Assembly: GCF_002019645.1 (NCBI RefSeq)
Contig: NZ_KV917374.1
Span: forward strand, 2,492,696 to 2,556,695
DNA length: 64,000 bases
Reading direction: 5' to 3'
Source: Litchfieldia alkalitelluris
Lineage (GTDB): Bacteria > Bacillota > Bacilli > Bacillales > Bacillaceae_L
Positions 1-64,000 of this stretch are shown piece after piece. Both the position numbers and the translations under genes were made by a program. The notes under the pieces were generated by a model. The model did no database searches and had not been told where the DNA came from. It saw nothing but the letters and a program-made list of their open reading frames with translations. Positions within the stretch are counted from its first letter, which is position 1. Every line of letters starts with the position of its first letter.

Positions 1-7
1 AATCAAA

Positions 8-44
8 GATGCATCACTTCTGTGTAAGTAGAAGTGATGCATCT
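8..44. terminator. Hairpin terminator downstream of yqfT
   Basis: A 14-bp perfect inverted repeat (GATGCATCACTTCT and its complement) surrounds an 8-base loop. Read on the minus strand it is followed by TTTGATT, so it fits as the terminator of the leftward yqfT gene. It could also serve a gene arriving from the left. Confidence 0.7.
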
Positions 45-86
45 TAAAAAGAGGATAATCATGTCTCATTTTCATTTTATCATTTC

Positions 87-350
87 TTATTTTGCAAATT
101 GATTAAATAGACTGTTTAATTGTCGCGCTACATCAGGACTTGTAACCTTCGCAATTTCTCTCAAAAGTTTTTTTCTTTCTTCTGCGTCAAAAATATCAAT
201 TTTCGTATCAGCTTTTGATCTTAAGTATTTTATTGCTTTTTGTGCCTGCGGTTTTGTTAATGGAATGTCATATTGGCTACTATAAGACAGAAGTTCATCA
301 ACAGTGAGAGTTTTGATCTTTTGATTGACGATTTTGTGATAAATATTCAT
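87..350 (-). CDS. yqfT: YqfT-like DUF2624 protein, 87 aa
   Basis: Small soluble protein of the DUF2624 family, resembling B. subtilis YqfT. Residues resemble the family core: a MNIYHKIVNQKI start, a helical middle, and an ITSP-like segment (VTSPDVARQ) near the C-terminus. The reading frame is open upstream for 22 more codons, but the ATG at 350 is preceded by AAGGAAGGTGG at 7 bases, so I chose it. It is divergent from the zinc transporter operon. No function is known to me for the family; assignment rests on resemblance and on the conserved neighbourhood. Confidence 0.8.
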   Translation of the reverse strand: MNIYHKIVNQKIKTLTVDELLSYSSQYDIPLTKPQAQKAIKYLRSKADTKIDIFDAEERKKLLREIAKVTSPDVARQLNSLFNQFAK

Positions 351-450
351 AGCATTTCCACCTTCCTTATTGTACTCTATGGAAATAGATGCAGTGATGT
401 GAAGATTTTCTATCATTTGATGAAGCGCAATTTTTATAAAGTAAATTCAC

Positions 451-480
451 TTTACAAAAGGGATAGAATTCCTGTATACT
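451..480 (+). promoter_or_regulatory. Sigma-A-type promoter of znuC-znuB-zur
   Basis: TTTACA at 451-456 and TATACT at 475-480 are separated by 18 bases, close to the SigA consensus. The pair sits 57 bases upstream of the znuC start with no other gene between. A possible Zur half-site follows directly. Confidence 0.6.
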
Positions 481-490
481 TCATTAATGA

Positions 491-513
491 TAAATCGTAA
501 CGGTTCTTAATTA
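491..513 (+). promoter_or_regulatory. Possible Zur operator
   Basis: AAATCGTAA at 492-500 matches one arm of the Bacillus Zur box (AAATCGTAATNATTACGATTT in my recollection). The second arm is degenerate (GGTTCTTAATT). It lies just downstream of the -10 element, a position where a repressor would block transcription. Because zur itself is the third gene, this would give autoregulation by zinc. Confidence 0.4.
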
Positions 514-536
514 ATAGAAAAAGTAAGGTGATATTT

Positions 537-1322
537 TTGAGCAAAGATCATCAAGGAATACTAGAAATATCGAATGTATCGTTTCGATATGAAGAACGGA
601 ATGTTCTTGAGAATATAAATATGAGTATTCCGAAAGGTGCTTTTCTAGGTTTGGTCGGTCCAAATGGTTCAGGGAAGTCGACATTGTTAAAATGCATCTT
701 GGGTCTTGTAAGACCGCAACAAGGGTCAATCAAGATTTTTGGAATAGAAAGCGCTAAATTTAAAGAAAAGCATAAAATAGGATTTGTTTCACAAAAGGCA
801 AACAGCTTTAATACTGGATTTCCTGCTACAGTATTTGAAGTGGTTTCAAGTGGTCTTACTTCTAAAATAGGTATGTTTCGTTTTCTCACTTTAGAAGACA
901 AAAATATGGTGAAAGAATCGATTGCTTCTGTTGGAATGTCGGAATTTATGTATCAAAATATAGGGGAATTGTCAGGTGGGCAACAACAACGTGTTTTTAT
1001 TGCGCGTGCACTTGTTAGTCAACCAGAATTGCTGATATTAGATGAGCCAACGGTTGGAGTGGATGCACAAACTGTTCAAAGTTTTTACAACTTACTAGAA
1101 GATTTAAATAAGCGATTAGGAATTACTCTTATTCTTGTTACCCATGATGTGGGAACGGTTAGTGACAAAGTCACACATGTTGCTTGCTTAAACAAACATT
1201 TACATTTCCATGGCAGTGCACACGAGTTTGATGAATTCAAAGAAAAGGATTTGTCTGAATTTTATGGTCATCATGTACATGTTATTACACATGATCATAG
1301 TCATGGAGGTCATCAGCATTGA
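537..1322 (+). CDS. znuC: Zinc ABC transporter ATP-binding protein ZnuC/AdcC
   Basis: ATPase of a high-affinity zinc importer, acting at the inner face of the membrane with ZnuB. Walker A is GPNGSGKS at residues 41-48, the ABC signature is LSGGQQQR, and Walker B is LLILDEPT. The C-terminal tail is His-rich ([17 protein letters not shown]), common in zinc proteins and possibly metal-binding. The frame opens at GTG 528, but AAGGTG at 525-530 is the ribosome site, so TTG 537 is the likely start (261 aa). It overlaps znuB by 4 bases. The binding protein ZnuA is not in this window. Confidence 0.92.
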   Translation: MSKDHQGILEISNVSFRYEERNVLENINMSIPKGAFLGLVGPNGSGKSTLLKCILGLVRPQQGSIKIFGIESAKFKEKHKIGFVSQKANSFNTGFPATVFEVVSSGLTSKIGMFRFLTLEDKNMVKESIASVGMSEFMYQNIGELSGGQQQRVFIARALVSQPELLILDEPTVGVDAQTVQSFYNLLEDLNKRLGITLILVTHDVGTVSDKVTHVACLNKHLHFHGSAHEFDEFKEKDLSEFYGHHVHVITHDHSHGGHQH

Positions 1323-2161
1323 TAACAGGACTGTTTCAATATGAGTTTTTACAAAATGCCTTTTTCACAGGAATTCTAATCGGTTTTATTGCTCCGTTAT
1401 TGGGTGTATTTATTGTTGTTAGACGATTATCCTTAATTGCAGATGCTTTAAGCCATGTAACCTTAGCAGGCATTGCAGCGAGTTTATTTTTAGAAAAAAA
1501 GTTAGGGTTTTTCCAAGGTCTAAATCCATTGTACATGGGTATGACCTTCTCTGTTATCGGCTCATTATTCATTGAACGATTAAGAATCGTCTACAAGCAT
1601 TATCAAGAGCTTGCAGTACCAATTATCCTCTCGGGAGGGATAGGTATTGGTGTCATCTTTATCTCACTTGCAGATGGCTTTAACACGGATTTATTTATGT
1701 ATTTATTCGGTAGTGTTAGTGCGGTAAGCAGGAGTGACTTGTGGACTGTTCTTGGGATTACAATCCTGGTTGTGTTAGTTGTATTTTTCTTATATAAGGA
1801 ATTATTTTTACTTTCATTTGATGAAGAACATGCAGTAGTGACAGGAGTACGTGCTAAATCACTTCATTTTCTATTTATCATTATTGTTGCGCTAGTGATT
1901 GCGGCATCGATGAGGATTGTCGGGATTTTACTTGTATCATCTTTAATGACTCTCCCGGTAGCTGCTAGTATGAGAATTGCAAAAGGGTTTAAACAAACGA
2001 TCTTTTTGTCAATCTTATTTGGAGAAATGTCTGTTATTATTGGTTTATTTTTATCCTATTACTTAGATTTAGCACCTGGTGGAACCATTGTCGTTCTAGC
2101 TGTATTCATTTTAATCGGCGCAATTTCATGGAAAAAGTGGTGGAGAGGAAGAGCTAAATGA
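1319..2161 (+). CDS. znuB: Zinc ABC transporter permease ZnuB/AdcB
   Basis: ABC-3 family permease, 280 aa, with about eight hydrophobic segments. It carries the family's conserved [20 protein letters not shown] region near residues 33-52. The TTG start at 1319 overlaps the znuC stop (TTGA), with GGAGGT at 1305-1310 as ribosome site. Its own stop overlaps the zur start (ATGA). These overlaps indicate translational coupling across the operon. Substrate could in principle be manganese, but the adjacent zur favours zinc. Confidence 0.92.
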
Positions 2162-2568
2162 ATGTAACACAAGCACTTGAATTAATGAAGGAAAAAGGAT
2201 TCAAGCATACAGGTAAGAGGGAAGAGATGCTTGAAGTCTTTTCAAAGCAGGATAAATATTTAACCGCTAAAGATGTCCTAGATAACATGAAGGATGATTA
2301 TCCAGGCCTGAGTTTTGATACGATTTACCGTAATTTATCAACGTTTGTTGAACTTGGAATCTTAGAAAGCACTGAGCTATCTGGGGAAAAGCATTTTCGT
2401 TTTACATGTGCTACCAAGAAGCATCATCATCATTTCATCTGTTTAGACTGTGGTAAAACAAAGGAAATTGAATCATGCCCGATGGATGGGTTAGCTGAAA
2501 ACTTAAAAGGATATGAAATTTCCGGACATAAGTTTGAGATTTATGGAACCTGTCCACAGTGTATTTAA
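2158..2568 (+). CDS. zur: Zinc uptake repressor Zur (Fur family)
   Basis: Fur-family metalloregulator, 136 aa. The N-terminal winged helix includes [19 protein letters not shown]. The metal region has a HHHHF stretch followed by [14 protein letters not shown], and the C-terminus ends in CPQCI; the two CXXC pairs form the structural zinc site of the family. In B. subtilis Zur represses zinc uptake genes when zinc is sufficient. Here it is the last gene of the transporter operon it probably controls. PerR or Fur are the alternatives, but the operon context makes Zur much more likely. Confidence 0.9.
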
Positions 2569-2573
2569 TAATA

Positions 2574-2620
2574 TCTAAAAAACCTTAGAATGAGTGTATA
2601 TCACTATCTAAGGTTTTTTT
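2574..2620 (+). terminator. Terminator after zur
   Basis: Inverted repeat AACCTTAGA...TCTAAGGTT followed by a run of T. It closes the znuC-znuB-zur operon. Confidence 0.85.
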
Positions 2621-2744
2621 ATGGTGAATAGGAAAGGTTGCTCAAGGCGCAGTGGCAACCATAATGAAGATTCGCGGCATAATGCAAAAGGTGTGCACCC
2701 CTTATGTATGAAGTGATTAAAGGCTCTCTATGAACTAGTTGCAG

Positions 2745-3050
2745 AAGCGAAAACAGGGAGAAAGTAAATCATAGGCCTTCTATGATTTAGTTGCTTGAGC
2801 GAAAACAAGGAGAAAGTGAATCATAATCCTCCTATGATCCAGTTGTCTGAGCGAAAACAGGGAGAAAGTAAATCATAGGCCTTCTATGATTTAGTTGCTT
2901 GAGCGAAAACAAGGAGAAAGTGAATCATAGGCCTTCTATGATCCAGTTGTCTGAGCGAAAAGAAGGAGAAAGTAAATCATAGGCCTTCTATGATTTAGTT
3001 GTCTGAGCGAGAACAGGTAGGAAGTAAACCATAGGCCTTCTATGTTGCAT
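2745..3050. repeat. Tandem array A: six 52-bp units
   Basis: GAGCGAAAACAGGGAGAAAGT-like segments start at about 2745, 2797, 2849, 2901, 2953 and 3005, a constant 52-base step. Each unit carries a short hairpin, typically ATCATAG-GCCTT-CTATGAT, followed by TTAGTTG. Units differ at a few positions, so the array is not a recent perfect duplication. A related element of about 1.5 units with the same right flank occurs at 39.24 kb. No open reading frame is conserved across the units. Confidence 0.85.
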
Positions 3051-3147
3051 TTGCTCCCAAATAGACGTATCTCCAAACCTAATTTTTCAGATAACTCCAA
3101 TGCTAATTAATTAGCACTATAGTGAATGAAAATGTGTGCTCCCATAT

Positions 3148-3290
3148 GTGGACTGAGCGGAGAGCCACTTGACTCCTGCGGGATATAGCGGTCACGTGAG
3201 ACCCCACAGGAGCTCAGGGAGCGACGAGGAGGCTCACGGACCGCCCCGCGGAAAGCAAGTTGATCGCAGCGATTGGAACTCCACAACCTA
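3148..3290 (+). repeat. Dispersed GC-rich repeat R1, copy a
   Basis: About 140 bp, far richer in G+C than its surroundings, running from GGACTGAGCGGAGAGCCACT to GGAACTCCACA. Internal complementary arms (CTCCTGCGGGAT, CCCCACAGGAG and others) allow folding. Other copies lie at 22.9, 28.4 and 32.5 kb. No gene is visible between zur and yqfW; array A and this repeat fill the gap. Confidence 0.8.
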
Positions 3291-3321
3291 ATTTATTTAC
3301 AGCGGAGACGCAAAATAAAAA

Positions 3322-3897
3322 CTATCTTGCTTCACCCTTATACCAATAATTCACCCAATCTCTAGCTTCTAACCAATTATTAACCCTCACGACGTTTTTT
3401 GGAATCGGTTCTTGATTATATGGTGTATTAAAAAGAATGACAGGTATATCACATTCCTCACTAATGTCACATGCATTATCATGCTTGTCCTCAAAAAAGA
3501 GGTCAACTCCATGTTTTTTAACCGCTGCTAATTTATTATGTGTTCCGATAAGTTCAATGTCGTGGTAATGAACAAGGTTTTCGTTAAACCAATCTTTTGT
3601 TATATCAAATAAGTGATTTCTTCGAGCGCTTATGTAAATCAATTCATGTGTATCTTTCCAGTCATTAATGACAGATTTAGCGTGTTCTGCTAATGGAGAA
3701 TTTCGATAGATAATTGGCTCTTTTTCATCCATCCAATTCCAAAATTGTTGCTCACTTATCCCCAATAAAGGCAACAAATTATATTCCTTCATATCATCAA
3801 GAGTAATACTCATATTAAAAGATTCGTTTATATATGGAACAAAGGTACTTGGACATGTTAATGTACCATCAATATCGATTCCGAACTTTTTACTCAT
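3322..3897 (-). CDS. yqfW: YqfW-like HAD-superfamily nucleotidase
   Basis: HAD hydrolase of 191 aa, resembling 5'(3')-deoxyribonucleotidase-type proteins. Motif I is GIDIDGTLT at the N-terminus, with the nucleophile Asp and the general acid Asp two residues on. ISARR is a motif II-like segment and LFFEDKHDNACDI supplies the acidic motif IV. The ATG at 3897 follows AAGGAGG at 8 bases, better than the upstream in-frame start. It is probably a phosphatase acting on nucleotides; the true substrate cannot be read from sequence. Confidence 0.8.
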   Translation of the reverse strand: MSKKFGIDIDGTLTCPSTFVPYINESFNMSITLDDMKEYNLLPLLGISEQQFWNWMDEKEPIIYRNSPLAEHAKSVINDWKDTHELIYISARRNHLFDITKDWFNENLVHYHDIELIGTHNKLAAVKKHGVDLFFEDKHDNACDISEECDIPVILFNTPYNQEPIPKNVVRVNNWLEARDWVNYWYKGEAR

Positions 3898-4049
3898 TTT
3901 AATTTCCTCCTTAAAGTACACAGATGATATAAGTTTATCATGATTACATTAATATTTCATTTAAAGAAAACATTAACAATCATATTCTACACGGAATTCA
4001 TCCATAATAATAAATGCTTCTAACCATTAAGGAAAGCGAGGGATTAAAC

Positions 4050-4442
4050 ATGGCAGAAGATAACAAACGTGTAGGAACTGACTATGATGAAAATCATGCG
4101 GTCGATCCGAATCTAGGTGCTAACACGTATTCGGACTATACCGAGGAAACAGCTGCTGAAGTGGTACCTCCGTTCACTCCGGTTGGTGAGAGAGAGCCCG
4201 TTAGAGAAATGAATAATGTGGAAGATAATACGGGTGTTGGTGGAGCTGGTCTAGGATGGTTAGCTCTTGCATTATCAATTATTTCACTATTTGTCATGCC
4301 TGTTCTTATGGGAGCAGCAGGCATTATCATTGGCTTTATTGCACGTAGAAGAGGTGCAACTGGGTTAGGAGCTTGGGCAATAGGTATTGGTGCTGTATCA
4401 ATTATTGTAGGCATCTTTATTCTCCCATTTTTCAGATTCTAA
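4050..4442 (+). CDS. yqfX: YqfX-like membrane protein (DUF4190-like)
   Basis: A 130-aa protein with an acidic hydrophilic N-terminal half (about 1-60) and two glycine-rich membrane segments (about 67-90 and 100-128) separated by a basic loop ARRRGATG. This layout fits DUF4190 and B. subtilis YqfX. The ATG at 4050 follows GCGAGGGA. It is an inner-membrane protein of unknown role. A strong terminator follows. Confidence 0.75.
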   Translation: MAEDNKRVGTDYDENHAVDPNLGANTYSDYTEETAAEVVPPFTPVGEREPVREMNNVEDNTGVGGAGLGWLALALSIISLFVMPVLMGAAGIIIGFIARRRGATGLGAWAIGIGAVSIIVGIFILPFFRF

Positions 4443-4459
4443 TATAACTATATAAGAAG

Positions 4460-4492
4460 CGGGGACCCCTAAAAAGGGTCCCTCTTTTAAAA
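4460..4492 (+). terminator. Terminator after yqfX
   Basis: GGGACCC-CTAAAAA-GGGTCCC hairpin followed by CTCTTTT. Confidence 0.75.
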
Positions 4493-4508
4493 TAAAGGTG
4501 GGGTTATT

Positions 4509-4715
4509 GTGGCTAATGAAACGGAAAATGCAAACATGAAGATCAATCAAACTTTAGAAGATAGTCAGATGAGAACAGAAGGACATGACATCGAGCAAAC
4601 TAATCAAAAGCTAAATGATGAGTTTTATGAAGGTAGTGACGAAGGTAGGGAAATTGCGCCTACATATATGAACAATAATACTCCTGCTATACGAATCAGT
4701 GGGAAACCTGAATAA
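4509..4715 (+). CDS. Small acidic hydrophilic protein, 68 aa
   Basis: I do not recognise a family. The GTG start at 4509 has AAGGTGGGG upstream. The product has no membrane segment or cysteine and is rich in Asn, Glu, Asp and Thr, so it looks soluble and perhaps disordered. It follows yqfX after a terminator. Small proteins of this kind are often sporulation-associated in Bacillaceae, but nothing here proves that. Confidence 0.55.
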   Translation: MANETENANMKINQTLEDSQMRTEGHDIEQTNQKLNDEFYEGSDEGREIAPTYMNNNTPAIRISGKPE

Positions 4716-4808
4716 ATAACAAAAGATGCGTTGGCCCACTTACTGTATTCTAGAGCGATTAAGCTTTGAACCAGAGAACTAATGGCGACAGAAGCTAGAA
4801 ACGATAGC

Positions 4809-4841
4809 AAAAAAGGCTGACGGAATAATCCGCCAGCCTGC
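4809..4841 (-). terminator. Terminator after ispG
   Basis: On the minus strand GGCTGGCGGA-TTAT-TCCGTCAGCC is followed by TTTTTT just past the ispG stop. Confidence 0.85.
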
Positions 4842-4844
4842 ATA

Positions 4845-5972
4845 TTATTTTGGTGTTACTTCAGCTTCTTGTTCTTGTTCTTCCAAAGCCTTTTTCGCAA
4901 AATATTCTTCAGCAATTTTATCGATTTCTTTCTTTAATTCCTCAACCATTGTTTCTTCAGGTACTTTACGCACAATTTTACCATGACGGAATAATAACCC
5001 TTCACCTCGAGCACCTGCAATCCCGATATCAGCTTCACGAGCCTCACCAGGTCCATTTACAGCACAACCGAGTACAGCAACTTTAATCGGTGCTTTAATG
5101 GTTGAAATGTATTCCTCAACATCATTTGCAATGCTGATTAAATCAATTTCAATTCGCCCGCAAGTTGGACATGAAATAAGTGTAGCAGCATTGGAAGAGA
5201 GACCAAAGGATTTAAGTAATTCACGAGCAACCTTTACTTCTTCAACAGGGTCAGCACTTAGTGAAATACGAACTGTGTTTCCAATTCCCTTGCTAAGAAT
5301 AGCACCAAGTCCTGCAGCACTTTTAACGGTACCTGCAAAAAGTGTCCCTGACTCTGTAATCCCTAAGTGTAATGGATAATCAAATGCTCTTGCAGCTTTG
5401 TCATAGGCTTCAATTGCAAGATTCACATCAGAGGCCTTCATTGAAACGATAATATCGTAAAAATCGAGATCTTCTAAGATTTTTATATGATGTAATGCAC
5501 TTTCGACCATTCCATCAGCAGTTGGGTAACCGTATTTTTCGATAATCCGTTTCTCTAAAGATCCGGCATTAACACCAATACGAATTGGAATGCCCTTAGC
5601 TTTCGCAGCATTTACAACAGCTTCGACTTTTTCTCTTCGTCCAATATTACCTGGATTAATACGAATTTTATCTGCTCCGCCTTCAATTGCCTTAAGAGCA
5701 AGCTTATAATCAAAATGAATATCAACAACTAAAGGAATGTTAATGCGCTTTTTAATTTCTGAAATAGCGTTTGCCGCTCTTTCATCAGGACATGCAACAC
5801 GAACGACTTGACATCCAGCTTCCTCTAGTCGCAAAATCTCAGCAACCGTTGCTTCGACATCATGTGTTTTTGTCGTAGTCATACTTTGGATTACTACTTC
5901 ATTATTTCCGCCGATTGTTAAATTTCCTACTTTAACTGGACGTGTTTTCGTACGATGAACAATTTCATTCAC
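4845..5972 (-). CDS. ispG: 4-Hydroxy-3-methylbut-2-enyl diphosphate synthase IspG (GcpE)
   Basis: Iron-sulfur enzyme of the MEP isoprenoid pathway. It reduces methylerythritol cyclodiphosphate to hydroxymethylbutenyl diphosphate. The 375-aa protein has the TIM-barrel N-terminal part ([20 protein letters not shown]) and the [4Fe-4S] ligands in SCPTCGR and CAVNGPGE. The GTG start at 5972 follows AAGGAGCG. The C-terminal tail is Glu/Gln-rich. It is monocistronic here, between small membrane-protein genes, as in B. subtilis. Confidence 0.95.
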
Positions 5973-6154
5973 GAATAATCGCTCCTTCTATGTTAACTAA
6001 AAAGGTTTATCAGTTTTTACTTGTTAAAATGTCTTAATATAAACCGACAACTTAAAGCAGATGTTACACCTGTATTAAGTTGCTTACGCTTTTCGCTTCT
6101 TCTGACATATTGTAACAGTGTAGATAGGAAATTGACAAGAAGCATGATTAAAAT

Positions 6155-6493
6155 TTAATAGGTCGGAATCTTATAAACTTGACCAATTTTTAATGAATTA
6201 GCCTTCACTCCTGGATTCAGTTCCTCAAAATCATTAATTATAGAAGATATTGATCTGTTAGAAGAATTCCCATCATTAAGACTTTCTACTAAAGAAAGGA
6301 GAGTATCTCCAGCCTTTATTTCAACCTCTTGATAAGGGAAGGAAGGTGATACTTCCTCGGCAGCTACTTCTACTGCTTGTTCCTCTACTATGTTATTCTC
6401 TCCTTTTGCAACAGGGAGAGTGCCAATTGATATGTCATGATAAATAATATACAAAATAAAGAAAAATATAATAAATCCACCCATTTTTTTCAT
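6155..6493 (-). CDS. yqfZ: YqfZ-like LysM protein with membrane anchor
   Basis: A 112-aa protein with one N-terminal membrane segment (about 5-22), an acidic linker, and a C-terminal LysM domain (VEIKAGDTLLSLVESLN through LKIGQVYKIPTY). LysM binds peptidoglycan, so the domain is probably outside the cell. B. subtilis yqfZ lies at the same place next to ispG. The start is preceded by GGGGG at 6-7 bases. A role in sporulation or wall biology is plausible but not shown. Confidence 0.75.
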   Translation of the reverse strand: MKKMGGFIIFFFILYIIYHDISIGTLPVAKGENNIVEEQAVEVAAEEVSPSFPYQEVEIKAGDTLLSLVESLNDGNSSNRSISSIINDFEELNPGVKANSLKIGQVYKIPTY

Positions 6494-6715
6494 AAAAAAG
6501 CCCCCTAGATTAGGATATCTTTATTCACGGCTCTTTTCTAATCAATAAAATTAGTTCCTTCTGCCTTCTTTTTATCTCTTAGAAAAATACCAGTACTCTT
6601 TGTTCAAGGTTGTTGGAATGTACGATAATCGCAATAAGATTTCTGCCTAAACACCTTATTATTCCAACATATGCTTGTCCAACTTATTTATGATAAAAAA
6701 CGATAAAATTAAATA

Positions 6716-6752
6716 AAAAAGCTCAGACTCATAAAAATGAATCCGAGCATCA
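6716..6752 (-). terminator. Terminator after the DUF1189 gene
   Basis: On the minus strand GCTCGGATTCAT-TTTT-ATGAGTCTGAGC is followed by TTTTTT. It overlaps no gene. Confidence 0.85.
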
Positions 6753-6759
6753 TCATTTG

Positions 6760-7527
6760 TTATTTCCGCCTCGGTATTTCCTTTAATACGAGATACATCA
6801 TAACAGTAACAATAAACCAGTTTAATAATCCAGAGAGAGGTACACTTATTTTTAAGGCATCCATAATGGCGAAAAACACGGTGGTAATTGTCATGCTATA
6901 AGCTGCTACCACCCATGTGTGACGATATTTTAAATTAAGGCGTAGAATGTTTCTAATGGCTAATCCGACGATACCAAGTATTGACACTTCAATAAACTTT
7001 ATCCCACTTGTGAAAATGTACATGATAGTCAACATTACTGGGACAATGATAGGCAATGAAGATTTTATCGAATCTATAAAGGAAGAAATATCGGTACTAG
7101 TTAAATTCATCCCTTCGAATAGGGCATATTCAATACTTTCAGATTGATAATTTGCGGAAATCACCATGCTTGTTGATAAAAAAGCGACTGCATTTTTATA
7201 ATTCTTCACATCATCAATAGAAACGGTATTTGTATCATCAATGATAATCACGTATTGACCTTGATCTGAAATAAAGGGCTCATCACTATTACTAATTAGT
7301 GAGCCATTATTTATTTCAAACCCCGGAAGATTTTTATCATTAAATGTAGCATCTAATGACCGTACCCCGTTATTAATATCAGTACTCATATAGATAGCAC
7401 TTGGTAATAGTGATAGAAAAGCTAGAAAAAACACATATAAGATCGTTTTTCCAATTCCTTGAAAACGAAATCGTGCAATATCCTTTGGTGAATAAAGACT
7501 TAAAATAAATTGCTTAAATATAGACAT
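6760..7527 (-). CDS. yqgB: DUF1189 membrane protein (YqgB-like)
   Basis: A 255-aa membrane protein beginning MSIFKQFILSLYSPKD, typical of DUF1189. One membrane segment lies near residues 27-47. A large extracytoplasmic region (about 50-150) follows, then a cluster of four segments to the C-terminus, which ends in a basic EIPRRK. The frame opens at 7545 but TAGG upstream of ATG 7527 and family length favour the shorter form. It lies where B. subtilis has yqgB. Function unknown. Confidence 0.7.
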   Translation of the reverse strand: MSIFKQFILSLYSPKDIARFRFQGIGKTILYVFFLAFLSLLPSAIYMSTDINNGVRSLDATFNDKNLPGFEINNGSLISNSDEPFISDQGQYVIIIDDTNTVSIDDVKNYKNAVAFLSTSMVISANYQSESIEYALFEGMNLTSTDISSFIDSIKSSLPIIVPVMLTIMYIFTSGIKFIEVSILGIVGLAIRNILRLNLKYRHTWVVAAYSMTITTVFFAIMDALKISVPLSGLLNWFIVTVMMYLVLKEIPRRK

Positions 7528-7610
7528 AAATAACCTACCCATCATTATTAATTCTACATAATTGTAGCTTTATGTTATGAAATATACAAGAACTGAACAA
7601 ATAAAATTCA

Positions 7611-7659
7611 TTTACAAAATCTTAATAATTAAGATAAAAATCTTTACAAAAATTTTACA
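7611..7659 (+). promoter_or_regulatory. PhoP-box-like direct repeats upstream of the Na/Pi cotransporter
   Basis: TTTACA at 7611, TTAATA at 7622, TTTACA at 7643 and TTTACA at 7654 sit in 10-11 base register, with a degenerate member at 7633. A TATATT -10-like element follows at 7667. The spacing is that of the Bacillus PhoP box, so phosphate starvation control is predicted. Confidence 0.55.
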
Positions 7660-7735
7660 CTGAGTTATATTTTTAAAGGTGTTTGTAGACTTATGTCGAA
7701 AAAAGAAATTAAATACATATGTAGGGGTTGAAACA

Positions 7736-9370
7736 ATGACAGAACTTGATATTCAGAAAATGATATTTGAGTTTGTTGGTGGACTCGGTATTTTCCTTTT
7801 TGGGATTAAATACATGGGTGATGGGTTACAAAAAACAGCTGGGGACAAGCTTCGAGATATTCTTGATCGTTTTACTACGAACCCATTAATGGGTGTACTA
7901 GCAGGTATTTTTGTAACAGTTCTATTACAAACAAGTAGCGGAACAACAGTTATTACGGTTGGACTTGTTAGTGCTGGTTTTATGAATTTAAAACAGGCAA
8001 TTGGTGTTATCATGGGTGCCAATATTGGTACAACAGTTACTGCATTCATTATTGGGATAAAAATCTCTGATTATTCCTTACCAATAATTGCTGTGGGAGC
8101 CATTCTATTGTTTTTCTTTAAAAATAAAAGAATTCATAACATAGGGCAATTAGTGTTTGGATTTGGTACTTTATTCCTGGGCTTAGAAATGATGGGTGAT
8201 GGGATGAAACCATTACGTGGACTTCAAGCCTTCCATGACTTAACAGTTACAATGAGTGACAATCCTATTCTTGGGGTTGTAATTGGAACAGTATTTACAG
8301 TTATTGTTCAAAGTTCAAGTGCAACGATAGGTATTTTACAAGAGCTTTTTGGGCAAGGATTAATTACTCAAGATGCAGCTTTACCTGTACTATTTGGAGA
8401 TAATATCGGTACGACAATTACAGCGGTATTAGCATCAATAGGTGCAACTGTTGCTGCGAGACGTGCTGCGTTAACACACGTTATTTTCAACCTTATAGGG
8501 ACAGCTATTTTCCTAATATTACTTACACCATTTAATTCACTTATCGGTATTATTAGAGAAAACCTTGGGTTAAATCCGGAAATGACGATTGCTTTTGCTC
8601 ATGGTATTTTTAATACGACAAACACAATACTACAGTTACCTTTCATTGCGGTCTTAGCTTATATTGTTACAAAGTTAATTCCTGGCGAAGATTCAGCAAT
8701 TGAATATAAAGCGAAGCATCTTGATCCGATGTTTATTGAACAATCTCCTTCTATTGCTTTAGGACAAGCAAAAGAAGAAGTAATCAGAATGGGTCAATTC
8801 GCATCAATTGGTTTGGAAGAATCAAATAACTATCTAAAAACGAGATCACAAAAACACGCTGATATGGGACTACAGTTAGAAGATGCAATTAATAACTTGG
8901 ATCGAAAGATTACCGATTATCTTGTGCGCTTATCTTCTGCTTCTCTTTCACAAGCAGAGTCTGAAGAACATTCAATCTTAATGGACACTGTTCGTGATAT
9001 TGAGAGAATTGGTGACCATTTTGAAAATGTAATTGAATTAGTTGATCATCAAGTAAACAATAAATTAAAGCTTACTGATGCTGCTATGCAAGATCTTGAA
9101 GACATGTTTGAACTTACAATTTCAACTGTTAAGCAGGCAATTAAAGCTCTTGAAGATAATGATAAAGCTGCAGCCCGCGAAGTTGTTAAAAAAGAAGATC
9201 AGATTGATAATATGGAACGTACACTACGTAAAAAGCACATCCTTCGATTAAATGAAGGAGAATGCACAGGACTTTCTGGCATTGTCTTTGTTGACATTAT
9301 CAGTAACCTTGAACGTGTTGGCGATCATGCAGTAAATATTGCTGAAGCTGTGTTAGGCGAAGAAAATTGA
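7736..9370 (+). CDS. Na/phosphate cotransporter family protein with PhoU-like tail
   Basis: A 544-aa protein of the NptA/YjbB type. The N-terminal half (about 10-310) is hydrophobic with two inverted Na/Pi-cotransporter repeats, shown by QTSSGTTVITVGL and the paired QSSSATIGIL. The C-terminal part (about 345-540) is soluble and helical with two PhoU-like segments (RDIERIGDHFENV and SNLERVGDHAVNI). Predicted activity is sodium-coupled phosphate movement, with the PhoU-like tail probably regulatory. The ATG at 7736 follows AGGGG. A PhoP-box-like repeat lies upstream, in agreement with a phosphate role. Confidence 0.85.
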   Translation: MTELDIQKMIFEFVGGLGIFLFGIKYMGDGLQKTAGDKLRDILDRFTTNPLMGVLAGIFVTVLLQTSSGTTVITVGLVSAGFMNLKQAIGVIMGANIGTTVTAFIIGIKISDYSLPIIAVGAILLFFFKNKRIHNIGQLVFGFGTLFLGLEMMGDGMKPLRGLQAFHDLTVTMSDNPILGVVIGTVFTVIVQSSSATIGILQELFGQGLITQDAALPVLFGDNIGTTITAVLASIGATVAARRAALTHVIFNLIGTAIFLILLTPFNSLIGIIRENLGLNPEMTIAFAHGIFNTTNTILQLPFIAVLAYIVTKLIPGEDSAIEYKAKHLDPMFIEQSPSIALGQAKEEVIRMGQFASIGLEESNNYLKTRSQKHADMGLQLEDAINNLDRKITDYLVRLSSASLSQAESEEHSILMDTVRDIERIGDHFENVIELVDHQVNNKLKLTDAAMQDLEDMFELTISTVKQAIKALEDNDKAAAREVVKKEDQIDNMERTLRKKHILRLNEGECTGLSGIVFVDIISNLERVGDHAVNIAEAVLGEEN

Positions 9371-9396
9371 ACCACTACTAATTAAACATATATAAT

Positions 9397-9430
9397 AGAT
9401 GCAAGGGAGTTATTCCTTGCATCTTTTTTT
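9397..9430 (+). terminator. Terminator after the Na/Pi cotransporter gene
   Basis: GATGCAAGG-GAGTTATT-CCTTGCATC followed by a T-run. Confidence 0.85.
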
Positions 9431-9456
9431 ACGTTCAAAATTTAGGAGGTTCCAGT

Positions 9457-9939
9457 GTGGACATATTATATTGGAGTGTTATTGTAGTCCTGTTCATCAT
9501 CTCTTTTGTTGGTCTTATATTTCCGATAATACCGAGTATCCTGTTTATTGGGGCTGGATTTCTAGTCTATGGGGTCATTTATGGGTTTGATGAGTTTACT
9601 TGGCTATTTTGGACATTACAAGGGCTGTTATTTATTTTGATCATGACAGTAGATTACTTAGCTAATCTATTTGGTGTCAAGAAGTTTGGCGGTAGTAAAG
9701 CTGCTATCTGGGGAAGTACAATTGGTTTATTAGTGGGTCCTTTTATCATACCGTTTTTAGGAATTATAGTGGGTCCGTTTGTTGGTGCAGTGATTGCAGA
9801 GCTGATTGTTCATAAAACAGACTTTAGCACTGCTGTGAAAATTGGAGTGGGATCTTTACTTGGTTTTTTAAGTGGAACGATTGCAAAAGGAGTTATTCAA
9901 TTAGTAATGATCACTTACTTTTTATTGGTTGTGCTTTAA
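9457..9939 (+). CDS. yqgC: DUF456 membrane protein (YqgC-like)
   Basis: A 160-aa membrane protein of the DUF456 family, with glycine-rich hydrophobic segments and the PFxGxxVGPFVGAVIAEL pattern in the middle. The GTG start at 9457 follows TTTAGGAGG. It lies immediately before sodA as in B. subtilis. Function unknown. Confidence 0.75.
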   Translation: MDILYWSVIVVLFIISFVGLIFPIIPSILFIGAGFLVYGVIYGFDEFTWLFWTLQGLLFILIMTVDYLANLFGVKKFGGSKAAIWGSTIGLLVGPFIIPFLGIIVGPFVGAVIAELIVHKTDFSTAVKIGVGSLLGFLSGTIAKGVIQLVMITYFLLVVL

Positions 9940-10125
9940 AATTTAAGGTATAGTTTCTACTGAGCACGGATAGTTTAATGATGTTATCAAAGTTTTTAAA
10001 GTTTGAGCGTTATAATTGAAACTTATTGGCAAATTTGGTAATCTGATTTTGTCGGACTTATGAACATAATCAAAATGTTTAAACAAGTTCAGATCGGGTA
10101 CATAACAATTAGGAGGAGATTATTC

Positions 10126-10731
10126 ATGGCTTACGAATTACCACAATTACCTTATGCATATGATGCATTAGAACCACACATTGACAAAGAAACAATGAAC
10201 ATTCACCACACTAAGCATCACAATACGTATATTACTAACGTAAATGCTGCTTTAGAAGGAAGCGACCTTCTTAACAAGAGTGTTGAAGAATTAATTTCTG
10301 ATTTAGATGCTGTTCCGGAGGCAGTTCGCACAGCTGTACGTAACAACGGTGGCGGACATGCTAACCACAGCTTGTTCTGGACAATTCTTTCACCAAACGG
10401 TGGCGGTGAGCCAACAGGTGAACTTGCTGATGCAATCAACAGTAAATTTGGTAGCTTTGCTTCATTCAAAGAAGAATTTGCAAAAGCTGCTGCTACACGT
10501 TTCGGTTCTGGTTGGGCATGGCTTGCTGTGAACAACGGTGAATTAGAAGTTACAAGCACTCCAAACCAAGACTCTCCATTAATGGAAGGAAAAACTCCAA
10601 TTCTTGGTGTAGACGTTTGGGAGCACGCTTACTACTTAAACTACCAAAACCGTCGTCCAGATTATGTTGCTGCATTCTTTAATGTAGTAAACTGGGATGA
10701 AGTTTCAAAGCGTTTCGCTGCTGCGAAATAA
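10126..10731 (+). CDS. sodA: Superoxide dismutase (Mn type) SodA
   Basis: Converts superoxide to hydrogen peroxide and oxygen in the cytoplasm. The 201-aa protein has the family start [17 protein letters not shown]. Metal ligands are visible in [18 protein letters not shown] and the C-terminal [11 protein letters not shown] motif. GGGHANH and the Gln in NQDSPLM region fit the Mn/Fe family. The start at 10126 follows AGGAGGAG; the longer frame has no signal. A terminator follows. Monocistronic. Confidence 0.96.
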
Positions 10732-10738
10732 TTTATAA

Positions 10739-10771
10739 ACCAGAGAGGAGATTTTCTCTCTGGTTTTTCTT
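10739..10771 (+). terminator. Terminator after sodA
   Basis: ACCAGAGAG-GAGATTT-TCTCTCTGGT followed by TTTTC. Confidence 0.85.
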
Positions 10772-10964
10772 TCAAAAGATAAGAAAGTATAAAATTTTGC
10801 TATACCACAGTCGTTGATACTGTGGTATTTTTCGTGTATGGAGACTAATATTTCAAATCGGAAAGCACTCAAGAAAAGTTTGATTCAAAACAACATCGAC
10901 ATTTTCTAAATTATTTACGGATGAGACAGCACGGACCATAAAAGGACTTTTTTTAAACTCACAG

Positions 10965-11155
10965 GTGGAGAGATTCCGGTTAATGTGTCTAGTAGGGACC
11001 TAAGAAGCAGATATAAGCGGATAAATTCCGGTTAACTCATCTAATGAATGACTAAATCTACTGATTAGGTCCATATAAGCGGAAAAACTCCTGTTATTTT
11101 TAGGGAAATGTTGATATTTCCCAATATAAGCGGAATTTTTCCGTTTAAATTCAAG
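10965..11155. repeat. Palindrome cluster 1 (four units)
   Basis: Four 22-24 bp near-palindromes of the type ATAAGCGGAAAWWTTCCGNTTA occur near 10970, 11015, 11071 and 11130, separated by roughly 45-60 bases. They belong to a dispersed family also seen at 21.2, 31.7 and 45.8 kb. The sodA-yqgE gap of about 780 bases holds this cluster, the hairpin at 11250 and a very small possible ORF. Confidence 0.65.
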
Positions 11156-11315
11156 CCACAGTGAATCAACATGATAGAACACAGCCATTTAAAAAGAAAG
11201 CTCCTAGAGTAAGGGAGTTAAAATGCCTTTGGTTTATGAATCTTACCACTCCACCTATGTTTTCGGTGTAAGAAGAGTAGTGGAGTAATGTAACCTTTTT
11301 ATTATAAAGGAGTAA

Positions 11316-11420
11316 ATGGCATACAGTACTAATTATCGGATTCACCCCAAAAAAGGACTAGCTTCTTATACAAAAGAACATCCCCTCATAAAAATCTACA
11401 TTATATTTTTTACAGTGTAA
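11316..11420 (+). CDS. Possible 34-aa peptide
   Basis: ATG at 11316 follows AAAGGAG closely (about 4-5 bases). The peptide is basic with a hydrophobic end (IKIYIIFFTV). Just upstream (about 11247-11289) the arms TTACCACTCCAC and GTAGTGGAGTAA can form a hairpin. I recognise no family, and a frame this short may be chance. Confidence 0.2.
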   Translation: MAYSTNYRIHPKKGLASYTKEHPLIKIYIIFFTV

Positions 11421-11509
11421 AAAACATGTTAATGTTAATTCCCTTAATTTGAATATCTCGAATCCCTTTATGACAGACTATTTAAGAGATAAAAAAGGGG
11501 AGTCTGCTC

Positions 11510-12799
11510 ATGTTTTCTTTAAAGAAAGTTTTTGGAAAGACAAAGGTAGAGAAGGATTTGATATTGCTCCTAGTTATTGGAGGACTTTACTCACTGAGTG
11601 TCGCATTATCTAATACTTTCGTAAATGTTTATCTTTGGAAACAGTCAGGAGAATATTTCGATTTAGGGATTTATAATTTGTCAGTAGTTGTTATGCAACC
11701 CATAACATTTATATTAGCTGGGAAATTAGCAAAGAAGATTGACAGGGTGCTTGTACTGAGGCTTGGTGTGTCATCTCTAGCTATTTTTTTCATAACCGTG
11801 CTTATAATCGGAGAAAATGCCTCGCACTATTTAGTTCTATTAGGTGGAATTCTGGGTGTTGGATACGGCTTTTATTGGCTCGCATTTAATGTACTTACCT
11901 TTGAAGTTACAGAACCAGATACTAGAGACTTCTTTAATGGGTTCCTTGGAATCCTATCATCTTTTGGAGGTATGGTCGGACCAATCCTTGCAGGGTTTAT
12001 CATCTCGTCTATGAAGGAGTTCACTGGATATACTGTTATCTTTGGTATATCATTAGCATTATTTTCAGGAGCTGTCGTATTAAGTTTCTTCTTGAAAAGA
12101 AGAAAAGCAGAAGGAAATTTCAAGTTTTTGAGGATTATTCAAGAACGTAAAAACAATTATAACTGGAAGATGATAACAAATGCCCATTTTTTCCAAGGGC
12201 TTAGAGAAGGTACTTTCGTCTTTGTGATCACTGTCTTTGTTTTCATTGAAACAGGAAGTGAACTAGCCCTCGGTAAATTTGGTTTGATTAACTCTGGTGT
12301 TTCATTTTTAGCATACTTTCTCGCAGCTAGAATCATTAAGAAAGATTTTAGAAAAAAGTCAATATTACTTGGTGGGATTTTGGTCTATGCCGCAATTTAC
12401 ATTATCTTGTTTAATGTTAGTTATACTAAACTAATTATTTATGCAGTGGTTATAGCGATTGGTTATCCTTTCTTACTCGTGCCATATGTTTCATTAACGT
12501 ATGATGTAATCGGCAAAGGTTGGAATGCAGCAAAAATGCGAATTGAATACATTGTTGTAAGGGAATTATTTTTAAATATAGGAAGAATTGTATCAATTCT
12601 CGGTTTCCTAGCAGCTGTTTCTTTCTTTGATGAAACGAAAAGCATTCCGATACTTTTAGGAATTGTAGGGGCAGGACACGCAGTGATTTATCTATTCATT
12701 CGTAAGATCAAATTTGAAAAAGATGACACAGAAGGTGTTCGGTCAAAATCATTTTCAAAAACCAAACTAGTTGAAGGCGATGGAGGATCTACCGCATAA
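11510..12799 (+). CDS. yqgE: MFS transporter YqgE-like
   Basis: A 429-aa major facilitator protein with about 12 membrane segments in two six-helix halves and a cytoplasmic loop near residue 200 rich in Lys/Arg. The segment ILSSFGGMVGPILAGFIIS fits helix 5 of drug/metabolite efflux carriers. The ATG follows AAGGGGAG at about 8 bases. It lies directly before pbpA as in B. subtilis. The transported compound cannot be deduced. Confidence 0.8.
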   Translation: MFSLKKVFGKTKVEKDLILLLVIGGLYSLSVALSNTFVNVYLWKQSGEYFDLGIYNLSVVVMQPITFILAGKLAKKIDRVLVLRLGVSSLAIFFITVLIIGENASHYLVLLGGILGVGYGFYWLAFNVLTFEVTEPDTRDFFNGFLGILSSFGGMVGPILAGFIISSMKEFTGYTVIFGISLALFSGAVVLSFFLKRRKAEGNFKFLRIIQERKNNYNWKMITNAHFFQGLREGTFVFVITVFVFIETGSELALGKFGLINSGVSFLAYFLAARIIKKDFRKKSILLGGILVYAAIYIILFNVSYTKLIIYAVVIAIGYPFLLVPYVSLTYDVIGKGWNAAKMRIEYIVVRELFLNIGRIVSILGFLAAVSFFDETKSIPILLGIVGAGHAVIYLFIRKIKFEKDDTEGVRSKSFSKTKLVEGDGGSTA

Positions 12800-12947
12800 T
12801 GGCTGTTTTTACTTATGGAAATTCTCTACCTCTTCATATAAAATAGAAAGAGATGGACACCTGATGCATCAAGGTGTCTTTTTCTTTGACAAAGTCCTCA
12901 GTTACATTGATGATTAAAGATAATTATATTGAAGGTAGTTGGTGAAC

Positions 12948-15062
12948 ATGAGAAATTCAAATATGAATAAAGGAAACATGAAGAAAAAGAAGAAAACACA
13001 AGTTCCATTTCGTTTAAATATACTATTTTTCCTTGTATTTATTATGTTTTCTGCACTCATTTTAAGGCTTGGTGTCGTTCAAATTGTAAATGGTGAAAGA
13101 TATCAGCAGGAAGTGGATCGAACTGAAAATAAGATTGTAAGTACACCAGTCCCACGGGGGAAAATATTTGATCGTAATAATAATACGATTGTAGATAATG
13201 AACCACAAAATGCAATTACGTACACAAGAGCTCAAGGGGTAAAGCAAGAGGAAGTATTAGAAGTTGCTGAAAAGCTTGCTGGACTAATTAAAATGAATCC
13301 AGACAAACTTACTGAACGTGATATAAAAGATTATTGGTTATTATCCCGTCCTGATGAAGCAAGAGCAAAACTGACTGAAGATGACCTTGAACTTAGTGCT
13401 GCTGAGCAATATCAACTTCAACTAGATCGGATTACGGAAGAAGAACTTAGCGAGATAGCTGATATTGATCCAAAGAACTCAGATGGAACTGAGCTAGAGA
13501 TTGCTGCCATTTTTCGTGAAATGAATAAGGGTTATGCACTAACACCACAAATAGTAAAAAATAAGGATGTAACTGATAAAGAATATGCAATTGTAAGTGA
13601 GAATCTTGAAGCGTTACCCGGCATAGGTACGACCGTAGACTGGAATCGTAAAAACACCTATGGTTTGACTTTAAGTACAATACTAGGAAAAACAACCACA
13701 TCTGATGAAGGTTTACCAAGAGAAATGCTTGACCATTATTTATCAAGAGGCTATAACAGAAATGACCGAGTAGGTAAGAGTTATCTTGAAGCGGAATATG
13801 AAGAGGTGTTGACCGGTCAAAAAGCTAAGATTGAAAACATAACACAAGGCCATACTGTCGTTGATACGAAAGTCATTTCAGAGGGGCAGCGGGGGAATGA
13901 TTTAGTCCTAAGTATTGATATGGAACTCCAAAAAGCAGTCGAGGAGATTTTAGAAGAAGAGTTATCAATTGCTAAATCGAAAGCAAGATCAAACTTTTTA
14001 GACCGTGCCTTTGTAGTAATGATGAACCCTAAAACAGGTGAGGTATTAACTCTTGCTGGAAAACAATATACAGTAGATGATGGGAAGGTAGAATACCTTG
14101 ATTATGCATTAGGTACGATTAACTCAGCCTATGCAATGGGGTCCTCAGTCAAAGGGGCGACCGTATTAACAGGTTATCAAGCTGGCGTACTTCATAATAA
14201 TAAATACTATTATGATGCGCCAATGTATATAAATACGTTACGTAAAGCTTCCTATCAGCAAATGGGTAATATAAATGAATTAGAAGCATTAAAAAGATCC
14301 TCAAACGTCTATATGTTTAGGACAGTAATAGATATTGCCAAAGGTCGATATGTACCAAGGCAGCCACTGCCAATCGATATAAGTGCATGGGGAACAATAA
14401 GAAATTATTTCAGTCAATTTGGACTGGGAGTAAAAACAGGAATTGATCTTCCAGGAGAAGCTACAGGAGTTAAGGGCTCTGATGTATCACCTGGTTTACT
14501 AATGGACTTATCAATTGGTCAGTATGATACGTATACACCTTTACAAATGGCGCAATACGTTTCAACTATTGCTAATGGTGGATATCGTATGCAGCCAAAA
14601 ATTGTAAAAGAAATTCGTCAACCTACCTTAAACCCAGATGAAATTGGACCAATTATACAACCATTCAAACCGACCGTATTAAATCGGATTGATATGAGCG
14701 AAGATGCCATTGAACGAGTTCAAGAAGGCTTCAGACAAGTAATGCAAGAACCACGCGGAACGGCTTACGAATTCTTTAAAGACAGAGATTATAGACCAGC
14801 TGGTAAAACAGGTACTGCCGAAGGCTATTATTTTGATCCTGTTACTCAAAAAGGATATAACAATGTATGGAATTTAACGCTTGTAGGATATGCACCACAT
14901 GACAACCCAGAAGTAGCATTCTCTGTGGTAGTGCCGAATGCATATTATGGAGCATCAAATAATAATCCAATATCAAATAGAATAGGTCAGAAGATTTTAG
15001 ACCAATACTTTAAACTAAAGGCAAATAAAAGTGACCAAGCAGACACTGAAACTGCAGAGTAA
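12948..15062 (+). CDS. pbpA: Penicillin-binding protein 2A PbpA (class B transpeptidase)
   Basis: Peptidoglycan DD-transpeptidase of the elongasome, about 704 aa. A basic N-terminus and one membrane anchor (about 22-45) are followed by the dimerisation domain with VPRGKIFDRNN, then the transpeptidase domain. Catalytic motifs are SSVK near residue 400, SSN in RSSNVY, and KTGT near 619. Of several in-frame starts, ATG 12948 lies 9 bases after AAGGTAG. In B. subtilis PbpA works with RodA and MreB in side-wall synthesis. A terminator follows, so it is not cotranscribed with pst. Confidence 0.93.
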   Translation: MRNSNMNKGNMKKKKKTQVPFRLNILFFLVFIMFSALILRLGVVQIVNGERYQQEVDRTENKIVSTPVPRGKIFDRNNNTIVDNEPQNAITYTRAQGVKQEEVLEVAEKLAGLIKMNPDKLTERDIKDYWLLSRPDEARAKLTEDDLELSAAEQYQLQLDRITEEELSEIADIDPKNSDGTELEIAAIFREMNKGYALTPQIVKNKDVTDKEYAIVSENLEALPGIGTTVDWNRKNTYGLTLSTILGKTTTSDEGLPREMLDHYLSRGYNRNDRVGKSYLEAEYEEVLTGQKAKIENITQGHTVVDTKVISEGQRGNDLVLSIDMELQKAVEEILEEELSIAKSKARSNFLDRAFVVMMNPKTGEVLTLAGKQYTVDDGKVEYLDYALGTINSAYAMGSSVKGATVLTGYQAGVLHNNKYYYDAPMYINTLRKASYQQMGNINELEALKRSSNVYMFRTVIDIAKGRYVPRQPLPIDISAWGTIRNYFSQFGLGVKTGIDLPGEATGVKGSDVSPGLLMDLSIGQYDTYTPLQMAQYVSTIANGGYRMQPKIVKEIRQPTLNPDEIGPIIQPFKPTVLNRIDMSEDAIERVQEGFRQVMQEPRGTAYEFFKDRDYRPAGKTGTAEGYYFDPVTQKGYNNVWNLTLVGYAPHDNPEVAFSVVVPNAYYGASNNNPISNRIGQKILDQYFKLKANKSDQADTETAE

Positions 15063-15084
15063 TATTAGAATATACCTGACAGAT

Positions 15085-15127
15085 AGGCTAACACTAGGGA
15101 ATGTTCCCCAGGTTAGCCTTTTTTTTA
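15085..15127 (+). terminator. Terminator after pbpA
   Basis: AGGCTAAC...GTTAGCCT with inner GGAA/TTCC pairing, followed by TTTTTTTT. Confidence 0.85.
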
Positions 15128-15173
15128 CCTATCTTTATTAGGTTCAATCTGTATTTTAAATATATATACATCC

Positions 15174-15211
15174 TTTACATATATTTACATAACCTTAACA
15201 GCTTGTTTATA
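15174..15211 (+). promoter_or_regulatory. PhoP box upstream of first pstS
   Basis: TTTACA at 15174, TTTACA at 15184, TTAACA at 15195 and TTTATA at 15206 form direct repeats at 10-11 base steps. TATTCT follows at 15232 as a -10 candidate. This matches the Bacillus PhoP~P tandem hexamer pattern, so induction by phosphate starvation is predicted. Confidence 0.75.
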
Positions 15212-15284
15212 CCACATTAACGTTCGCCCATTATTCTAATACATGTAAGACAAATTAGAAAAAAGAAAACGGGGGAATTATTTA

Positions 15285-16298
15285 ATGAAGAATGTTAAAG
15301 GCCTATTATTACTTTTAGTCATGGCAATGATGGTGGTTTTTGCAGCTGCTTGTGGAACGAGTGAGGAAACAACAAATACTAATGAATCAACAGGGTCTGA
15401 AACAACTGGTTCATCAAATAATGAAGACTCAGAAGAAAGAGTAGAATTAGAAGGAAGTGTAGTTGTTGATGGATCAGGTACAGTATTCCCATTAATGGCT
15501 AAATTAGCTGAAAATTATATGACGAATGAGCAAGAAGGAGTTTCTGTAGAGGTAAGTCGTGCTGGAACTAGTGCTGGTTTCAAAAAGTTTTTAGTTGAAG
15601 AAGGCGGTACAGACTTCAATGATGCATCTCGTCAAATTAAAGATGAAGAAAAAGCTTTAGCAGAAGAGCTTGGCTTAACAGTAAAAGAATTAAAGGTAGC
15701 ATTAGACGGTCTAACAATCGTTATAAATAAAGAAAATACTTGGGCAACAGAATTAACACAACAAGAAGTAATTGATATTTTCCTAGCAAGTGCTGGTAAG
15801 AAAAAATGGTCAGACGTTCGCGCTGATTTCCCAGCTGAAGAAATTAAAACATACGGTCCTAACGAAAACCACGGAACATATGAGTTCTTCTTCGAAAATA
15901 TTGTTGATGAGCAAGATCTAGTAGAAGGAATCAACCTTCAACAAGAGTACTCAACATTAGTTGATATGGTATCAAAAGATAAAAACGCGATTGCATTCTT
16001 TGGATTTGGTTACTATGAAAGCAACAGTGATAAACTAACTGCAGTAAAAGTTGATTTTGGTAAAGGTCCGATTGCTCCATCATTAGATACGATTAAAGAA
16101 GATGGTGACTACGCTCCATTTACTCGTCCAGTATTCACGTATCTAAATGAAGCAAACGCAAAAGCTAAGCCAGAAGTTTTGGACTTCGCAATCTATGCAA
16201 TGAAGAATGCAGCGACTGTTGCAGCTGAAACTGGATTTGCACCATTAACAGATGCTGAATTACAAGAGTCAATCTCATATTTAGAGGGTTTAAAATAA
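15285..16298 (+). CDS. pstS: Phosphate-binding lipoprotein PstS (copy 1)
   Basis: Extracellular phosphate receptor of the Pst ABC importer, 337 aa. The signal peptide ends in a lipobox AAAC at about residue 23, followed by a Ser/Thr/Asn/Glu-rich linker of about 30 residues. The phosphate-binding signatures DGSGTVFPL and RAGTSAGFKKF are present. GGGGGA precedes the ATG. A terminator and a separate PhoP box divide it from the second pstS, so the copies can be expressed independently. Confidence 0.93.
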   Translation: MKNVKGLLLLLVMAMMVVFAAACGTSEETTNTNESTGSETTGSSNNEDSEERVELEGSVVVDGSGTVFPLMAKLAENYMTNEQEGVSVEVSRAGTSAGFKKFLVEEGGTDFNDASRQIKDEEKALAEELGLTVKELKVALDGLTIVINKENTWATELTQQEVIDIFLASAGKKKWSDVRADFPAEEIKTYGPNENHGTYEFFFENIVDEQDLVEGINLQQEYSTLVDMVSKDKNAIAFFGFGYYESNSDKLTAVKVDFGKGPIAPSLDTIKEDGDYAPFTRPVFTYLNEANAKAKPEVLDFAIYAMKNAATVAAETGFAPLTDAELQESISYLEGLK

Positions 16299-16321
16299 GC
16301 GAATAGCTTAATAAAGAAAAA

Positions 16322-16357
16322 CAAACACTAGGGGAAATAACCTCTAGTGTTTTTGTT
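16322..16357 (+). terminator. Terminator between the two pstS genes
   Basis: AAACACTAG-GGGAAATAACCT-CTAGTGTTT followed by TT. It may be a partial terminator. Confidence 0.75.
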
Positions 16358-16412
16358 TTGGACAGATACTTTCATACAAGTTTCTACTAAAAATTACACG
16401 ATTTTTCACGAA

Positions 16413-16451
16413 TTTACAAAACCTTTACAATTCGTTAATTCACAATTAACA
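16413..16451 (+). promoter_or_regulatory. PhoP box upstream of second pstS
   Basis: TTTACA at 16413, TTTACA at 16424, TTAATT at 16435 and TTAACA at 16446 are spaced exactly 11 bases apart. TATATT at 16461 is the -10 candidate. A separate PhoP-controlled promoter for pstS2-pstC-pstA-pstB-phoU is predicted. Confidence 0.75.
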
Positions 16452-16514
16452 AAAGAGGTTTATATTTACTCTTGTAGGACAAATTAAGAAAAAACCTTTA
16501 GGGGGACATTTACA

Positions 16515-17462
16515 ATGAAAAAGACAAAAAACCTGTTATTACTTCTAGTTACATCTGCATTAGTCGCATTTACTACAGCATGTGGTGGAGGGGATGAAGC
16601 GACAGGTTCTGAATTAGAAGGAAGTGTAGTTGTTGATGGATCAGGTACAGTATTTCCGTTAATGGCAAAGCTTGCTGAAGATTACATGGTAAACGAACAA
16701 GAAAATGTTTCTGTCGAAGTTGGACGCTCTGGAACAAGTGCTGGATTCAAAAAGTTCCTAGTTGAAGGCGGAACAGATTTTAATAATGCATCTCGTCACA
16801 TGAAAGACGAAGAAAAAGCAACAGCTGAAGAGTTAGGATTATCGGTAAAAGAACTTAAAGTAGCTTTAGATGGTATAACAATGGTTATCAACAAAGAAAA
16901 TACTTGGGCAACAGAATTAACACAACAGGAAATCATTGACATTTTCCTAGCGACAGGTGGAAAGAAAAACTGGTCAGACGTACGTCCGGAATTTCCAAAC
17001 CAACCAATTACGACATATGGTCCTAACGAAAACCATGGAACATATGAGTTTTTCTTCGAGACAATTATGGAAGAAAAAGAATTAATCGATACGATTAATT
17101 TGCAACAAGACTATTCGACACTAGTTGACCTTGTGTCAAAAGATGTTAACGCAATTGGCTTCTTTGGATATGGTTACTATGCAAATAACCAAGATAAATT
17201 AACTGCAATCAACATTGACTTTGGAAACGGCCCAGTTGAGCCTACTCTTGAAACAATAAAAGAAAATGGCGCATATGCACCATTCACTCGCCCTGTGTAC
17301 ACATATTTAAATGAAGACAATGCAAAAGCAAATCCTCAAGTATTAGATTTTGCAATCTATGTAATGAACAATGCTGATCAAGCTGCTGAGGAAACAGGTT
17401 TTGCACCGTTAACAGAGGCTGAGTTAACTGAGCAAGCAGAATATCTAGAAGGCTTAAAATAA
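16515..17462 (+). CDS. pstS: Phosphate-binding lipoprotein PstS (copy 2)
   Basis: A 315-aa paralog of the gene just upstream, with long near-identical stretches (ELEGSVVVDGSGTVFPLMAK). Lipobox TTAC is near residue 23. Its linker is much shorter than in copy 1, only about 10 residues. It sits 106 bases before pstC and is probably the receptor made with the permease. The pair arose by tandem duplication. Confidence 0.93.
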   Translation: MKKTKNLLLLLVTSALVAFTTACGGGDEATGSELEGSVVVDGSGTVFPLMAKLAEDYMVNEQENVSVEVGRSGTSAGFKKFLVEGGTDFNNASRHMKDEEKATAEELGLSVKELKVALDGITMVINKENTWATELTQQEIIDIFLATGGKKNWSDVRPEFPNQPITTYGPNENHGTYEFFFETIMEEKELIDTINLQQDYSTLVDLVSKDVNAIGFFGYGYYANNQDKLTAINIDFGNGPVEPTLETIKENGAYAPFTRPVYTYLNEDNAKANPQVLDFAIYVMNNADQAAEETGFAPLTEAELTEQAEYLEGLK

Positions 17463-17568
17463 AGCTTTAGGGGAAGAGGTGAGAACTCTTGGAATCTCAT
17501 CTTTTTCCCATGTACTTAGATTTTCCTCATATCTAGAAAAACAGAGGGATGAAAGGGGTATTCCATTA

Positions 17569-18501
17569 ATGGAAAAAACCGTTAATGTAAGAGAAATTAT
17601 AAAAAAGAATAAAAGCACTATGAACTTGTCTCGAATCTCAGAAAAAGTAATGCCTAAGGTTTTACTTGGGATTGCAGTTATATCAATTCTTACAACGATC
17701 GGAATCATTTTTACATTATTAGCCGAAACAATTGAATTCTTTAAGGCTGTCCCATTTATTGAATTTTTTACTGGAACGGTGTTAAAACCTTTAGGTGACA
17801 ATGCTCAATTCGGTGTATTACCTCTATTAACTGGTACAGTCATTTCTTCTGTAATTGCCATGCTTGTTGCTATTCCAATCGGTTTAATGACAGCTATCTT
17901 CTTAAGTGAATATGCTTCAGAAAAATTAAGACGATTTTTAAAGCCTATTTTAGAAATTTTAGCAGGAATACCGACAATTGTTTATGGATTCTTTGCGTTT
18001 ACATTTGTTACACCTTTACTACAAAAAATTGTGCCAGGTCTTGAATCGACAAATATTCTGAGTCCGGGGATTGTTATGGGGATTATGATCATTCCTATGG
18101 TTGCGTCACTTTCAGAAGACGCAATGAGCTCTGTACCAAACGCAATGAGAGAGGGCGCATTAGGTCTTGGTTCAACAAAGCTCGAGGTAACATGGAAGGT
18201 TGTTATTCCTGCAGCAATGTCAGGAATTGTTGCTTCATTTGTCTTAGGTATTTCTCGTGCAATCGGTGAAACAATGATTGTTACAATTGCAAGTGGTAGC
18301 TCAAAGAACTTTACATTTGATGTAACACAATCCATGCAAACGATGACTGCCTATATTGTTGAAGTAACAGGTGGAGAAGCACCTGCTGGATCGACTCTTT
18401 ACTATAGCTTATACGCAGTGGCGATGACATTATTTGTATTTACATTAATTATGAATTTGATCGCTCAGTATATCTCTCGTAAATACAGGGAGGAATATTA
18501 A
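17569..18501 (+). CDS. pstC: Phosphate ABC transporter permease PstC
   Basis: Membrane subunit of the Pst importer, 310 aa, about six membrane segments, with the inner-membrane-component loop EGALGLGSTKLEVTWKVVIP. The frame is open upstream to 17479, but ATG 17569 gives the family length. AAAGGGG lies about 12 bases before it, a rather long spacing. It is separated from pstA by one base. Confidence 0.9.
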   Translation: MEKTVNVREIIKKNKSTMNLSRISEKVMPKVLLGIAVISILTTIGIIFTLLAETIEFFKAVPFIEFFTGTVLKPLGDNAQFGVLPLLTGTVISSVIAMLVAIPIGLMTAIFLSEYASEKLRRFLKPILEILAGIPTIVYGFFAFTFVTPLLQKIVPGLESTNILSPGIVMGIMIIPMVASLSEDAMSSVPNAMREGALGLGSTKLEVTWKVVIPAAMSGIVASFVLGISRAIGETMIVTIASGSSKNFTFDVTQSMQTMTAYIVEVTGGEAPAGSTLYYSLYAVAMTLFVFTLIMNLIAQYISRKYREEY

Positions 18502-18502
18502 A

Positions 18503-19387
18503 ATGAAATATATTGATTCAGCCCAAGTGCAAAAGAAAATGGGTGTAAGATTATCAACAAACCAGTTTGCAAAATCTTTGTTTTTTCTAGCAACTATATT
18601 TGGTCTTATCGTACTTGTTGTATTGATTTATCGAGTATTTGCTCAAAGTTTAGGTTGGATTGATTTAGACTTTATCATGAACAAGTTATCAACAAACCCA
18701 GAACGTGCAGGTATTATGGGTGCGATCATGGGAACTTTATGGTTAATGGTCGTAGTAGCACCCGTTACAATGATTCTTGGAATCGGAACAGCAATTTATC
18801 TAGAAGAATATGCAAAAAAGGGGCGTCTATCAAGCTTTATTCAAACGAATATTGCAAACTTAGCTGGTGTACCTTCTATTGTATTTGGAATCTTAGGTTT
18901 AACGGTTTTTGTTAGAGGAGCGGATTTAGGTAATATCGTATTAGCTGGTGGTTTAACAATGTCACTGCTTGTTTTACCAGTAGTAGTTGTAGCTAGCCAA
19001 GAAGCAATTCGATCAGTTCCAGGTTATCTAAGAGAAGCGTCATATGGTATGGGTGCAACGAAATGGCAAACCATCAAAAAGGTTGTTTTACCTGCATCCA
19101 TTCCGGGAATTATGACAGGAGTTATTCTAGCACTTTCTCGTGCAATTGGGGAAACTGCTCCACTAGTTGTTATTGGAATTCCGGCATTGTTAATTCCATT
19201 ACCTGATAATATTTTTGATAAATTCACGGTTCTTCCAATGCAGATTTATTATTGGACGATTGATTCCGCATTAGTTGCTGAGTATGCTAACTTAGCGGCT
19301 GCGACTATTGTGATATTATTATTTGTTCTTTTTGTTATGAACTCGATTGCAATCATCATTAGAAATAAGTTTCAAAGAAGATTTTAG
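18503..19387 (+). CDS. pstA: Phosphate ABC transporter permease PstA
   Basis: Second permease subunit, 294 aa, equal to the B. subtilis length. About six membrane segments and the EAA-like loop REASYGMGATKWQTIKKVVLP. It starts 1 base after pstC with GGGAGG as ribosome site and is followed by pstB after 17 bases. It pairs with PstC to form the channel. Confidence 0.92.
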   Translation: MKYIDSAQVQKKMGVRLSTNQFAKSLFFLATIFGLIVLVVLIYRVFAQSLGWIDLDFIMNKLSTNPERAGIMGAIMGTLWLMVVVAPVTMILGIGTAIYLEEYAKKGRLSSFIQTNIANLAGVPSIVFGILGLTVFVRGADLGNIVLAGGLTMSLLVLPVVVVASQEAIRSVPGYLREASYGMGATKWQTIKKVVLPASIPGIMTGVILALSRAIGETAPLVVIGIPALLIPLPDNIFDKFTVLPMQIYYWTIDSALVAEYANLAAATIVILLFVLFVMNSIAIIIRNKFQRRF

Positions 19388-19404
19388 TAGGAGGCCTGAT
19401 GTAG

Positions 19405-20238
19405 ATGTCAGTTGTTATGGATAATAAAAATAGTGTGAAGGTTTCAATTAATAAGAATCATAAGGAATCTACACAACAAAAGAAAAACATCGTTTATGAT
19501 ACAAAGGATTTGAATCTGTGGTATGGTGAGGATCTTGCTTTAAAGGGAATAAATCTTCCTATTTATGAGAATGAAGTAACAGCTATAATCGGTCCATCAG
19601 GTTGCGGTAAATCAACATATATTAAGACACTTAATCGTATGGTTGAATTAATTCCAATTGTTAAAATTTCAGGGCAAATCTTATATCGTGGGAAAAACAT
19701 TTTTGATAAATCTTATCAAGTAGAAGATCTTCGTACAAGTGTAGGGATGGTATTCCAAAAGCCAAATCCATTTCCGAAATCAATTTATGATAATATTGCT
19801 TATGGACCAAGAATTCATGGTATCCGTGACAAAAAGATTCTTGATGAAATCGTTGAGAGAAGTTTACGTGGAGCAGCTATTTGGGACGAAGTTAAAGATC
19901 GTTTAAAAGAAAATGCGTACGGATTATCTGGCGGACAGCAACAACGTTTATGTATTGCAAGATGCTTAGCGATCGAACCAGACGTTATTTTAATGGATGA
20001 GCCAACATCAGCACTTGATCCAATTTCAACACTTAAAGTTGAAGAACTAATTCAAGAACTAAAGAAAGACTATAGTATCATTATAGTTACTCATAATATG
20101 CAACAAGCAGCCAGGATCTCTGACCGCACTGCCTTTTTCTTAAGTGGTGAAGTAATTGAATACGCTGATACAAACAAAATGTTCTCAAATCCAAAAGATA
20201 AGCGTACAGAAGATTACATCACTGGAAGGTTCGGATAA
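19405..20238 (+). CDS. pstB: Phosphate ABC transporter ATPase PstB
   Basis: ATPase of the Pst importer, 277 aa. Walker A is GPSGCGKST, the signature is LSGGQQQR, and Walker B is [13 protein letters not shown]. The N-terminal 30 residues are basic and extend beyond the usual core. TAGGAGG precedes the ATG. Only one pstB gene is present, while B. subtilis has two. Confidence 0.94.
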
Positions 20239-20274
20239 TATAATTAAATAAATCCACTTAAGAGGTGACTAAAA

Positions 20275-20934
20275 ATGTCAATAAGAGTAAGTTTTGATAA
20301 TGAGCTTCAGAAACTAAAAAGTGATTTAATGGAAATGGTGCTACTCTCAAAAGAAGCGATTGTTGCATCGGTGCAAGCTTTAAAAGATCAAGATGAAACA
20401 AAAGCACGTGAAATCATTGCAAACGATCAGAAAATTAATGACTATGATGAAAAAATCAATCATACAATTATCCAGTTGATTGCCCAACAACAGCCTGTCG
20501 CATCTGATTTAAGAAAGATTATTGCAGCACTTAAAATCTCAGGTGATGTAGAACGTATTGGAGACTTAGCTGTAAATATTGCTAAATCAATTCTTCATAT
20601 TGGAAATGGTCCTTTAGTTAAACCGATTGTAGAAATTCCAAAAATGGCTGAAATGGCTTTAGATATGCTAACTAATGTGATTGAAGCCTATAATAATGAA
20701 GATGTAAACTTGGCAAAGGAAACAGCGTTAAAAGATGATCAAATTGACCAATTGTATGGAAAACTAATTAAAGAACTGCTTGAGTTAATGACGGTAAACC
20801 CTGCATCATTAGGACAAATCACTCAATTAGCATTCATATGCCGTAATATTGAACGTTTAGGCGATCATTCGACGAATATTGCAGAAAATATTATCTTCAT
20901 GGTAAAAGGGAAGAAATACGATTTAAATGCATAG
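20275..20934 (+). CDS. phoU: Phosphate signalling protein PhoU
   Basis: A 219-aa all-helical protein with two PhoU repeats (about 15-105 and 115-210) holding DVERIGDLAVNIAK and NIERLGDHSTNIAEN. In other bacteria PhoU links Pst transport to the PhoR kinase and restrains uptake. GAGGTG precedes the ATG. It is the last gene of the pst operon. To my recollection it is absent from this place in B. subtilis. Confidence 0.92.
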   Translation: MSIRVSFDNELQKLKSDLMEMVLLSKEAIVASVQALKDQDETKAREIIANDQKINDYDEKINHTIIQLIAQQQPVASDLRKIIAALKISGDVERIGDLAVNIAKSILHIGNGPLVKPIVEIPKMAEMALDMLTNVIEAYNNEDVNLAKETALKDDQIDQLYGKLIKELLELMTVNPASLGQITQLAFICRNIERLGDHSTNIAENIIFMVKGKKYDLNA

Positions 20935-21022
20935 AAGTAAAGCGCACCTTACCTTTATCGGCTTCCCTTACTGACGTTTATGTAGGCGACTTTGTAAGGC
21001 TAGGTGGATTAAAAATAAATAA

Positions 21023-21062
21023 GGTAGCTGGGGTTTCTACCCTAGCTATTTGCTTTTTTTTG
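21023..21062 (+). terminator. Terminator after phoU
   Basis: TAGCTGGGGT-TTCT-ACCCTAGCTA stem followed by TTTGCTTTTTTTT. Confidence 0.85.
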
Positions 21063-21135
21063 CTTATTATTTGAATGCGTGCTACGAGTTTGCAAACCTC
21101 CGCCTTCTTGATTCGATTTTTCGTAGGTATGAGAC

Positions 21136-21320
21136 TTCATAAGGGGAGAATTTCCCGCTATTCTATCTAAGGGAAGCTTAAGAAGCGAATATAAGCGAAG
21201 ATATTCCCGTTAACTGCTTTAAATAAGAATAAATTTAATGATTTGGGTAAAATAAGTGGAAAAAATCCCCTTATTTTTATGGAAATATGGGTATTTCCCA
21301 ATTTAGCGGGAATTTCTCCG
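21136..21320. repeat. Palindrome cluster 2 (four units)
   Basis: Near-palindromes at about 21139 (AAGGGGAGAATTTCCCGCTA), 21190, 21250 and 21302 repeat the ATARGSGGRAAWWTTCCCSYTTA theme at about 50-60 base intervals. The rest of the phoU-yqzC gap holds two terminators and a degenerate R2 repeat; no gene is seen. Confidence 0.65.
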
Positions 21321-21510
21321 TTTATTTTCCAACCATTAGTGTAATGTAAACAACTTTTGGTTTTACAGCCTAACCAATATGTTCGGAATATTAATTTGCA
21401 GTAAAATTTTAGTGTGTTTTACTGAGGTAAAAGGCTATTGTACCCCCGCATTTTTATACATTACAAATTCACCTAATAATATTTACCAAAATCCTTTTAT
21501 AGTAAATAAA

Positions 21511-21546
21511 AGACCTCCAAATTACCAAACAATTTGGAGGTCATTT
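21511..21546. terminator. Strong bidirectional hairpin
   Basis: GACCTCCAAATT-ACCAAAC-AATTTGGAGGTC followed by ATTTTTA; preceded by AAAA, so it could act on either strand, most likely for leftward yqzD-yqzC. Confidence 0.7.
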
Positions 21547-21639
21547 TTATAAATTATTAATGTTTGCGATAATTAACGGAACTTGTTAAGTTATCTTGCG
21601 CTTTTAACGTGTGTTTTAATTTCTAGGAACAAGCCATCG

Positions 21640-21715
21640 GCTCAGAGGCAGAAGTTAATCGCTTAGGAAGGCTTCGTCTTATGCCTGGGGTTAAGCGAGC
21701 GCCGCAGTGCTTTTC
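21640..21715 (+). repeat. Degenerate R2 repeat abutting the yqzC stop codon
   Basis: The segment ATCGGCTCAGAGGC...GTCTTATGCCTG...GAGCGCCGCAGTGCTTTTCTT is a diverged R2 element. Its end merges with the yqzC stop codon, as in two other copies. Confidence 0.6.
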
Positions 21716-22186
21716 TTACCTAGTTATGATATCGCCAATCTCTTTATGAGTCATTTCACTAGTAACTGTAAACGAACCAATTTGAATGTTTTTAGCGAGA
21801 TCATTATCCAAAATATATGTGTTTAATTCTTTAGCGTTTTTAATGACTCCAACATCTTCAAGTACTTCGGATATTTCGAGGCTATTCATCCCTGGTGTTA
21901 TTTCTAAAATATACTTTGTTATAATTTTTTCTTCAATTTTCACTTCAGCCTTTGTCTGTTCCTGTTTTTCAGTTTCTTGATGAGTAGATTGAATTTCAAG
22001 TAACTCATCATATTCCTCTTTCTCAATCAGGACTAAGTGATTTTGGTCACTCAGGTATGCTTCTATATCACTGTCAGTAACAGTAGCCGTGTTGACAGTT
22101 TTTGGCTCATTATAATACATAATTCCCATGATGGATGTGGCAAGTATTATTCCCGCAGAAAATGCTCTTAATCCTAACTTACTCAT
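21716..22186 (-). CDS. yqzC: YqzC-like protein, MltG/YceG-related fold
   Basis: A 156-aa protein with an N-terminal membrane anchor (about 5-24), a Gln/Glu/Lys-rich linker, and a C-terminal domain (about 92-156) shaped like the LysM-like part of YceG/MltG: ITPGMNSLEISEVLEDVGVI through IGDIITR. The catalytic domain of MltG is absent, so it is probably a wall-binding or regulatory protein. ATG overlaps the yqzD stop by 4 bases (ATGA), and AAAAGGA precedes it. Confidence 0.7.
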   Translation of the reverse strand: MSKLGLRAFSAGIILATSIMGIMYYNEPKTVNTATVTDSDIEAYLSDQNHLVLIEKEEYDELLEIQSTHQETEKQEQTKAEVKIEEKIITKYILEITPGMNSLEISEVLEDVGVIKNAKELNTYILDNDLAKNIQIGSFTVTSEMTHKEIGDIITR

Positions 22187-22554
22187 GATTGATTTCCTTT
22201 TAATCTAATTTGTTCAATAAAATAAGCTTCATCTTTTTTCTTTTTATCCAATGAAGTTTCTTTCTGGGGTTGCAGGGCAGAAGAATTACCTTGAAAAAGA
22301 GTAGATAGCTTATCTCGATCAATCCCTTTTCTAGGAGGAGTTTGACGAGATGGATGATTAAGGGTAGCATCATTTACTAATAATTCTTCCTCTAACACAC
22401 TTATTTTCTTTTTCAGTTGATACGTTTCTTGAATAAGTGTCATTGATAATTGGTCAATCTGATCTTCTAATTCTTTTATAGAATCTTTCTTGAAAAAAGA
22501 TAGAATTAATAAAATGATAGAAAGTGATAATAAAGCAATAATTGTGTATTCCAT
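22183..22554 (-). CDS. yqzD: YqzD-like protein, membrane-anchored
   Basis: A 123-aa protein with one N-terminal membrane segment (about 3-20), then a coiled-coil-like region (about 28-65, KELEDQIDQLSMTLIQETYQ) and a basic, Ser/Gln-rich tail. AGAGGTG precedes the ATG. It overlaps yqzC and must be cotranscribed with it. The assignment comes from the two-gene arrangement next to pst, as in B. subtilis; function unknown. Confidence 0.65.
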   Translation of the reverse strand: MEYTIIALLSLSIILLILSFFKKDSIKELEDQIDQLSMTLIQETYQLKKKISVLEEELLVNDATLNHPSRQTPPRKGIDRDKLSTLFQGNSSALQPQKETSLDKKKKDEAYFIEQIRLKGNQS

Positions 22555-22673
22555 AATTGCACCTCTATAAAAATATTGTGTCAGTACATTTATAGCATAA
22601 ACAAAGGGGAATCGCTATACTCTTTCGGTTTAAATACGAAATTTGGCAGATGTGAGATATCTACCCTGAAAAA

Positions 22674-22803
22674 AGAAATGCGGAAGGCGCTCGTTCATCG
22701 GCGACAGGCATAAGACAAGCCGGCTAGAAGGTTGCTCTTTAACCTTCTAGGGTGGATTGACTTAGACCTGAGAGCCGATAGCGCCTGGAGCTAGACACTA
22801 AGC
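22674..22803 (-). repeat. Dispersed hairpin repeat R2, copy b
   Basis: About 130 bp from CGGAAGGCGCTCGTTCATCGG to GGAGCTAGACACTAAG. Outer arms GGCGC...GCGCC and GCCGAT pairs, plus an inner AGAAGGTT...AACCTTCT hairpin, allow a long folded structure. Copies also lie at 23.1, 39.5, 46.7 and 57.2 kb. Confidence 0.8.
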
Positions 22804-22877
22804 TAATTATAATTTTTCATACTCCATGGTGCTAATTTTAATTAGCATAGAGGTCTACCCTGAAAATAACTTAGTTA

Positions 22878-23024
22878 GAGGAGTTCCATGAGCTGCGATC
22901 CACTTGCTTTCCGCGGGGTGGTCCGTGAGCCTCCTCGTCGCCAGGGGCGGGCTCCTGTGGGGTCTCACGAGACCACTCGATCCCGCAGGAGTCAAGTGGC
23001 TCTCCGCTCATTCCACACTGATGA
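22878..23024 (-). repeat. Dispersed GC-rich repeat R1, copy b
   Basis: Reverse-orientation copy of the 140-bp repeat, from GAGTTCCATGAGCTGCGATC to CTCTCCGCTCATTCCACA. It is nearly identical to copy d at 32.5 kb. Confidence 0.85.
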
Positions 23025-23087
23025 GTAAACATTTTCATTCACCATGGTGCGAAATACTTATTTAGCATGGATGTCTACCCTGAAAAA

Positions 23088-23217
23088 AGAAAAGCGGAAG
23101 GCGCTCGTTCATCGGCGACAGGCATAAGGCAAGCCGGCTGGGAGGTTGCTCTTTAACCTTCTAGGGTGGATTGTCTTAGACCTGAGAGCCGATAGCGCCT
23201 GGAGCTAGACACTAAGC
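23088..23217 (-). repeat. Dispersed hairpin repeat R2, copy c
   Basis: Nearly identical to copy b 0.4 kb to the left. Copies b and c flank R1 copy b, and the same short AT-rich spacer (CCATGGTGC...TTAGCAT...CTACCCTGAAAA) joins the pieces. A degenerate R1-like stretch follows at 23300-23370. Confidence 0.85.
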
Positions 23218-23401
23218 TAAGTATAATTTTTCATACTCCATGGTGCGAATTTTAATTAGCATAGATTTCTACCCTGAAAATACTTAGTCTTACAATTCCA
23301 TTCGCTACATACAGTTCACTTGTGGGGGACCGCGGGGCGACCCGGGAGCCCTCGTCGCATGCTCCTACAGGGTTGTCAGATTTTCCTATCTGTATGCCAA
23401 A

Positions 23402-23900
23402 AGCCCAAGAAAGGGAACGAAAGGGGTTGTCAGATTCCCTTTCTGGCACCAAAAGCCCGAGAAAGGGAACGAAAGGGGTTGTCAGATTCCCTTTCTGGCA
23501 CCAAAAGCCCGAGAAAGGGAACAAAAGGGGTTGTCAGATTCCCTTTCTGGCACCAAAAGCCCGAGAAAGGGAACGAAAGGGGCTGTCAGATTCCCTTTCT
23601 GGCACCAAAAGCCCGAGAAAGGGAACAAAAGGGTTGTCAGATTCCTTTTCTGGCACCAAAAGCCCGAGAAAGGGAACGAAAGGGGTTGTCAGATTCCCTT
23701 TCTGGCACCAAAGCCCGAGAAAGGGAACGAAAGGGGTTGTCAGATTCCTTTTCTGGCACCAAAAGCCCGAAAAAGGGAACGAAAGGGTTGTCAGATTCCT
23801 TTTCTGGTGCCAGGAGCCCTAGAAAGGGAACGAAAGAGATTGTTAGATTCCCTTTCTGATCCCAAGAGCCCGATAAAGGGAATCAAAGGATATTCTTCTC
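23402..23900. repeat. Tandem array B: about ten 52-bp units
   Basis: Units begin AGCCCGAGAAAGGGAACGAA and recur at 23402, 23454, 23506, 23558, 23610, 23661, 23712, 23764, about 23815 and 23868, a 51-52 base step. Each unit has the arms AGAAAGGGAA and TTCCCTTTCT about 18 bases apart. The right-hand units are more degenerate. All three forward frames stay open because 52 is not a multiple of 3 and the unit lacks stops; this is not evidence of coding. The yqzD-to-24204 gap (1.65 kb) contains only repeats. Confidence 0.9.
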
Positions 23901-24203
23901 AGATTCCCTTCCATTAGATTACGAGCAACACTATATGTATAACATCCTAGTTTCCCCTGGGAAAAAAGTAGCATCTAACCGACCGAAAACTCTCTTAGTT
24001 GTGTAGTTATTCTAAACTTATTCCAGACTGAGTGAGCAAAACAAATTCATTCCACGGTCCGAATATTTCATTAGCATGATATTCTACCTTAAAAATAACC
24101 ACAGTCGACAAAAATCACTCATTGTTGTTATTAGTACATGGTGATAAGATTAGGAATAGAAGGTTTCAGTATCCATAATAGATATCTGAGTGAGGTGAAT
24201 TAG

Positions 24204-24779
24204 TTGATAGGTGAACAAATAACGTCTAACCAGAGTAGTAGTATAACTAATAATGATAATCAAAGATTAATAGATAAAATTAACTCGATGTCTAAAGGGA
24301 TGAATGTACATAGTAAATTGGTACATCATGAAAAATTAGCCCTAATGGTGAAGGATGATTCGACTTTATATGCATATTGGGACCTACCTGAAGTGAAAAA
24401 GCAGATCGTCGAGAAGCATTATGGCGGCAAGTGGGCAGATTTCACTCAAGCGATAAAAATCTATGATATTACAGATGTCTCATTTAATTCGATTAATGAG
24501 CACCAATCATTAACAATAAAAATCGGTGATAACAAAACATATCTTTTCATAAATAACATTACACCAAGTAGAACTTACGTTGCTGAAATCGGTGTCATAT
24601 TTGATGATGAGCCATTTTTCTCATTGCTTCGGTCAAACAGTGTAAAATCTCCTTTTATACAACGCAATTACAATAGTGAAAAACAAACAAGCAATAACAA
24701 AGCTAAGTGGATGATAAATGAACAAAAAGATATAGCTTGGAAGGATTCATATAGTACGTATACGTGTTATGAGAGTTAA
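24204..24779 (+). CDS. DUF4912 protein
   Basis: A 191-aa soluble protein. The central part (about 40-140) shows the DUF4912 pattern: a KLALMVKDDSTLYAYWDLP start, an IKIYDIT strand, and PSRTYVAEIG. DUF4912 has a beta-sandwich look and is often encoded beside alpha-glucan genes, where a carbohydrate-binding role has been suggested. The TTG start at 24204 follows GAGGTGA. It lies 32 bases before the GH57-GT4 fusion gene and is the first gene of a three-gene operon. Confidence 0.75.
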   Translation: MIGEQITSNQSSSITNNDNQRLIDKINSMSKGMNVHSKLVHHEKLALMVKDDSTLYAYWDLPEVKKQIVEKHYGGKWADFTQAIKIYDITDVSFNSINEHQSLTIKIGDNKTYLFINNITPSRTYVAEIGVIFDDEPFFSLLRSNSVKSPFIQRNYNSEKQTSNNKAKWMINEQKDIAWKDSYSTYTCYES

Positions 24780-24811
24780 TTGATTAGCTCGTTTAAATTG
24801 GGGGAATTCTA

Positions 24812-27589
24812 TTGAATTATATGTATACAAATATTGTCCTTCATGCTCATTTGCCATATGTAAGAAGTCTTAATGGAGATGCTCTTGAGGAGCGATGGCT
24901 TTACGAAGCAATGGCAGAGTCCTATATTCCGTTAATATGGAAACTAGAAGAAGACAATCATAAAAGAAAGTGGACACTTTCTCTTTCGCCAACATTAATG
25001 GAAATGTTAGCAGACCCCCTTTTACAACAACGATTTTTAGAATATATTCAAAATCTACTATCTTTACTTCAAGCTGAACTATCGCAGAACACCAATCAAG
25101 AAGAGCTTTCTGTGATCTTGTTTTATTTAGAAAGAACCGAATCTGTAAGAGAAACGTTTCTAAAATTTAATAGGAATCTTCTTTTTGCATTCAACCAGTT
25201 TGAACAACAAGGCAAGATTGAATGTATTACAACCTCAGCATCTCATGCATTCCTACCCTATCTATCAACTGAACAAGGAATTCGTTCACAAATACGTGAA
25301 GGGATTCAAACGTTTAAAAAGTATTTTGGTAAGCTCCCGGCAGGTTTTTGGCTACCTGAGTGTGCTTATTCCGACGATGTGGATCAGGTATTAGCCGCGG
25401 AAGGAATACAATATACCTTTGTAGATGAACACGCCTTGCTTAATGCAAAACCAACTCCTAAAAGAGAGACTGGAGCTCCAGTCCATTCACCCCATGGAGT
25501 TACCTTATTTCCAAGGAATCAAAAGCTTTCAAATAAAGTGTGGTGTGCAACAACAGGCTATCCAGGAGATATCGATTATCGCGAGTTTTACCGAGATGTT
25601 GGACATGACCGAGACTACGCATATATAAAGCCATTTTTACCTCAAGGAATAAGAGTAGATACGGGTTTGAAATATTATAAAATAACAGGCGCTGAAACGA
25701 AAGAGTTTTATAGACGTGATTTTGCAGAAGCGAAAATCTGTCAACATGCTGAGGATTTCTTAAAAATGTTAGAACAGGAACGGGAATTAAAGGGGAATCA
25801 ATCTTATCCGCCGTATATGGTTGTTCTTCCATTTGATGCAGAGCTTTTTGGACACTGGTGGTTTGAGGGCCCTGATTGGCTGCATCAAATTATGAGTTCC
25901 CATCAAGGCAATATTGAATTTTTGACAGGCTCCGAATTTGTGAGGAGACATCGACAAGATCTAGAAATCTGTGAGGTTTCTTTTTCCTCCTGGGGAAGGA
26001 ATGGCTATGGAGATGTTTGGTTAAATGAAAAAAATGAATGGATCTATCGCCATTTACATCGTATGGAAAGTGAAATTATTAGAGCTGTAGATTTGTTTAA
26101 AAATGGTACGTTAATTGAACATGATGCAATTAAGCAAATGATCAGAGAGTGGTTTTTATTTAGCAGTAGTGACTGGGCGTTTATGTTAGATAATGGTCAT
26201 TGTGATCAGTATGCGCTTAGAAGAATTGAACAACATTTAACTAATTTTATTGAACTGCAACATCATTTGTACGATCGTGAATTAACTGAAGAAAGTCTTC
26301 GTATATATAGAAATGAATATCCTTTTTTATCAACTATAAATCTCTCAAGTTTTTCTTCGATGGTAGAGAATGAAATGATTATAAAACCTCCACCCAAAAA
26401 TGGCTTAAGAATTTTGATGCTGTCATGGGAATTTCCACCATTAGTTGTTGGAGGTTTATCCAGACATGTTTATGACTTATCGCGAGCTTTGGTAGAAATT
26501 GGTCATCAAGTGACTGTAGTAACCTCTGCTGTAGAGGGTTCACCTTATTATGAGGTTGTTGAGGGAGTTGAAGTCTACCGTGTTGACTGCCTACAACCAC
26601 ATGCCACTGAATTCTTGGATTGGATTGGAAGTCTTAATATGAGCTTTACGAAGACATCGATTGAGCTAGAGCAAGAATTATCCTTTGATATTATGCACGC
26701 TCATGACTGGCTAGTAGCAGTGTCTGCAATTATGCTAAAGAGCATCCTAAACAAACCACTAGTTTCAACCATTCATGCAACTGAGTATGGGCGTAATAAT
26801 GGTATATACACTGAATTACAACGAAAAATTCATGCAAAGGAGGAGGAATTAACTAAGGCTTCGGATGCCGTAATTGTTTGTAGTGAATATATGGAAGAAG
26901 AAGTAATTAGACTTTTTCACCTACATTCATCGAAGGTCCATGTGTTTCCAAATGGTGTTGATCCATCAATGTTAGTTGTGAAAAATGCTAACATGGTTTT
27001 ATCATCCTTGTTGAAGTTAGATTATAGTCATCTCATTTTCTCAGTTGGGCGAATTGTTCAAGAAAAAGGATTTGAAACGGTAATTGATGCAGCATCAATC
27101 ATTCTAGAAGAATTTCCACATGTATTAATTTTAATCGCAGGGAAAGGTCCAATGCTTAAGGATTATCGTAAAAAAGTGAAAACATTAGGGTTAGAAAACA
27201 ATATTGTTTTTATCGGATTTATCAGTGATGAGGAACGGAATATGTATTTTAAAGAGTGCGATATTACGTTGTTTCCGAGTATTTATGAGCCATTTGGCAT
27301 TGTAGCACTAGAAGGAATGGCTGCTGGTAAACCAACGATTGTATCTGATACAGGAGGGTTAAAGGATATCGTTATCCATGGAAAAACAGGTCTGAAAATG
27401 ATACCCGGTGATAAGGAAAGTCTTGCACGAGAAGTTCTCCATTTATTAAGAGATGAAGTCTATGCTGCAGAATTAGGACGTAATGGGAAGCTAGCAGTCA
27501 CAACAACATATGCTTGGGAAAAAATTGCGCAGGATACGAGTCAAGTGTTTATGGATATGCTACAACAACCAATTTCGATAAGGGGATGA
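24812..27589 (+). CDS. GH57 branching-enzyme-type / GT4 glycosyltransferase fusion
   Basis: A 925-aa two-domain enzyme. Residues 1 to about 510 are a GH57/DUF1957 module: IVLHAHLPYVR at the start, GFWLPECAY with the probable nucleophile Glu near 181, and VLPFDAELFGHWW with the probable acid/base Asp near 341. Residues from about 530 are a GT4 glycosyltransferase: LSWEFPPLVVGGLSRH with the donor-side glycine loop, and EPFGIVALEG near 826. It may both elongate and branch an alpha-glucan. The TTG start follows GGGGGA at 6 bases. It is 4 bases from the nucleotidyltransferase gene. Confidence 0.85.
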   Translation: MNYMYTNIVLHAHLPYVRSLNGDALEERWLYEAMAESYIPLIWKLEEDNHKRKWTLSLSPTLMEMLADPLLQQRFLEYIQNLLSLLQAELSQNTNQEELSVILFYLERTESVRETFLKFNRNLLFAFNQFEQQGKIECITTSASHAFLPYLSTEQGIRSQIREGIQTFKKYFGKLPAGFWLPECAYSDDVDQVLAAEGIQYTFVDEHALLNAKPTPKRETGAPVHSPHGVTLFPRNQKLSNKVWCATTGYPGDIDYREFYRDVGHDRDYAYIKPFLPQGIRVDTGLKYYKITGAETKEFYRRDFAEAKICQHAEDFLKMLEQERELKGNQSYPPYMVVLPFDAELFGHWWFEGPDWLHQIMSSHQGNIEFLTGSEFVRRHRQDLEICEVSFSSWGRNGYGDVWLNEKNEWIYRHLHRMESEIIRAVDLFKNGTLIEHDAIKQMIREWFLFSSSDWAFMLDNGHCDQYALRRIEQHLTNFIELQHHLYDRELTEESLRIYRNEYPFLSTINLSSFSSMVENEMIIKPPPKNGLRILMLSWEFPPLVVGGLSRHVYDLSRALVEIGHQVTVVTSAVEGSPYYEVVEGVEVYRVDCLQPHATEFLDWIGSLNMSFTKTSIELEQELSFDIMHAHDWLVAVSAIMLKSILNKPLVSTIHATEYGRNNGIYTELQRKIHAKEEELTKASDAVIVCSEYMEEEVIRLFHLHSSKVHVFPNGVDPSMLVVKNANMVLSSLLKLDYSHLIFSVGRIVQEKGFETVIDAASIILEEFPHVLILIAGKGPMLKDYRKKVKTLGLENNIVFIGFISDEERNMYFKECDITLFPSIYEPFGIVALEGMAAGKPTIVSDTGGLKDIVIHGKTGLKMIPGDKESLAREVLHLLRDEVYAAELGRNGKLAVTTTYAWEKIAQDTSQVFMDMLQQPISIRG

Positions 27590-27593
27590 TAAC

Positions 27594-28334
27594 ATGAAAG
27601 GTGTTATCATGGCCGGGGGTAAGGGTACAAGGCTTCGTCCACTCACCTATCATATGCCAAAGCCGATGGTGCCGCTACTTCACACGCCAGTGATGGAATA
27701 TTGTATAGAATTATTAAAAAAACATCAAATAACAGAAATTGCTGTGACTACAGGTTATTTAGGAGAAGATATCAAGCAGTATTTTGGGAATGGAAGCAAA
27801 TGGGGAATTGATTTATTATATTTTGATGAAATCTCACCCTTAGGAACCGCAGGCAGTGTGAAAAATGCAGAAGCGTTCTTAGATGAGCCCTTTGTTGTAA
27901 TTAGCGGAGATGTGTTAACTGACTTTGATTTAACTGAGGCGATTTCGTATCATCAAGAAAAGCAGGCTGTATTAACCATTTTAATGAAAAAAGTACAAAA
28001 TCCCTCTCAATATGGGATCATGACAACAAATGAAGAAGGAAAAGTTTGTCGCTTCCTTGAAAAGCCAAAGGAAAATGAAATTTTTAGCCATTTCATCAAC
28101 ACAGGGATTTACATCGTAGATCCTATCCTATTTTCATATATCCCAATAGGTGAGTGCTATGATTTTAGCAAAGACCTTTTTCCAAAATTACTAGAACAAA
28201 ATGCAAAAGTATATGGTTATCTTGTAAATGGCTATTGGTCAGACATCGGATCATTCCCACAATACAAGCAAACCCGATTTGACTTACTAAACGATCGAGT
28301 TAAATTTTCAAACCAACGAATGAATACCAGGTAA
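27594..28334 (+). CDS. Sugar nucleotidyltransferase (NDP-sugar synthase)
   Basis: A 246-aa nucleotidyltransferase. The N-terminal signature is MKGVIMAGGKGTRLRPLT with KPM shortly after, VVISGDVLTDFDL carries the metal-binding Asp, and FLEKPKE and NTGIYI complete the active site. It makes an NDP-sugar from a sugar 1-phosphate; the sugar cannot be fixed from sequence, but the operon suggests an activated glucose donor for the GT4 domain upstream. It lacks the C-terminal beta-helix of GlgC. Confidence 0.85.
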   Translation: MKGVIMAGGKGTRLRPLTYHMPKPMVPLLHTPVMEYCIELLKKHQITEIAVTTGYLGEDIKQYFGNGSKWGIDLLYFDEISPLGTAGSVKNAEAFLDEPFVVISGDVLTDFDLTEAISYHQEKQAVLTILMKKVQNPSQYGIMTTNEEGKVCRFLEKPKENEIFSHFINTGIYIVDPILFSYIPIGECYDFSKDLFPKLLEQNAKVYGYLVNGYWSDIGSFPQYKQTRFDLLNDRVKFSNQRMNTR

Positions 28335-28388
28335 TCTGGAGCATTTAATATAGTGGATGAGAATCTATTGGAAAATGTCTTCATAAGT

Positions 28389-28512
28389 GTGGAATGAGTG
28401 AAGAGACACTTGGCTACTGCAGGATCTGATCTAGTGGTCAGGAGCCAAAAAGCGAGAAGGAGGCTCCCGGACCACCCGCAGAAAGCAAGTGGATCGCAGC
28501 GAATGGAATTAT
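28389..28512 (+). repeat. Dispersed GC-rich repeat R1, copy c (degenerate)
   Basis: A diverged copy from GTGGAATGAGTGAAGAGACACT to GGATCGCAGCGAATGGAATT. It fills most of the gap between the nucleotidyltransferase gene and rpmG. Confidence 0.7.
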
Positions 28513-28659
28513 AAGGCTAGTTATTTAGAGGATAGGCCCTATTTTAATAGATACATTAGAAAAAATTACTCCAAACAAAAAATAGACTAGAATTTATAAA
28601 AAGAAAGTGTTATGATAGTTAAGTCTGATTTATGCTTTTATGTTTGGAGGGAAATAAAG

Positions 28660-28809
28660 ATGCGTGTTAAAATCACATTAGCTTGTACTGAAACTGGTGA
28701 CCGTAATTATATTACAACTAAAAACAAACGTAACAACCCAGATCGTATTGAGCTGAAAAAATATAGCCCAAGATTAAAAAAGGTAACTGTACATCGCGAA
28801 ACAAAGTAA
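28660..28809 (+). CDS. rpmG: 50S ribosomal protein L33
   Basis: A 49-aa basic protein ([20 protein letters not shown]) of the bL33 family. Only one Cys is present, so it is the zinc-independent (C-minus) form, the type that replaces zinc-containing L33 when zinc is scarce. GGAGGG precedes the ATG at 8 bases. A hairpin (CAGTAGGAGATATCCTGCTG) with a T-run follows directly at 28811-28840. Confidence 0.93.
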
Positions 28810-28810
28810 G

Positions 28811-28840
28811 CAGTAGGAGATATCCTGCTGTTTTTTTTAT
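28811..28840 (+). terminator. Terminator after rpmG
   Basis: CAGTAGGA-GATA-TCCTGCTG followed by TTTTTTTT. Confidence 0.85.
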
Positions 28841-28941
28841 ATTTTTTTTGATAACGTTACCAAACTCTTATGGAATGCAGGAATAGTGAATATACATATA
28901 GAAGATAGAAATGATGAATATAAGAATGGCTGAGGAGCACA

Positions 28942-29082
28942 GTGAAAGAGTGGAAAAAACAATCAAAAGGACTAGAACGATTACTTTTGCCATTTGATAT
29001 AGGGTGTCTTGGTTGTGGATGTTTGCCAGGAGCAACGTTGATATTAATTACTAGCGTGGGAATCATAGTGAATTTTTTCTAA
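28942..29082 (+). CDS. Small Cys-rich membrane peptide, 46 aa
   Basis: GTG at 28942 lies 6 bases after GAGGAG, a good ribosome site. The 46-aa product has a basic N-terminus (KEWKKQSKG), then LLLPFDIGCLGCGCLPGATL and a hydrophobic C-terminus, so it is probably a single-pass membrane peptide with three clustered Cys. It ends 20 bases before yqgN and may be cotranscribed with it. I do not recognise a family for certain. Confidence 0.5.
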   Translation: MKEWKKQSKGLERLLLPFDIGCLGCGCLPGATLILITSVGIIVNFF

Positions 29083-29102
29083 CATACAAGCGGGGGATTG
29101 AT

Positions 29103-29664
29103 TTGGTAACTAAACAGGAATTAAGAGCAAAACTAAAATCAGAGCTTAAAAATCTTGAACACGATACTTATGAAACATGGTCTTCAAAGATTGCGATGAC
29201 TGTTTTTGAATCAGAGGAGTGGAAAAATGCCAGAGTAATCGGTTTAACACTTTCGATGAATAGGGAAGTTGATACAGTAAGGTTGATTGAACGAGCCTGG
29301 TTAGAGGGGAAAGCAGTATGTGTCCCAAAGTGTGAACCAGCAACTAAATTGATGGATTTTTACAAAATAACAAGCTTTGATCAACTTGAGGTTGTTTATT
29401 TTTCACTCAAGGAGCCCATTGTTGAACGTACTCAAAAGGTTTCAAAGCAAGAAATTGATCTTCTCTTTGTACCAGGATTGGCGTTTACTAAATCTGGGTA
29501 TCGTTTAGGACAGGGTGGGGGATATTATGACCGATATCTCATTGACTTTCAAGGGAAAACAGTGAGTTTGGCATTCTCGATTTCTATTGTTGAGGAGCTA
29601 CCGATTGAGTCTTTTGATATCCCGGTTCAACAGATTATTACGAACAGTAACATCCTTAATTGTC

Positions 29665-29672
<8 letters not shown>
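29103..29672 (+). CDS. yqgN: 5-Formyltetrahydrofolate cyclo-ligase
   Basis: Converts 5-formyl-THF to 5,10-methenyl-THF with ATP, salvaging folate. The 189-aa protein has the family signature GYRLGQGGGYYDRYL near residues 134-148 and a Lys/Arg-rich N-terminus (KQELRAKLKS). The TTG start at 29103 follows GGGGGA. The last codons overlap the next start (ATGGATAA), so translation is coupled. Confidence 0.92.
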
Positions 29673-31423
<1,751 letters not shown>

Positions 31424-31455
31424 ATTTAACAACTTTATTAGCAGGTGAAATAGTA

Positions 31456-31484
31456 CAAAGCTCGGACCTTACCGAGCTTTTATA
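31456..31484 (+). terminator. Terminator after ldh
   Basis: AAAGCTCGG-ACCTTA-CCGAGCTTTT. Confidence 0.85.
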
Positions 31485-31589
31485 CTTATAACATAGCACC
31501 CGTTCATTCAATAAGTGATTCTTAATTCAGTGTCCCTCCCGGCCATGACTCGGACCCAGATGAAGGAATCAGCAGCATGGGCTGATAAA

Positions 31590-31970
31590 ATAAGGGGAGA
31601 AACTTCCCTTAAATAGGAAAGGGGACTGAAAATAGTTAATATAGAGGTAAAATTTCCCGCTATTTACTTGAAAACATGAAAATAGTGTGATTGTGCTTTG
31701 CTTAAAGGGAAAACTGAGACTGTCGATTAACTCACCATCTCGTTTAAAAACATGAACAACTTGGTTAAATTAAAGCAAATAATGCGTAAAAACAGGTGGA
31801 ATATACATAAAATCAAGCCAAATAGGTCTATTATTTGAGAAATTCAACTTAACTAAATTTGCTTACCCTATTAATCGACAGTCTCAAACTTCCCCTTAAT
31901 TACCCTACACCAAGCCATATTCTACGGTTTAAAGGAAAAAAGTCCCCTTATTTCAAGTATCTTTGATCAC
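31590..31970. repeat. Palindrome cluster 3 (four units, one split by a MITE)
   Basis: Units lie near 31592 (TAAGGGGAGAAACTTCCCTTAA), 31645, 31702/31887 (one unit in two halves) and 31928. The split unit reads TTAAAGGGAAAAC to the left of the inserted element and AACTTCCCCTTAA to its right; joined through a single AAC they form a palindrome of the family. No gene is seen between ldh and 32207. Confidence 0.7.
31715..31886. mobile_element. 172-bp MITE-like element with 16-bp terminal inverted repeats
   Basis: The ends are TGAGACTGTCGATTAA (31715-31730) and its exact complement (31871-31886). AAC is present immediately outside both ends (31712-31714 and 31887-31889), as expected for a 3-bp target duplication. 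The inside is AT-rich and has no meaningful ORF. It interrupts a palindromic repeat whose two halves match when the element and one AAC are removed. The parent transposase is not in this window. Confidence 0.75.
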
Positions 31971-32088
31971 TCGTTTAATGATAAAACATCCTATGCTTTA
32001 TATATATTTTACCAGGTAATTTAGCACAGAAATCCGACACTGCTTACTGGAGTTTTATTTAAAACTCTATTCAAAGTCATATTAAAGG

Positions 32089-32126
32089 AAGAGAAATTCA
32101 TATGACCTTCATATGAGTTTCTTTTT
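32089..32126 (+). terminator. Hairpin with T-run upstream of yqgO
   Basis: GAAATTCATATG-ACCTT-CATATGAGTTTC followed by TTTTTTT. No gene lies just upstream; it could end read-through from ldh or a small unannotated RNA. Confidence 0.6.
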
Positions 32127-32206
32127 TTGTTCATTGTAATTTCATCATTTCAAATAGGATAAAAAGCATTAGGATATCAAAACATATAGGGTAGGAGGGA
32201 TGTAAA

Positions 32207-32389
32207 ATGATGAATGCACTTTCAAGAATGGTTTTATTCATTGCCGGATTATATGGAGTTTACCGTTATCGTTATCGAATTCTCAATACGGTATTAGGAA
32301 ATCCAAAAGCACGTAAATTCTTTATTGTATTGTCAATGAACATACCCTTTATTCGTGACAAGATGATGAGACAAGCTTTTCGTTATTAA
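32207..32389 (+). CDS. yqgO: Small membrane-associated basic protein (YqgO-like)
   Basis: A 60-aa protein with one hydrophobic N-terminal segment (about 7-18) and a strongly basic, Tyr/Arg-rich region (YRYRYRILNTVLGNPKARK). GTAGGAGGG precedes the ATG at 6-7 bases. The name is by position before gluP in B. subtilis and by the NTVLGNP segment; I am only moderately sure. Function unknown. Confidence 0.6.
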   Translation: MMNALSRMVLFIAGLYGVYRYRYRILNTVLGNPKARKFFIVLSMNIPFIRDKMMRQAFRY

Positions 32390-32506
32390 GTAATAAAGAG
32401 ACTGTGCTTGTTCAGAATTGTTCTGAGTAAGGCGGTCTTTTACATTTTGGTTGAGATTTATATACGACTGAGAACGGTTAGAGTATACCCTGAAAATAAA
32501 CTAAGG

Positions 32507-32651
32507 ACGGAGAGTTCCATGAGCTGCGATCCACTCGCGGGATACCGCGGGGTGGTCCGTGAGTCTCCTCGTCGCCAGGGGCGGGCTCCTGCGGGGTCTT
32601 ACGAGACCACTGGATCCCGCAGGAGTCAAGTGGCTCTCCGCTCATTCCACA
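32507..32651 (-). repeat. Dispersed GC-rich repeat R1, copy d
   Basis: From GGAGAGTTCCATGAGCTGCG to GCTCTCCGCTCATTCCACA, nearly identical to copy b. A chance frame of 83 codons crosses it and is not a gene. Confidence 0.85.
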
Positions 32652-32762
32652 CAAAGTAATCAACGAAACTCATTTAAAGGTTGAATGATATAACTTTTAT
32701 GTTGCACTTATAAGCTTCATCAAAGTTTGTTAGGATAGTCAAATATAAAAGAGGTTGTTATT

Positions 32763-33482
32763 GTGAAGTGGGAATTAATTTGTTTTGATTTGGATAATAC
32801 ACTGTTTGATTATGAGCGAACATTTGAACGTACCATGAAGCATTGTTTTGAGAAGCTTTCAGTTCAGTTTAATTATAAAATTACTAGTGAAGAATGGTTT
32901 CCTGCTTTTAAAAAATATTGTGATCTCGATTGGGTCAAGTTTGAAACGGAGCATTGGACGAAGGAGCAATATTATGAAAATCGTTTTCTTGATACAATGA
33001 ACGAACTAAGTCTTCCTGCCAAAATTGAAGTCGCAAATTGTTTGCAGACTGAATTCAACAAAAATGTCCACCATTTTATCGTTCCTTTTAAGGGGACTAA
33101 GCACCTACTTTTGTATCTTCGCCATCATTTTAATGGCCCTCTTGGCATTATTACAAATGGAAGAACTAAGATTCAACAAGCAAAAATTAAAGCTTTAGAA
33201 CTAAATACCTTTTTTAAAGAAAAATCGATTTTTATCTCTGAGGAATTAAAGCTCGCTAAGCCTGATAAATCTATATTTCAGTTTGTTAATCAGCACATGA
33301 AGGTATCTGGTGATAAAAGTTTATATATAGGGGATTCTTGGGAATTAGATATAAAAGGAGCTATCAGTGCAGAGTGGGATGCGATTTATTTTAATACACG
33401 CGGGGAGAAAGCGCAAAAAACTGTCCCACATGTTCCTCAATGTAACACCATAAATGAAATCATATCAATTCTCGAAAAGTAG
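32763..33482 (+). CDS. HAD-family hydrolase (YjjG-like)
   Basis: A 239-aa HAD hydrolase. Motif I is CFDLDNTLFDYE with the nucleophile Asp, motif II is ITNGRTK, the motif III Lys lies in KLAKPDKSIF, and motif IV is YIGDSWELDIKGA. The helical cap of about 90 residues fits the C1 type, like pyrimidine 5'-nucleotidase YjjG or YsaA. The GTG start at 32763 follows AGAGG. The substrate is not determined. It is separated by about 70 bases from gluP. Confidence 0.85.
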   Translation: MKWELICFDLDNTLFDYERTFERTMKHCFEKLSVQFNYKITSEEWFPAFKKYCDLDWVKFETEHWTKEQYYENRFLDTMNELSLPAKIEVANCLQTEFNKNVHHFIVPFKGTKHLLLYLRHHFNGPLGIITNGRTKIQQAKIKALELNTFFKEKSIFISEELKLAKPDKSIFQFVNQHMKVSGDKSLYIGDSWELDIKGAISAEWDAIYFNTRGEKAQKTVPHVPQCNTINEIISILEK

Positions 33483-33554
33483 CTCATTTTTTACAGTGAT
33501 ATGATATTCAAGGTACAATAAAAGAAAAACAGAGTATTAGGTAGGGGAGATGAG

Positions 33555-35105
33555 ATGGTTTTTCGTCAGGATTACCTTTATTGGAAAACAATAGAACAGT
33601 TGGTGGTTGTACATCAATTTCGAATCGTGCAGATTTCTCAAAATCAAAGTGAAGTATGGTTAGAGTCAGCTAAGAAAAAAGGACCCTCCCTCATTCGATT
33701 GCTGCGTTATGATCTTGATTGGGGGAACTGGATGAAGCGCGACATGGAAGATACAGCGCGCAAAGTGGATACAGTCCGTAAAAAGCAATATAAACGAAAT
33801 CTTGATGCTTTAAATGTTTATGTTTCAACGTATCCGCCTGTAGATGAATGGAGTGATCGTGTTTCTGAACCACTAGTCATAGGGAGCAAGGGTCAAACTA
33901 ATCTTCAGACAGTGGTCGTTCATTCTGAGAATGTACAAACAACACTTCAGTCACTTTCGGCTCTACTACAAGTGGATTTAGCGATTGAGACAGAAGGATT
34001 CCTTTATGATTATTCTGTCATAGAGTCACTTAAAAACCGTGTCATTGGGGTGACCAATCAAAGAGTAAAACAGGAAAAAGATATATTTACATATGGAAAA
34101 CCTTATTTTACGTACGTTTTCATTTTTATTCAGGTTATCATGTTCGCGTTATTAGAGCTTAAAGGTGGAAGCACGGATACCGAAAATTTGATTGCATTTG
34201 GTGCAAAAGAGAATTTTCTTATTTTACAAGGAGAATGGTGGCGGTTTTTTGCACCCATTGTACTCCACATAGGGATGTTTCATTTGTTGATGAATACCAT
34301 GGCACTTTACTTTTTAGGAACAGCCGTTGAAAGAATCTATGGCCGATATAGGTTTTTATTGATTTATTTGCTAGCGGGTTTTGCTGGAACATTAGCTAGT
34401 TTTGTTTTCAGTCCATCCGTTTCAGCTGGTGCATCGGGTGCCATTTTCGGTTGCTTTGGAGCTTTGTTATTTTTTGGAGTCGTTCATCCATCGTTATTTT
34501 TTAGAACGATGGGCTCTAATGTATTAATAGTGATTGCCATTAATTTAATGATTGGTTTTATTGTCCCTGTTGTAGACAATGCTGGTCACATTGGTGGCTT
34601 AGTTGGAGGCTTTATTGCCTCAGCGGTCGTTCATTTGCCAAGGCAAAAGAGATATATGAAGAGGCTTGCTGCCCTTGTACTAACGCTTGTGTTAACAATA
34701 GGTATGCTATATCTTGGCTTCAAGGTTCAACCAGCTTCAGGAGATCCAAGGTATGCGGTAACGATCGCAAAGGACCATATCGAAGCTGGAGAGATTAATG
34801 AAGCTTATCAAGTATTGACTGAGGTTAATGACAAAGACTTACAGGCGGAGTATTATTTTTATTTATCTTATACAGAGTTCGAACTAGGAAAGCTTGAAGA
34901 GGCAAAAAAACACCTCGAAATCGTCACATCAAAGTTACCTGATCTACATGAAGGTCATTATAACTTAGCTTTAGTGTATACAGAATTAAAAGAATATGAT
35001 AAAGCAAAATCATCAATCGAGCAGGCCATTTCATTGGACCCTGACAATGACGATTATCATTCCGTCCTAGAAGAAATCAACGATCTGTCGGAAGGTTCTG
35101 AATAA
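33555..35105 (+). CDS. gluP: Rhomboid intramembrane serine protease GluP with TPR domain
   Basis: A 516-aa protein with a soluble N-terminal domain (about 1-180), a rhomboid core with about seven membrane segments (about 185-390), and a C-terminal TPR domain (about 405-510, DLHEGHYNLALVYTELKEYD and similar repeats). The catalytic Ser is in GASGAIFG near residue 293 and the catalytic His in NAGHIGGLVGG near 342. B. subtilis GluP (YqgP) cleaves membrane substrates, including the magnesium transporter MgtE. GGGGAGATGAG precedes the ATG. Confidence 0.9.
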   Translation: MVFRQDYLYWKTIEQLVVVHQFRIVQISQNQSEVWLESAKKKGPSLIRLLRYDLDWGNWMKRDMEDTARKVDTVRKKQYKRNLDALNVYVSTYPPVDEWSDRVSEPLVIGSKGQTNLQTVVVHSENVQTTLQSLSALLQVDLAIETEGFLYDYSVIESLKNRVIGVTNQRVKQEKDIFTYGKPYFTYVFIFIQVIMFALLELKGGSTDTENLIAFGAKENFLILQGEWWRFFAPIVLHIGMFHLLMNTMALYFLGTAVERIYGRYRFLLIYLLAGFAGTLASFVFSPSVSAGASGAIFGCFGALLFFGVVHPSLFFRTMGSNVLIVIAINLMIGFIVPVVDNAGHIGGLVGGFIASAVVHLPRQKRYMKRLAALVLTLVLTIGMLYLGFKVQPASGDPRYAVTIAKDHIEAGEINEAYQVLTEVNDKDLQAEYYFYLSYTEFELGKLEEAKKHLEIVTSKLPDLHEGHYNLALVYTELKEYDKAKSSIEQAISLDPDNDDYHSVLEEINDLSEGSE

Positions 35106-35958
35106 GTTGAACCGGTGTGCCTTCACTAGTTTCGAATAGGATAAGGATATGTGATAAATCTTTATGAAAAAATAGATGTGGTTCTGAGCTTCCAATAGGA
35201 TCCACGATGGTTCCGTCTTCCAGTTTAATTCCTAAAAAATAATTTTTATAGAGACCTTCCCATAGCTTTCCGATCGTTTGTTGTGACGTTTCTTTTGACA
35301 TATTAAATAAAGTCGCATCATTGAAATTAGCGATATGTGATAATGGTAAAATATTATAATCATCACGATTAATATTGAAATGAGTAACAAGCTTATCAAC
35401 CGTAAATTCTCGATTTTGCTCTGTTGCATGATCTAATACATGCTTCCACTCCTTGTGAGTGGATTTTTTTGGTTCTCTAAAGGATTCTAGTGGACTAAAG
35501 GAAGAATCAATCACGTACAAATAATCACTACTCATCTTTTGTGTACTTGTGATCTTGCTTTGATCATCATAATGAATTTCACCATGATGATATGAAACGG
35601 CGACATAATGACTGCTATCTTCACCCGTTATCTTTGTATATTGAGCAATCTTCTTACTGTTATCTTCCCATTCCGAGGTTTTTGCCTTCAATCGACCATC
35701 CGCAAAAAGTAAGGAAAGATCCTGCCTTAAATATACTTCACGGTCTAATTCAGATGTCGAATCCCATTCCAAAATATGCTCATCTGCATCTTTTTCATCA
35801 ATTAACGTCAACGTGGTACTAGCCACAGTAAAAAGAACTGATTGATCAAGGGGAAAGAAAATAATGCTTTCCTCTGTTTGGTCTTTGTTCGAAAAAAGAA
35901 AGATGGCAAATAAACCAGCTATCGCAATTGTTGATATATACATAAAACGCTTTCTCAT
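35077..35958 (-). CDS. Hypothetical membrane-anchored extracytoplasmic protein
   Basis: A 293-aa protein with a basic N-terminus (MRKRFMYIS) and one hydrophobic segment (about 6-22) that is a signal anchor; no lipobox. The rest is hydrophilic and beta-rich. I do not recognise a family. ATG 35958 lies 6 bases after GGGGGA. Its 3' end overlaps that of gluP by 29 bases in convergent orientation, so the transcripts could form a duplex. In B. subtilis no gene occupies this position as far as I recall. Confidence 0.7.
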   Translation of the reverse strand: MRKRFMYISTIAIAGLFAIFLFSNKDQTEESIIFFPLDQSVLFTVASTTLTLIDEKDADEHILEWDSTSELDREVYLRQDLSLLFADGRLKAKTSEWEDNSKKIAQYTKITGEDSSHYVAVSYHHGEIHYDDQSKITSTQKMSSDYLYVIDSSFSPLESFREPKKSTHKEWKHVLDHATEQNREFTVDKLVTHFNINRDDYNILPLSHIANFNDATLFNMSKETSQQTIGKLWEGLYKNYFLGIKLEDGTIVDPIGSSEPHLFFHKDLSHILILFETSEGTPVQLIQNLPTDR

Positions 35959-36278
35959 AATCATTCCCCCGCACTTGGACATCCTTTCTATCACTTTATG
36001 AAAAGCAAATGTTAAATATGAGACAAGTTAGGATGAAAATTTTAATTGTTGAGTGGAGTGAAGATGTTGTTTGACAGAACACCGAGCAGAATTAAGGTGA
36101 AGCTAGCGGAGAATATGACCTAAGTTTGTATTGTGGAAAAACCAACTATATTTTATAGAAGTTTTATGTATTATTTATCCAAATTAGGTCAATGATGGAC
36201 TAGTAGGAAATATTTACATCTGCAAGAATGTTGAAGTGGAAAGCGCTAATACACTTCTGCTAGGAATGGAGTTGTGTT
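35959..36278. other. Intergenic, divergent promoter region
   Basis: About 320 bases between two divergent genes. I see no repeat or terminator. A 19-codon frame at 36064-36123 starts with ATG after GTGGAGTGAAG; it is too short to call. Confidence 0.4.
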
Positions 36279-37748
36279 ATGGAGAACCAACCTAAGGCCC
36301 CGAAATTGGCCTCTACAATTTTAGAAAAAAACGTTGAATACTTAAAGGAAAGTCTTGGTGTTGATAAGAGCTTTGATATATTACATATCGAATTGGAAGA
36401 GTATGCTGGCCGAAATATGGCCATGTTTGTCATTGATGGTCTGATTAAAGATGACATTCTTCATTTACTCCAAAAGTTTTTATTAACTCAGAAACCAGAA
36501 GATTTAAACGGTGATACATTAGAAAAATTAATAAAAAAATATATTCCATACGTAGAAGTCGAAAAGCAAAATGACTTGGATAAGGTTGTTGATGGTGTTT
36601 TAGCTGGACCAACGGCCCTTGTTGTTGACGGAATCGATCATGTAATTATGATTGATGCGAGAACATATCCAGTTAGAGGGATTCAAGAGCCTGACATAGA
36701 AAGAGTTGTTCGTGGCGCGCGCGATGGATATACTGAAACAGTTGTTTTTAACACGGCATTAACTAGAAGAAGAGTAAGAGACCGCTCACTTAGAATGGAA
36801 TATCTTCAAGTCGGACGTCGCTCAAAAACCGATGTGGTTGTCAGTTATATAGAAGATATTGCAGATCCCGAACACGTGGAATCGGTTAAAAAGGCAATTG
36901 AAAAAATTGATACAGATGGACTTCCAATGGGAGAAAAAACCATTGAAGAATTTATCTCAGGTAGACACTTTAACCCATACCCGGTTGTACGTTATACAGA
37001 GAGACCTGATACGGCTGCTGCTCACTTGTTTGAGGGGCATATCATTATCATGGTAGATGGTTCACCAAGTGTGCTTATCACTCCAGTTACTTTTTGGCAT
37101 CATCTTCAGCATATGGAGGAATATCGGAATAAACCAATTGTTGGAGCTTATTTGAGATTTGTTCGTTATTTTGCTGTATGGGGATCCATCTTTTTGCTGC
37201 CTTTATGGTATTTATTTGCAACAAATACAAATTTACTTCCTGAAACCATGGATTTTATTGGACCAAATGATACTGGTCAGGTACCTATTCTACTACAGTT
37301 TATTATTATCGAGATTGGTATAGACATGCTGAGAATGGCCGCCATACACACCCCTTCCTCCCTAGCAACTGCGCTAGGACTAGTGGCCGCCATCATGATT
37401 GGACAGGTGGCAGTAGAGGTTGGGTTGTTCTCAAACGAGGTTGTACTTTACTTATCAATCGCTGCAATTGGAACGTTTGCAACTCCAAGTTATGAAGTAA
37501 GTTTAGCAAACCGAATTGTCCGGATTATTTTACTTTTATTAACCGGAATTGGCGGTGTCATTGGATATGTAAGTGGAGTGACATTATTCATTCTCTTCCT
37601 TGCAAGCATGAAATCATTTAATGTTCCATATTTATGGCCATTTATTCCGTTTTCATTCAAAGAGTTTATGAATGTATTATTCCGCGCTCCAGTTCCATTG
37701 AAACGAAAACGACCGCGAATCGTGCATCCACAAGATCCTGATAAGTAA
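36279..37748 (+). CDS. SpoVAF/GerA-family spore germination protein
   Basis: A 489-aa protein resembling stage V sporulation protein AF. A soluble N-terminal part of about 290 residues includes VDKSFDILHIELEEYAGRNMAMFVIDG and VDGIDHVIMIDARTYPVRG; the C-terminal part has about five membrane segments (from about 295). SpoVAF interacts with germination machinery and DPA channel proteins in the spore inner membrane. Here it is not within a spoVA operon. AGGAATGGAG precedes the ATG. A hairpin with T-run follows at about 37772-37806. Confidence 0.85.
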   Translation: MENQPKAPKLASTILEKNVEYLKESLGVDKSFDILHIELEEYAGRNMAMFVIDGLIKDDILHLLQKFLLTQKPEDLNGDTLEKLIKKYIPYVEVEKQNDLDKVVDGVLAGPTALVVDGIDHVIMIDARTYPVRGIQEPDIERVVRGARDGYTETVVFNTALTRRRVRDRSLRMEYLQVGRRSKTDVVVSYIEDIADPEHVESVKKAIEKIDTDGLPMGEKTIEEFISGRHFNPYPVVRYTERPDTAAAHLFEGHIIIMVDGSPSVLITPVTFWHHLQHMEEYRNKPIVGAYLRFVRYFAVWGSIFLLPLWYLFATNTNLLPETMDFIGPNDTGQVPILLQFIIIEIGIDMLRMAAIHTPSSLATALGLVAAIMIGQVAVEVGLFSNEVVLYLSIAAIGTFATPSYEVSLANRIVRIILLLLTGIGGVIGYVSGVTLFILFLASMKSFNVPYLWPFIPFSFKEFMNVLFRAPVPLKRKRPRIVHPQDPDK

Positions 37749-37771
37749 AACCTGATAAGATAAGGTAAAAC

Positions 37772-37806
37772 AGTTGGTCTAATTATTCGACCAACTGTTT
37801 TTTTTT
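37772..37806 (+). terminator. Terminator after the SpoVAF-like gene
   Basis: CAGTTGGTC-TAATTATTC-GACCAACTG followed by TTTTTTTT. Confidence 0.85.
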
Positions 37807-37919
37807 GTGGAATTCAAAGAGTTGGCATAATTATCGTCTAAGAATACTTGATAAAGCGTTTTATTTCGACTAATCTAATATTGTACAACTATTCTTTAGA
37901 AGTTTTTGTAGGTGATAAA

Positions 37920-38129
37920 ATGAATTCGATTCTAGACATACGAGAAATGCTTAAAAGGTACGGTACATTTATTTATGTTGGTGACCGTATTGCGGATCTA
38001 GAAATCATGCAGGATGAAGTAAGGGAACTTTATCAGTCGAAGTTAATTGATGCTAATGAATTTAAACAAGCAGTCTTAATTCTTCGTGGGCAAATAGAAA
38101 TTGAAAAACATAAACAAAACAAACAATAA
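37920..38129 (+). CDS. yqgQ: YqgQ-like DUF910 protein
   Basis: A 69-aa soluble helical protein beginning MNSILDIREMLKRYGTFIYV, the DUF910 signature. ATG 37920 follows GTAGGTG; the longer frame has no ribosome site. It is placed right before glcK, as in B. subtilis, and ends 24 bases before the glucokinase start, so the two are cotranscribed. DUF910 folds as a small three-helix bundle; a nucleic-acid-binding role has been proposed but not proven. Confidence 0.85.
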   Translation: MNSILDIREMLKRYGTFIYVGDRIADLEIMQDEVRELYQSKLIDANEFKQAVLILRGQIEIEKHKQNKQ

Positions 38130-38153
38130 TACATATAAAGGATGCGGATGAAG

Positions 38154-39107
38154 ATGAATGAAAAATGGCTAGTTGGAGTAGACCTCGGAGGAACAACAAT
38201 AAAAATGGCGTTTATTAATCAATATGGTGAGTTTATTGCTAAATGGGAAATCGATACCATAAAAGAGTCAATCGTAACCGATATCGCAAAGGCAATTGAT
38301 GCAAAGCTTGAGGAACTTGATCAACCAAAAGAAAAATTAGCTGGAATTGGTATGGGAGCGCCAGGACCAGTTAATTTTGCTACAGGAGCAATTTACGAAG
38401 CTGTCAATTTAGGCTGGAAAAACTACCCGTTAAAATCACATTTGGAACTAGAAACCGGTTTGCCAGCTGTGATTGACAATGATGCGAATATTGCTGCATT
38501 AGGAGAGATGTGGAAGGGTGCTGGAGATGGATCAAAGGATCTGATTTGTGTCACTTTGGGAACGGGTGTTGGCGGTGGAATCATTTCAAACGGTGAGATC
38601 ATCCATGGTGTAAACGGTGCAGGAGGAGAAATTGGTCACATCACTTCTGTTCCAGAAGGTGGTGCTTCATGTAATTGTGGAAAAACTGGTTGTTTGGAAA
38701 CAATTGCTTCAGCAACAGGTATTTCTAGAATAGCAGTCGAAGCGATGAAAGAATATGAAAAAGACTCTATTTTAAAAACTCAATATGAACAAACAGGTCA
38801 GATGACATCGAAAATGGTGTTTGATGCATTAGCAGAGAACGATGAACTTGCAAAGCAAGTTGTGGACCATGTAGCATTCCACCTTGGCCTCGCGCTTGCA
38901 AATGTTGCTAACAGTGTAAATCCTGAAAAAATAGTAGTCGGTGGCGGAGTTTCAAAAGCAGGAGAGAAATTAATCAATCCAATCCGTGAACAATTTAACC
39001 GCTTTGTATTTCCACGAGTAGGCGAAGGCGCTTCAATAGCCATTGCTCAACTTGGCAATGATGCTGGAGTGATTGGTGGAGCGTGGATCGCAAAAACGAA
39101 ATTATAA
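38154..39107 (+). CDS. glcK: Glucokinase GlcK (ROK family)
   Basis: ATP-dependent phosphorylation of glucose in the cytoplasm, about 317 aa. The ATP site is [14 protein letters not shown], the catalytic Asp is in [13 protein letters not shown], and the ROK zinc site is [10 protein letters not shown] followed by [10 protein letters not shown]. Three in-frame ATGs (38142, 38148, 38154) follow AAAGGA; 38154 gives the start seen in homologs, 38148 has better spacing. Confidence 0.93.
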
Positions 39108-39189
39108 AAGGGTCTATACCGACTTGCTTAAAATAAATTTAAAGACAGTTTAAAAGAAGATAGTTTAAGAATATCCCTTCTAAAAACAA

Positions 39190-39222
39190 CGAGAGAATTC
39201 AAGATGCCTTGAATTCTCTTTT
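39190..39222 (+). terminator. Terminator after glcK
   Basis: GAGAGAATTCAAG-ATGC-CTTGAATTCTCTTTT. Confidence 0.8.
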
Positions 39223-39237
39223 GTTTTAGGTGCTTAC

Positions 39238-39345
39238 AATCATAGGCCTCCTATGATCTAGTTGCCTGAGCGAAAACAAGGAGGAAGTGTATCATAGTCC
39301 CTCCATGATGCATTTGCCCCAAATAGACGATCTCCAAACCTGACT
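39238..39345 (+). repeat. Array-A-type element, about 1.5 units
   Basis: CATAGGCCTCCTATGAT, TAGTTGCCTGAGCGAAAACA and a second partial hairpin match units of array A at 2.7-3.0 kb. The right flank (GCATTTGCCCCAAATAGACG through CTCCAAACCT) also matches that of array A. So the two sites carry the same element with different copy numbers. Confidence 0.75.
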
Positions 39346-39475
39346 TTTCAGGTTAGACATCCATGCTAAATAAGTATGTGGCACCATGGTGAATAAAAAA
39401 TGTTTACGCTTCAGGCCCATGCTAATGAAATATTCGCACCATGGAGGATAAAAAAAGTTAGTAATTTATACTTAG

Positions 39476-39608
39476 CTTGGTGTCTAGCTCCAGGCGCTAT
39501 CGGCTCGGGGTCATAAGTCAATCCATCTAGAAGGTTAAAGAGCAACCTTCTAGACGTCTTGTCTTATGCCTGTCGCCGATGAACGAGCGCCTTCCGCTTT
39601 TCTTTTTT
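39476..39608 (+). repeat. Dispersed hairpin repeat R2, copy d
   Basis: Plus-orientation copy from GTGTCTAGCTCCAGGCGCTA to GCGCCTTCCGCTTTTC. The inner hairpin AGAAGGTT...AACCTTCT is conserved. Confidence 0.85.
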
Positions 39609-39747
39609 CAGGGTAAACATAAAATACATCTATACTCACAATAAAAAGTTAAAAAAAGCGAATTCTATTGTAAACGGATACATTGCTGGCGTGACAACAT
39701 TGTGACGATTAAACGAAAATTCTGATTATTAAAACATTTAATTTTAG

Positions 39748-39775
39748 TGAAACTTTCTCATAACTTGTACGTCTA
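39748..39775 (+). promoter_or_regulatory. ECF sigma-type promoter upstream of the LtaS-type gene
   Basis: TGAAAC at 39748-39753 and CGTCTA at 39770-39775 are exactly 16 bases apart, the pattern recognised by cell-envelope-stress sigma factors (SigM, SigW, SigX) in Bacillus. It lies 173 bases before the gene start. In B. subtilis an LtaS paralog (YfnI) is SigM-controlled. Confidence 0.6.
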
Positions 39776-39948
39776 TAATGTGTATAAAAAGCAGAAATGG
39801 ACTTATACTATTGTATCTTTTTACTACTTTATAAATATTGATTTTCGGTTAAAAAAGTATTAAGATAGTGTATAGTCTTGCCGAAAACCCTTATTATGGA
39901 AAAAGCTTCAATCCATTTTGGTCTGGAAAGTCGAGGAGGTTTATTACG

Positions 39949-41841
39949 ATGAGTAAATCATCATTACCCAAATTACAATTCTTATTATTAGCAACCATTT
40001 TCATCTGGATAAAAACGTATATTGTATATAAAACTAGCTTTGATATAAAAATAGAATCTTGGATGCAAGAGTTCATTTTATTTATCAATCCCCTTAGTTT
40101 CTTATTACTAGTACTTGGATTATCCCTATTCATGAAGGAAAAGCGCCGTAACATCTTTATTATTGTTGCTTCGTTTTTAACATCGGGAATTTTGTTTGCA
40201 AATGTTGTGTTTTATCGATTCTTTAACGACTTTATAACAATTCCAGTGTTACTTCAAACAAAAAATATGGCGGATTTAGGTAGTAGTTTCACAGAATTAT
40301 TTAAGTTTAGTGATTTATTACTATTTGCGGATGTGGTTATTTTACTAGCAATCTTCTTCTTAAAGCCTTCATTTATTAAGGTACAGTCTGTAACGAAAAA
40401 AGAAAGAAGATACTATTATCTTATTGCTATGGCAGTTTTCTTCTTTAATTTAGGTTTAGCTGAAGCTGAAAGACCACAGCTATTAACACGTACATTTGAT
40501 CGTGAGATGTTGATTAAGAACATTGGTACCTACAATTATCATCTTTACGATATTGCACTACAGTCAAAATCATCAGCACAAAGAGCTCTTGCTGACAGTA
40601 GCTCATTTGTAGATATTGAAAATTATTTAAACGCAAATCAAAAGAAACCTAATGAAGAGCTTTTTAATATTGCGAATGGTAAAAACATCATCGTTGTTTC
40701 TTTAGAATCAACTCAAAGCTTTGTGATTAACGAAACAGTAAATGGGCAAGAAATTACTCCATATTTGAATGATTTTATTGAAGAGAGTTATTACTTTGAT
40801 AATTTTTATCATCAAACAGCACAAGGTAAAACATCTGATTCAGAGTTTTTGTTAGATAATTCGTTATATCCACTAGGTCGTGGTGCAGTATTTTTTACGC
40901 ACGGAAGTAATGAATTCACAGCAACACCTGAGATCATTAAGGATTATGGGTATTACTCTTCTGTTTTACATGCCAATAATAAAAGCTTCTGGAACCGTGA
41001 TGTTATGTACGATTCCTTAGGCTATGATTATTTCTTTGATCTTGCAAGCTATGATGTTACTGAAGAAAATTCTGTGGGATGGGGACTTAAGGATAAGGAA
41101 TTCTTTGAGCAATCCGTTGACTTAATGAAAACTCAGCCACAGCCATTTTATTCAAAATTAATCACATTAACAAATCACTTCCCGTTTGAGCTAGATGAGG
41201 AAGACAAGATGATTGATGAACTAACTACAAGAAGCCGTACATTAAATCGTTATATTCCGACTGTTCGTTATCAGGATGAAGCTTTCAAGGCGTTTATTGA
41301 AAAGCTAAAGGCTGAAGGACTTTATGAAGATTCTATTCTTGTGGTTTATGGAGACCATTATGGAATCTCAGAAAATCATAATGTAGCAATGGGAGAATTC
41401 TTAGGTAAAGAGATTACATCTTTTGAGTCTACTCAATTACAAAAGGTGCCACTAATTATTCATATCCCAGGTGTTACTGACAAGGATCCAGAGGTGTTCT
41501 CAAAGGTATCTGGACAGATTGACTTAAAGCCAACGATTTTACACATGTTAGGAATTAGTACGAAAAATGATGTGCATTTTGGATCTGATTTATTTTCAGA
41601 ACAAAAGTTATCATTTACAGTCCTTCGTGACGGTAGTTTTATTACAGAGGATTATGTATACACGAAAAATACTTGTTATGATAAAGCAACAGGCTTAGAA
41701 ATTGAAGAATCTAAATGTGAGCCTTACAAAGAAAAAGCAGCTCAAGAATTAGATTACTCAGATCAAATTGTTTATGGTGATTTACTACGATTCTATAATG
41801 GTACTTCTTATAAACAGGTAGATACAGAGGTAAAAGAATAA
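39949..41841 (+). CDS. LtaS-family polyglycerolphosphate / phosphoglycerol transferase (YqgS-like)
   Basis: A 630-aa lipoteichoic acid synthase family enzyme. Five membrane segments occupy about residues 8-195, followed by the extracellular sulfatase-like domain. The catalytic Thr is in QGKTSDSEF near residue 295. Metal-binding residues include Glu in [10 protein letters not shown] and Asp/His in VVYGDHYGI. It moves glycerol phosphate from phosphatidylglycerol to a glycolipid or LTA chain. ATG 39949 follows GAGGAGG. B. subtilis has four paralogs; position next to glcK and yqgT makes this YqgS. Confidence 0.9.
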
Positions 41842-41850
41842 CTGTTTTAA

Positions 41851-41890
41851 AAAGCGTTCTAAAAGGATATCCTTTTGAACGCTTTTTTGT
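41851..41890 (+). terminator. Terminator after the LtaS-type gene
   Basis: AAAAGCGTTC-TAAAAGGATATCCTTTT-GAACGCTTTTTT, a long hairpin followed by T residues. Confidence 0.9.
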
Positions 41891-42073
41891 TTTTTATGAG
41901 ATGATTTTTGTGTTGTGATAATTTGCTCATCTTACTCATATGGTATGATGAAGGCTTATTTTGTAGAGTTTGTACTAAAAAGTACTTCAACCTTTATTAA
42001 TTTGGTAAGCTCATTAAAAAATTTATTAATCTATTAGGATAGCTTTTATCAAGGATGAAAGAGGGGATAGCGA

Positions 42074-43267
42074 ATGAAGGTTACAGTGAGAGTAGGAGAT
42101 ACTTTATGGTACTATAGTCAGTTATTTGGCATACCCTTACAACTAATTAAGGATTCAAATCGAGGACTAAACGTTCAACAATTAGAAGTAGGATCTCAAT
42201 TAAATGTTCCTGGTTTTACAACAAAGGCCTATAAAATAAAAGACGGGGATACGATTTGGCAGCTTGCAAAAGAGCGTAACTTCTTGCCCGATGCCTTGTT
42301 TCTTTTGAACGAGGATATTGATGCTGAAAATCTCAAAATTGGACAAGAAATTACCATTCCAACAAGGGTGGTTCGACCTGTTGTTGATGCAAAAAAGAAT
42401 TACGACTATCAATCACTTGTGAAAGATTTAAAGGCTTTATTAGACATTTATCCGTTTTTACGTGAAAAGAATATTGGGGACAGTGTGCTTGGATCGAGGA
42501 TTCCTGAGGTTCGTATCGGTAGAGGAAGAAAGAAAGTTCATATGAATGGTTCATTTCATGCAAATGAATGGATTACAACAGCAGTCATTATGAAATTCCT
42601 CAATGAATATTTGTTATCTTTAACTAATATGAAACCAATTAGAGGACTGTACGTGGATTCATTTTATTATGAATGTACGTTATCAATTGTTCCTATGGTC
42701 AACCCAGATGGAGTAGACCTCGTATTAAATGGACCTCCAAAGGAAGAGCCATATCAATCGACTGTTGTAGAAATTAACCAAGGTAGTCTCGACTTTAAAG
42801 ATTGGAAGGCGAACATAAGGGGAGTTGACTTGAATAATCAATTCCCAACAAAATGGGAAATTGAAAAAGAACGCAAAGAGCCAAAATCTCCTGCACCAAG
42901 AGACTATCCTGGTGATGAACCGCTAACTGAGCCGGAAGTCATTGCGATGGAGGACTTAACCAAAAAGCGTGGCTTTGACAGAGTTCTAGCTTTCCATACA
43001 CAAGGGAAGGAAATCTATTGGGGCTATGAAGGTGCAGAGCCAATTGAATCTCAAGCGATTGTAAATGAATTTGCTCGAACAAGCGGCTATAAAGCCGTAC
43101 GATATGTTGATAGTCATGCTGGGTACAAGGATTGGTTTATTCAGGAATACAAAAGACCTGGATTTACCATGGAGCTGGGAGAAGGAGTCAATCCTCTTCC
43201 ATTAACACAGTTTGATGAGATTTATCAGCAAAGCTTAGGGATATTTCTAGCATCAATGTATATGTAA
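42074..43267 (+). CDS. yqgT: LysM-M14 metallocarboxypeptidase YqgT-like
   Basis: A 397-aa enzyme with two N-terminal LysM domains (about 2-45 and 50-95) and an M14 carboxypeptidase domain (about 112-395). Zinc ligands are the His and Glu in FHANEW and a later His in AFHTQGKEIYWG; the catalytic Glu is in TMELGEG. It resembles gamma-D-glutamyl-meso-diaminopimelate peptidase I, which trims peptidoglycan peptides, often during sporulation. It has no signal peptide, as in B. subtilis YqgT. GAGGGGATAGCG precedes the ATG. Confidence 0.88.
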   Translation: MKVTVRVGDTLWYYSQLFGIPLQLIKDSNRGLNVQQLEVGSQLNVPGFTTKAYKIKDGDTIWQLAKERNFLPDALFLLNEDIDAENLKIGQEITIPTRVVRPVVDAKKNYDYQSLVKDLKALLDIYPFLREKNIGDSVLGSRIPEVRIGRGRKKVHMNGSFHANEWITTAVIMKFLNEYLLSLTNMKPIRGLYVDSFYYECTLSIVPMVNPDGVDLVLNGPPKEEPYQSTVVEINQGSLDFKDWKANIRGVDLNNQFPTKWEIEKERKEPKSPAPRDYPGDEPLTEPEVIAMEDLTKKRGFDRVLAFHTQGKEIYWGYEGAEPIESQAIVNEFARTSGYKAVRYVDSHAGYKDWFIQEYKRPGFTMELGEGVNPLPLTQFDEIYQQSLGIFLASMYM

Positions 43268-43271
43268 AAGG

Positions 43272-43322
43272 TGGGTATCACAGTAGCAGTCTTTTGATGC
43301 TGCTTGTGATGCCTTTTTTTTT
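43272..43322 (+). terminator. Terminator after yqgT
   Basis: GGTATCACAGTAGCAG-TCTTTTGATG-CTGCTTGTGATGCC followed by TTTTTTTT. Confidence 0.85.
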
Positions 43323-43354
43323 ATGGGTGAAGCGTCTAGGGGAGGTTGTGGGAC

Positions 43355-43690
43355 AGGTTTAAGGAAAGCTCTGTCTGAAGTTGAGAAAGGTTCGGACAGG
43401 TTGAGGGTGAGAAGAGGAAAAGCTGTCGGAAGTGGAGTGAGGTTCAGACAGGTTGGGGGTGAGAAGAGGAAAAGCTGTCCGAAGTGGAGTAAGGTTCAGA
43501 CAGGTTGAGGGTGAGAAGAGGAAAAGCTGTCCGAAGTGGAGTGAGGTTCAGACAGGTTGGGGGTGAGAAGAGGAAAAGCTGTCCGAAGTGGAGTGAGGTT
43601 CAGACAGGTTGAGGGTGAGAAGAGGAAAAGCTGTCCGAAGTGGAGTGAGGTTCAGACAGGTTGAGGGTGTAAAGAGGAAAAGCTGTCAAA
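43355..43690. repeat. Tandem array C: six to seven 52-bp units
   Basis: GAGAAGAGGAAAAGCTGTCC-type units recur at 43409, 43461, 43513, 43565, 43617 and 43669, exactly 52 bases apart, with a degenerate unit at about 43357. Each unit has the imperfect arms CTGTCCGAA and TTCAGACAG around an 11-base spacer. The short frame over the first units is not conserved. This array fills the yqgT-yqgU gap. Confidence 0.88.
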
Positions 43691-43797
43691 GAGAAAAAAT
43701 AATCGACTTTCTATGACTATCATAATAAATATAGTGAAGGATAACAGTGTCAACCTAAAAAAATATTTATTAAAATACTGAATATTAGCACTTGAAA

Positions 43798-43826
43798 TGA
43801 AACTTTTTTGCCTTCATAATCGTATT
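43798..43826 (+). promoter_or_regulatory. Possible ECF sigma-type promoter before yqgU
   Basis: TGAAAC at 43798-43803 and CGTATT at 43821-43826, 17 bases apart. The -10 differs by one base from the usual CGTMTA. Weaker than the one at 39.75 kb. Confidence 0.3.
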
Positions 43827-43953
43827 ATTAAGTAAGAGCTGATTAGTAATCTTCGGGTTTAGGAAGGAATGTATTCTAACAGCCATTTTAGGCGTTTCTT
43901 TTCTTTGAGATTATTTATTAAAGAAGAGAACTTCAAATAAAGAGGTGAATAGG

Positions 43954-45096
43954 TTGGTGAGATTGAGGACCAAAGGGGTAATTGTGCTATCAATGATTCT
44001 TTTCATTGTAGGATGTAATTCTTCTCATCAGCTGTATGAGGTAAGTGATGTGCCATATGGAAAAGAACGAGTATTGGAAAAACTGCCAGTACCTGTAGAG
44101 TTTTTTGGAATTGCAAAAGAAATACAGACTCTTGACATGAATGGGGAAGCTTTTAATACAGTTGGTGGATGGTATGATAATGAAAGTATTTTATATATAG
44201 TCGATGATATGGAGAAGTCTTCCGTTTATCACTATAATCTTTTTACGGGAACTAAAAAAGAGTTTTTTTCAACAACCTCACATATTCTGTCAATGAAAGC
44301 AAATGAAGACCATTCATTATTTTTATTACATACGTCAAAATCACGTGATAAGGCAAACATCGTTGTTATTGACCGAAAAGGTAAAACGGTATTAGAATGG
44401 GAAGTTGATTCTTTTGACCTTGAGTATTCATGGAATCCTTATAATCATAGTCAATTAATTGTTACGACGTTCTTGAAGGACTGGAGCTATAAATCCTACC
44501 TCATTAATACAGAAACCGACAACATAACCTCGATTGAGCTTAAGGAACCTTTTGTTAAATGGCTTGATGAAAACACAATTGGCTATATGCATTGGGAAAC
44601 AGATGAGCCATCGTTTTCAGCTCCGTTATATAGTTATAAGATAGAAACAGGAGAAGAGAAGAAGCTGTTAGATGATATCGTTTCCTTCTCAACATTTTCC
44701 GATATTTTATTAACGGTCTCGATGCATGAAGATAAGGAGGCATTTAGTTTTTATCGTTTTAGTAAAACTAGGAATGGTGAGAAACTATATGAATATTCGT
44801 TTCCATTATTGTCAAATTATTCGGGATGGTTTATTCCATATCAGAGCTATAATAAAACTAAGCAAAACTTTATCACGTTCCGGCCTTACAGCGCTGGAGA
44901 TTTAGATACCTATTCTCAAGGGTTTGAACTCATTTCCTTATCTTTGGAAAATGGAGCAGAAACGTCATTATTCCATGGGATAGAAGGCTTACCAATCAGT
45001 TTTTCAGAAAATGGTGAGTATGGGTTATATGGGTATCAATTCGAAAAAATCATTGATCTAAAAAGTAAAAAAATCATTGAGTTTATTAAATTATAA
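43954..45096 (+). CDS. yqgU: YqgU-like lipoprotein
   Basis: A 380-aa secreted lipoprotein. The signal peptide ends in the lipobox IVGC near residue 22. The mature part is hydrophilic with repeated aromatic strands (GGWYDNESILYIV, WNPYNHSQLIVTTF, FVKWLDENTIGYMHW), suggesting a beta-propeller-like fold. TTG 43954 is 6 bases from AGAGGTG; GTG 43957 is an alternative. It precedes yqgV by 20 bases. Function unknown. Confidence 0.75.
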   Translation: MVRLRTKGVIVLSMILFIVGCNSSHQLYEVSDVPYGKERVLEKLPVPVEFFGIAKEIQTLDMNGEAFNTVGGWYDNESILYIVDDMEKSSVYHYNLFTGTKKEFFSTTSHILSMKANEDHSLFLLHTSKSRDKANIVVIDRKGKTVLEWEVDSFDLEYSWNPYNHSQLIVTTFLKDWSYKSYLINTETDNITSIELKEPFVKWLDENTIGYMHWETDEPSFSAPLYSYKIETGEEKKLLDDIVSFSTFSDILLTVSMHEDKEAFSFYRFSKTRNGEKLYEYSFPLLSNYSGWFIPYQSYNKTKQNFITFRPYSAGDLDTYSQGFELISLSLENGAETSLFHGIEGLPISFSENGEYGLYGYQFEKIIDLKSKKIIEFIKL

Positions 45097-45116
45097 CGTT
45101 TGGAGAGGTGTGTAAC

Positions 45117-45425
45117 ATGGCAATTGTAGATGTAACAGTAATTCCAATAGGAACAGAGACACCGAGTGTAAGCGAATATGTAGCAAACATTCAAGGTATT
45201 TTAGCGGGTTATAAAGAAGAAGGGAAAATCAATTATAAATTAACACCGATGAATACAATCATAGAGGGAGAGCTATCGACTCTTTTTGAAGTGATTCAAG
45301 CCATCCATGAAGCCCCGTTTGCACAGGGAATTCAGCGTGTTGCAACGAACATTAGAATTGATGACCGTCGAGATAAAAAAGTGAAGATGGACGATAAGCT
45401 AGCGAGCGTTCAGTCAAAGTTATAA
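45117..45425 (+). CDS. yqgV: YqgV-like thiamine-binding-type protein (MTH1187 family)
   Basis: A 102-aa soluble protein of the DUF77/MTH1187 family. It begins MAIVDVTVIPIGTETPSVSEYV and has a ferredoxin-like fold in known structures; some members bind hydroxymethylpyrimidine or thiamine. ATG 45117 follows GGAGAGGTG at 7 bases. It is cotranscribed with yqgU. A role in thiamine biology is inferred from the family only. Confidence 0.85.
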   Translation: MAIVDVTVIPIGTETPSVSEYVANIQGILAGYKEEGKINYKLTPMNTIIEGELSTLFEVIQAIHEAPFAQGIQRVATNIRIDDRRDKKVKMDDKLASVQSKL

Positions 45426-45517
45426 AGATAAACTAGATTTACTATTAAGGAAAGGGAATTCCGAAATTGTTCTAACGAGATCTCTTTCTGAGTGCAATAA
45501 GTGAAAAAACAAATCAA

Positions 45518-45549
45518 AAAAATAGCATGTTAGCATGCTATTTTTTATT
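45518..45549 (+). terminator. Terminator after yqgV
   Basis: AAATAGCATG-TTAG-CATGCTATTTTTT. The following bases up to the NUDIX gene hold only palindrome cluster 4. Confidence 0.85.
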
Positions 45550-45679
45550 GTAATAGGCACGTTTATGACAATTTTATTTGAAAATTAACATTACATCTAT
45601 TCGATACGAGCTATATTTTTAATCACGTTCACTTTTGAAGTAATCGTTTTTCGTATTTGCCTTTTACAGAGCAGTAAAT

Positions 45680-45880
45680 AAAAAATAGAGGGAGAAATTT
45701 CCCTAATTCGTAAATAGCATTGAAAAATAGCATAAATAGAGGGAGAAATTTCTCTTATTTGACTAGAAATACTTGAAAATAGGTAATTTTGTTTATATAA
45801 GCGGAAAAACTTCCTCTATTCACCTCAAAACTAGCTTTAATCTACAAATAGCGGAAAAATCTACGCTTATTTTTTCGCTG
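45680..45880. repeat. Palindrome cluster 4 (four units)
   Basis: Units near 45686 (ATAGAGGGAGAAATTTCCCT), 45733, 45796 and 45845 (ATAGCGGAAAAATCTACGCTTA) follow the family pattern at about 47-63 base intervals. Confidence 0.65.
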
Positions 45881-45936
45881 ATTACTTAGTATTTGTCCTG
45901 AGTTCCCTTTTCTTTACTAAATCGCTTACAAAATTA

Positions 45937-46404
45937 TTAAAATTCAATAAAAAAAGGTTGTGTGTTGTCATTCAAGCAGTATTCAATTCTCTGTCTGAAA
46001 TTCTTAAAGGTTACCATTTCTAAGGCTTGCTCAATAGGATAAAACCCTACTTCCAAACTTTCGGATGAAGTTGTTAATTTGCCTCCAACTGGCTTAGCTA
46101 AAAATAAAGTATTGCATATTGAACGGTTCACATTTTGGAATATTCCACAAAATTTTAAAACCTCAATATCAATACCTGTCTCCTCTTTCGTTTCCCTTAT
46201 TGCTCCATCTTTCAAAGATTCTCCTTCTTCAACTTGTCCACCAGGCATTTCCCAACCTCTTCTAGGACCTTTAATTAATAAAATTTCATTTTGTTCATTT
46301 ATTACAATAGTCGCTGCTGAAACTATATGTTTTGGTGGTGAATAAATATGTTTTGGTGGTGAATAAATATGTTTTGTGCTTTGTCCCACCTGAGTGCCCC
46401 CCAT
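45937..46404 (-). CDS. NUDIX hydrolase
   Basis: A 155-aa NUDIX pyrophosphohydrolase. The GX5EX7REXXEEXG box is complete within residues about 57-79 (GGQVEEGES, then RETKEETGI). It removes a nucleoside or other diphosphate group; substrate unknown. The N-terminus carries a perfect 7-residue duplication, KHIYSPPKHIYSPP, from a 21-bp DNA repeat. The ATG at 46404 has only a weak site; GTG 46389 lies 7 bases after GGGGGG and may be the true start. It is not part of the B. subtilis order. Confidence 0.8.
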   Translation of the reverse strand: MGGTQVGQSTKHIYSPPKHIYSPPKHIVSAATIVINEQNEILLIKGPRRGWEMPGGQVEEGESLKDGAIRETKEETGIDIEVLKFCGIFQNVNRSICNTLFLAKPVGGKLTTSSESLEVGFYPIEQALEMVTFKNFRQRIEYCLNDNTQPFFIEF

Positions 46405-46580
46405 TTCTTTAATGTTATTTAGCGGAAATCGCTAATTATTTGGAAGATTATGCCAATACAAGTTTATCATAGGTCACATTCGTTGAGAACAGGCAACTAT
46501 CAACAGTCATCTTGTTAACCGTTGTGTCTCGCCATTACCGTTTTCTAATATCAACAGAGTTACTAAACATAGCAAAAATA

Positions 46581-46614
46581 AAAAAAGCTGACTATATTAG
46601 TCGGCTTTTTTCGA
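46581..46614. terminator. Bidirectional terminator
   Basis: AAAAAAGCTGACTA-TAT-TAGTCGGCTTTTTT; A-run on the left and T-run on the right allow use on both strands. On the minus strand it lies downstream of the R2 copy that follows yqgW. Confidence 0.7.
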
Positions 46615-46648
46615 ACGTTCAAGAAATTATAATTTTATCGTAGTCCTG

Positions 46649-46798
46649 GTGTCTAGCTCAAGGCGCCATCGGTTCGGGGTCATAAGCCAATCACTTCGGA
46701 AGGTCAAAAACGCCTTCTAAGATGAATTCAAAGAATTCATCCTATTCAGTGCTTGTCTTATGCCTGTCACCGATAGGCGGGCGCCTTTCGCTTTTCTT
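46649..46798 (+). repeat. Dispersed hairpin repeat R2, copy e
   Basis: From GTGTCTAGCTCAAGGCGCCA to GCGCCTTTCGCTTTTCTT, with an extra inner segment AGATGAATTCAAAGAATTCAT not found in copies b-d but shared with copy f. Its end lies 2-3 bases from the yqgW stop codon. Confidence 0.8.
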
Positions 46799-46800
46799 AA

Positions 46801-46974
46801 TTAGTGAGCTACTGGGAATCCATGATCAATTAGTGTCATAACTGAGAACCATCCGAAAACAACCACTGATCCAAATGAGAAACCAATTGCTAATAAATTT
46901 TTGTCGCGAATAGAACCAATTAATCCAAAAATAGATAAAAGTGATACTAAAGCAAAAATAATAACTGTACCCAT
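46801..46974 (-). CDS. yqgW: YqgW-like DUF2759 membrane protein, 57 aa
   Basis: A 57-aa membrane protein with two hydrophobic segments (about 3-21 and 28-50), a short RDKN loop between them, and the ending DHGFPVAH. AAGGGGG lies 8 bases before the ATG at 46974. Its size and SVVVFGWFSVMT segment fit DUF2759 and B. subtilis YqgW, which sits at this place between yqgV and yqgX. Function unknown. Confidence 0.75.
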   Translation of the reverse strand: MGTVIIFALVSLLSIFGLIGSIRDKNLLAIGFSFGSVVVFGWFSVMTLIDHGFPVAH

Positions 46975-47087
46975 GAAAACTGCCCCCTTTTTAAAAAGTT
47001 CTTATTCTTATACTTCCCAAGAAAGGGAAAAACTACAACTATGTAGAGTTTATGATGATTCCAAGTTATATTTTAATCGTTTTCAGA

Positions 47088-47558
47088 TCATTTGTCGAGG
47101 TCTAAAAGAGAAAGTTCAATTTCATAAGCGTTAGCAAAACGTTGAATTAACTCCCTTTGATGAATATCGACGAAATAAAAGAATTGTCCATCTACATTTT
47201 CAGTCGAAATTAAAAATTCTTCTATCTGAAATAGTGCCATTTCAATTTGAGTAGCTTCTCCAGAAACAATGTTAAAAGCAAATACCGAGTTTTTTATTAG
47301 GTAATAGACTTCATCAATGATAAAACCGTAATCCTCAAACAAGGGTGTAATCTCAGCTTGCTTAAGATGAACTAATTCATAACAATCTTCAAGTACTTGG
47401 TTATCCTGAAAATATTGTTCTGCCTCGATAAACTTTTCTGCTGAATGAAAAATAATTAGCAACTCTTCTTCGTAAAATTGTCCACTTTTATCATTAAGAA
47501 ATGAAATATCATCTGAACTAGGCTGGTCATTCAGTTCGATTGCATAAACAGTCTTCAT
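47088..47558 (-). CDS. Hypothetical soluble protein, 156 aa
   Basis: A very acidic soluble protein with no membrane segment or signal. It starts MKTVYAIELNDQPSSDD and has alternating strands and helices. I do not recognise a family. AGAAGGA precedes the ATG. It is divergent from the yqgX-type gene. Confidence 0.65.
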   Translation of the reverse strand: MKTVYAIELNDQPSSDDISFLNDKSGQFYEEELLIIFHSAEKFIEAEQYFQDNQVLEDCYELVHLKQAEITPLFEDYGFIIDEVYYLIKNSVFAFNIVSGEATQIEMALFQIEEFLISTENVDGQFFYFVDIHQRELIQRFANAYEIELSLLDLDK

Positions 47559-47652
47559 TGTATCCTTCTCCCTAGTAGAAATGGTTTCTTCTTTGTCCTA
47601 TTCTTTTTATAGTGTAGAATAAAAGGATAATAACTGCAATGGAGGAAATAAA

Positions 47653-48288
47653 ATGAAGTGGCAACGAATTCCTTTAGGACCTTTACAAACAAACGCCTAT
47701 CTATTATCAAACGATAAGAAAGAATGTGTCATTTTCGATCCTGGTGGAGATGCTTCTCGATTACAATCCTTGATCCAAAAACAACAATTAAAACCGGTGG
47801 CTATATTATTAACACATGCCCATTTTGATCATATTGGGGCAGTGGATTCAATAAGAGCAGCATACAATATTCCCGTTTATGTTCATGAAAAAGAAAAGAA
47901 TTGGTTAAAAGACGCGTCATTAAATGGCTCACAGTTTTTCATTCCAGATGGGGGAGTATCAGTTAATGAAGCAGATCATTTAATTACGAAGGAAGGCACT
48001 TTTACGGTTGGTTCATTTAGTTTTACACTCTTCCATACACCAGGTCATTCTCCAGGAAGTATCTCCTTTTATGTAAAAGAGCTTGAAGTGGTCTTTTCGG
48101 GAGATGCATTATTTGAAGGGAGTATAGGTAGAACTGATTTACCGGGTGGTAATCATCAACAGCTCATCACTAGTATTCATGAAAAACTATTAACTCTTCC
48201 TGAAGAGACAATCGTGTTATCAGGACATGGTGGAGAAACAACGATTGGTGCTGAAATGGATTATAATCCTTTCCTGAATGGGTTTTAA
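47653..48288 (+). CDS. yqgX: Metallo-beta-lactamase-fold hydrolase YqgX
   Basis: A 211-aa MBL-fold enzyme of the glyoxalase II type. The metal motif is THAHFDHIG near residues 54-62, followed by HTPGHSPGS, FSGDALF and a late GHGGET. In B. subtilis YqgX is linked to methylglyoxal or bacillithiol-conjugate hydrolysis. GGAGG precedes the ATG at 7 bases. It is followed after 18 bases by the methyltransferase gene. Confidence 0.9.
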   Translation: MKWQRIPLGPLQTNAYLLSNDKKECVIFDPGGDASRLQSLIQKQQLKPVAILLTHAHFDHIGAVDSIRAAYNIPVYVHEKEKNWLKDASLNGSQFFIPDGGVSVNEADHLITKEGTFTVGSFSFTLFHTPGHSPGSISFYVKELEVVFSGDALFEGSIGRTDLPGGNHQQLITSIHEKLLTLPEETIVLSGHGGETTIGAEMDYNPFLNGF

Positions 48289-48306
48289 GTTAGGAGAGAA
48301 CAAATT

Positions 48307-49428
48307 GTGCTAAATATTTTAAAAAAGCTTATTGAGGACTCACCACAACAAGCGATTACATATGAAGAATATATGAATGCAGTACTCTATGATGAAACCT
48401 GCGGCTACTATATGAAACACATTCAAAAGATTGGTAAGCAAGGGGATTTTATCACTAGTAGTAACTTTTCAAATGTTTTCGGGATGTTATTTTCAAAGGT
48501 GTTTAGTGAAGTTTGCACGAAGAACGAACTACCCTTCCTGATTTGTGAGATTGGAGGGGGGAATGGGCGTTTTGCAAAAGCGGTTCTTGAGGAATGGAAA
48601 AAGCAAAGCCCTGAAACATTTGATCTTCTAACTTATATCATTATTGAGAAAAGTCCTTATCATCTTAAATTGCAGCAGGAGATTTTACTTGTGGGTGAAA
48701 AGGTGCTGCAATACGCTAGCATTGAAGAAATAAAAGGGGATTTTCCTCAATATGAAGGAATCATTATTTCAAATGAATTATTTGATGCATTTCCAGTTCG
48801 TGTGATCGAAAAGCATAAGAATGAATTGGTTGAAATCAAGGTTTCGATCGATCCTGATGGGAATTTATGTGAGAGAGTTTTTAGCTTAGAAGATGATCAG
48901 ATTATTAACTATTTAAATGAGCAGAAGTTGAGCTTAAAAGAAAACCAGCGTTTTGAGGTTCCTCTTGCCATGATTACATATCTTCAAGAGCTTTCACACT
49001 TTCTTACAAGCGGTTTAATGATCACCATTGACTATGGATATACAAATGAGGAATGGATGTTACCATACCATCAAAAAGGAAGTCTCAGAGGGTACCTGAA
49101 TCATCAAATGATAAAGGATCCGCTAAAGCATCCGTCTGAAATGGATTTAACCACACATATCAGCTTTGATGCATTACAATATTATGGAGAAAAAAACGGA
49201 CTTCAGTTTATAGGGAAACTAAGACAAGATGAATTTTTAATCGAAGCAGGTATTCTGGAATATTTGCAGGATCATCATGACCACGATCCCTTCTCGGAAA
49301 AGGCGAAGCAAAATCGAGCAATTAGGTCTTTGATTATGAACGGTGGAATTAGTGAATCGTTCCATGTGGTTATCCAGGCAAAAAATCTAGAAGTAGAAGA
49401 TTTATTTAAGCAGAAATTAGCCAAATAA
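48307..49428 (+). CDS. MidA/NDUFAF7-like SAM-dependent methyltransferase (DUF185)
   Basis: A 373-aa protein of the MidA family. SAM-binding features are EIGGGNGRFAKAVLEEW near residues 76-92, IIIEKSPYHLKLQ, and ISNELFDAFPVRV near 157-169 where the conserved NE(L)FDA motif lies. Relatives methylate a protein arginine in complex I assembly (NDUFAF7); the bacterial substrate is unknown to me. GTG 48307 follows AGGAGAG. It is cotranscribed with yqgX. Confidence 0.82.
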   Translation: MLNILKKLIEDSPQQAITYEEYMNAVLYDETCGYYMKHIQKIGKQGDFITSSNFSNVFGMLFSKVFSEVCTKNELPFLICEIGGGNGRFAKAVLEEWKKQSPETFDLLTYIIIEKSPYHLKLQQEILLVGEKVLQYASIEEIKGDFPQYEGIIISNELFDAFPVRVIEKHKNELVEIKVSIDPDGNLCERVFSLEDDQIINYLNEQKLSLKENQRFEVPLAMITYLQELSHFLTSGLMITIDYGYTNEEWMLPYHQKGSLRGYLNHQMIKDPLKHPSEMDLTTHISFDALQYYGEKNGLQFIGKLRQDEFLIEAGILEYLQDHHDHDPFSEKAKQNRAIRSLIMNGGISESFHVVIQAKNLEVEDLFKQKLAK

Positions 49429-49432
49429 AAAA

Positions 49433-49457
49433 AAGCGATTAAAAATCGCTTTTTTTA
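49433..49457. terminator. Bidirectional terminator between methyltransferase gene and yqgY
   Basis: AAAAAAGCGATT-AAA-AATCGCTTTTTTT; serves both convergent genes. Confidence 0.85.
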
Positions 49458-49697
49458 ATGGCCTCCACCAGGAGTCATCATGAATGTTGTCCAATAAGTG
49501 AAACCAACAAAGAAAACTGTTAAATATGCACCAAATATGTAAATATACATACGCTCAGACAACTTTAAATAACTTAATAAAACAAAGAATCCAGTTTGAC
49601 CAAAGAAAAGTAGTGCAGTTTTTTCCATATGGCCAAGGTAAAACATGACAGCGAAGATTCCTGTCCAGAATCCTAAAACTCGGAACATACGATCCAT
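49455..49697 (-). CDS. yqgY: YqgY-like DUF2626 membrane protein
   Basis: An 80-aa membrane protein with three hydrophobic segments and a MDRMFRVLGFWTGIFAVMFY start, typical of DUF2626. The C-terminus is MMTPGGGH. AAAGGAGG precedes the ATG. The position matches B. subtilis yqgY. Function unknown. Confidence 0.8.
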   Translation of the reverse strand: MDRMFRVLGFWTGIFAVMFYLGHMEKTALLFFGQTGFFVLLSYLKLSERMYIYIFGAYLTVFFVGFTYWTTFMMTPGGGH

Positions 49698-49766
49698 ATG
49701 TATCCCTCCTTTGACCTTGAGTCCATCCTACACTATTATAATGTACAATTTAGTCAATTGTAAATA

Positions 49767-50468
49767 TTACTTTGTAACAAAAGCTTCATAACTGCAAGAT
49801 TCACAGCCAACCATCATGTTTTCAGCCTGTAATAATTCAACTTTATCAAATAAAACCTCAAACATTCCTTGAATAAACGCATAATGCATATCACAAACAG
49901 AGTCTGTATGCTCCTTAGCTAATTCTTTAAAAGGACAGTTATTTATATGAAAAAAGATTTTTGTTTTTTCAAAGTTATGATTAACTTCTGGATAAAAACC
50001 AGCTAATGTAGCAGCTTGTTTCAGGATCGCTAATTTTTCATCAAAGGATAGTTCAGCCAAGAATGGCTTATTTGATGGAATTTCGCTTTGAATTAATTCT
50101 CTACCGAAACGTTTTCCAGTTTGATATAAAGCTTCTTTTCCTACATGTCCTAAAGTCATCATCGTTTCAATCGCTACTTTAGCGAGTAATTGGTAGTCTC
50201 TATATGGAAAGTGAAGTTGGACGATGTCATCAGAGAGGCGGTATAACCTACTAGGCCTTCCACCCTTACCCGTTTTTCTCGTTTCAGACACAAGCATATT
50301 AACATCCTCAAGCTTTGATAAATGTAGTCTAGCTACATTTGGATGAATCTTAAACTCATCAGCAATCTCTTGAACAGTCACTTCACAATGTCGTTTTGTT
50401 ACAAATTGATAAATATAATATCGAGTTGGATCAGACAATACATTTGTTATTTTTAATGTTTGTTCCAT
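49767..50468 (-). CDS. ArsR-like HTH regulator with C-terminal Cys cluster
   Basis: A 233-aa transcription regulator. Residues 1-85 are a winged helix (LSDPTRYYIYQFV, VQEIADEFKIHPNVARLHLSKLE). The C-terminal domain carries Cys in NNCPF, SVCDMH and MVGCESCSYE, four to five residues that could hold a metal or Fe-S cluster, as in SufR-type (COG2345) proteins. AGAGGTGAATTGGG precedes the ATG. Its target is unknown; SufR homologs control Fe-S assembly genes. Confidence 0.75.
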   Translation of the reverse strand: MEQTLKITNVLSDPTRYYIYQFVTKRHCEVTVQEIADEFKIHPNVARLHLSKLEDVNMLVSETRKTGKGGRPSRLYRLSDDIVQLHFPYRDYQLLAKVAIETMMTLGHVGKEALYQTGKRFGRELIQSEIPSNKPFLAELSFDEKLAILKQAATLAGFYPEVNHNFEKTKIFFHINNCPFKELAKEHTDSVCDMHYAFIQGMFEVLFDKVELLQAENMMVGCESCSYEAFVTK

Positions 50469-50701
50469 CCCAATTCACCTCTGCTCCTCTATAATAATTC
50501 CATTATAATACAAAAAATTTACATTGGAATTGTAATTAAGCTGTAAACGTCATTTGTTGTTTTTTGTTCACAACTGTTATAGTGAAAAACTAAAAGGTTT
50601 TCGTAGGGATAATAGTGGGAAATCGATCACAAAGGTTGATATACCAACAATCGTGTGGATTTATTTTCTAAGTTATCTCTGTGAATTTTTCTTGAACAAA
50701 A

Positions 50702-50728
50702 GAAACCACCTTATCCAAGGTGGTTTCA
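50702..50728 (-). terminator. Terminator of the tRNA-Gln gene
   Basis: GAAACCACCTT-ATCC-AAGGTGGTTTC; on the minus strand it is followed by TTTTG. Confidence 0.8.
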
Positions 50729-50734
50729 TGGTAG

Positions 50735-50806
50735 CTGGGCTAGCTGGATTCGAACCAACGCATGACGGAGTCAAAGTCCGTTGCCTTACCGCTTGGCTAT
50801 AGCCCA
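50735..50806 (-). tRNA. tRNA-Gln (anticodon TTG)
   Basis: A complete 72-base cloverleaf on the minus strand: acceptor TGGGCTA pairing with TAGCCCA, anticodon loop ACTTTGACT with TTG, and T-loop GGTTCGAATCC. The 3' CCA is not encoded. It stands alone with its own terminator. Confidence 0.95.
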
Positions 50807-50997
50807 ATGATGTTAATGTTTTTTTGTAAGTTAAAAAGTGTTTTTAATAATCACTTGTAAATGATTATAACTATATTATAGACAAATCGAAAGAGATTAT
50901 ACAAAAAAATATTATTTCTATATAAAAATATGTGGTGAATATTAATAGCCCCTTGATAAAAACTATGACTATTATTTGTTGGAAGGGGTTAAGAATA

Positions 50998-51639
50998 ATG
51001 GATTGGGATTTACTTTGGAAAGCCACGGTTATCGTGATTGGTGGAACATTGTTGCTACGAATTGCGGGAAGAAAATCAATTGCTCAAATGACCTTGGCTC
51101 AAGTTGTGATTATGATTGGAATAGGGTCTTTACTTGTACAACCAATTGTAGGGAAAAACGTATGGACTACATTACTTGTCGGTCTAGCATTAGTGGTTAC
51201 TTTACTTGTTATTGAGTATGCTCAAGTAAAGTCTGATAAATTTGAGAAATTCGTTACAGGACAATCTAAATTAGTGATAGAAAACGGAGAGGTAAATGTT
51301 CAAAATCTGAGGAAGCTTCGATATACAGTAGATCAACTTGAAATGCAGCTAAGACAAAACAGTATTTCTAATATAAGTGATGTACAATCCGCAACGCTTG
51401 AGCCTAATGGAACGGTTGGTTTTATGTTAAAAGAAAACAAACAACCAGCAACGAAAGAAGATATCCAAAACATATTGAAAGAAATTCAAGAACTAAGAAC
51501 AATCGTACCACGTAAAATAGTTACTAGTTCACAGCAATCTGTAGAAAGCAGTAATGATAGCAATAGTAACAATTTCAATATTTTTGATGAGGTTGGTAAA
51601 AAAGGACATCAAAATCCGCCACCGAAGTACTTGCAATAA
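50998..51639 (+). CDS. DUF421 membrane protein (YetF/YrbG-like)
   Basis: A 213-aa protein of the DUF421 family. Two or three N-terminal membrane segments (about 8-75) include LLLRIAGRKSIAQMTLAQVV, the family signature. The soluble part includes KLVIENGEVNVQNLRKLRYT and a C-terminal Ser/Asn-rich tail of about 35 residues. ATG 50998 follows GGAAGGGG; an earlier start has no signal. Several relatives are encoded near germination genes, but no function is established here. Confidence 0.85.
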   Translation: MDWDLLWKATVIVIGGTLLLRIAGRKSIAQMTLAQVVIMIGIGSLLVQPIVGKNVWTTLLVGLALVVTLLVIEYAQVKSDKFEKFVTGQSKLVIENGEVNVQNLRKLRYTVDQLEMQLRQNSISNISDVQSATLEPNGTVGFMLKENKQPATKEDIQNILKEIQELRTIVPRKIVTSSQQSVESSNDSNSNNFNIFDEVGKKGHQNPPPKYLQ

Positions 51640-51759
51640 CAGGTTATGACTTAATTAAAATTCAGGTTTTTTAATGATATTTCAAATGTTTTAGTGGAAT
51701 ATCAATCAATTCCCCAACATAAATATATATAGATTCCTCCTTGATTTTCATATATGAAA

Positions 51760-51798
51760 AAATACAACTAGTTGATCCACTAGTTGTATTTTTTATGG
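51760..51798 (+). terminator. Terminator after the DUF421 gene
   Basis: AAATACAACTAGT-TGATCC-ACTAGTTGTATTTTTT. Confidence 0.85.
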
Positions 51799-51865
51799 GA
51801 ACTTTTAGACATTTCATTCGTACATATATAAAAGCAGCTTAAGGGAAGGAGCGGGTATAAAGGGT

Positions 51866-52264
51866 TTGTTATATATAAGTAGTTTAGTTTTATTTGCAAT
51901 TGGCTGTGGATTACTTGTTATGGGTATTATTTTTATTTTAGCTAGACAAGAACGAAAAAAAGCGGTAATTAGTATCCTAATAGCTTTGGTATTTGTTGTG
52001 ACAGGAATGGTATTGCCGAAGATTGGAGTTTCTGCTGAGGCGCACAAGGTCGTACAAATCGATCAGAAAAGTGTTAAAGAGTTCGAAGACGGATATATCT
52101 GCTTATTAGTTGATGAGTATGCTCAGGTAGAAATGTTTTACATAGCACAAGAAAAACAAGTTGTTGAAGATGTTTGTAATCGATATAAGATTGGTGAACA
52201 ATATGACATTTACTATCGTAATGAAGGTGGAAAGTTCATCATTACAGAAGAGTCAGCTCAATAA
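51866..52264 (+). CDS. Hypothetical membrane-anchored protein, 132 aa
   Basis: A protein with two hydrophobic N-terminal segments (about 3-25 and 32-52) and a soluble C-terminal half (about 55-132). I recognise no family. The start is uncertain: TTG 51866 sits 14 bases from AAGGAG (51846-51851), and no ATG or GTG is closer in frame; an ATA at 51857 has better spacing. It lies directly before the comG operon. Confidence 0.6.
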   Translation: MLYISSLVLFAIGCGLLVMGIIFILARQERKKAVISILIALVFVVTGMVLPKIGVSAEAHKVVQIDQKSVKEFEDGYICLLVDEYAQVEMFYIAQEKQVVEDVCNRYKIGEQYDIYYRNEGGKFIITEESAQ

Positions 52265-52355
52265 AATTGTTCATAAATATGTAACAAGAAAATTGTTGGT
52301 TACTGTCGTATAATACCGTTGTACAGGAAAAAATTAGAAAGGGGTGTTCGTAGGA

Positions 52356-53426
52356 TTGAATACAATCGAACGTTTAGGTGATCGGTTAATTGAGGAAGCC
52401 ATGCTCATGAATGCTTCTGATATTCACTTTGTTCCTAAGATAGATGAAGCAATGGTCCAATTTCGTCTTGATAGTGATTTATATGAAAAACACAAGCTTT
52501 CTAAGGACACATGTGACCGGTTAATCTCTCATTTTAAATTTATGGCCGGAATGGATATTGGTGAGCGACGGCGACCACAAAATGGCGCTCTCACGGTTGT
52601 AAACAGAAATATGACCATTAACCTTCGCTTATCCACCTTACCCACCGCATATCAAGAAAGTCTTGTCATTCGAATTCTCCTTGACCAAGTCCACCACCCA
52701 TTATCACAGCTTTCCCTTTTTCCACAAACAACAAAGCGATTGCTCTCCCTTTTAAAACACTCACATGGTTTAATCATTTTTACTGGTCCGACCGGCTCTG
52801 GTAAAACGACCACCTTATATTCACTTCTCCATGAATCAAAGAAACTCTTCAACCGAAACATTATTACATTAGAAGATCCTATTGAAAAGAAGAGCAACGA
52901 TGTTCTTCAGGTTCAAATTAATGAAAAAGCGGGGATCACGTATGCAACAGGCTTAAAAGCCATTCTTAGACACGATCCAGATATAATAATGGTCGGGGAG
53001 ATTCGTGATAGTGAAACCGCTACAATTGCAATTAGGGCAGCTCTTACTGGCCATCTTGTGTTGAGCACGATGCATACTCGTGATTCAAAAGGTGCGATTT
53101 ATCGGTTACTGGAGTTTGGTGCAAGCTTACAGGAAGTCGAACAAACACTCATTGCCATTGCTGCTCAGCGCTTAATTGACCTTGTTTGTCCATATTGTGA
53201 AGGGAAATGTACTCCGCTATGCAAAAAGCTTAGACATACAAGAAGAGCAGGGGTGTATGAGATTTTATATGGAAAGGCTTTATCAAGCGCACTAAAGGAA
53301 GCGAAGGGAGAGCATTCAGAATATCATTATCAAAAGCTTAGAGATGTGATAAAAAAGGGGATTGCACTAGGCTATTTGTATCCAGATTCACTAGAAAGAT
53401 GGTCATATCATGACAAGGAAAAATAG
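52356..53426 (+). CDS. comGA: Competence pseudopilus ATPase ComGA
   Basis: Traffic ATPase of the competence pseudopilus, 356 aa. It has Walker A GPTGSGKTTT, an Asp box (IITLEDPIE), HDPDIIMVGEIRDSE as Walker B region, and a zinc-like CPYCEGKCTPLC. Alignment with B. subtilis ComGA (MDSIEKVSKNLIEEA) places the start at TTG 52356 rather than GTG 52344. It assembles ComGC-type pilins for DNA uptake at the membrane. It overlaps comGB by 17 bases. Confidence 0.93.
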   Translation: MNTIERLGDRLIEEAMLMNASDIHFVPKIDEAMVQFRLDSDLYEKHKLSKDTCDRLISHFKFMAGMDIGERRRPQNGALTVVNRNMTINLRLSTLPTAYQESLVIRILLDQVHHPLSQLSLFPQTTKRLLSLLKHSHGLIIFTGPTGSGKTTTLYSLLHESKKLFNRNIITLEDPIEKKSNDVLQVQINEKAGITYATGLKAILRHDPDIIMVGEIRDSETATIAIRAALTGHLVLSTMHTRDSKGAIYRLLEFGASLQEVEQTLIAIAAQRLIDLVCPYCEGKCTPLCKKLRHTRRAGVYEILYGKALSSALKEAKGEHSEYHYQKLRDVIKKGIALGYLYPDSLERWSYHDKEK

Positions 53427-54444
53427 TTGGCCATTACAAGAGCAGCCTGTGTTTTTAAAACGTTTAAGCGAGTTACTGGATCAAGGATATACGATTACTC
53501 AAGGCTTGGATTTTTTAAAGTTTCAATTAAATGAGGAGTGTCAAGAAAAGCTTCAGCAGTCTTTGGAGCTATTAAAGGAAGGTGATTCAGTATATCAGTT
53601 GTTTACGAATCTTAATTTTCACCCTGATGTGTTAAGTTATTTGTATTTTGCCGAGCAACATGGCGAGATCTCCTTTGCCTTAAGAGAAGGCAGCTCGATT
53701 CTTCAGAGAAAGCTCCACTATAAAGAAAAGCTCCAAAAGCTCATCAGATATCCAATTTTTCTTATCTTGTTTGTGGGAATGATGTTTTTAGGCATTGAAC
53801 ACATGCTTTTACCACAATTTCAAACCATGTACATGTCTATGAATAATGAATCTTCGCTTTTCCTTCATGTACTCTTTCAAATCTTTTTTATCGGAAAAAC
53901 ACTAGGTGTTTTACTTTGTTTACTTGTTGTGGGTTGTGTTATCTATTATTACTTTTCATTCAGACATCTCTCAGCAACTGAGCAAGCTTTGATTAAAATC
54001 AAGTTCCCACTGTTCAATCGATTATGGATTTTGTGGAATTCACATTTTTTTTCGATTCAATTAAGTAACTTACTAAAAGGTGGATTATCCATCGTAGAAT
54101 CATTAGCACTATTTGAGGACCAAAAACATTCTCATTTTTTGCAGGAAGAAGCACTTTATATTAAAGGACGTCTTTCTATAGGTGATAAGCTACCAGAGAT
54201 TATTCATTCACGGCCCTTTTATGAAAAAGAGTTATCTTATATCATTCAGCACGGTCAGAATAATGGAGTGCTAGAAATTGAGCTTTACCACTATAGTCAA
54301 TTTGTTGTTCAACGAATTGAGGAAAGAATTACGAGGATTTTCTCCATCCTTCAACCACTATTGCTTACGGCTGTTGGACTTATGATTGTGATTATGTATA
54401 TTGCCATGCTATTACCAATGTTTAATCTAATTCAAACGATCTAA
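53410..54444 (+). CDS. comGB: Competence pseudopilus membrane protein ComGB
   Basis: PilC/GspF-type platform protein, 344 aa, with three membrane segments (about 115-140, 155-185, 315-338). It holds the two-fold repeat LSELLDQGYTITQGLDFLK and LSNLLKGGLSIVESLALFE. It overlaps comGA and is 13 bases from comGC. It couples ComGA to pilin assembly. Confidence 0.92.
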   Translation: MTRKNSWPLQEQPVFLKRLSELLDQGYTITQGLDFLKFQLNEECQEKLQQSLELLKEGDSVYQLFTNLNFHPDVLSYLYFAEQHGEISFALREGSSILQRKLHYKEKLQKLIRYPIFLILFVGMMFLGIEHMLLPQFQTMYMSMNNESSLFLHVLFQIFFIGKTLGVLLCLLVVGCVIYYYFSFRHLSATEQALIKIKFPLFNRLWILWNSHFFSIQLSNLLKGGLSIVESLALFEDQKHSHFLQEEALYIKGRLSIGDKLPEIIHSRPFYEKELSYIIQHGQNNGVLEIELYHYSQFVVQRIEERITRIFSILQPLLLTAVGLMIVIMYIAMLLPMFNLIQTI

Positions 54445-54457
54445 GGAGGAAATATTG

Positions 54458-54751
54458 TTGAATCAAAAGGGATTTACACTTATCGAAATGTTAATTGTAT
54501 TAGTTGTTATATCTGTCTTAATGCTGATTGCGATTCCAAATGTAACCAAACATAACTCGTTAATTAATGAAAAAGGGTGCCAAGCTTTTATTAAAACTGT
54601 TCAAGCACAGGTCCAGGCATATGAAATGGAAAAAGAGACGCCAGCAACGATTGAGGCATTAAAAACGGAAGGGTATATCAGTACAAGCCAGTGTCCAAAT
54701 GGAAAAGAAGTCATCATCACAGATGGTGTTGTTAGTGAAAGTATCCAATAA
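54458..54751 (+). CDS. comGC: Major pseudopilin ComGC
   Basis: Type IV-like pilin of the pseudopilus, 97 aa. The prepilin site is KG^FTLIEMLIVLVVIS very near the N-terminus, cleaved and methylated by ComC. Two Cys (KGCQAF and SQCPNG) could form the intramolecular disulfide known for ComGC. Two TTG codons begin the frame; 54458 is 7 bases from AAGGAGG. It overlaps comGD by 29 bases. Confidence 0.93.
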   Translation: MNQKGFTLIEMLIVLVVISVLMLIAIPNVTKHNSLINEKGCQAFIKTVQAQVQAYEMEKETPATIEALKTEGYISTSQCPNGKEVIITDGVVSESIQ

Positions 54752-55175
54752 GGGTTTCACATTAATTGAATTATTAATTGTCCTAAGTATCTTGTTTATC
54801 ATCACCATTCTCCCCATCATTAAACTATTTCCCATTTACAACAATAAAGTGATCGATCAGTTTTTTGTGCAGCTAACAAATGACATTTTGTACACACAGG
54901 AATATGCGATAAGCCGTTCTGAAACGATGAGAATTTATTTTGATAATAATAACTCTTCTTATCGGGTTATTGTGATTGATGGTAGTCAGACCATTTTAAC
55001 AAGGAACTATGACAAAGAAATTGATATTAATAATTTTACATTAGGCAACATGCTTTATTTTAAAAGTAATGGAAACATCAATAAAGCGGGAACTCTCCAG
55101 GTTAAATATAGAGATCAAAAATATAATGTTGTCTTTCAACTAGGCAGAGGTCGGTTTTATGTTACGAAACTGTAG
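54723..55175 (+). CDS. comGD: Minor pseudopilin ComGD
   Basis: Minor pilin, about 150 aa from ATG 54723, with prepilin site NKG^FTLIELLIVLSILF. The C-terminal part is beta-rich (LQVKYRDQKYNVVFQLGRG), as in ComGD. Start choice is uncertain (ATG 54723 or GTG 54735); no good ribosome site is seen, in line with coupling to comGC. It overlaps comGE by 17 bases. Confidence 0.88.
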   Translation: MVLLVKVSNKGFTLIELLIVLSILFIITILPIIKLFPIYNNKVIDQFFVQLTNDILYTQEYAISRSETMRIYFDNNNSSYRVIVIDGSQTILTRNYDKEIDINNFTLGNMLYFKSNGNINKAGTLQVKYRDQKYNVVFQLGRGRFYVTKL

Positions 55176-55503
55176 CCGCGGATATATTTTGATCGAAATG
55201 TTAATATCGTTAAATATTTTGTTCATTGTTTGTACATTTATTTTACCAAATTATATGTTGATAAAAGGAGAACGAAAGAATATTGAACAAATCAATCAAG
55301 CGCAAGCCTTGTTAAGTGAAGAACTTGAGCACGTTTATTTTGGTGAAAAGGAGATGGAAACTACTTCTATTTATGAAAAAGAAACCTTGTTTACCATTGA
55401 ATGGAATTACAATGAAAGTTTTGGATTATTTGAAGGGTGCATTAAGTGGGAAGATTCATTCAAGCGGGAAAAGAAAAGGTGTGGTTATAGTAAAGGGAGT
55501 TAA
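55159..55503 (+). CDS. comGE: Minor pseudopilin ComGE
   Basis: A 114-aa minor pilin with a type IV N-terminal helix after a short leader (CSRGYILIEMLISLNILFIV). The residue at the cleavage junction differs from the usual KG^F (G followed by Y). It overlaps comGD and comGF. Confidence 0.85.
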   Translation: MLRNCSRGYILIEMLISLNILFIVCTFILPNYMLIKGERKNIEQINQAQALLSEELEHVYFGEKEMETTSIYEKETLFTIEWNYNESFGLFEGCIKWEDSFKREKKRCGYSKGS

Positions 55504-55927
55504 CTCTTCTGGGTTTACGTTGATTGAGATGCTGGTGTCATTATCAATTGTATTAGTAATTGTTGCGTTATTTGTACCGGTTTTACAAGTAATGCATGAA
55601 AAACAGAAGGTCGAGATGAATCGAATGGAATGGGAGGTTTTTTATCAGCAAACAAAGTTAGAAATAAAGGAAAGTGTGCAAATAAAAGTAACTCCGTCCA
55701 TTCTATATGTAACCACAGTCAACGGACAGGTTGTTAGTTATGAAAAATATCAGGATAAACTAAGAAGACGAGTAAATGGTACAGGACATGAAATTCAATT
55801 GCAAAATATTTCAAGTGCGAAATTCTTAGCTCTTCCAAATGGAGTTGAACTTTCCGTGGTGGATTTAAGTGGCAAAAACTATAACAGGCGATTCTTTACT
55901 TATGCTTCGATTCCGGTACTACAATGA
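55481..55927 (+). CDS. comGF: Minor pseudopilin ComGF
   Basis: Minor pilin, about 148 aa, with SSG^FTLIEMLVSLSIVL. The mature domain ends with RRRVNGTGHEIQLQNISSAK, similar to the RKRVDGKGH region of B. subtilis ComGF. GTG 55481 has AAAAGG immediately upstream, so the start is uncertain; ATG 55412 is an alternative. It overlaps comGE by 23 bases and comGG by 4 (ATGA). Confidence 0.82.
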   Translation: MVIVKGVNSSGFTLIEMLVSLSIVLVIVALFVPVLQVMHEKQKVEMNRMEWEVFYQQTKLEIKESVQIKVTPSILYVTTVNGQVVSYEKYQDKLRRRVNGTGHEIQLQNISSAKFLALPNGVELSVVDLSGKNYNRRFFTYASIPVLQ

Positions 55928-56298
55928 GAAATGAAAAAGGACATATCTTACCAGGTACAATTGTTATATCTTTACTTCTTTTGTTGATACTCACTCACGA
56001 AATTAATAATTATCATTTAGAAAATAAATTTACAATCGAAACTGATGAGCTCTTTCAACTTGAGAACTTAGTGATGCTTTCAGTTAAGGAAGCAATTGAT
56101 AAAGGAAGTCCTAATTTAAGTTATACTGACACTTTTACTTATCCTACTGGTAATTCCGCTATTTCGGTTTCTCCGCAATCAATTAGTAGTTCACTGATTA
56201 TCATTACAACAACCACAAAAGGAGGCGGGGTGTATTCTGCTCAATTTACTTATGATTTCAACCTAGAGAAAATTTCTAATTGGATTCAATTACGCTAA
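55924..56298 (+). CDS. comGG: ComGG-like minor pseudopilin
   Basis: A 124-aa protein with a short N-terminal leader (MRNEKGHILPGTIVIS), one membrane helix, and a beta-rich C-terminal half. It lacks the Glu+5 of standard pilins, as does B. subtilis ComGG. It is the last gene of the comG operon by position. Confidence 0.8.
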   Translation: MRNEKGHILPGTIVISLLLLLILTHEINNYHLENKFTIETDELFQLENLVMLSVKEAIDKGSPNLSYTDTFTYPTGNSAISVSPQSISSSLIIITTTTKGGGVYSAQFTYDFNLEKISNWIQLR

Positions 56299-56372
56299 AT
56301 AATGCTTTTCTGGTATTCATATCAGGTAAAATATAGTATGATTTAAAAAAGTTTGATGTCGGGGGAGCATAT

Positions 56373-56891
56373 ATGAAAGCTATATACTTAACAGGATTTA
56401 TGGGTGCAGGGAAAACTACGATCGGACAAGAACTTGCCAATAGGTTGCAGTTACCTGTCATTGATACAGATCTATATATTGTTGAACAAGTAGGGAAAAC
56501 GATACCTGAAATTTTTGCCGAAGATGGGGAAAAGGTTTTTCGTAAATATGAACGGGAATATATACAGAAACTTCCAACAGAGGATGTGATCATCACAACT
56601 GGTGGTGGGATCGTTATTCAAGAAGAAAATCGCAATTGGATGAAAGAACATGGTACAGTGATTTATCTTCATTGTGAGATTGAAGAGGTATTTAATCGAG
56701 TATCAACTGATGGCTCGAGACCGCTTATTGAAAAAAATCAAAAAGAAAAGGTTATTGATCTATATCATTCAAGGCTTTCTTTTTACAATGAAGCTGATGT
56801 GATTGTTGATACTACGCAAAAAAATATTGACGATGTGGTGAAAGAAATTGACGATGTGCTTAAAAACCTGAAAAGTGGAGATACTTTATAG
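56373..56891 (+). CDS. aroK: Shikimate kinase AroK
   Basis: ATP-dependent phosphorylation of shikimate in aromatic amino acid synthesis, 172 aa. Walker A is TGFMGAGKTTIGQ near residues 5-17; shikimate contacts are in DTDLYI and FRKYEREY, and GGGIV is the third motif. The ATG follows GGGGGAG. It stands between comG and yqzE, as in B. subtilis aroK-comG linkage. Confidence 0.94.
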   Translation: MKAIYLTGFMGAGKTTIGQELANRLQLPVIDTDLYIVEQVGKTIPEIFAEDGEKVFRKYEREYIQKLPTEDVIITTGGGIVIQEENRNWMKEHGTVIYLHCEIEEVFNRVSTDGSRPLIEKNQKEKVIDLYHSRLSFYNEADVIVDTTQKNIDDVVKEIDDVLKNLKSGDTL

Positions 56892-56920
56892 TATAAATAC
56901 ACTTAAAGGTGGGATAATTT

Positions 56921-57106
56921 ATGTCCACAAATGATTATGTAAAATACATGACACAGCAAATCGTTAGCTATTATGATAAACCAAAGCAAGTAAGAAGAGA
57001 AACGAAGCTGCAAAAGAAAACGGAACGCTCTCCATTTGCTTCACATTGGTTTGGAATATTGCCTTTAGCTTTTTCGTTAATGTTTAAAAGAAATAGCAAA
57101 AAATAA
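56921..57106 (+). CDS. yqzE: YqzE-like protein, 61 aa
   Basis: A basic 61-aa protein with a Tyr-rich start (MSTNDYVKYMTQQIVSYYDKP), a charged middle, and one hydrophobic segment (about 41-55). AGGTGGG precedes the ATG. It sits directly after aroK, as B. subtilis yqzE sits near comG. In B. subtilis yqzE is in the ComK regulon; that may apply here. Confidence 0.8.
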   Translation: MSTNDYVKYMTQQIVSYYDKPKQVRRETKLQKKTERSPFASHWFGILPLAFSLMFKRNSKK

Positions 57107-57142
57107 AGTGGGATGCCGCAAAATCGGTGTCCCACTTTTTTA
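57107..57142 (+). terminator. Terminator after yqzE
   Basis: AAAGTGGGA-TGCCGCAAAATCGGTG-TCCCACTTTTTT. Confidence 0.8.
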
Positions 57143-57171
57143 CTGATAAGAGTATATAATTTGTACATTAT

Positions 57172-57326
57172 TAGTGTCTAGCTTCGGGCGAAATTCGGCT
57201 CTCAGGTCTAAGCTAGTCGCAACGGATGAGCCGAGAGCGCCTTCAAAGATGAATTCAAGGGTTCATCCTAGTCATCCGCCTATCTTATGCTTGTAGCCGA
57301 TAGGCAGGCGCCCTGCGCTTTTCTTG
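57172..57326 (+). repeat. Dispersed hairpin repeat R2, copy f
   Basis: From GTGTCTAGCTTCGGGCGAAA to GCGCCCTGCGCTTTTCTTG. It shares the longer inner segment (AGATGAATTCAAGGGTTCAT) with copy e. Its end directly touches the stop codon of the next minus-strand gene. Confidence 0.8.
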
Positions 57327-57536
57327 TTACCAGAAAAATCCGCCGTACCCAAACGGTGGGTAAACTGGTGCGAATGGATAACCTCCATAAAAATATGGAT
57401 TAAAAACAGTACTACCAATTAAACCTCCAAGTAAACCTGCCGCTAACGGGGCTCCAAAGAACGGTCTTCTTCCATACGGTACAAATGGTCTTGGACCGAA
57501 TGGTGGTACCCCAAATCCAAAGCGTTGATTATACAT
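57327..57536 (-). CDS. Small Gly/Pro/aromatic-rich protein, 69 aa
   Basis: A 69-aa protein of very biased composition (Gly, Pro, Phe, Tyr), with a hydrophobic middle AGLLGGLIGS. GAGGAGG precedes the ATG at 8 bases. I recognise no family; the composition is like some spore coat or surface peptides. No Cys, so not disulfide cross-linked. Confidence 0.65.
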   Translation of the reverse strand: MYNQRFGFGVPPFGPRPFVPYGRRPFFGAPLAAGLLGGLIGSTVFNPYFYGGYPFAPVYPPFGYGGFFW

Positions 57537-57683
57537 AAAATTACCTCCTCAAAATAAACTTCTACATAGACATATGTAACTAGCGGGCGATTGTCGTGGG
57601 CAAGTAACTAGCTTGGTAAGGAAAATTTGAAGAGTGCTGTGTTGAAGGTATTAAGAACATAGGGAAAAGATGATGAGAATATA

Positions 57684-57830
57684 ATGAAGGATAGAGTGAG
57701 GAAGAAAATGTTGGGTGGAATTTTCAACCACTTCTATGTGATTGAAATACAGGCAACAGCTATTGGTATCATATATGTGGGGACGTGGTTAGATCTGTTG
57801 GATGTGTATTTGACAGTAGTCTTTAAATAG
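57684..57830 (+). CDS. Possible 48-aa peptide
   Basis: ATG at 57684, or ATG at 57708 after GAGGAAG, opens a frame ending at 57830. The product has a basic start and a hydrophobic middle and end (VIEIQATAIGIIYVG). The ribosome site is weak. It lies 31 bases before the YmaF-type gene. Confidence 0.25.
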   Translation: MKDRVRKKMLGGIFNHFYVIEIQATAIGIIYVGTWLDLLDVYLTVVFK

Positions 57831-57861
57831 GTATTTAAGTGATAAGGGGGATCTGTCTATT

Positions 57862-58251
57862 ATGACTGTTGATTGGACAAAAAAACCTTCACATTCCCAT
57901 TATTATTATGCATTGAGTACAGAAAACGTTGGTCATCGACATGTGGTTGATGGGTTTACTTTTAATGTAAACGGAAGTAATGATGATGAGCATGTTCATC
58001 ATTATACCGGTCTTACAAAGTTTGAGGCTAGACATTATCATCGGTATTATGGTGTGACGGGTCCGGCCATTCCAACAGAGGATGGGGGCCATTATCATGA
58101 GATTGAAGGAAGAGTTTATAATAATTATATTGATCCACTAACTATTAAATTTGGGGGTGTAGTGTATAGTCAAACGAAGCGGGATGTTCATGATCATAAT
58201 TATGAAGGGAGAACTGGTACGGGGATTGGCTATTTTCCTGAGGGGTGGTAA
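57862..58251 (+). CDS. YmaF-family His-rich protein
   Basis: A 129-aa soluble protein very rich in His and Tyr, with repeated H-x-H groups (HSHYYY, HRHVVDG, HVHHYTG, HYHRYYG, HYHEIEG, HDHNYEG), about six times at 20-25 residue spacing. This is the YmaF family pattern; metal binding is likely by composition but not proven. AAGGGGGATC precedes the ATG. Confidence 0.8.
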   Translation: MTVDWTKKPSHSHYYYALSTENVGHRHVVDGFTFNVNGSNDDEHVHHYTGLTKFEARHYHRYYGVTGPAIPTEDGGHYHEIEGRVYNNYIDPLTIKFGGVVYSQTKRDVHDHNYEGRTGTGIGYFPEGW

Positions 58252-58255
58252 AATT

Positions 58256-58290
58256 AATCCTCCAGCTTACGAGAAGCTGGAGTTTTTATG
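58256..58290 (+). terminator. Terminator after the YmaF-type gene
   Basis: CTCCAGCTT-ACGAG-AAGCTGGAG followed by TTTTTA. The next 290 bases hold a weakly R1-like degenerate stretch at about 58330-58440 and no gene. Confidence 0.85.
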
Positions 58291-58578
58291 TCTCGCTATC
58301 TTCCTAAAATAAACATAGGTGGGAAAGTTCCATTTGTTCCGAATCATTCGCGGAATTCCTGAATTCTCGTCGAAAGCGCCTAAGGCTCTAACGCTACCTT
58401 TGCATCTTAGGTTTGAATGAGGCCCCCATATATTCACACTGTTGAGATGAAAATACCTTTTCATTGTGGAAGGTGTGCGAATAATTAAATTTAACTGGAG
58501 TCTGTGTTAAAATATTAAAATCTACACAAAAAATGATATCTCTTTGATAAGAGTTAATACTAAAGGAGTTTAGACATC

Positions 58579-59547
58579 ATGAAAAAAATAGGATTAATAG
58601 TCGTGCTACTTTCAATTATTTTAGCCGCTTGTTCTCAAACAGAGGATGAAGTAAAACTAGTGGGAGAGCCTAGTGTCGATACTAATACATCGGATACTGT
58701 TAAAGTTGATGAATTTAGCTCAGTGATTGAAAAGGGAGAATTCTATAAGGAGAATGATTCTGAGGTTATTAATCATATCCATGGAGCTGGGTTTATTGCA
58801 GGAAGCGATGCGCTTTTTGTAGCCACACATCATGGGTTAAAAGCTTTTTTGGATGGTAAATGGTATGAAACAATATCGGACAAGCATGATTATATGGGAT
58901 TTCAGCCAACAAATGACGGTTTTTTTGCAAGTGGTCATCCTGAGGAGGGTTCTAAGCTTTCGAATCCATTTGGATTGATTAAAAGTCAGGATTATGGACA
59001 AACACTGGAGCAACTTGCGTTTTATGGCGAATCTGATTTTCATTATTTAGCAGCTGGTTACAACAGTCATGTAGTTTACGTTATTAATGAACATGAGAAT
59101 TCCACATTAGATCGTGGTTTATTTTACTCTCTTGATCAAGGGCAATCTTGGGAAAAAAGTAAAATAAGCGGTATTCCAAATGCAGGTATTTCAAACATTG
59201 CTGCACATTTGACCGAAGCTTCTACTATTGCAATAGGAACTGAGGTTGGGCTTTATCTTTCAAAAAACAATGGTGATGTATTTGAGTTATTTTCAGAAGA
59301 AGTTAATGTTACAGCATTAGCTTTCACTGATACTGAAGTTTATTTTAGCACCGCTGAAAATGAACTGATTAAACAGTCGTTAAATACCAATGAAAATGAG
59401 AGCATAGAACTCCCTTCTTTTGAAAATGGAGATATGGTAATGTATATTGCTATTTCACCAAACAATAGGGATGAGCTTGTTATTGTCACATCAAAATCAA
59501 ATATATATAGAACAACAGACCATGGTAATCAATGGGATCAATTGTAA
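58579..59547 (+). CDS. Secreted lipoprotein of the F510_1955 glycosylhydrolase-like (BNR) family
   Basis: A 322-aa lipoprotein; signal peptide ends at lipobox LAAC near residue 18. The mature part has repeated propeller signatures: GQTLEQ, DQGQSWEKSK, NGDVFEL and DHGNQWDQL, with HIHGAGFIAGSDALFVATHHG at the start. It is likely a sortilin/BNR-type beta-propeller on the cell surface. AAAGGAG precedes the ATG. Function unknown. Confidence 0.8.
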   Translation: MKKIGLIVVLLSIILAACSQTEDEVKLVGEPSVDTNTSDTVKVDEFSSVIEKGEFYKENDSEVINHIHGAGFIAGSDALFVATHHGLKAFLDGKWYETISDKHDYMGFQPTNDGFFASGHPEEGSKLSNPFGLIKSQDYGQTLEQLAFYGESDFHYLAAGYNSHVVYVINEHENSTLDRGLFYSLDQGQSWEKSKISGIPNAGISNIAAHLTEASTIAIGTEVGLYLSKNNGDVFELFSEEVNVTALAFTDTEVYFSTAENELIKQSLNTNENESIELPSFENGDMVMYIAISPNNRDELVIVTSKSNIYRTTDHGNQWDQL

Positions 59548-59548
59548 A

Positions 59549-59588
59549 AAGGATGCGAGCTACTATAAAAGATAGCTCGCATTTTTTC
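59549..59588. terminator. Bidirectional terminator
   Basis: GATGCGAGCTA-CTATAAAAGA-TAGCTCGCATTTTTT between two convergent genes. Confidence 0.85.
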
Positions 59589-59898
59589 ATGACAATGTTT
59601 CTACGAACAATGTGTCCTTTAATTCCTCTGTTTTTGTGTCAAAGGTAAAGGTGATATACACTCCAAATTCCCGGTCTCCTTGTTTTAGCCATAGTTTGAA
59701 GCGTTCGATGGTTGTTCCATCTTTTTTGTCTTCTCTCCATACATGTTGGTAATCCTTAATGTCTGCCATTGGGTATCGTTTTTGAGTTTCTTGCATCGCT
59801 AATCGGCCCCATTTTGCGTATTTAGGGGGTGCTGCTTCTACTTGTGAAAAGTTGAATAGTGCGACGAATAATATAACAAATGTGATTGTTTTTTTCAT
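59587..59898 (-). CDS. yqzG: YqzG-like DUF3889 secreted protein
   Basis: A 103-aa protein with a cleavable signal peptide (AAPP near residue 23) and the DUF3889 core (YAKWGRLAMQETQKRYPMADIKDYQHVW). ATG 59898 lies 9 bases from AGAGGTG. It matches B. subtilis YqzG by position and sequence. Probably a secreted protein of unknown role. Confidence 0.8.
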   Translation of the reverse strand: MKKTITFVILFVALFNFSQVEAAPPKYAKWGRLAMQETQKRYPMADIKDYQHVWREDKKDGTTIERFKLWLKQGDREFGVYITFTFDTKTEELKDTLFVETLS

Positions 59899-60040
59899 TA
59901 GTTTTAACACCTCTATTGTATCTTTTGTAAAAATTCCCTGTTTTATTCGAATTATGAAAATTTATCCATTTTTATACTTGGAATGATTCTTTTAGGATTC
60001 GTACATATTAAAAACAGCGATATTTTATAGGAGGACAACC

Positions 60041-60658
60041 ATGAAACAGTCAAAATTTTTAATCATTATGTTATGTATTTCAATTGCCATGTTAACTGCA
60101 TGTGGTGGTAAAGATAAGGCTAAGGAAGAAGAGAAAACGGAAGAACCTAAAACAGCAAAGGTACAACAAACCGAAGAAAAAATTGTGAAATTAGGTTCTT
60201 TAGGATTTACTGTTGAGGAATTTCAAACAAACTGGAACAATGCACAGTCTGAAATGGAAGAGTCTGGGGAGTACCAAATTGAAAACCTTAATGTTGAAAA
60301 TGGTGAATTTAAAACAAATGTAGCAAATGGATTAATTCTTGAAGGACTTGTTAATGAAGGAACAAACGAAGTAGCAAGGGTTAATTTAGTTAAAAAGTAT
60401 GAAGAGGTTAATGGCATCGAAGATTCGCTGAATCAATATGAAGATACGATTGCTGCGTTTTTCTTGTTAGTAGCAGCTACAAATAAAGACCAAAAGGTTC
60501 AAGAGCCGGAGATAAGCAAATTAATGAGTACTCTTGGGCTGGTAAATGACAAAGATGAACCGATTGATGGGAAGTCGAATTTAAATAATGTTGGTTATAC
60601 AGCAAAAGATACAGAGCGTGGTTTGGTTATAACAGCTACTGAAAAAGAAGCGAAATAA
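60041..60658 (+). CDS. Hypothetical lipoprotein, 205 aa
   Basis: Signal peptide with lipobox LTAC near residue 21, followed by a Lys/Glu-rich linker and an alpha/beta domain starting LGFTVEEFQTNWN. I recognise no family for certain. AGGAGG precedes the ATG. Confidence 0.7.
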   Translation: MKQSKFLIIMLCISIAMLTACGGKDKAKEEEKTEEPKTAKVQQTEEKIVKLGSLGFTVEEFQTNWNNAQSEMEESGEYQIENLNVENGEFKTNVANGLILEGLVNEGTNEVARVNLVKKYEEVNGIEDSLNQYEDTIAAFFLLVAATNKDQKVQEPEISKLMSTLGLVNDKDEPIDGKSNLNNVGYTAKDTERGLVITATEKEAK

Positions 60659-60662
60659 TTTG

Positions 60663-60698
60663 ACCTAAGGGAGACTCTAAATGTCTCCCTTAATTTGT
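60663..60698. terminator. Bidirectional terminator
   Basis: AAGGGAGACTC-TAAAT-GTCTCCCTT followed by AATTT; the genes on both sides converge here. Confidence 0.7.
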
Positions 60699-61205
60699 TG
60701 ATATAGGGATAGCATAAAAATAGGTGGTTTTATTTTCAGATGGGACAATGAATGTAAGAGTTTCACCTTGAGTATTGCTTGGTTGATGCTTTGTATCAAT
60801 CTTTGTTATTTGATAATTGAAGCTACCATAAGGTAAGTTAACAATCAATACATCTCCAACTTTTAGGTTTCTAGCTCTTTTTATGAGAGAGTTTTGATTA
60901 ACTGTTAAGGTAATTTCGCCTCCTTGTGAAGGATAGGGGGAATATGACGAAATGCTAACACCTTTTTTTAGGTCCATAGCGTCTTCTTCAATAATCGCTA
61001 ACTCAGAAGAAAGAGATGGAAGTACTAGGACACCTACTGTATTGTTTTTTGTACGGATGAACTTTTCGAAGGTCATGGGTTGATTTAAAACAGTATACCC
61101 TTTAGCAAGTGTATGCTCTCCGGTGGAAAAGGCTTTTTGGGATCCACAGCCTAAGAGAAGAATGACAGAAATGATTAATAGTAAAGTGATAATAGAGTTT
61201 TTCAT
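60690..61205 (-). CDS. Hypothetical lipoprotein, 171 aa
   Basis: ATG 61205 (about 11 bases from AAGGA) gives a signal peptide with lipobox LLGC. The rest is a beta-rich extracytoplasmic domain. Two in-frame codons further upstream extend it, without a signal. No family recognised. The 313 bases to the next gene hold nothing I can name. Confidence 0.65.
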   Translation of the reverse strand: MKNSIITLLLIISVILLLGCGSQKAFSTGEHTLAKGYTVLNQPMTFEKFIRTKNNTVGVLVLPSLSSELAIIEEDAMDLKKGVSISSYSPYPSQGGEITLTVNQNSLIKRARNLKVGDVLIVNLPYGSFNYQITKIDTKHQPSNTQGETLTFIVPSENKTTYFYAIPISTN

Positions 61206-61518
61206 GGAAATATCGTCCTTATTAGTTGATGTGTTCATTATATTGAACGATTGTGTTCTTTTAAAGTTACGAATGACTATGTAATTTGAAGGAATATAGA
61301 GAATTCAGAAGAAAAAAGTTCTTTTTAAAGAATAAATGGCTAATTTTGAGGTTTTTCATTTGATCGTTAGGGAGGCTATACTGGAGTGAGTGGTAGTTCT
61401 TTAATAAGAACGTTGAGATTTAAAGTATAATCTATTAGCTTTTTGTATAAAATTTTATAAAGTAGGGAATTCTATACGAATTTCTTAACTACTTTAGAGC
61501 ATTGCGGTGATATATGAG

Positions 61519-61815
61519 ATGAAAATTATTCTCCATTATTTGGCTCTTCTTAACCTACTAGACGGATTTTTTACATATTATGGCCTACGGAACAAATATA
61601 TTACAGAAGCAAATCCATTTATGAACTTTCTGTATGAAGTGAACCCATTGATGTTTCTGTTTGTGAAAGTATTATTATCAGCATTACTATACTTAATCCT
61701 CTATCATATCTCATCGATAAAATCAGCCTGGATCAAAGGATTATCGTTATTTGCATCTGTGTGCTACACCTTCATTTTTTTACTACATAGCTTTTGGATT
61801 CTACAAATCGGATAA
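61519..61815 (+). CDS. DUF5658 small membrane protein
   Basis: A 98-aa membrane protein with three segments. LNLLDGFFTYYGLRNKYITEANPFMN has the DUF5658 pattern. The start is ATG 61519 or GTG 61507; the ribosome site is poor (GCGGTGA). It lies 16 bases before a zinc-ribbon peptide gene. Function unknown. Confidence 0.7.
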   Translation: MKIILHYLALLNLLDGFFTYYGLRNKYITEANPFMNFLYEVNPLMFLFVKVLLSALLYLILYHISSIKSAWIKGLSLFASVCYTFIFLLHSFWILQIG

Positions 61816-61831
61816 TAAGGGGAGAGGGAAG

Positions 61832-62041
61832 ATGTACAAAAAGCTTTGTGATCGTTGCTATCAGCTTTCTTTTAGTAGCTCGGAATTTGGGGAGTGGCTA
61901 TGTCCATCGTGTAATAAAGATATCACGAAAGGGAAGTTGTATGAGGCGACGGAGAAGATTGTTAGGCCTTATACTCAATTTAAATCATTTACGAAATCAG
62001 ATGTTGCTACTAAACCTACTAAAATCGATACAAAAGTATAA
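61832..62041 (+). CDS. Small zinc-ribbon protein, 69 aa
   Basis: A 69-aa protein with two CXXC pairs (CDRCYQ and CPSCNK) that fit one zinc ribbon. AAGGGGAGAGGGAAG precedes ATG 61832; a longer frame that starts inside the previous gene has no signal. It is likely cotranscribed with the DUF5658 gene. Function unknown. Confidence 0.65.
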   Translation: MYKKLCDRCYQLSFSSSEFGEWLCPSCNKDITKGKLYEATEKIVRPYTQFKSFTKSDVATKPTKIDTKV

Positions 62042-62055
62042 AAATATAACACTTT

Positions 62056-62093
62056 AGACCTATGTAGAACACATCCTATATAGGTTTTTTTAT
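62056..62093 (+). terminator. Terminator before the sinR-like gene
   Basis: ACCTATGTAG-AACACATC-CTATATAGGT with a T-run; the arms are imperfect. Confidence 0.7.
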
Positions 62094-62107
62094 ATATTTT
62101 TCTAAAT

Positions 62108-62168
62108 AAAGAACAAAGTGCTTTAAATTCATAAAATATAATACTATAATAAGGTTGTGTTGTTCTTT
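62108..62168 (+). promoter_or_regulatory. Promoter of sinR-like gene with two SinR-type boxes
   Basis: AAAGAAC at 62108-62114 and GTTCTTT at 62162-62168 match the SinR operator GTTCTYT (first in reverse). Two TATAAT copies lie between them at 62137-62142 and 62145-62150. This suggests autoregulation of the gene. Confidence 0.5.
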
Positions 62169-62218
62169 ATAAAGAATTAACTGTTTTTATATAAACAACT
62201 TTATTGGAGGAGTGGTTT

Positions 62219-62248
62219 ATGCAGGTTGAAAGGAGAAGCACCCCATGA
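62219..62248 (+). CDS. Nine-codon leader ORF overlapping the sinR-like start
   Basis: ATG 62219 lies about 6 bases after TTGGAGGAG and encodes MQVERRSTP. Its stop TGA overlaps the next ATG as ATGA (62245-62248). Its sequence also holds the ribosome site AAAGGAGA of the following gene, so ribosome movement through the leader could change access to it. I do not know whether the peptide itself has a role. Confidence 0.4.
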   Translation: MQVERRSTP

Positions 62249-62562
62249 ATGGAACAGTCATAAGAGAATTGAGAGAAGATAAGGGAATTTCCCTAAACAA
62301 GCTATCCAAGTTGTCAGGCGTATCAAAATCATACTTAAGCATTATCGAACGAGGGAAGCAAAGTAACCCAAGTATCTCGGTGCTTGAACGAATTGCTGAG
62401 GCATTAGAAACAGAGGTCGATGTGATTCTACTACAAGCAAAAGAAAAAGAAAAAGTAGATGATAAGATTATATCACTGGCAAAACAAATAAAAACTTCAG
62501 AACTTAGTGATGAAAACATTAAGATGTTTCGGGATTTTTTGGACATACTTCGAAAAAATTAA
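62245..62562 (+). CDS. sinR: SinR-like HTH repressor
   Basis: A 105-aa XRE-family repressor. Residues 3-62 form the HTH: IRELREDKGISLNKLSKLSG, SKSYLSIIERGKQSNPSISV. The C-terminus (SDENIKMFRDFLDILRKN) matches the SinI/SinR interaction domain (QFREFLDYQKWRK in B. subtilis). SinR represses biofilm matrix genes; SinI inactivates it. SlrR-type is the alternative. AAGGAGA precedes the ATG. Confidence 0.82.
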   Translation: MNGTVIRELREDKGISLNKLSKLSGVSKSYLSIIERGKQSNPSISVLERIAEALETEVDVILLQAKEKEKVDDKIISLAKQIKTSELSDENIKMFRDFLDILRKN

Positions 62563-62570
62563 ATACTAAC

Positions 62571-62613
62571 TGAGAAAATGCGTTTTGCTTTGGTGGAATG
62601 CATTTTTTATTTG
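62571..62613 (+). terminator. Terminator after the sinR-like gene
   Basis: AAAATGC...GCATTTTTT with loop of about 18 bases; weak stem. Confidence 0.5.
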
Positions 62614-62711
62614 TAAGTGTCGCTTGTACCTTTGAAAAGAAGTCAGTAAAAAAGAAAATGACCCCCACAAAAGGTGTCAAAGGATTTAATTATATATATG
62701 TATAGGGTGAT

Positions 62712-62846
62712 TTACGCTTTGTTATGACCTTTCAGTAAAAATGATTGAACATCCTCAACACTTAATCCTAGATTTTTCGCTTCTAATATAAGGGCGATCC
62801 ACTCTACATCTAATCCTTTTTCCACTTCTTTAACCACATTGTTCAA
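62712..62846 (-). CDS. sinI: Antirepressor SinI, 44 aa
   Basis: A small protein with the SinI core LDVEWIALILEAKNLGLSVE followed by DVQSFLL, matching B. subtilis LDQEWVELMVEAKEANISPE and EIRKYLL. The TTG start at 62846 lies 7 bases from GGGAGG (62854-62859 on the plus coordinates). SinI binds SinR and blocks its DNA binding, which turns on biofilm matrix genes. Here it is convergent with the sinR-like gene, with a c-di-GMP riboswitch in its leader. Confidence 0.8.
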   Translation of the reverse strand: MNNVVKEVEKGLDVEWIALILEAKNLGLSVEDVQSFLLKGHNKA

Positions 62847-62864
62847 TCGAATTCCTCCCATTTT

Positions 62865-62950
62865 TCCAGGAAATCCAGCCATCATAGTTATGTAACCTTA
62901 GATCTGTGATTTTGCGTCCCGTCTTTTCAGGCGGTTTGCCCTTATATTAC
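62865..62950 (-). ncRNA. Cyclic di-GMP-I (GEMM-I) riboswitch upstream of sinI
   Basis: Minus-strand RNA contains, in order, GGGCAAACC (62941-62933), a hairpin CCGCCT-GAAA-AGACGG with GAAA tetraloop (loop 62928-62925), GGGACGCAAA (62920-62911), UCUAAG (62902-62897) and UAUGA (62886-62882), then GGCUGGAUUUCC. These are the conserved blocks of the GEMM-I aptamer. UCUAAG/UAUGA is the 11-nt tetraloop receptor with a C-G to U-A pair change. The aptamer ends about 8-10 bases before the sinI ribosome site. Confidence 0.85.
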
Positions 62951-63230
62951 TGGTGTTCAATATATAAAACCTTTGTACTAATCGATAGGAATAATATATT
63001 ATAAATGTTTAGAAAACTTTGTAGAAACCTGCATAAGTTTCCGACATTTTTTTCCAACCTATAAGTAGTTGAACACCTTGTATAGGTATTTATACCAGTA
63101 ATGTTTAAGTGATCTGTACGAATATTAAGATTATTTATGATTTTATAGGAGAATTTTGTAAAAAAATAGCGAAAAGAAATAATATAATATATTGAACACT
63201 TCATGTTGAACAACATCAAAATTAAACATT
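62945..63230. promoter_or_regulatory. AT-rich divergent region between sinI and nadE
   Basis: A KGTTGAAY/RTTCAACM-like motif appears four times (about 62951, 63068, 63193, 63207). On the minus strand AATGTCGGAAA (around 63050) resembles a Spo0A box (TGTCGAA) with one mismatch, and GTTTTCT around 63010-63016 resembles a SinR site. I cannot fix the sinI promoter. No gene is seen here. Confidence 0.3.
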
Positions 63231-63320
63231 ACGTGAAAAAGTAGCTCCAAGATGAAGAAATTGGTTTGTTGTTTTATAATGAAGAGATATGAGACAAGCT
63301 ATTATTATAGGAGTGATATG

Positions 63321-64000
63321 ATGAGTGATTTACAAAGAACAATTATTGAAGCCCTGAAGGTTCAACCAACGATTGATTCAGATGAAGAAATTCGTCGTAG
63401 TATTGATTTTCTTAAAGATTATATGAAAAAATATTCTTTTTTAGAAACGTTTGTATTAGGACTTTCACTTGGCCAGGATTCAACTCTAACAGGAAAGTTA
63501 GCACAATTAGCAGTCAATGAGTTAAATGAAGAAAAGGGTGAAAAGAAATATCGTTTTATAGGTGTTCGCTTACCATATGGTCTACAAGGTGATGAACATG
63601 ATGCTGACGCAGTATTGTCTTTTATTGAACCAGATGAGGTTATTACAGTGAATGTGAAGCCATCGGTGGATGCAAGTATTAAATCATTGAATGACGCAGG
63701 AATAGAATTGACAGATTTCTTAAAAGGAAATGAAAAAGCAAGAGAACGTATGAAGGTTCAATATAGCATTGCAGCGGCACGAAGAGGAGTAGTACTTGGT
63801 ACAGACCACTCTGCTGAAGCGGTAACTGGTTTTTACACGAAGTTTGGTGATGGTGCTGCTGACTTAGTACCTATCTTCCGTTTAAACAAACGTCAAGGGA
63901 AAATGTTGCTTAAGGAACTAGAAGCACCTGAACAGCTTTATTTAAAAACACCAACAGCTGATTTAGAGGATGACCGTCCAGGGCTTCCAGACGAAGTGGC
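63321..64000 (+). CDS. nadE: NAD synthetase NadE, 5' part (runs off the window)
   Basis: Ammonia-dependent NAD synthase; converts deamido-NAD to NAD with ATP. About 226 residues are visible: [13 protein letters not shown], the PP-loop region [16 protein letters not shown] near residues 45-60, [12 protein letters not shown], and [16 protein letters not shown] at the edge. The PP-loop reads SLGQDS where SGGQDS is standard. ATG 63321 lies 7 bases from AGGAG; ATG 63318 is possible. The 3' end lies beyond the window. Confidence 0.92.

Follow-up and report, generated by a model that had tools for sequence, protein, structure and literature searches.

The switch formed by the antirepressor SinI and its partner SinR is the textbook biofilm switch and has been studied mainly in Bacillus subtilis. 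There, sinI is controlled by Spo0A~P, and to our knowledge no direct route of c-di-GMP into SinI/SinR has been described. Whether such a route may exist elsewhere is the question raised by a locus of Litchfieldia alkalitelluris, located in a stretch of 64,000 nucleotides that was analysed as a whole (hereafter the window). A preliminary description of this DNA had proposed that a c-di-GMP-I (GEMM-I) riboswitch lies on the minus strand in the leader of a 44-codon SinI gene, and that this lineage wires the second messenger into SinI/SinR at the RNA level.

The presence of the aptamer was investigated by scanning the whole window with Infernal and Rfam (cmscan at gathering thresholds), RF01051 being the model suggested for the check in the preliminary description. 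Two matches were obtained, one tRNA and one c-di-GMP-I aptamer matching RF01051 on the minus strand (62866..62950). The latter covers positions 1 to 87 of the 87 positions of the model with 72.1 bits (E 3.5e-12) against a gathering score of 35. All the blocks named previously were recovered in the alignment, with GGGCAAACC, a GAAA-capped hairpin, GGGACGCAAA, the UCUAAG/UAUGA receptor and GGCUGGAUUUCC. The core features of c-di-GMP-I aptamers, namely the GAAA-capped stem with its receptor, GGGACGCAAA and the G pair before CAAA, are therefore in place; one non-standard pair was flagged in the GAAA-capped stem. As described earlier, the aptamer ends just before the Shine-Dalgarno sequence GGGAGG (62859-62854) and the TTG start codon (62846), with a distance of 19 nt between aptamer end and TTG on the same strand. 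Judged from its sequence, this RNA is likely to bind c-di-GMP and would thereby change expression of the gene behind it. A promoter-like site (TCTACA-16-TATAAT, 62998..63025, minus strand, 10/12 matches) is located upstream of the aptamer and represents weak evidence, five such sites being found in the region and 4.0 expected by chance. No terminator-like site was found in the window between 62600 and 63330.

The gene following the aptamer (62712..62846, minus strand) has a TTG start and encodes a short protein of 44 residues without helix-turn-helix (HTH) domain. It was identified as sinI by the Pfam domain PF08671 (45.9 bits, cut-off 31.4), which bears out the identity and the length given in the preliminary description. 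A profile built from an alignment of 20 proteins, with the window SinI as first row, retrieved SinI of B. subtilis (1b0n_B and 5tmx_A, E 1.2e-11). With the NCBIfam equivalog model of the B. subtilis type (NF046031), the window SinI reached 29.5 bits against a cut-off of 80, indicating that it is a member of the SinI family and not a B. subtilis-type equivalog; a second SinI of the same genome also remained under this cut-off with 36.2 bits. The window SinI would be expected to bind and inactivate SinR or a SinR-like protein.

The genome of L. alkalitelluris (5.43 Mb) harbours 17 c-di-GMP-I aptamers and 28 matches to the GGDEF domain, one of them a fragment. The Pfam SinI domain was detected in three places: in the window sinI, in a second sinI, and at the C-terminus of the sinR gene which follows the second sinI. 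These latter two genes form a sinI-sinR operon with a c-di-GMP-I aptamer of 79.2 bits just upstream, and the closest protein in PDB to the encoded SinR (L175 8701-9036) is SinR of B. subtilis (1b0n_A, E 4.4e-41). Each of the two sinI genes detected here is thus preceded by a c-di-GMP-I aptamer. By simple arithmetic from 17 aptamers in 5.43 Mb, an aptamer is expected within 100 nt upstream of a gene and on the right strand with a probability of about 1.6e-4 per gene, and yet both sinI genes found carry one; chance is consequently not a reasonable explanation for the pairing. The other 15 c-di-GMP-I aptamers of the genome (loci L001-L017) are followed by varied genes, and several of them are located within a few kb of GGDEF genes.

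The same arrangement was searched in relatives, of which 73 out of 100 showed SinI-domain matches. Around the matches listed, regions of roughly 3 kb (range 2.6-5.0 kb) were considered, and 98 of these loci were scanned with Rfam. After two corrections by hand, the counted set obtained from these matches comprised 98 sinI-like ORFs (67 genomes) and 87 sinR-like ORFs; the orthologue of the window sinI in L. salsa lies outside these counts. Among the matches listed, a c-di-GMP aptamer was found upstream on the same strand for 58 of the 98 sinI-like ORFs and for none of the 87 sinR-like ORFs, the remaining 40 sinI-like ORFs having no aptamer. Although aptamers were searched up to 350 nt upstream, the distance between the aptamer end and the SinI domain was 41-70 nt in the 58 cases. 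Riboswitch-led sinI genes are present in 53/67 genomes, 30/40 genera and 26/33 families among the matches listed. They occur in all 16 genomes with sinI of the family to which L. alkalitelluris belongs, a seventeenth genome giving no SinI match. In 35 of the 58 aptamer-led cases a co-directional sinR-like gene follows within 900 nt. Ahead of a co-directional sinR-like gene, sinI was found in 48 of the 98 cases, which resembles the sinI-sinR arrangement of B. subtilis, as do the SinI family protein itself and the proximity of the own SinR to 1b0n_A. The c-di-GMP-I model gave no match in any of the 14 control genomes; one of these is B. subtilis, which, unlike L. alkalitelluris, has SinI without any match to the model.

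Almost all aptamers of the 58 cases (57) belong to class I, matching either RF01051 or the GGC variant RF03167. The remaining one, in genome G066 (L120 1355-1438, minus strand), is a class II aptamer (RF01786, 63.0 bits), the fold of which is unrelated to class I while its ligand is the same. Fifteen of the 58 sinI aptamers were reported as c-di-GMP-I-GGC (RF03167) and not as RF01051, for instance L033, L046 and L082. In genome G061, a c-di-GMP-I aptamer (L109 120-203, plus strand) and a SinI-domain gene are separated by about 1 kb; this aptamer was linked to no sinI-like ORF.

Some GEMM-I variants sense other ligands such as cGAMP, which raises the question of the ligand of the sinI aptamers. 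The existence of such variants of different specificity would be compatible with a ligand other than c-di-GMP. However, none of the 57 class I leaders departs from the G pair ahead of CAAA, which includes what we take to be the ligand-specificity base, and the window aptamer scores far over the cut-off of the c-di-GMP-I model. The class II aptamer for c-di-GMP at the same place in one relative and the 28 GGDEF matches in the own genome point in the same direction. Altogether, a different ligand appears very improbable, and c-di-GMP is retained as the ligand in the following.

Spo0A boxes were considered as an additional feature of riboswitch-led sinI genes. The motif TTTGTCRAA was scanned with at most one mismatch in 250 nt upstream, one of the 58 regions being left out for an N. 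Boxes were found at 36 of 57 riboswitch-led sinI genes, but 9 of the 15 remaining riboswitches in the own genome had one as well, and enrichment was thus rejected. A combined input of Spo0A and c-di-GMP on sinI is neither supported nor excluded by this result.

The region between aptamer and start codon was examined for pairings that could transmit ligand binding. A regular expression identified a common form of expression platform, GCCTGAAATACT-loop-AGTATTTTAGGAGG, in 35 of the 57 class I leaders. In this form, a stem between CCTGAAATAC and GTATTTTAGG includes part of the Shine-Dalgarno sequence. The bases CCTGA are shared by this anti-Shine-Dalgarno stem and by the 3' strand of the helix that closes the aptamer (TCAG/CTGA). 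Closing helix and anti-Shine-Dalgarno stem can therefore not coexist.

Conservation of both pairings was evaluated after aligning the complete set of 57 class I leaders. The 10-bp anti-Shine-Dalgarno stem was paired in 87.6% of 502 cells, compared with 32-52% in slid controls and 84.8% after shuffling of letters (0/500 shuffles as high). It displayed 19 pair types beyond the first against 13.8 in shuffles, while two-sided changes occurred in 5 pairs against 6-9 in slid controls and gave no separation. For the 4-bp closing helix, 74.6% of 228 cells were paired, compared with 15-46% in slid controls and 69.5% in shuffles (0/500 as high). Here, two-sided changes were observed in all four pairs and amounted to 16 cells against 5.9 in shuffles, one slid control reaching 20. 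An earlier set of 36 of the 57 leaders was chosen by eye; besides the window copy and its orthologue in the congeneric genome G001, it contained 34 leaders showing the common platform. This set had given 95.8% pairing for the hairpin and 72.2% for the closing helix (26/500 shuffles as high). Since the choice by eye favours the hairpin, these values are superseded by the counts on all 57 leaders. Both pairings are kept across the 57 leaders and they are mutually exclusive.

A search of genome contigs was done with a pattern of the platform that includes the last aptamer bases and excludes the aptamer core and all of sinI. It returned 20 stretches from Litchfieldia, Fredinandcohnia, Metabacillus, Rossellomorea, Aquibacillus and several species named Bacillus. 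All 20 precede a SinI ORF and all 20 carry a c-di-GMP-I aptamer. Twelve of them were expected as they come from the genomes behind the pattern, and eight are apparently outside this set.

The predicted effect of the closing strand on the ribosome-binding site was analysed by folding the leaders. On average over the 57 leaders, the Shine-Dalgarno sequence was unpaired to 0.36 with the closing strand free and to 0.84 when the last 10 nt of this strand were removed, compared with 0.52 in composition shuffles. The unpaired fraction shifted by more than 0.2 in 46/57 leaders, and the change ran in the wrong direction in four (L028, L099, L110 and L121). For the common platform (35 leaders) the value rose from 0.27 to 0.86 (shuffles 0.50), with a change above 0.2 in 34 of them. 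In the other 22 leaders it rose from 0.52 to 0.80, with such a change in 12, and was no better than in shuffles (0.55). The energy of the duplex between closing strand and ribosome-binding region was better than the mean of the leader's own strand shuffles in 55/57 leaders, including 20 of these 22. Taken singly, only 6/57 folds were matched by 5% of the shuffles or fewer, and only 16/57 complementarities (1/22 of the others) reached the 5% level, so that the controls of single leaders are too weak to carry the argument. As a group, the predicted folds argue strongly for a switch where the common platform is present (35 leaders) and weakly in the other 22, the window copy included. In the class II leader, the last aptamer bases CCTCCTT are predicted to pair with AAGGGGG, the Shine-Dalgarno sequence being unpaired to 0.17 with this strand and to 0.92 without it. 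In its predicted fold this leader shows the same hairpin logic as those of class I.

The kept alternatives set the ribosome site against the closing helix, which the ligand should stabilise, and for this reason the leader of the window sinI is best regarded as a c-di-GMP-I riboswitch that probably switches SinI translation on (translational ON control). This type of control is firmly indicated for leaders with the common platform and is extended to the window copy by analogy. The aptamer could alternatively control sinI as an OFF switch or by transcription, through termination or antitermination. Leaders L005 and L006 of the own genome display by eye a GC-rich hairpin and a T-rich tail ahead of the gene, indicating that this aptamer class is used in more than one way in the same genome; furthermore, folding says little about direction in the 22 leaders lacking the common stem, and the four exceptions run the opposite way. 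Against these observations stands the short gap between aptamer and start codon, only 15-37 nt (two values being set by eye), in which a terminator and a Shine-Dalgarno sequence would hardly fit together. The window locus has no terminator-like site either, and the anti-Shine-Dalgarno stem that is kept across leaders excludes the closing helix. OFF control or control of transcription is accordingly considered unlikely, and translational ON control is kept as the working model.

In the window copy itself, the 3' end of the aptamer (TTCCTGG, 62866..62872, minus strand) has two alternatives according to sequence and folds. Either its last bases CTGG (62869-62866) pair with CCAG (62950..62953, minus strand), the proposed 5' strand of the closing helix P1, or TTCCT pairs with AGGAA (62856-62852) in the Shine-Dalgarno region. 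Complementarity of the latter duplex stood only at the 15% level of strand shuffles. With the platform only, the Shine-Dalgarno sequence (GGGAGG, 62854..62859, minus strand) was predicted to go from 0.38 to 0.53 unpaired. When CCAG/CTGG was forced in the whole leader, the helices expected of the aptamer formed in the window copy as well as in its two orthologues. The unpaired fraction increased from 0.25 to 0.53 in the window copy, from 0.30 to 0.93 in the orthologue of G001 and from 0.21 to 0.77 in that of L. salsa, making the window switch the weakest of the three. The same procedure was applied to three other leaders. In L008, the forced helix was TGAGG/CCTCA, which is already present in the free fold (0.35 to 0.68). 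The forced helices in L132 (AGGC/GCCT, 0.08 to 0.48) and in L124 (an unrelated TATTT/AAATA, 0.29 to 0.45) are not the proposed closing helix.

Such a weak predicted switch, together with the TTG start and the non-standard pair in the GAAA-capped stem, could be the mark of a decaying duplicate in which the switch no longer works. The aptamer, the ORF and the Shine-Dalgarno sequence are nevertheless all intact, and aptamer-led orthologues of the window sinI are present in both congeners with 64% (G001) and 62% (L. salsa) identity. Decay of the window copy is thus judged quite unlikely, and a working translational ON switch remains the favoured interpretation.

The genes around the window sinI were examined for a possible target. 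A convergent gene (62245..62562, plus strand) encodes a SinR-like HTH regulator of 105 residues (HTH_3, 56.1 bits), a candidate partner of SinI. Its best match in PDB is SinR of B. subtilis (1b0n_A, E 1.2e-15, phmmer), near full length over residues 3-101; Pfam matched the HTH and no SinI-type domain in this protein. On the other side, a divergent nadE gene coding for NAD synthase (63318..64000, plus strand; PF02540, 213.7 bits) runs past the end of the window. Beyond the window, nadE is followed by genes for an HTH_3 regulator, a Wzz-type protein and a tyrosine kinase, by an epsC RNA and by a gene for a Polysacc_synt_2 protein (L178), and further on the eps-type operon contains more genes resembling sugar transferases. 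A SinI-type domain in the eps-proximal HTH protein was suggested by eye and was rejected as no Pfam match was obtained.

The eps-type operon close to the window sinI contains the epsC RNA (RF01735; L178 3051-3162, plus strand, 102.5 bits), which was also detected, with about 100 bits each, in the eps-type operons of the two congeners (L176 8301-8413, plus strand; L177 2117-2227, minus strand). The three Litchfieldia genomes examined share the order SinR-like HTH gene, sinI, nadE, HTH gene and eps-type genes with epsC RNA, the genes of the two congeners being named partly by resemblance; in L. salsa two extra genes are located between the HTH gene and sinI. Because this order, the riboswitch-led orthologue and the epsC RNA recur in both congeners, the window sinI is interpreted as a second, eps-adjacent copy. 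TasA (PF12389) was not found in the own genome, so that no link to TasA fibres could be drawn and eps is the likelier target.

The window SinI may accordingly act on the SinR-like protein encoded at 62245-62562 or on the HTH protein ahead of eps, rather than on canonical SinR, and form a dedicated eps switch. The conserved gene order with eps in the three genomes and the existence of a separate sinI-sinR operon in the own genome are in favour of such a target. On the other hand, neither of the neighbouring HTH proteins has a Pfam SinI-type domain, while the own SinR has one. A dedicated eps switch is hence possible but rather doubtful. It can hold together with translational ON control, which concerns the production of SinI and not its target. 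The SinI/SinR target assumed in the preliminary description has to be widened in this sense: the window gene is a second, eps-adjacent copy, and its target may be SinR or the neighbouring SinR-like protein.

With translational ON control, the following sequence of events can be proposed. In the absence of ligand, the Shine-Dalgarno region would be held in a pairing with the 3' strand of the closing helix, resulting in poor translation of sinI. Upon binding of c-di-GMP, the closing helix would form and take up this strand, the Shine-Dalgarno sequence would be freed and SinI would be made. SinI would then inactivate SinR or the SinR-like protein encoded alongside, and matrix genes would be released, here perhaps those of the nearby eps-type operon. 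Where sinI and sinR share one message, action on translation would allow the level of SinI to change without a change in SinR.

A c-di-GMP aptamer ahead of sinI has been annotated before in Bacillus methanolicus MGA3, where a putative c-di-GMP riboswitch is listed before sinI (BMMGA3_08510) in Table 4 of the report (PMC4342826). In the available part of this source it is an annotation in one species, without expression platform, recurrence or exchange of aptamer class (PMC4342826). In comparison, the present analysis adds the occurrence at 58 of 98 sinI-like ORFs, an expression platform that recurs, a genome with two copies and one class II case. A literature search, largely confined to freely accessible papers, returned beyond B. 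methanolicus no paper with a title on a c-di-GMP riboswitch before sinI. In B. thuringiensis, overexpression of CdgF raised c-di-GMP, and sinI was also raised in a microarray; the accessible text of that study claims no riboswitch (PMC7793685). In the Bacillus cereus group, the c-di-GMP-I riboswitch Bc2 before cbpA switches on transcription of this adhesin gene (PMC7423583). As far as the accessible part of that study goes, Bc2 shares with the window leader the aptamer class, the ON response (predicted here) and a surface or biofilm function, and differs in acting on transcription of an adhesin gene, whereas the window leader is predicted to act on translation of a regulator (PMC7423583).

New with respect to the literature found are the breadth of the association, the recurrence of its platform, the presence of two copies within a single genome, the location of one copy next to eps and the replacement by class II. 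Aptamer class and antirepressor are both standard, and their combination in one circuit seems to be frequent in relatives and nearly unremarked. Direct wiring of c-di-GMP into SinI/SinR at the RNA level, as put forward in the preliminary description, remains the best reading in view of the recurrence in 58/98 cases and of the pairings that can hide the Shine-Dalgarno sequence; its attribution to this lineage in particular was not upheld.

A broader reading is offered here tentatively, as one that may well prove wrong. Control of SinI translation by c-di-GMP would be usual, perhaps ancestral, in Bacillaceae-type bacteria, and B. subtilis would have lost it. One lineage would have exchanged class I for class II with the same logic of closing strand and Shine-Dalgarno sequence, and in Litchfieldia a second riboswitch-led sinI would guard the eps operon. 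The ancestral state is the bold part of this reading. If translational ON control of SinI holds, c-di-GMP would enter the switch directly through translation of SinI in most of the sampled relatives that bear sinI (53/67 genomes). The best-known second messenger of biofilm formation would thereby be connected with the most familiar biofilm switch of Gram-positive bacteria, and the wiring of B. subtilis would look exceptional.
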